NCBI GenBank assembly: GCA_902578505.1
Contig: CACHDD010000018.1
Coordinates: 1-15,810 of the forward strand
Direction of reading: 5' to 3'
Source of the DNA: an uncultured Bacteroidota bacterium
Lineage (GTDB): Bacteria > Bacteroidota > Bacteroidia > Flavobacteriales > UA16
DNA length: 15,810 nucleotides
Both the position numbers and the translations under genes were made by a program. How positions within the stretch are numbered: position 1 is the stretch's first letter; every line of letters begins with the position of its first letter. Positions 1 through 15,810 of the stretch are shown piece by piece. A model generated the notes under the pieces. That model saw only the letters and a list, made by a program, of their open reading frames with translations, ran no database searches and was not told the DNA's origin.

Positions 1-151
1 TTTGGGTTTAGACGATTCTGAATTAAAAAGTGGGATCTTCATGCTTAGTAGTAAAACTAAAGTCTGAGCAATTGCTAAATGACAGTTTTAAAATCCCTTG
101 TACACTTTAAAGTGTTTACAATCCACTTAAAAAACTTCATCTTCGCAATGC
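1..151. other. Upstream intergenic stretch, no convincing gene
   Basis: No start-to-stop ORF of note is visible here. One forward frame (bases 2-64) is open from the window edge to a TGA at 65-67 and would encode about 21 residues, so it could be the tail of an upstream gene, but nothing in it is recognisable. A perfect 14-bp palindrome lies at 102-115 (ACACTTTAAAGTGT). It has no T-run after it, so an operator-like role is as likely as a terminator. In many Bacteroidota rpmB (L28) directly precedes rpmG; it is not here. Confidence 0.4.
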
Positions 152-183
152 TTGGTAATTCCGAGAAGAATTCACTATCTTTG
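152..183 (+). promoter_or_regulatory. Bacteroidota-type promoter of rpmG
   Basis: A TTG at 152-154 is followed after 21 bases by TATCTTTG at 176-183, a full match to the Bacteroidota -7 element TAnnTTTG with normal spacing. Transcription would begin near 190 and leave a short leader before the rpmG ATG at 204. The elements are seen directly; activity is inferred. Confidence 0.7.
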
Positions 184-203
184 CCCTCCAATTCTCGAAA
201 ACT

Positions 204-386
204 ATGGCCAAGAAAGGCAACCGTATTCAAGTAATCCTAGAGTGCACCGAGCATAAAGACTCAGGCCGCCCAGGTACGTCTCGTTATGTGACAACTAAGA
301 ACAGGAAGAACACTCCAGATAGAATGGAGCTTAAAAAGTTCAACCCTATTCTTCGCAAGTACACTGTTCACAAAGAAATTAAGTAA
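204..386 (+). CDS. rpmG: 50S ribosomal protein L33
   Basis: A 60-residue basic protein of the bL33 family, a small component of the large ribosomal subunit near the E site. The N-terminus ([18 protein letters not shown]), the central [20 protein letters not shown] and the end [15 protein letters not shown] are typical of L33. Only one cysteine (Cys14) is present, so this is the zinc-free (C-minus) form. The ATG at 204 lies about 14 bases after the predicted transcription start. The DUF4295 gene follows after 18 bases and the two are presumably cotranscribed. L28 (rpmB), the usual upstream partner in this phylum, is missing from the 200 bases before it. Confidence 0.96.
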
Positions 387-404
387 CCCTGTAATTAATC
401 TACA

Positions 405-557
405 ATGGCTAAGAAAGTAGTAGCGTCACTCCAGAAAGGTGGAGGAAAGCAACACACGAAAGTGATCAAGATGGTACGTAGCGAAAAGACAGGTGCATAC
501 ACATTTGTTGAGCAGATCGTACACAACGATAAAGTAAAGGACTTCTTCGCTAAGTAA
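405..557 (+). CDS. DUF4295 family small basic protein
   Basis: A 50-residue lysine-rich protein running from ATG at 405 to TAA at 555-557. It starts MAKKVVASLQKGGGKQHTK and ends VHNDKVKDFFAK. The size, the start and the position between rpmG and ftsY match the Bacteroidota-specific DUF4295 family. Its biochemical role is not established; constant linkage to L33 and its basic composition suggest a ribosome-associated protein, which is inference. An intrinsic terminator follows 47 bases downstream, so rpmG and this gene form a short transcription unit. Confidence 0.88.
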   Translation: MAKKVVASLQKGGGKQHTKVIKMVRSEKTGAYTFVEQIVHNDKVKDFFAK

Positions 558-604
558 TTAGCGAGTGAAAACTGGTCTTTACTTTTAAGAACGTATTTAA
601 ATTT

Positions 605-635
605 GACTGGTTCTATGTGGACCGGTCTTTTTTTT
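605..635 (+). terminator. Intrinsic terminator after rpmG-DUF4295
   Basis: The stem GACTGGT (605-611) pairs with ACCGGTC (621-627) with one T-G wobble and a 9-base loop, followed at once by eight T (628-635). It lies between the DUF4295 stop and the ftsY start. It should end most ribosomal-protein transcripts, with any read-through feeding ftsY. Confidence 0.85.
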
Positions 636-658
636 GCAACAGTATCAACAGTTAGACA

Positions 659-1681
659 ATGAGTTTTTTTAAAAGACTATTTGGTAAAAAGGAAACGCCC
701 CAAACCGAGGAGCAAGTTGAGGAAAAGAAAAGCCTCGACGAAGGTCTGAAGGAAAGTAAGAAGGGGGTACTTTCTCGCATTGCTAAGGTTTTTACAGGGA
801 AGCGAAAGATCAATGAAGAATTATTAGAGGATCTGGAAGAAGCTCTAATGATGTCTGATGTAGGTGTTGATACAACTGAAGCAATCATTGAAAGACTTAG
901 GAAGAGGGCAGTTTGGGAGGCGTATGTAGATATGAATGAACTCTTGGGCATGTTGCGACAAGAAATTGCTCACATGCTTGTAGGCGATGATATTGGAGCA
1001 GCCCTAGAAAACTACAAACCGTTTTCAATTGACGAAGTAGAAAGAGGGGATGGGCCTGCAGTAATCCTTGTTGTTGGAGTTAACGGAGTAGGTAAGACTA
1101 CAAGTATTGCCAAACTTGCTCACAGGTATAAGAGTGAGGGTAAAAAGGTTGTCTTAGGTGCTGCAGATACTTTCAGAGCAGCTGCCGTAGACCAATTAAT
1201 ACTTTGGGGCGAGAGAGTTGGCGTTTCAGTGATATCTCAAGGAATGGGTGCTGATCCCGCTGCTGTTGCTTACGACACTCTTGAATCTGCCAAGTCTCAA
1301 GGAGCTGATGTTGTAATTATTGATACAGCTGGTCGTTTGCATAACAAGGTTGGGCTTATGAATGAGCTCTCCAAGATTAAGAGGGTGATGGATAAGATTA
1401 TTCTAGGTGCTCCACAGGAGGTTTGGCTCGTTATAGATGGATCTACAGGCCAAAACGCCCTTCTTCAAGCCCAACAATTCTCAGAAGCAACACCGCTTAC
1501 TGGTTTAGTTGTAACAAAGCTTGATGGTACGGCAAAGGGCGGTGCTGTGATTGCAGTTTGTGATCAGGTAAAGGTGCCAGTTAGATACATTGGAGTAGGA
1601 GAGAAAATGGAAAATCTACAGGATTTTAATCCACTAGAATTCATCGATTCACTTCTTCCAGAATCATTTGAGGTAAGCTAA
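659..1681 (+). CDS. ftsY: Signal recognition particle receptor FtsY
   Basis: The SRP receptor GTPase, which docks SRP-ribosome-nascent chain complexes at the inner membrane for co-translational insertion. It has 340 residues. A short charged N-terminal region with a basic, aromatic start (MSFFKRLFGKK) fits membrane association. The N domain spans about 35-115 and the G domain follows, with P-loop GVNGVGKTTS (140-149), DTFRAAA (170-176), DTAGR (222-226), TKLDGTAKGG (286-295) and GVGE (312-315). All nucleotide-binding motifs are intact. The A domain is much shorter than in E. coli, as is usual in Bacteroidota. The gene starts 23 bases after the terminator T-run; no clean TAnnTTTG element lies between them, so it may depend on read-through or an unrecognised promoter. 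Its TAA shares its last base with the rimO ATG, suggesting coupled translation. Confidence 0.97.
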   Translation: MSFFKRLFGKKETPQTEEQVEEKKSLDEGLKESKKGVLSRIAKVFTGKRKINEELLEDLEEALMMSDVGVDTTEAIIERLRKRAVWEAYVDMNELLGMLRQEIAHMLVGDDIGAALENYKPFSIDEVERGDGPAVILVVGVNGVGKTTSIAKLAHRYKSEGKKVVLGAADTFRAAAVDQLILWGERVGVSVISQGMGADPAAVAYDTLESAKSQGADVVIIDTAGRLHNKVGLMNELSKIKRVMDKIILGAPQEVWLVIDGSTGQNALLQAQQFSEATPLTGLVVTKLDGTAKGGAVIAVCDQVKVPVRYIGVGEKMENLQDFNPLEFIDSLLPESFEVS

Positions 1682-3006
1682 TGAGAGCACGCACTTCAAA
1701 CCCCAGAAAAGTCAATGTTGTAACTCTAGGTTGCGCAAAGAATCTATTTGATTCAGAGCAGCTTATGACTCAGCTTAAGGCAAATAACTTCGATGTCGAG
1801 CACGAGGCAAAGCAGGACGATTTTGGGATTGTTGTAATCAATACCTGTGGGTTTATTGAATCTGCAAAACAGGAGAGCATAGATACAATTATTAGGTTTT
1901 CACAGGCAAAGCAAGAAGGCCAAGTAGAAAAAGTATATGTGACTGGATGTCTGTCGCAGAGATATAAGGAAGAATTAGAAGAAGGAATCCCTGAGGTTGA
2001 TGCTTGGTTTGGCACAAAGGATTTGCCAAGACTTCTCAAAACTCTTAGAGCAGATTACAAAAAGGAATTAGTTGGAGAGAGATTGCTAACTACCCCTTCG
2101 CATTACTCCTATTTAAAAATTGCTGAAGGTTGTGATAGGCCTTGCGCGTTTTGCGCGATCCCATTAATGAGGGGTAAGCACGTGAGTACTCCAATTGAGG
2201 ATTTAGTTAAAGCTGCTGAAAATCTTGCAAAACAAGGTGTTAGTGAGTTAATCCTCATTGCTCAGGACCTTACCTATTACGGATTAGATCTCTACAAAGA
2301 GAGAAAACTTGCAGAACTATTAAGGGAGCTAGATAAGGTAGAAGGAATCGAATGGATAAGATTGCATTATGCATTTCCTTCAGGATTCCCAATGGATGTA
2401 ATTGACGTTATGGCAGAATCTGATAAGATCTGTAATTACCTAGATATGCCACTTCAACACGCATCAGATTCAGTTTTAAAATCTATGCGTAGGGGTATAA
2501 CCCAAGAGAAGACGGGAAAGCTTATCACAGATATACGCTCAAAAGTGCCTAACATAGCTATTCGCACAACATTGATCTGTGGATTTCCTGGAGAAACAGA
2601 GGAAGACCACAAGGACTTGCTTCGTTGGGTTGGTGAGATGAAATTCGAAAGATTGGGGTGTTTTACTTATTCTCACGAGGAGAATACTCATGCGTATTCA
2701 ATGGAAGATGATGTTCCAGAGGACGTGAAAAAGAGAAGGGTAGAAGAGGTGATGGAGCTTCAGGCAGGAATATCTGAAGAGCTTAACCGCAGGCATATAG
2801 GCAAGGAATTCAAGGTAATGATTGATAGGTGTGAGGGTAGATATTGGATTGGAAGAACTGAATTTGATTCTCCAGATGTTGATAACGAAGTGAGGATAGA
2901 GGTGCGTGATGATTTGCACCTGAGAATTGGTGATTTCACAACTGTATTAATAACTGGCGCTACATCATTCGATTTAGACGCAAAAGTTGTTGAAGAAAAT
3001 GGCTAA
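1681..3006 (+). CDS. rimO: Ribosomal protein S12 methylthiotransferase RimO
   Basis: A radical SAM enzyme of the methylthiotransferase family that adds a methylthio group to the conserved aspartate of ribosomal protein S12. It has 441 residues, the normal length. The N-terminal UPF0004 domain carries the three cysteines of the auxiliary cluster: Cys18 in TLGCAKN, Cys56 in NTCGF and Cys90 in VTGCLSQR. The radical SAM cluster motif is CDRPCAFC (Cys151, 155, 158). A TRAM domain covers roughly the last 65 residues. The LGCAKN and EGCDRPCAFC forms favour RimO over the tRNA enzyme MiaB. The start overlaps the ftsY stop by one base and the 3' end overlaps queE by 8 bases. Confidence 0.95.
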   Translation: MRARTSNPRKVNVVTLGCAKNLFDSEQLMTQLKANNFDVEHEAKQDDFGIVVINTCGFIESAKQESIDTIIRFSQAKQEGQVEKVYVTGCLSQRYKEELEEGIPEVDAWFGTKDLPRLLKTLRADYKKELVGERLLTTPSHYSYLKIAEGCDRPCAFCAIPLMRGKHVSTPIEDLVKAAENLAKQGVSELILIAQDLTYYGLDLYKERKLAELLRELDKVEGIEWIRLHYAFPSGFPMDVIDVMAESDKICNYLDMPLQHASDSVLKSMRRGITQEKTGKLITDIRSKVPNIAIRTTLICGFPGETEEDHKDLLRWVGEMKFERLGCFTYSHEENTHAYSMEDDVPEDVKKRRVEEVMELQAGISEELNRRHIGKEFKVMIDRCEGRYWIGRTEFDSPDVDNEVRIEVRDDLHLRIGDFTTVLITGATSFDLDAKVVEENG

Positions 3007-3607
3007 TGGATTTCCAGTAATGGAGGTATTTCCAACTCTTCAAGGAGAGGGAAAATACACTGGCTACCCAGCATATTTCATAAGACTTGCTGGGTGTGAT
3101 GTTGGATGCTCTTGGTGTGATGTGAAGGAGAGTTGGCCTACTGATGAATACCCCGTGCAAACAGTCTCTGAAATAGTTGATGGCGCAATACGCAGTGGAC
3201 ATAAACTAGTAGTGATTACTGGAGGTGAGCCGTGTATGTACGATTTGACACCGCTTACAGACGAACTAAAGAGAAATGGGTTTCAAATTCATCTTGAAAC
3301 TTCTGGTGCGCATCCAATTAGAGGAAATTTTGATTGGATAACTCTATCGCCAAAAAAGTTCAAACCTTGCTTATCGGAAAGCTACAGTAAAGCAGATGAA
3401 TTGAAGGTGGTGGTAGTGAATAGGCACGATTTGGTTTGGGCTAAAGAACAAGCTTCACACGTAAGACCACAAACCCTTCTTTACCTGCAGCCCGAATGGA
3501 GCAAGAAGGAAAGGGTGTTCGAAATGATGCAGAAGCACATCAATAGTCCAGAGGGTGAGGGTTGGCTCATGAGTGAGCAAGTTCACAAGTATTTAGGGAT
3601 ACGCTAG
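2999..3607 (+). CDS. queE: 7-carboxy-7-deazaguanine synthase QueE
   Basis: A radical SAM enzyme that converts 6-carboxytetrahydropterin to 7-carboxy-7-deazaguanine, on the route to preQ0 and queuosine in tRNA. It has 202 residues from ATG 2999. The first part (MANGFPVMEVFPTLQGEG) matches the QueE N-terminus, so this start is preferred over the TTG 12 bases upstream. The cluster motif is C-x3-C-x2-C (Cys33, 37, 40, in CDVGCSWCDVKESW), and a TGGEP motif lies at 74-78. Other queuosine genes are not in the window. The start overlaps the end of rimO by 8 bases, so it is probably the last gene of ftsY-rimO-queE. Its TAG is one base from the stop of the opposing E1 gene, leaving no room for a separate terminator. 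Confidence 0.92.
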   Translation: MANGFPVMEVFPTLQGEGKYTGYPAYFIRLAGCDVGCSWCDVKESWPTDEYPVQTVSEIVDGAIRSGHKLVVITGGEPCMYDLTPLTDELKRNGFQIHLETSGAHPIRGNFDWITLSPKKFKPCLSESYSKADELKVVVVNRHDLVWAKEQASHVRPQTLLYLQPEWSKKERVFEMMQKHINSPEGEGWLMSEQVHKYLGIR

Positions 3608-3608
3608 C

Positions 3609-5675
3609 TTAGTAGCTTAGTAGCTCTTCAATTGTAGCAGCAACCTTGTTTGCGCTTGGCAACACCGCCTCCTCCATCTCAGAATTCAGAGGAATAGCGG
3701 GTAGTGAAACAGAGCCCAAAATCTTTGGCGCTGCGTCCAAACTCTCAAAACACTCCGAAGCAATTCGCCCACTTAGACTTAACCCAAAGCTATTTTCCAC
3801 AGGCTCCTCTGTCAGAACTAGACATCTGTTAGTCTTCGCAACAGACGTCGCAATAGCTTCCATATCTACTGGAACGATGGATCTCAAGTCTATGATTTCA
3901 ACTGTTCCAGGGAACTTTTCTGCTGCTTCCTTTGCCCAGTATACACCACGGCCATAAGTAATGATACTGCATTGAGAATCTTCAGAAGGATTTACTTCTA
4001 GAACCGTCCTTGCTTTACCTAGCGGGACGATGTAGTCGCTAGAAGGTTCGATGCATTTGGCCTCCTCAGTACCAGGGATTTTAGACCAATAAAGCCCTTT
4101 GTGCTCTAGGATAACCACAGGATTTGGGTCGTGGAAGGCAGCTTTAATCAAGCCTTTTAAATCCGCTCCATTTGAAGGGTAAGCCACTTTGATGCCTCTG
4201 ATATTAGATAGCACTGATTCCACTGATGAGCTGTGGTAAGGTCCTCCAGAACCATAAGCTCCAATAGGTACTCTAATCAATGAGTGTACTGGCCACTGGC
4301 CATTTGATAGGAAGTATGATCTGCTTAGTTCTGTAAATAATTGATTGAGCCCAGGCCAAATGTAATCTGCAAACTGAACCTCAACTACTGGCTTTAAACC
4401 CACGCACGACATACCCACCGTAGACCCTATGATGAATGCCTCTTGGATAGGTGTGTTGAATACTCGCTCATCGCCAAACTTATCGCCAAGCGTTGCAGCC
4501 TCTCTAAATACTCCTCCTAACCTCTTTCCTACGTCTTGGCCGTAAAGTAAAGATTCGGGATACTCTTCCATAAGCTCTTGCATAGCGTGAAGAGCACAAT
4601 CTACCATAAGTGTAACTTCTCCACCTTCAGGATGGCGTTTCCCCTTTTCTTCAGTTACATCTGTTGGAGCGAATTTATGTGCGATTAGATCTTCAAAAAC
4701 TGGTTCTTTAGCATGTCTTGCTCTTGCAAAATCTGCTTCAACTTTTTTGCGTAAATCTGCGCTTAGTGCATCTAAATCTGTTTGAGAAATAACTCCATAT
4801 TCTAAAAGAATCTTTTCAATTTTTGGAAGAGGGTCTCTTTGTCTTGCATCATCTAAATCATCTCTATAAAATTCGCGTCTAACACCAGAAGTATGATGAC
4901 CTAGTAATGGGACAGTTGCGTGAATTAAAAAAGGACGCCTTTCATTTCTAACCTTACTAAAGACTTCTTCCATTAACTCCATACAAGCAACTAAATCTGT
5001 TCCGTCAATGTGTTTAACTTCTATTGGTGGGAACCCTGCAGCCATAGTTTGGGCATCGCCAAATCTTATCTCAGAAGCATGCGCACTAATGTCCCATTCA
5101 TTATCTTGAATAAGCCATATTATAGGCATCCTACGTAGTGCAGACATATGTAAAGCCTCACTCACCTCACCCTCTGTAATTGCAGCGTCACCTAATGAAC
5201 ACATTACAACTGGAGCATTTCCCTCATCCCACACATCAAGTCCTTGATTTTCCCTATACTGCAAGCCCATTGCAACTCCTGCAGCTGGTATAGCCTGCAT
5301 TCCAGTTGCTGAGCTTTGGTGAGGGATTTTAGGCAAATCATCTCTGTTTAGAGAAGGGTGGCTGTAATAGGTTCTTCCACCAGAAAAGGGATCATCTTTT
5401 TTTGCGAATAACTGTAACATTAACTCAAATGGCTTCAAGCCCATTGAAAGCAAAATGCTATCGTCTCTGTAGTAGCAGCTAAGCCAATCTTGCTTTCTTA
5501 ATAAAGAACCTGCAGCTACTTGAATTGCCTCGTGTCCGTTAGAGCAAGCATGCACATATTTTGCCGTTAGTTTGGCGTTTTCCTCATAAATATTAGACAT
5601 ATGTCTTGCAGTACGCATAAGTTTATACGCACTAAGAATTTTTTCATTCGATATTGAGTCTGATAAATTCGACAT
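3609..5675 (-). CDS. Fused E1 alpha/beta 2-oxoacid dehydrogenase, branched-chain type
   Basis: A thiamine-diphosphate E1 component that decarboxylates a 2-oxoacid and hands the acyl group to a lipoyl E2. It has 688 residues. The alpha part (about 1-340) carries the ThDP motif starting GDAAITEGE (162-170) and ending DNEWDIS (191-197). LGHHTSGVRREFYR (258-271) resembles the active-site loop of branched-chain 2-oxoacid dehydrogenase E1 alpha (GHHSTSDDS type). The beta part starts near 353 with GEVTLMVDCALHAM and continues with YGQDVGKRLGGVF, EVQFADYIWPG and GAYGSGGPYHSSS. Alpha and beta subunits on one chain are known in Bacteroidota. Substrate choice (branched-chain rather than pyruvate) is inferred; E2 and E3 are not nearby. 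The ATG at 5675 is preferred over a TTG at 5684, which lies inside the promoter -7 element. Confidence 0.88.
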   Translation of the reverse strand: MSNLSDSISNEKILSAYKLMRTARHMSNIYEENAKLTAKYVHACSNGHEAIQVAAGSLLRKQDWLSCYYRDDSILLSMGLKPFELMLQLFAKKDDPFSGGRTYYSHPSLNRDDLPKIPHQSSATGMQAIPAAGVAMGLQYRENQGLDVWDEGNAPVVMCSLGDAAITEGEVSEALHMSALRRMPIIWLIQDNEWDISAHASEIRFGDAQTMAAGFPPIEVKHIDGTDLVACMELMEEVFSKVRNERRPFLIHATVPLLGHHTSGVRREFYRDDLDDARQRDPLPKIEKILLEYGVISQTDLDALSADLRKKVEADFARARHAKEPVFEDLIAHKFAPTDVTEEKGKRHPEGGEVTLMVDCALHAMQELMEEYPESLLYGQDVGKRLGGVFREAATLGDKFGDERVFNTPIQEAFIIGSTVGMSCVGLKPVVEVQFADYIWPGLNQLFTELSRSYFLSNGQWPVHSLIRVPIGAYGSGGPYHSSSVESVLSNIRGIKVAYPSNGADLKGLIKAAFHDPNPVVILEHKGLYWSKIPGTEEAKCIEPSSDYIVPLGKARTVLEVNPSEDSQCSIITYGRGVYWAKEAAEKFPGTVEIIDLRSIVPVDMEAIATSVAKTNRCLVLTEEPVENSFGLSLSGRIASECFESLDAAPKILGSVSLPAIPLNSEMEEAVLPSANKVAATIEELLSY

Positions 5676-5681
5676 CAGATG

Positions 5682-5689
5682 CAAAGGTA
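5682..5689 (-). promoter_or_regulatory. Promoter -7 element of the E1 gene
   Basis: On the minus strand this reads TACCTTTG, a full TAnnTTTG match. It ends 6 bases before the ATG at 5675, so the transcript would be leaderless or nearly so. No TTG lies at the usual 17-23 base distance upstream, which lowers confidence. Confidence 0.45.
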
Positions 5690-5704
5690 CGTTACCTTAG
5701 AAGC

Positions 5705-7621
5705 ATGAAAGAAGGTATGCAATTTGAATTTCAGAAGTGGGAGGGGACGGGAAATACCTTCGTCATGATAAATGCTTTAGAATGGGATATTGAAGAATTT
5801 GATAAGCAATTGATTCAAAAAATTTGTAATCGTGAGGAAACGGATGGGATTATTTTCATAAGATCTTCATCAAAAGTGCAAGCTGACATTTTCTGTGATT
5901 TCAGAAATCCAGATGGCTCTATATCCTTTTGTGGTAATGGAACTAGAGCAACTTATGCATATGCAAGAAGAGAGGGTTGGGTAGGAGATGAGGCTGTTTT
6001 TGAAGCATGTGATGGACTTCATAGAGTAAGGTGGAATTTAGATTTGAACCTTCCGAGTGTTGAATTTGAAAAAGTAGGAGTGCCCAAAGAAGTAGAAGGA
6101 GATTGGTTTGTAAATACAGGATCACCACATCACATCTTCAGAGTTGACTCACCTGAAACTCTTGATTTAATTGACATAGAGAAAATTGGATCAGAGATAA
6201 GGTATTCTGAAAAATACCAGCCCCATGGCACAAATGTTAGCGGCCTTAGCAATACATCAGAAGAGTCAGAAATATGTCTTAGGACTTACGAAAGGGGTGT
6301 TGAGGCAGAGACCGAAGCTTGTGGCACCGGAGCTGTTGCCGCAGCATTAATTGATCATACAATAAATGGAGGCAATCCCTCGAGAAAGGTTAAGATGCCA
6401 GGAGGAGATCTTCATGTTGAATTTGATCCAGTAACAGATGGTTACAAGAGCGTTTGGCTTTCGGGGAAAGCGTCAGAATTGCGAAGAGGGATTATTACTT
6501 TCCTTCTAGCTTTATTGCCTTTTTTATCCGAAGCCCAAACCCAGTGGCACGAGAATCTCAGCGTCCAAACCCAAATCAGCGTACTAACCGCTAGCCCCGG
6601 AGAGGATATATATTCTCTTTTTGGCCATACTGCTATTAGGGTTTACGATCCATTAAACCTCCCTGAGTCGGATTGGGTTTTCAATTATGGAACCTTCTCT
6701 TTTAATGACGGATTCTATTTCAAATTTGTAAAAGGAAGGCTCGATTACAAGTTGACAGTTGAACCATATCATCACTTTTTTAGAGTTTATAATCAATCAG
6801 AAAGGGGTATAAAATCCCAAACCCTAAACTTAAATCCCAAGCAGGTAAAAGCAGTAGCTAAATACCTTGAGTGGAATGCCAAACCAGAAAACGCCACATA
6901 CTCCTATGAATTTTTCAGAGATAATTGTGCATCAAGGATAATTACTGTTCTTGAAGAAGCACTAGGTGAATCTTTAGAAACTAATTGTCAATCTGACGTA
7001 AGGACCTATAGAGATGGTCTTAAACCATATATAGCTTGTACACCTTGGACTGAATTTGGGATGGACTTCATCCTTGGCCCTGAAGCAGATAAAGTCATGG
7101 AGGGCTGCGCAGCGGCATATATTCCAGATGAGCTTTACCTAGCGCTTGAAAGAATGGAAATAGATTCTATGCCTTTGGTAAAATATTCTGAAGAACTCAT
7201 TATTTCCCCAACATCTTGGATGAATGCTGAAAGCTTTGTCATAGCTAAGTTTAAGTCACCAGATTTGTTGTTTTTTCTACTCTTAATATTGGTAGCATTA
7301 CTTAGGTATTTGGTAGGCGAAAGCAACCTTGTAACTAAAATCGTTGTTAAAACTATACAGATAGTTGCTGCTTTGTTAGGGGTGCTGCTTTTAGTGATGT
7401 GGTTGTTCACTGATCACATTGACACTTGGGGTAATTGGAATTTACTTTGGACTATCCCAATGTTGGCAACTTTAATAAACAGAAAGGGGCTAATTCTCTC
7501 ATATATAGCCTTTGCTGGGTATTTGATTGTAGGTCCTTTTATCTGGCCTCAGTTGGTAACACTTTCATTGTGGCTTGTGGCTGTAACCGTATTTTTGACA
7601 ATAACTCCAAATCCTAAATGA
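5705..7621 (+). CDS. dapF: Diaminopimelate epimerase fused to DUF4105 membrane protein
   Basis: A 638-residue ORF with two unrelated parts. Residues about 5-262 are DapF, which converts LL- to meso-diaminopimelate for lysine and peptidoglycan. Visible are the N-terminal EGTGNTFVMI, the first catalytic cysteine in CGNGTR (Cys76), PHHIF and the second catalytic cysteine in EACGTGA (Cys206); the final strand is around WLSGKASELRRGII. With no stop codon, the frame runs into a basic-hydrophobic segment (RRGIITFLLALLPFLSEAQ, 260-278) and a DUF4105 (Lnb N-terminal-like) domain with SLFGHTAIRV (304-313) and FFRDNCASRI (403-412). About five C-terminal membrane helices follow (roughly 520-632). Either this is a true fusion or DUF4105 is translated separately from TTG 6479, giving 380 residues with a signal peptide. 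ATG 5717 (MQFEFQKWEGTGN) is an alternative DapF start that fits the family slightly better. The stop overlaps the next gene by 4 nt (ATGA). Confidence 0.85.
   Translation: MKEGMQFEFQKWEGTGNTFVMINALEWDIEEFDKQLIQKICNREETDGIIFIRSSSKVQADIFCDFRNPDGSISFCGNGTRATYAYARREGWVGDEAVFEACDGLHRVRWNLDLNLPSVEFEKVGVPKEVEGDWFVNTGSPHHIFRVDSPETLDLIDIEKIGSEIRYSEKYQPHGTNVSGLSNTSEESEICLRTYERGVEAETEACGTGAVAAALIDHTINGGNPSRKVKMPGGDLHVEFDPVTDGYKSVWLSGKASELRRGIITFLLALLPFLSEAQTQWHENLSVQTQISVLTASPGEDIYSLFGHTAIRVYDPLNLPESDWVFNYGTFSFNDGFYFKFVKGRLDYKLTVEPYHHFFRVYNQSERGIKSQTLNLNPKQVKAVAKYLEWNAKPENATYSYEFFRDNCASRIITVLEEALGESLETNCQSDVRTYRDGLKPYIACTPWTEFGMDFILGPEADKVMEGCAAAYIPDELYLALERMEIDSMPLVKYSEELIISPTSWMNAESFVIAKFKSPDLLFFLLLILVALLRYLVGESNLVTKIVVKTIQIVAALLGVLLLVMWLFTDHIDTWGNWNLLWTIPMLATLINRKGLILSYIAFAGYLIVGPFIWPQLVTLSLWLVAVTVFLTITPNPK
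6479..6541 (+). other. Signal-peptide-like junction with possible internal TTG start
   Basis: TTG at 6479-6481 is in frame and opens a sequence with two arginines, a hydrophobic core (GIITFLLALLPFL) and a small-residue cleavage-like end (SEAQ). This would be a normal signal peptide for a stand-alone DUF4105 protein. Read as part of the long chain it is a signal anchor with its positive end in the cytoplasm, placing DapF inside and DUF4105 outside. The segment also supplies the expected last strand of DapF, so both proteins share it. Confidence 0.55.
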
Positions 7622-9162
7622 AAAAAACATACTTCTTTTTTATAGCTCTAGTAATTTTTTGTCTGGTTGGGTGTGAGAATAGAAAACCCTTAAGTTGGGA
7701 AACTGATGTATTTTTACCTTTACTTGATGATAGAATAGGGTGGCTTGAATTTGTTGAAGATTCTCTTGATATAGTATTAACAGATGGAAATCCTGCTAGA
7801 ATTGTTTTAAATCAAGGTGTTGAATTTACATCTGGAACAATAGCTCCTGTTCTTCCTGATACATTGATTGAAAAAAATATTGGTATAGGGAATATTCCCG
7901 TAGATATTCCTGTGCCAACAGAATATCCATTTATACTTCAAGAAGATGAAATTCCAATTATAAATCTAGGTGGATCTTCTGGTGCGTACTTAAGAGAGGT
8001 AGTAGTAACTTCAGGTGAAATGGTGTTTACTGTCGAGAATTCAATAGGGGGTATTTTAGATATGAGCTATTATCTTACCTGTTGTACGATAAATGGAGAA
8101 CAGGTTGGAATAGATCTTGAAATACCTGCTGGAACCGATGATAATATTGGTTTCGCTTCGGGTTCATTATCACTTGAAAATGCTGTTTTTGATTTAACTG
8201 GTTCGGCTGGAGTTTCAAATAACTTGCTTACAACTTACTTTGAGGCACAAGGTTCTCAGCTAAATGAGGAAATATTTTTTGCTAATAGCCAGGATAACAT
8301 TAAAGTCACAATTCAATTCCAAAATTTTGAAGTAAAGAGTGCATTAGGATATTTCGGTAATTTAGACTCTAGATTTTCAGAAGAAGAATTGATAACAGAT
8401 ACAGTTCCGCTACCAAATGCAATCATTCAGATGGATGGAGCAATCGCCAAACTAAAATTAGAAAATACAATAGGTGCAGATATAAGACTCACCTTTGATT
8501 CTCTAAATTTTGATGGGCTTCAGCTTCAGCATCCCTCTATTTATGATGTTCATGATATGGCTCGAGCCCAATGGAATAATGGTCAGCTGCTATCTACAAC
8601 TAATTTAGAATTAGACCTGATGGAAGAAGAGAGTACTCTAGGTGAATTACTAGAAATGATGCCCGAGAAACTAGAAATTGTAGGTGATATTGAACTTAAT
8701 CCTTATGGTGATGTTAGCCTTGGGAACGACTATATCGATGTCGATATGCAGCCTAACATAAATATATTATTAGAGCTTCCAATACACGTTGGTTTTGATG
8801 GTCTACTACTAGAAGATAGTTTCGAAATAGATCCTATTGATTCTACAAGTTTTGACGGTCGATTGTTAGTTGACTTTTGGAGCACTTTTCCAGTCCAGGT
8901 TGAGTCGCATCTAGTGTACACGGTTAATAATACATCCCAAACAGAAATAGTTAGAGATGTCGTTATTGATCCAAATAATATGGATCTGGGGCAAGATGGA
9001 CATGGATTTGTGGAAATTCCTGCAAATGATTCTCTTCTCGTTCCAGGAGCAACAGTTGACGTAACCGTATATGTAAGTACAGAGGGAGCAGTTGTATTTG
9101 ATGGAACAGAGGAAGTAAGAGTTCAAATAAGAGCTGAAGGAACATACTTGATCAAAGAATAA
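7618..9162 (+). CDS. Predicted lipoprotein of unknown function
   Basis: A 514-residue protein with a lipoprotein signal peptide: basic start, hydrophobic stretch, then LVGC with the lipidated cysteine at position 19. The residues after it (ENRK) do not make an obvious acidic surface-export signal, so a periplasm-facing outer-membrane location is the simplest guess. The mature part is acidic and looks all-beta, with alternating hydrophobic strands and many Asn/Gly/Asp turns. Two similar stretches centred on ENSIGG (140-145) and ENTIGA (282-287) suggest duplicated immunoglobulin-like or LEA14-like beta domains. I do not recognise the family. It starts inside the previous stop (ATGA) and its own TAA shares a base with the following barrel gene, so the pair is probably made together. 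Confidence 0.8.
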   Translation: MKKTYFFFIALVIFCLVGCENRKPLSWETDVFLPLLDDRIGWLEFVEDSLDIVLTDGNPARIVLNQGVEFTSGTIAPVLPDTLIEKNIGIGNIPVDIPVPTEYPFILQEDEIPIINLGGSSGAYLREVVVTSGEMVFTVENSIGGILDMSYYLTCCTINGEQVGIDLEIPAGTDDNIGFASGSLSLENAVFDLTGSAGVSNNLLTTYFEAQGSQLNEEIFFANSQDNIKVTIQFQNFEVKSALGYFGNLDSRFSEEELITDTVPLPNAIIQMDGAIAKLKLENTIGADIRLTFDSLNFDGLQLQHPSIYDVHDMARAQWNNGQLLSTTNLELDLMEEESTLGELLEMMPEKLEIVGDIELNPYGDVSLGNDYIDVDMQPNINILLELPIHVGFDGLLLEDSFEIDPIDSTSFDGRLLVDFWSTFPVQVESHLVYTVNNTSQTEIVRDVVIDPNNMDLGQDGHGFVEIPANDSLLVPGATVDVTVYVSTEGAVVFDGTEEVRVQIRAEGTYLIKE

Positions 9163-10424
9163 TGAAAAAGTTTGGGTTAATACTATTGATTGTAGGTTTG
9201 GGCTTTAGTAATGCCTTTAGCCAAGTTTATACCACAACAGAATCGACAACATTTCGGAACGATTCTCTTTTCAAAGTGGTGAAAAAAGAAAAAACAACTT
9301 TAAGTTATTCTTGCGAAGCTTGGGCTATTCAAACAAGTAATACAATTACAGCTGGTTTTATGAATACGCTGGCTGAAGGAGGATTTATTTCACGTGATGT
9401 TCTTGATCCAATTTTAAATGCTCATAAAGGACCAAAAGGATATATAGGAGCAACAGCTGGATTTAATATTAGGTGGACATCAGATCCTAAAAAAGATAAA
9501 GTTTGGTCAGTTTGTGGAAGTTTTAGCTCTGAAGCAATTGTTGATGGTAGATGGACTACAGATCTTTTTGAATTAGCGTGGTTTGGAAATGCAAGTTCTA
9601 CAGGAGAATTAAATGTGCTAAGTGGCTCTGGGGTTAGAGCAGGTGTATTCAATAGATTTAGTATAGGTGGATATAAAAATGATACTCGCCAAAGGCTTGA
9701 ACTTTCACTAGTCCAAAGATTAGTAGGAGCAGAGTGGACTACTCCCTATGGTTACTTGTACGTTAGTGATAACGCGGATTCATTAGAATCATATGTACAA
9801 TCTGAAGCTAGATTACACTTTGGAGAGAATAGAAAATTAACACCAGCATATGGAATTGGAATTTCTGGTACTGTTCCTATTTTTCCGGAAGAATTTCCAT
9901 TTGAAGTTAACATTAATTTTAAGGACGTTGGCTTGCTTTTTGAACCTGAGGGGTCACGTGTATATTGGCTTCAAGATGGACTTACAACAACAGGTTTGCC
10001 AGTATATGGAGATAGCTTGACATGGGAAAGCATATATGATGAAACAGTGTCTATTGATTCAGTAGTCCAAACAGGAACTTCAGTTAGTAGAATGGTTCTA
10101 CTACCTGCTAAACTTGGAGTAAATGTCAAGTACAAGTATTCTGATAAATTATCTGTAAATGGTTCGGTATACACTGGTGGTTGGATGCCCAAATACTTGA
10201 TATCTGGTGGTTTGGAAATTATTCGTAATGAGGACTTAACTTGGGGTGTGAACTATAAAGACGGAGGTTGGGGAGATTCTAGATTTGAGATTTGGGCTAA
10301 AATCACTACAAAAAATAAAAGAGACTTATACGTATGCGTGGAAGAGCCAGCGGGATTATTTTTTAGAGAAGACATGGGTGCCCAAACGACTTGCAGAGGT
10401 CTTTCTATACGATTACACAGATAA
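9162..10424 (+). CDS. Predicted outer-membrane beta-barrel protein (DUF5723-like, tentative)
   Basis: A 420-residue protein. A signal peptide (MKKFGLILLIVGLGFSNAFS) would be cut before Gln21. The mature chain alternates polar and aromatic/aliphatic residues in strand-length runs with Gly/Asn/Asp turns, as in outer-membrane barrels. Examples are YIGATAGFNIRWTSDP, RAGVFNRFSIGGY, KLGVNVKYKYSDKLSVNG and WGVNYKDGGWGDSRFEIW. The general look resembles DUF5723-type Bacteroidota barrels, but I cannot confirm the family. It does not end in the usual aromatic residue expected of a BAM substrate, since its last residues are SIRLHR. It overlaps the upstream lipoprotein gene and downstream kdsA by one base each (TAATG junctions), suggesting a lipoprotein-barrel pair. 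Confidence 0.7.
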   Translation: MKKFGLILLIVGLGFSNAFSQVYTTTESTTFRNDSLFKVVKKEKTTLSYSCEAWAIQTSNTITAGFMNTLAEGGFISRDVLDPILNAHKGPKGYIGATAGFNIRWTSDPKKDKVWSVCGSFSSEAIVDGRWTTDLFELAWFGNASSTGELNVLSGSGVRAGVFNRFSIGGYKNDTRQRLELSLVQRLVGAEWTTPYGYLYVSDNADSLESYVQSEARLHFGENRKLTPAYGIGISGTVPIFPEEFPFEVNINFKDVGLLFEPEGSRVYWLQDGLTTTGLPVYGDSLTWESIYDETVSIDSVVQTGTSVSRMVLLPAKLGVNVKYKYSDKLSVNGSVYTGGWMPKYLISGGLEIIRNEDLTWGVNYKDGGWGDSRFEIWAKITTKNKRDLYVCVEEPAGLFFREDMGAQTTCRGLSIRLHR

Positions 10425-11224
10425 TGGGAAGAAGAGCTTTTAATAAAATTTCAAATGGTCGCTTGCTAGTTATTGCAGGTCCATGTGCGGTTGAAGGAGA
10501 CCAAATCTTAGACCTGGCTGACAGAGTTGTCAGCATATGCTCAAAATTAGAACTTCCCTTGGTTTTTAAGGGCTCGTTTAAAAAAGCAAATAGGTCAAGG
10601 ATAGATAGTTTTACTGGAATAGGTGATGAGAAAGCTTTAGGCTTACTTTTAGAAGTTGCAACAAAGTACAATGTTCCTATTACCACTGATGTTCACTGTA
10701 TAGAGGATGTTGTGCTTGCAGCTAATTATGTTGATGTAATCCAAATCCCAGCTTTTTTATGCAGGCAAACCGACCTTGTTGTTGCAGCAGCTAAGACTGG
10801 GAAAATTGTGAACATTAAGAAAGGCCAATTCTTGAGTGCAGAGTCAATGAAATTCGCTGTGCAAAAGGTTTGGGATTCTGGGAACGAGGAATGTTGGATT
10901 ACAGAAAGGGGGACAACTTTTGGTTATGAGGATCTCGTAATAGATATGAAGGGAATTCCTGTAATGAAGGAATATGCACCTACTGTAGTTGATTTAACTC
11001 ATAGTCTACAAAAACCAAATCAAAGCTCAGGTGTAACAGGAGGAAATCCAGAGTATATAAAAACTCTTGGGAAAGCAGCTGTAGCTGCAGGAGCTGATGC
11101 AGTTTTTATTGAAACCCATCCTGATCCACAAAACGCAAAATCAGATGGAGCAAACATGCTTCATTTAGATAATTTAAACGAAATATTAACTACGCTTAAA
11201 TGTGTGTACGAAGCTGTAATGTGA
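10424..11224 (+). CDS. kdsA: 3-deoxy-8-phosphooctulonate synthase (KDO-8-P synthase)
   Basis: Condenses phosphoenolpyruvate with arabinose 5-phosphate to KDO 8-phosphate for the lipopolysaccharide inner core. It has 266 residues from ATG 10424. The TIM-barrel signatures are present: VIAGPCAVEG (16-25), KGSFKKANRSR (49-59), TTDVHC (87-92), IQIPAFLCRQTDL (106-118), NIKKGQFLS (130-138) and ERGTTFGYEDL (161-171). Cys21 in GPC, His193, Glu230 and Asp241 match the metal ligands of the metal-dependent class, as in Aquifex, rather than the E. coli class, which has Asn at the cysteine position. An upstream in-frame TTG (10391) lies within the barrel gene and was not used. The start overlaps the barrel gene by one base and the stop overlaps the next ATG by one base (TGATG). 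Confidence 0.94.
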   Translation: MGRRAFNKISNGRLLVIAGPCAVEGDQILDLADRVVSICSKLELPLVFKGSFKKANRSRIDSFTGIGDEKALGLLLEVATKYNVPITTDVHCIEDVVLAANYVDVIQIPAFLCRQTDLVVAAAKTGKIVNIKKGQFLSAESMKFAVQKVWDSGNEECWITERGTTFGYEDLVIDMKGIPVMKEYAPTVVDLTHSLQKPNQSSGVTGGNPEYIKTLGKAAVAAGADAVFIETHPDPQNAKSDGANMLHLDNLNEILTTLKCVYEAVM

Positions 11225-12663
11225 TGAAACAATATACCTTAATCGCTTCATTTCTAATTTTTTCAACGTCATTTGCTCAATCTGATGTTGAATTAAGAGT
11301 CATAGGAGGAGTATATGAAGACGTTGCTTCTACAATTATTCCTACTCCAAGTGGAGGAGTCTATGCACTTGGTTCAACATCAAGCCAAAGTGATGGTACA
11401 GTTCGAGGATATATAGTCTATTACGATTCCGATTTTGAATATGCATGGAGTATTCTAACACCTTCAGGATCTGTCGTTGAAAACATTGTAGATGGAATTC
11501 TAGTAGATGGCACTGATGATATAAAAGTACTATCTAAAAAGCACGGATCAAATGGTACCTATAATTCTGTTATACACTACGTAACCAATAGCCAAGCTTC
11601 AGGGGAAATCACCACTTCTATTGAAATTGAACATGAAGAAAATCAAACGCCAGCAACCTTTGTTAGGTGGATGGGATCTACATATATCATTGGAGATACG
11701 GAGGGAGATTGTTGGATGCTAAACGTTGACGATCAATTATCATTGGAAACTGGTGATTATCAAGTGTGGGGGCACCCAGCAATGTTAGAAAAGGTTGAGA
11801 CAGCAAAAGTTCACAATGATTCACTTTACGTTGTAGGATCAACTATTGATGATGGAATTGAGCAAGCTACGGTTTGGTCTTGGGGAACAACTGGTAATCC
11901 GCTTTGGGCAAATATTGGCCCTGACGATGGAGCTTTTGGATTTACATATGCAAATGATATTGCGCCATACGAAGGTGGTGCATCGCTTTTATACTCACTG
12001 CAAAGGGAGGGAGCTCCTATTGGAAATGGAGTAGTTAACTTCAGCCAAGGAGATGGTGTTCCAAGTAGCATTGTTACTACAGCTTCTCCCTATTATAGAG
12101 AGGGGAAAAAAATAATAAAGTATGAGGGAAGTTTAATTAAGCTATCTCATACTAATGTTTATGGGAATGATGAAAACGTAAAGATTACAAGATTAAATCA
12201 GGACGGATGGCATGATATTGGATATTACCTTGGTTCTGGTTTTCATGAAGAACCAATAGATTTTTCAATAGATGATAATGGAGTTATATGGATAGTAGGA
12301 AATGCTCTTGGCTACTTAAATGGATCAACTAGCATTTTTATATACAGAGTTAGTTCATTTGATATATTAGCTGAGTACCAAGGCGAAAATATTCCCTTGA
12401 GTATTACAAATGACCCTATGCTCTACAACTCTGTTGGGATAGACGAGCCTGCACAAGAATTGATACTTTACCCAAATCCTGCTTCTATTCAAGCGATACT
12501 TTCAGAGACATCAAATTGGACTCTTTTATCAACTAGTGGATATGTGTGTGCTCAAGGGATTGGCCAGTCAATTGATATAAGTGGACTAAGGAATGGTTTC
12601 TACTTAGTAAAAGTAGAACGCTCTAATTCTTCAGTTGTGATTCCACTTCAGGTGCTGAACTAA
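11224..12663 (+). CDS. T9SS-exported protein, propeller-like, type A sorting domain
   Basis: A 479-residue secreted protein. A signal peptide (MKQYTLIASFLIFSTSFA) precedes Gln19. Repeated strand-turn motifs such as GGVYALGSTSSQSDG, DSLYVVGSTIDDG and GVIWIVGNALGYLNG suggest a beta-propeller of the kind found in many cargo proteins, though blades are too diverged to count by eye. The last 69 residues (from 411) form a type A T9SS sorting domain: LILYPNPAS, then STSGYVCAQ, then IDISGLRNGFYLVKVE. The protein is therefore expected to cross the outer membrane through the gliding-type secretion system and be released or attached at the surface. The role is unknown. It overlaps kdsA by one base, ending the five-ORF run, and its 3' end overlaps the opposing DUF3050 gene by 41 nt. 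Confidence 0.85.
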   Translation: MKQYTLIASFLIFSTSFAQSDVELRVIGGVYEDVASTIIPTPSGGVYALGSTSSQSDGTVRGYIVYYDSDFEYAWSILTPSGSVVENIVDGILVDGTDDIKVLSKKHGSNGTYNSVIHYVTNSQASGEITTSIEIEHEENQTPATFVRWMGSTYIIGDTEGDCWMLNVDDQLSLETGDYQVWGHPAMLEKVETAKVHNDSLYVVGSTIDDGIEQATVWSWGTTGNPLWANIGPDDGAFGFTYANDIAPYEGGASLLYSLQREGAPIGNGVVNFSQGDGVPSSIVTTASPYYREGKKIIKYEGSLIKLSHTNVYGNDENVKITRLNQDGWHDIGYYLGSGFHEEPIDFSIDDNGVIWIVGNALGYLNGSTSIFIYRVSSFDILAEYQGENIPLSITNDPMLYNSVGIDEPAQELILYPNPASIQAILSETSNWTLLSTSGYVCAQGIGQSIDISGLRNGFYLVKVERSNSSVVIPLQVLN

Positions 12664-13414
12664 TTGCTAAAGCAATCGCATCCCAAAACTTTAATCTCTG
12701 CTGTATAGATTCTTTTGCCACAGTATTTGCTTCATAGGTCTTTTCTGGGGTATCACATAGCTCTTCTATCATTTTTAGTGATAGAGGACCGTGTTCATCT
12801 CCATCAATCTCAACATGTCTCTCAAGATAGTATTTCATTGTCTTGTATGAGTTGTTGGTTAGATAGATTGACTTGTTTAGAATTTCAATAAATACTTCAG
12901 GAATTAGTCCTTCTCTTCCGTATGTAAAGGCCGAAGCTATCATATGATCATTGCCTGTTTCAATTACGCTGAATGTGAAAGTGACAAAATCTTTTATCGA
13001 ATTTTCAACGCCTGTATTGTCAAGAGCTTCTTTTACAGTTTGGCCTTTCTCCAGAAATTCTATATACTGCTTTATTTGAGTTGTATCTGCACCTATATCC
13101 TCCATTGCATCGAGGTACATCTCAAAGTGACTCTTGTAATTACCATTAGCATCAACATCTGTCTCCTCGCCCAGAACAATTTCATTTATAAATCTCGCAA
13201 TATTAGAATTTCTTCTAGGAGTCCATGGTGTTTTTGTACAAGTAAGTGAAGTTTGGAGGGCTTTCAATAATGACATAAAATCCCAAACTGCAAAAACGTG
13301 ATACTCAGTAAAGATCTTAACGTCTTCAAGAGTATTTAGACAATCGTAAAGTTTGTGGTCAGTAAGCTCCTTCATTAATTGCTCAAAAGAGCTTTCTATA
13401 TTAGCTGCTTGCAT
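12623..13414 (-). CDS. DUF3050 family protein, haem-oxygenase-like fold
   Basis: A 263-residue, mostly helical cytoplasmic protein without signal peptide. The motifs FTEYHVFAVWDFMSLLKAL (35-53), GEETD (82-86), SHFEMYLDAM (95-104) and YLERHVEIDGDEHGPLS (196-212) match DUF3050, which has the haem-oxygenase/TENA-like fold. The recurring Glu/His/Asp residues (Glu37, His39, Glu84, His96, His199, Asp204, His208) resemble the metal ligands of haem-oxygenase-like di-iron oxidases; that enzymatic reading is inference. It has its own promoter (13430-13457) about 16 bases before ATG 13414. It lies downstream of the Cys-rich repeat gene on the same strand, separated by 194 bases that contain an oppositely oriented tRNA. 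Its 3' end lies inside the T9SS cargo gene. Confidence 0.8.
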   Translation of the reverse strand: MQAANIESSFEQLMKELTDHKLYDCLNTLEDVKIFTEYHVFAVWDFMSLLKALQTSLTCTKTPWTPRRNSNIARFINEIVLGEETDVDANGNYKSHFEMYLDAMEDIGADTTQIKQYIEFLEKGQTVKEALDNTGVENSIKDFVTFTFSVIETGNDHMIASAFTYGREGLIPEVFIEILNKSIYLTNNSYKTMKYYLERHVEIDGDEHGPLSLKMIEELCDTPEKTYEANTVAKESIQQRLKFWDAIALAISSAPEVESQLKN

Positions 13415-13429
13415 TGTCTAAATTTTACT

Positions 13430-13457
13430 CAAAAATAAACCTAATTTTGTTCATCAA
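13430..13457 (-). promoter_or_regulatory. Promoter of the DUF3050 gene
   Basis: On the minus strand TTG (13457-13455) is followed after 17 bases by TATTTTTG (13437-13430), a full match to the Bacteroidota consensus at the short end of normal spacing. The predicted leader before ATG 13414 is about 10 bases. Confidence 0.65.
13442..13449 (+). promoter_or_regulatory. Likely -7 element for tRNA-Arg
   Basis: TAATTTTG matches TAnnTTTG and ends 14 bases before the mature tRNA 5' end at 13464, a suitable distance. The nearest upstream TTG (13414-13416) is 25 bases away, slightly too far, so the -33 element is weak. It lies within the divergent DUF3050 promoter. Confidence 0.5.
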
Positions 13458-13463
13458 CCATAT

Positions 13464-13535
13464 AGCCTTGTCGTATAATGGATATTACGTGGGTTTCCGG
13501 TACCCAAAATCCAGGTTCGACTCCTGGCAAGGCTA
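13464..13535 (+). tRNA. tRNA-Arg (anticodon CCG)
   Basis: A complete 72-nt cloverleaf. The acceptor stem AGCCTTG/CAAGGCT is perfect, with discriminator A at 13535. The D arm has three pairs (GTA/TAC) and the conserved A14, GG and A21. The anticodon stem TGGGT/ACCCA encloses TTCCGGT, giving CCG at 13497-13499, which reads CGG arginine codons. The T arm is CCAGG-TTCGACT-CCTGG. The variable loop has four bases. CCA is not encoded (ACAAAC follows the acceptor stem), so it must be added after transcription. It lies between two minus-strand genes. Confidence 0.95.
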
Positions 13536-13608
13536 CAAACTGTTCGATTTTATAAAATACACTACTGCTTTATTAACGACAAATACAAAACATTATACAA
13601 TTTTGAAG

Positions 13609-15810
13609 TTAGTGAACGTACAACTTCGTGGTATGAATCATGCCATTTTCTATATCAGTAGCAATTACAAGGAATACCCCCTTAGTCTCAGTTGTTACCA
13701 TAAAATTATGGTCTTCTGTGACTAATTGATTGAATATAACCTTTCCACTTATGTCAATAACCTTTACTATTGCATTATTCAACGTCCTAATTTTTATTGT
13801 CTTAGATAGCGGAGGAGAGAATGTTTTGATGAGTAAGTTGTCATCTATATTTTCATCAAACATCGTTTCAGAATCAAATCCTTCAATCTCTACGCAATAA
13901 TTAGGATCATATTCACACGATCCGTCGTTATACAATGCAGTTGAATCATAGTTGCAAGCTTCAATATCAATACAACCCAGCTCTAAACAACTTTCAAATT
14001 CACACTGTCCAAAAGCCGAATAGTTACATGCATTTTGCTCGTAACAATAATCGCTTTGAGGAGCTCCATCACAAGGGCCAAAAATACAAGATCCTGGTAT
14101 ATAGTAATCTGCTTCAGGATCGTAGTTACACGCAAATGGGATAATACATCCGCCAAATAGTTCTGGAATACAAGTTCCATTATCATCAGTTGCTTCAGGG
14201 TTGTAATTTGTAGCTGTTGGGTCTGTACAACCAGGAATTTCATTCTCATCACAAATACCATCTCCATCAGTATCATTTAAACAGTTGCTATCACAATCCA
14301 CAAATGCATTTTCCGGATACTCACACATGCTGAAATCATTAATTGTTGCTACTGTATCGTAGTTGCAAGCCTGTTCATCTATACAACCAATACAAGAACT
14401 AAAGTCACACATTGTAATGTCCATGTAGTCAGCACTACTGTCATAATTACAAGCATATGGCTGTATACATCCAGCAACAAGACAAGAGCCATCATCATTT
14501 GTTGCGCTTGGGTTGAAGTTTGGACTTTGAGGATCAGTACATCCACTTATTTCAAACTCGTCACAAACTTCATCTCCATCTGAATCATTATTACAATCTC
14601 CATTACAATCGTATCCAAATAATGGCAGTTCACAGCTTCCATCATTAATACTAGCTTCTTGATCGTAGTTACAAGCATCTTCATCAGTACATCCAGTACA
14701 TGATGTGAAATCACAAGATCCTGGAATTAAGTATCCTGCTGTTGGGTCATAGTTACAAGCAAAAGGGACAATACATCCACCAACGATACATGACCCGTCG
14801 TCGAATGATGCATTTGGATCATAGTTAGGGTTGTTTGAATCTGTACATCCAACCTCTTCTGTGTCACATATTCCATTTTCATTTTCGTCTGCTTCACATG
14901 ACCCACCACATATGCCAATCGCGTCATCTACATTGCCAGCACAGTTACAAGCACCTTCTGGAATTCCAGGACCATTACATACACCACAAGCGTCTAATTG
15001 GCCTACACAGTCATCTACATCATCACATACTCCGTCCGAGTCAGCATCAGCAGTACAATAGCCACCGCATACTCCAATAGCATCTTCTTGATTTCCATCA
15101 CAGTCACAATCATCAAATGGTATGTCAGAACAGCCACATTCGTAAATAGCTCCAGGACCGTTACAGACTCCACAATCGTCGTATTCCCCTATACATGGAT
15201 CTTCTTCGTCACATATTCCATCAACGTCAATATCATTAGAACATGATCCATCACAATTGAATATTGGGTTTTCTGGATACTGACACATCAATAAGTTTGA
15301 AAGAGTAGCATCTGGGTCGAAGTTACATGCTAATTGATCCATACAACCTATACATGAAATAAATTCACACATCGTAATTATCATGTAATCTGCTGAAGGG
15401 TCATAGTTGCAAGCAACAGGGTAAATACATCCACCTACTAAACAAGAACCATCATTTTCAGTAGCTTCTGGATTGTAGCCTGGGTTTGTTGGGTCAGTAC
15501 AACCAGGAATTTCAAATTCGTCACATACTCCATCACCGTCAGAATCATTTAAACAAGTACCTTCACAATCATAACCGTATTCTGGTTCTTCACATGTATT
15601 ATTATTTAGAGTTGCATCAGGATCATAGTTACAAGCTTCAGGATCAGTACAACCCGAACAACTTATAAAGTCACAAGATCCAACAATTAAGTATTCAGAA
15701 TTAGGATCGTAGTTACATGCAATTTGAATAGTACAACCACCAGTTAAACAAGAACCATCATCAAATGCCGCGTTTGGGTCATAATTTGGATTTGATGGGT
15801 CAGTACATCC
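13609..15810 (-). CDS. Cys-rich repeat protein with T9SS sorting domain (partial, 5' end missing)
   Basis: The frame is open from the window edge (15810) to TAA at 13609-13611, giving 733 visible residues with the start outside. An internal ATG at 15384 opens a 591-residue reading but is not the true start, because repeat sequence continues upstream of it. Most of the chain is built of units of about 102-104 residues rich in Cys, Asp, Asn and Gly. Each holds GCTDP...NPxAT..DGSC, ACNYDP, SC.GC.D..ACNYD and a calcium-loop-like DSDGDGVCDE element as in thrombospondin type 3 repeats. The last 75 residues resemble a type A T9SS domain (IKIRTLNNAIVKVIDISGKV, later GVFLVIATDIENG, end TTKLYVH), although the usual YPNP opening is replaced by FSPP. 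It is probably a large, calcium-stabilised and disulfide-rich surface or secreted protein. Function unknown; adhesion or structure is only a guess. Confidence 0.85.
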   Translation of the reverse strand, partial: GCTDPSNPNYDPNAAFDDGSCLTGGCTIQIACNYDPNSEYLIVGSCDFISCSGCTDPEACNYDPDATLNNNTCEEPEYGYDCEGTCLNDSDGDGVCDEFEIPGCTDPTNPGYNPEATENDGSCLVGGCIYPVACNYDPSADYMIITMCEFISCIGCMDQLACNFDPDATLSNLLMCQYPENPIFNCDGSCSNDIDVDGICDEEDPCIGEYDDCGVCNGPGAIYECGCSDIPFDDCDCDGNQEDAIGVCGGYCTADADSDGVCDDVDDCVGQLDACGVCNGPGIPEGACNCAGNVDDAIGICGGSCEADENENGICDTEEVGCTDSNNPNYDPNASFDDGSCIVGGCIVPFACNYDPTAGYLIPGSCDFTSCTGCTDEDACNYDQEASINDGSCELPLFGYDCNGDCNNDSDGDEVCDEFEISGCTDPQSPNFNPSATNDDGSCLVAGCIQPYACNYDSSADYMDITMCDFSSCIGCIDEQACNYDTVATINDFSMCEYPENAFVDCDSNCLNDTDGDGICDENEIPGCTDPTATNYNPEATDDNGTCIPELFGGCIIPFACNYDPEADYYIPGSCIFGPCDGAPQSDYCYEQNACNYSAFGQCEFESCLELGCIDIEACNYDSTALYNDGSCEYDPNYCVEIEGFDSETMFDENIDDNLLIKTFSPPLSKTIKIRTLNNAIVKVIDISGKVIFNQLVTEDHNFMVTTETKGVFLVIATDIENGMIHTTKLYVH
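13885..15810 (-). repeat. Five tandem Cys-rich protein repeats, two alternating subtypes
   Basis: Read from the window end the units are A (15810-15505, 102 residues), B (15504-15196, 103 residues, followed by an insert), C (14850-14545, 102), D (14544-14233, 104) and E (14232-13885, a longer degenerate unit). Each begins GCTD. A and C share YLI.GSCDF and a GYDC element; B and D share ITMC.F, MC.YPEN and GICDE. The repetition is at protein level: third codon positions differ widely between units, so these are old duplications. The array continues beyond the window. Confidence 0.85.
14851..15195 (-). repeat. Insert of two DxCGVCNGPG modules within the array
   Basis: This stretch of 115 residues lies between units B and C and is absent from the others. 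It is itself a tandem pair, 62 residues (15195-15010) and 53 residues (15009-14851). Each module has (D/A)CGVCNGPG, then an N.(E/D)DAIG(V/I)CGG element, then a calcium-loop-like end (ADADSDGVCDD in the first, ADENENGICD in the second). Confidence 0.8.

Follow-up and report, generated by a model that had tools for sequence, protein, structure and literature searches.

A diaminopimelate epimerase and an Lnb-family protein encoded in one open frame, joined by a predicted internal signal peptide, in a single family of Bacteroidota

The window analysed here is a DNA stretch of 15,810 nucleotides from an uncultured Bacteroidota bacterium, whose forward strand carries, at positions 5705-7621, a stop-free frame of 638 codons plus stop that comprises a complete diaminopimelate epimerase (DapF) followed by a complete protein of the DUF4105 (Lnb) family. 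In the open-frame listing the first ATG, GTG or TTG lies at 5654 and the end at 7621; the ATG at 5705 is the start chosen in an earlier sequence-only reading, and the 638-aa product is backed by the frame listing, by Pfam and NCBIfam models and by its relatives. DapF, delimited by family models, solved relatives and alignment, takes up residues 1-262 (5705-6490, forward strand, as are all the following parts), with its catalytic cysteines at C76 (5930-5932) and C206 (6320-6322). Residue 259 is encoded by an in-frame TTG (6479-6481), which the codons and residues found across the window's clade mark as a possible internal start for Lnb, and it is followed by the putative hydrophobic core of an internal signal peptide, IITFLLALLPFL (residues 263-274, 6491-6526), recognised by hydrophobicity in a region of low model confidence. 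A signal peptidase I site, SEA/Q, is predicted at 6527-6538 from the site pattern, with the cut between residues 277/278. The Lnb part, recognised by family models and the structure model and predicted to be mature from Q278 (6536-7621), consists of a periplasmic permuted NlpC/P60-like domain, in which alignment places the invariant residues H308 (6626-6628, within FGHTAIRV) and C408 (6926-6928, within RDNCASRI), and of five C-terminal membrane helices seen by hydrophobicity and in the structure model (residues 518-633, 7256-7603). The sequence-only reading had described the single frame with both DapF cysteines, the signal-peptide-like segment without a stop codon between the halves, the two DUF4105 motifs and about five membrane helices, and every one of these features was found again. 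As read from the frames and from locus comparison, the next gene on the same strand (7618-9162) encodes a lipoprotein (lipobox ...CLVG/C) and overlaps the fused gene by ATGA, while an inverted repeat, AAGGTA-CGT-TACCTT plus spacer, lies just 5' of the start codon (5684-5704).

The assignment of the first half is supported by both DapF models, PF01678 (85.9 bits, cut-off 34.7) and TIGR00652 (145.6 bits, cut-off 114.65). Among 17 solved sequences matching this part, 16 are named DapF and one is an O-ureido-serine racemase; by fold, it comes closest to E. coli DapF (4ijz, target-normalised TM 0.79). The second half is matched by PF13387 (Lnb_N) at 95.4 bits (cut-off 22.2), and PF25221 (5TMH_Lnb) reaches 23.9 bits, just below its cut-off of 25.2, being reported for the 94% identical relative P0001. 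The Lnb equivalog model NF051878 scores 203.4 bits over residues 265-586, short of its cut-off of 550, and 156-177 bits in four further fused proteins. Since the stand-alone relatives P0115, P0116 and P0120 also fail it (283, 260 and 271 bits), falling short of it seems to reflect distance from Bacteroides, and the fused protein belongs to the Lnb family by Pfam, below equivalog level.

The DUF4105 domain corresponds to Lnb, the N-acyltransferase of Bacteroides lipoproteins, according to PMC12994826, PMC12345273 and PMC13103446. The expected likeness to permuted NlpC/P60-like proteins was borne out, the Lnb part showing both the fold and the His-before-Cys order of that superfamily. The suggested tie to a cell-wall hydrolase process found no support, Lnb acting on lipoproteins. 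A sequence search for solved relatives of the Lnb part returned none, only three matches at E 0.33 to ribosomal protein L2, and Foldseek alone gave no Lnb match at E <=0.001, the match being gained after realignment. In the structure models five helices follow the periplasmic domain. The full chain is modelled with a pTM of 0.64, too low to place the DapF half relative to the Lnb half, and Lnb alone with 0.87. Within residues 250-285, which had been singled out earlier, the last DapF strand of the model extends to residue 265, with confidence of 52-64 over residues 261-280. Armbruster et al., in 2024, reportedly described Lnb as the lipoprotein N-acyltransferase of Bacteroides, and a 2013 paper by Hor et al. 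states in its title that DapF requires dimerization.

Whether relatives carry one protein or two was answered by a protein search, of whose 306 matches 120 were listed. Among these, at least 104 clusters (P0001-P0101 and P0104-P0106) are fused, all with both Pfam domains and with identities from 94% down to about 35%; the set includes a few proteins short at one end, such as P0036 (501 aa) and P0100, which lacks its start in A1. A stop near 6480 separating the genes in all close relatives had also been envisaged, and fused relatives proved to occur throughout that range. Both active sites are kept across the fused clade: in a 112-row alignment C76 is present in 105/105 and C206 in 107/107 rows with a letter there, and H308 and C408 in 112/112. 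At genome level, 299 evenly picked genomes of the order (280 with a match) and 114 of the family (96 matching at 1e-40) were searched, and the fused genomes of the order sample, among the matches listed, all recur in the family search. Loci were fetched for part of the family's matching genomes; the 89 with a match comprise 42 fused ones, from 41 genomes plus the window itself, 40 with dapF and lnb as separate genes and 7 single-domain pieces at contig ends. G209 and G150 are probably fused as well and broken by contig ends, the frame of G209 running on into Lnb. In the phylum sample (395 genomes, 194 matching at 1e-60), the sole stop-free two-part match among the rows listed is G002, so that, as far as sampled, the fusion is confined to one GTDB family. 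Among the rows compared, the fused clade contains no split copy.

All source-named proteins among the 104 fused ones are called 'diaminopimelate epimerase', and Lnb can therefore look absent in annotation. One locus of the family (L001/G001, protein P0003) is titled 'Euryarchaeota archaeon', its gene being 69% identical to that of the window and from the same family as the Crocinitomicaceae-titled G002/L002; this is probably a mislabelled public record, which puts a wrong name on a public protein.

Second copies were sought in 44 genomes, fused or candidates, together with the separate G091. DapF has one locus per genome except in G272 and G221, which show extra pieces at contig ends: those of G221 appear to be the halves of a single gene, and those of G272 overlap, one of them comprising an entire DapF domain whose frame stays open up to the contig end, which makes a second dapF copy or a second strain possible there. 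Lnb was found in 43/44 genomes, in one place each (in G170 as two pieces at contig ends), and was missed in G209, where the contig ends. No stand-alone second dapF or lnb was detected in the fused genomes, G272 being unsettled and these absences provisional, as genome completeness was not given. Furthermore, in the 42 fused genomes neither Lnt nor LL-DAP aminotransferase (TIGR03542) gave a match above cut-off, with weak partial matches to the former in 12 and weaker matches to the latter in 41.

The separate loci indicate how the fusion could have arisen. In 31 of the 40, lnb lies directly 3' of dapF, and in the other 9 about 900 bases further; in L047 and L090 the gene in between is, as read by eye, presumably BadF/GlcNAc-kinase-like. 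Eight close loci (L037-L040 and L042-L045) have a dapF/lnb ATGA overlap with lnb in a different frame, and in L055 the two are separate adjacent genes. In a tree of Lnb (80 rows) the 40 fused rows all fall on one side of a single branch (SH-aLRT 99), and in a tree of DapF (76 rows) the 36 fused rows do likewise (support 89); both trees are quick and unrooted, and rows with a short domain were excluded, which removed two fused rows from the Lnb tree and six from the DapF tree. Since genes kept apart are the norm in the phylum sample, the most economical interpretation is a single gain with no later loss, and the fusion seems to go back to one event.

At the junction the DapF motif WLSG is followed by KASELRRG, the core and SEA/QTQW, the apparent signal peptide of Lnb being placed directly after the last DapF strand. 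The site was sought as a pattern, [small]-x-A ahead of a polar residue, and the counts were compared with 500 shuffles, which overstate significance because the proteins are kin. In the window-like group the pattern occurs in 34/34 proteins against 13.1 in shuffles (s.d. 2.8, highest 22), and in all listed fused proteins in 94/104 against 64.0 (s.d. 4.0, highest 75). Among the 70 distant fused proteins 60 have it against 50.9 (s.d. 3.1, highest shuffle 60), a slight excess which, taken alone, is within chance; it is absent in 10/104. A laxer pattern gave 38/42 fused loci against 27.5 and 32/38 separate loci against 26.8, two separate loci without the motif being left out. By this pattern, the signal peptidase site is clearly kept in the window's clade. 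The median hydrophobicity of the junction is 1.58 in the 104 listed fused proteins (window-like group 1.82, others 1.51), closer to the 1.77 of separate Lnb N-termini (35 loci) than to the 2.22 of the best C-terminal helix. Across 30 codons of the junction, it is the third positions that differ most in each of the three pairs formed by the window, L007 and L008 (0.43-0.50 vs 0.07-0.33).

The best explanation of these observations, which we hold to be somewhat likelier true than false, is a vertically inherited polyprotein, predicted to be cut after A277 into a DapF with a hydrophobic tail and a mature Lnb. A stronger form of this proposal, whose chances we put at just under even, is that the sole meso-DAP epimerase and the sole lipoprotein N-acyltransferase of these cells would always be made as one obligate chain and be parted by signal peptidase I, DapF serving as the n-region of the signal peptide and being then freed or kept at the inner membrane with its hydrophobic tail. 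Against a processed polyprotein speak the slight excess of the site in the distant proteins and its absence in 10/104; in addition, a cleavable signal is not usually preceded by a folded domain of 262 residues, an in-frame start codon stands at the place of the Lnb start in the window's clade, and the value of 1.82 in the window-like group would be compatible with a lasting helix.

The last point leads to the alternative of one uncut chain, a two-sided membrane enzyme whose DapF half would lie in the cytoplasm and whose Lnb half would lie outside, the hydrophobic stretch being a permanent first helix to which Lnb adds five. The frame is open in 42/42 fused loci, both domains model well, the last DapF strand passes into the junction, junction hydrophobicity in the window-like group rises to 1.5-2.1, and the cut-site pattern is missing in those 10 listed fused proteins. 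However, the best 19-residue mean of the window's own junction is 1.32, below the threshold of 1.4 by which the other helices were recognised, the model confidence at the junction is as low as stated above, and 94 of the 104 listed proteins have the signal peptidase site, a feature which an uncut protein would not need. We consider a permanently uncut chain unlikely.

Less probable still is the existence of two translation products, that is, the full chain and an extra Lnb started at the internal TTG at 6479, with the same mature form after signal removal. Such a start had been suggested from the sequence, and the codon itself is real: the product read from it, M-RRG-IITFLLALLPFL-SEA, has a plausible signal peptide, and a start codon occupies that position in 14/15 window-clade loci, the window counted and several being close kin (ATG 10, TTG 4, TTA 1). 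TTG accounts for 4 of the 5 Leu codons there, compared with 29% of Leu codons generally. Nevertheless, one locus has TTA, Ile is found there in 2/34 window-like proteins (Met 22, Leu 10), and the position also belongs to the last DapF strand, where hydrophobicity may be favoured in any case. Mean percentiles of local folding were 0.43 at the 6479 position, 0.49 at other ATG/TTG codons and 0.35 at 12 true starts; these, taken as positive control, likewise lacked an open structure, so that folding speaks neither for nor against a start. Elsewhere in the fused clade, 23/27 loci have an ATG, GTG or TTG between the end of DapF and the core but 4/27 have none, and as judged from these codons internal initiation cannot be general. 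Moreover, it cannot yield free DapF, because no stop exists. In the window's clade internal initiation may add Lnb, and both routes could coexist there, with DapF supplied by the long chain only. Finally, an artefact of assembly or sequencing joining two genes, or hiding a stop or frameshift as had been feared, has practically no chance of being true: it is refuted by the fused relatives, since 41 further genomes share the open frame, at least 104 clusters among the matches listed agree and the junction codon differences keep the frame, and nothing was found in its favour.

For the signal-peptidase-cut polyprotein the following course can be proposed. In the ancestor lnb would have lain directly behind dapF, and loss of the dapF stop in the lnb frame would have let DapF take the place of the short n-region of the Lnb signal peptide. 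The ribosome would make a single chain, of which DapF would fold in the cytoplasm while the internal signal is inserted by Sec and the Lnb domain moved to the periplasm. Signal peptidase I would then cut after A277, leaving DapF, for some time at least at the inner membrane, with a 15-residue hydrophobic tail; the other product, a normal mature Lnb, would N-acylate lipoproteins, perhaps including the product of the adjoining gene. Through the fusion, both enzymes would be produced from one message in a constant 1:1 ratio.

Both enzymes are already known and are joined here through the predicted internal signal peptide; no report of a DapF-Lnb fusion was found by title or abstract in the literature searched, mostly outside which lie subscription papers. 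The fused protein shares with ordinary DapF (TIGR00652, PF01678) the active-site cysteines and the fold, and is the sole DapF locus detected in the fused genomes, G272 being unsettled; it differs in having no stop, its last strand leading into the putative signal peptide and a second enzyme. Likewise, it shares with the Lnb of Bacteroides (PF13387, PF25221, NF051878) the permuted NlpC/P60-like domain, the invariant His and Cys and, in the structure model, the five helices, but has DapF in place of the n-region of the signal peptide. The FbcH cytochrome b/c1 precursor of Bradyrhizobium is also a single chain, which signal peptidase cuts at an internal signal into two proteins, although its parts are subunits of one membrane complex, whereas here the first part is a soluble enzyme of another pathway. 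The bifunctional DapF/glutamate racemase (NF038284) is also a DapF variant with a second job, which there is not an added membrane enzyme, and its model gives 99.8 bits on the fused protein against a cut-off of 350.

Here two enzymes that belong to different pathways and to opposite sides of the membrane appear to be joined through a signal peptide, and both active sites are kept over a deep clade. If the chain is cut, it would be a cellular polyprotein processed by signal peptidase, bearing on how Sec handles a folded domain before a cleavable signal; if it is not, wall-precursor synthesis would take place at the membrane, beside lipoprotein maturation.

As regards the neighbourhood, the frame directly 3' of the fused gene was examined in the 33 loci with enough downstream sequence: it has a strict lipobox at its start in 15 and, by eye, a Cys after a hydrophobic stretch in 17 more, the last one being unclear in the part seen. 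With a lipoprotein gene recurring right after the fused gene, the same transcription unit encodes Lnb and, in this lipoprotein, one of its likely substrates. On the 5' side, AAGGTA-CGT-TACCTT lies in a 29-base gap between dapF and a divergent dehydrogenase gene, assuming the ATG of the latter at 5675. AGGTACGTTACCTT is kept in 12/12 window-clade loci with a visible start, and TACCTT followed 4-9 bases on by the start codon is found in 36/42 fused loci; the sequences of the remaining six break off upstream of the start codon. We take this element to resemble the -7 box of Bacteroidota, and with such a -7-like box so near the ATG the messages from the fused gene may be leaderless.

Other long frames were seen in the same family and in the window. 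Matches to the aminotransferase model fall in frames of about 690-840 aa in G139 (C27), G203 (C40), G221 (C6), G249 (C45), G227 (C111), G133 (C47) and G085 (C11), and in G139 this match coincides, by contig region and frame length (760), with one to the end of the nitrilase-like Lnt model; perhaps these represent another fusion. In the window, the reverse strand carries at 3609-5684 the E1_dh and transketolase-like parts of a 2-oxo acid dehydrogenase in one 691-aa frame, and at 13609-15384 a Cys/Asp-rich repeat protein with GCTDEDACNYD-like repeats and no Pfam match at 0.001.
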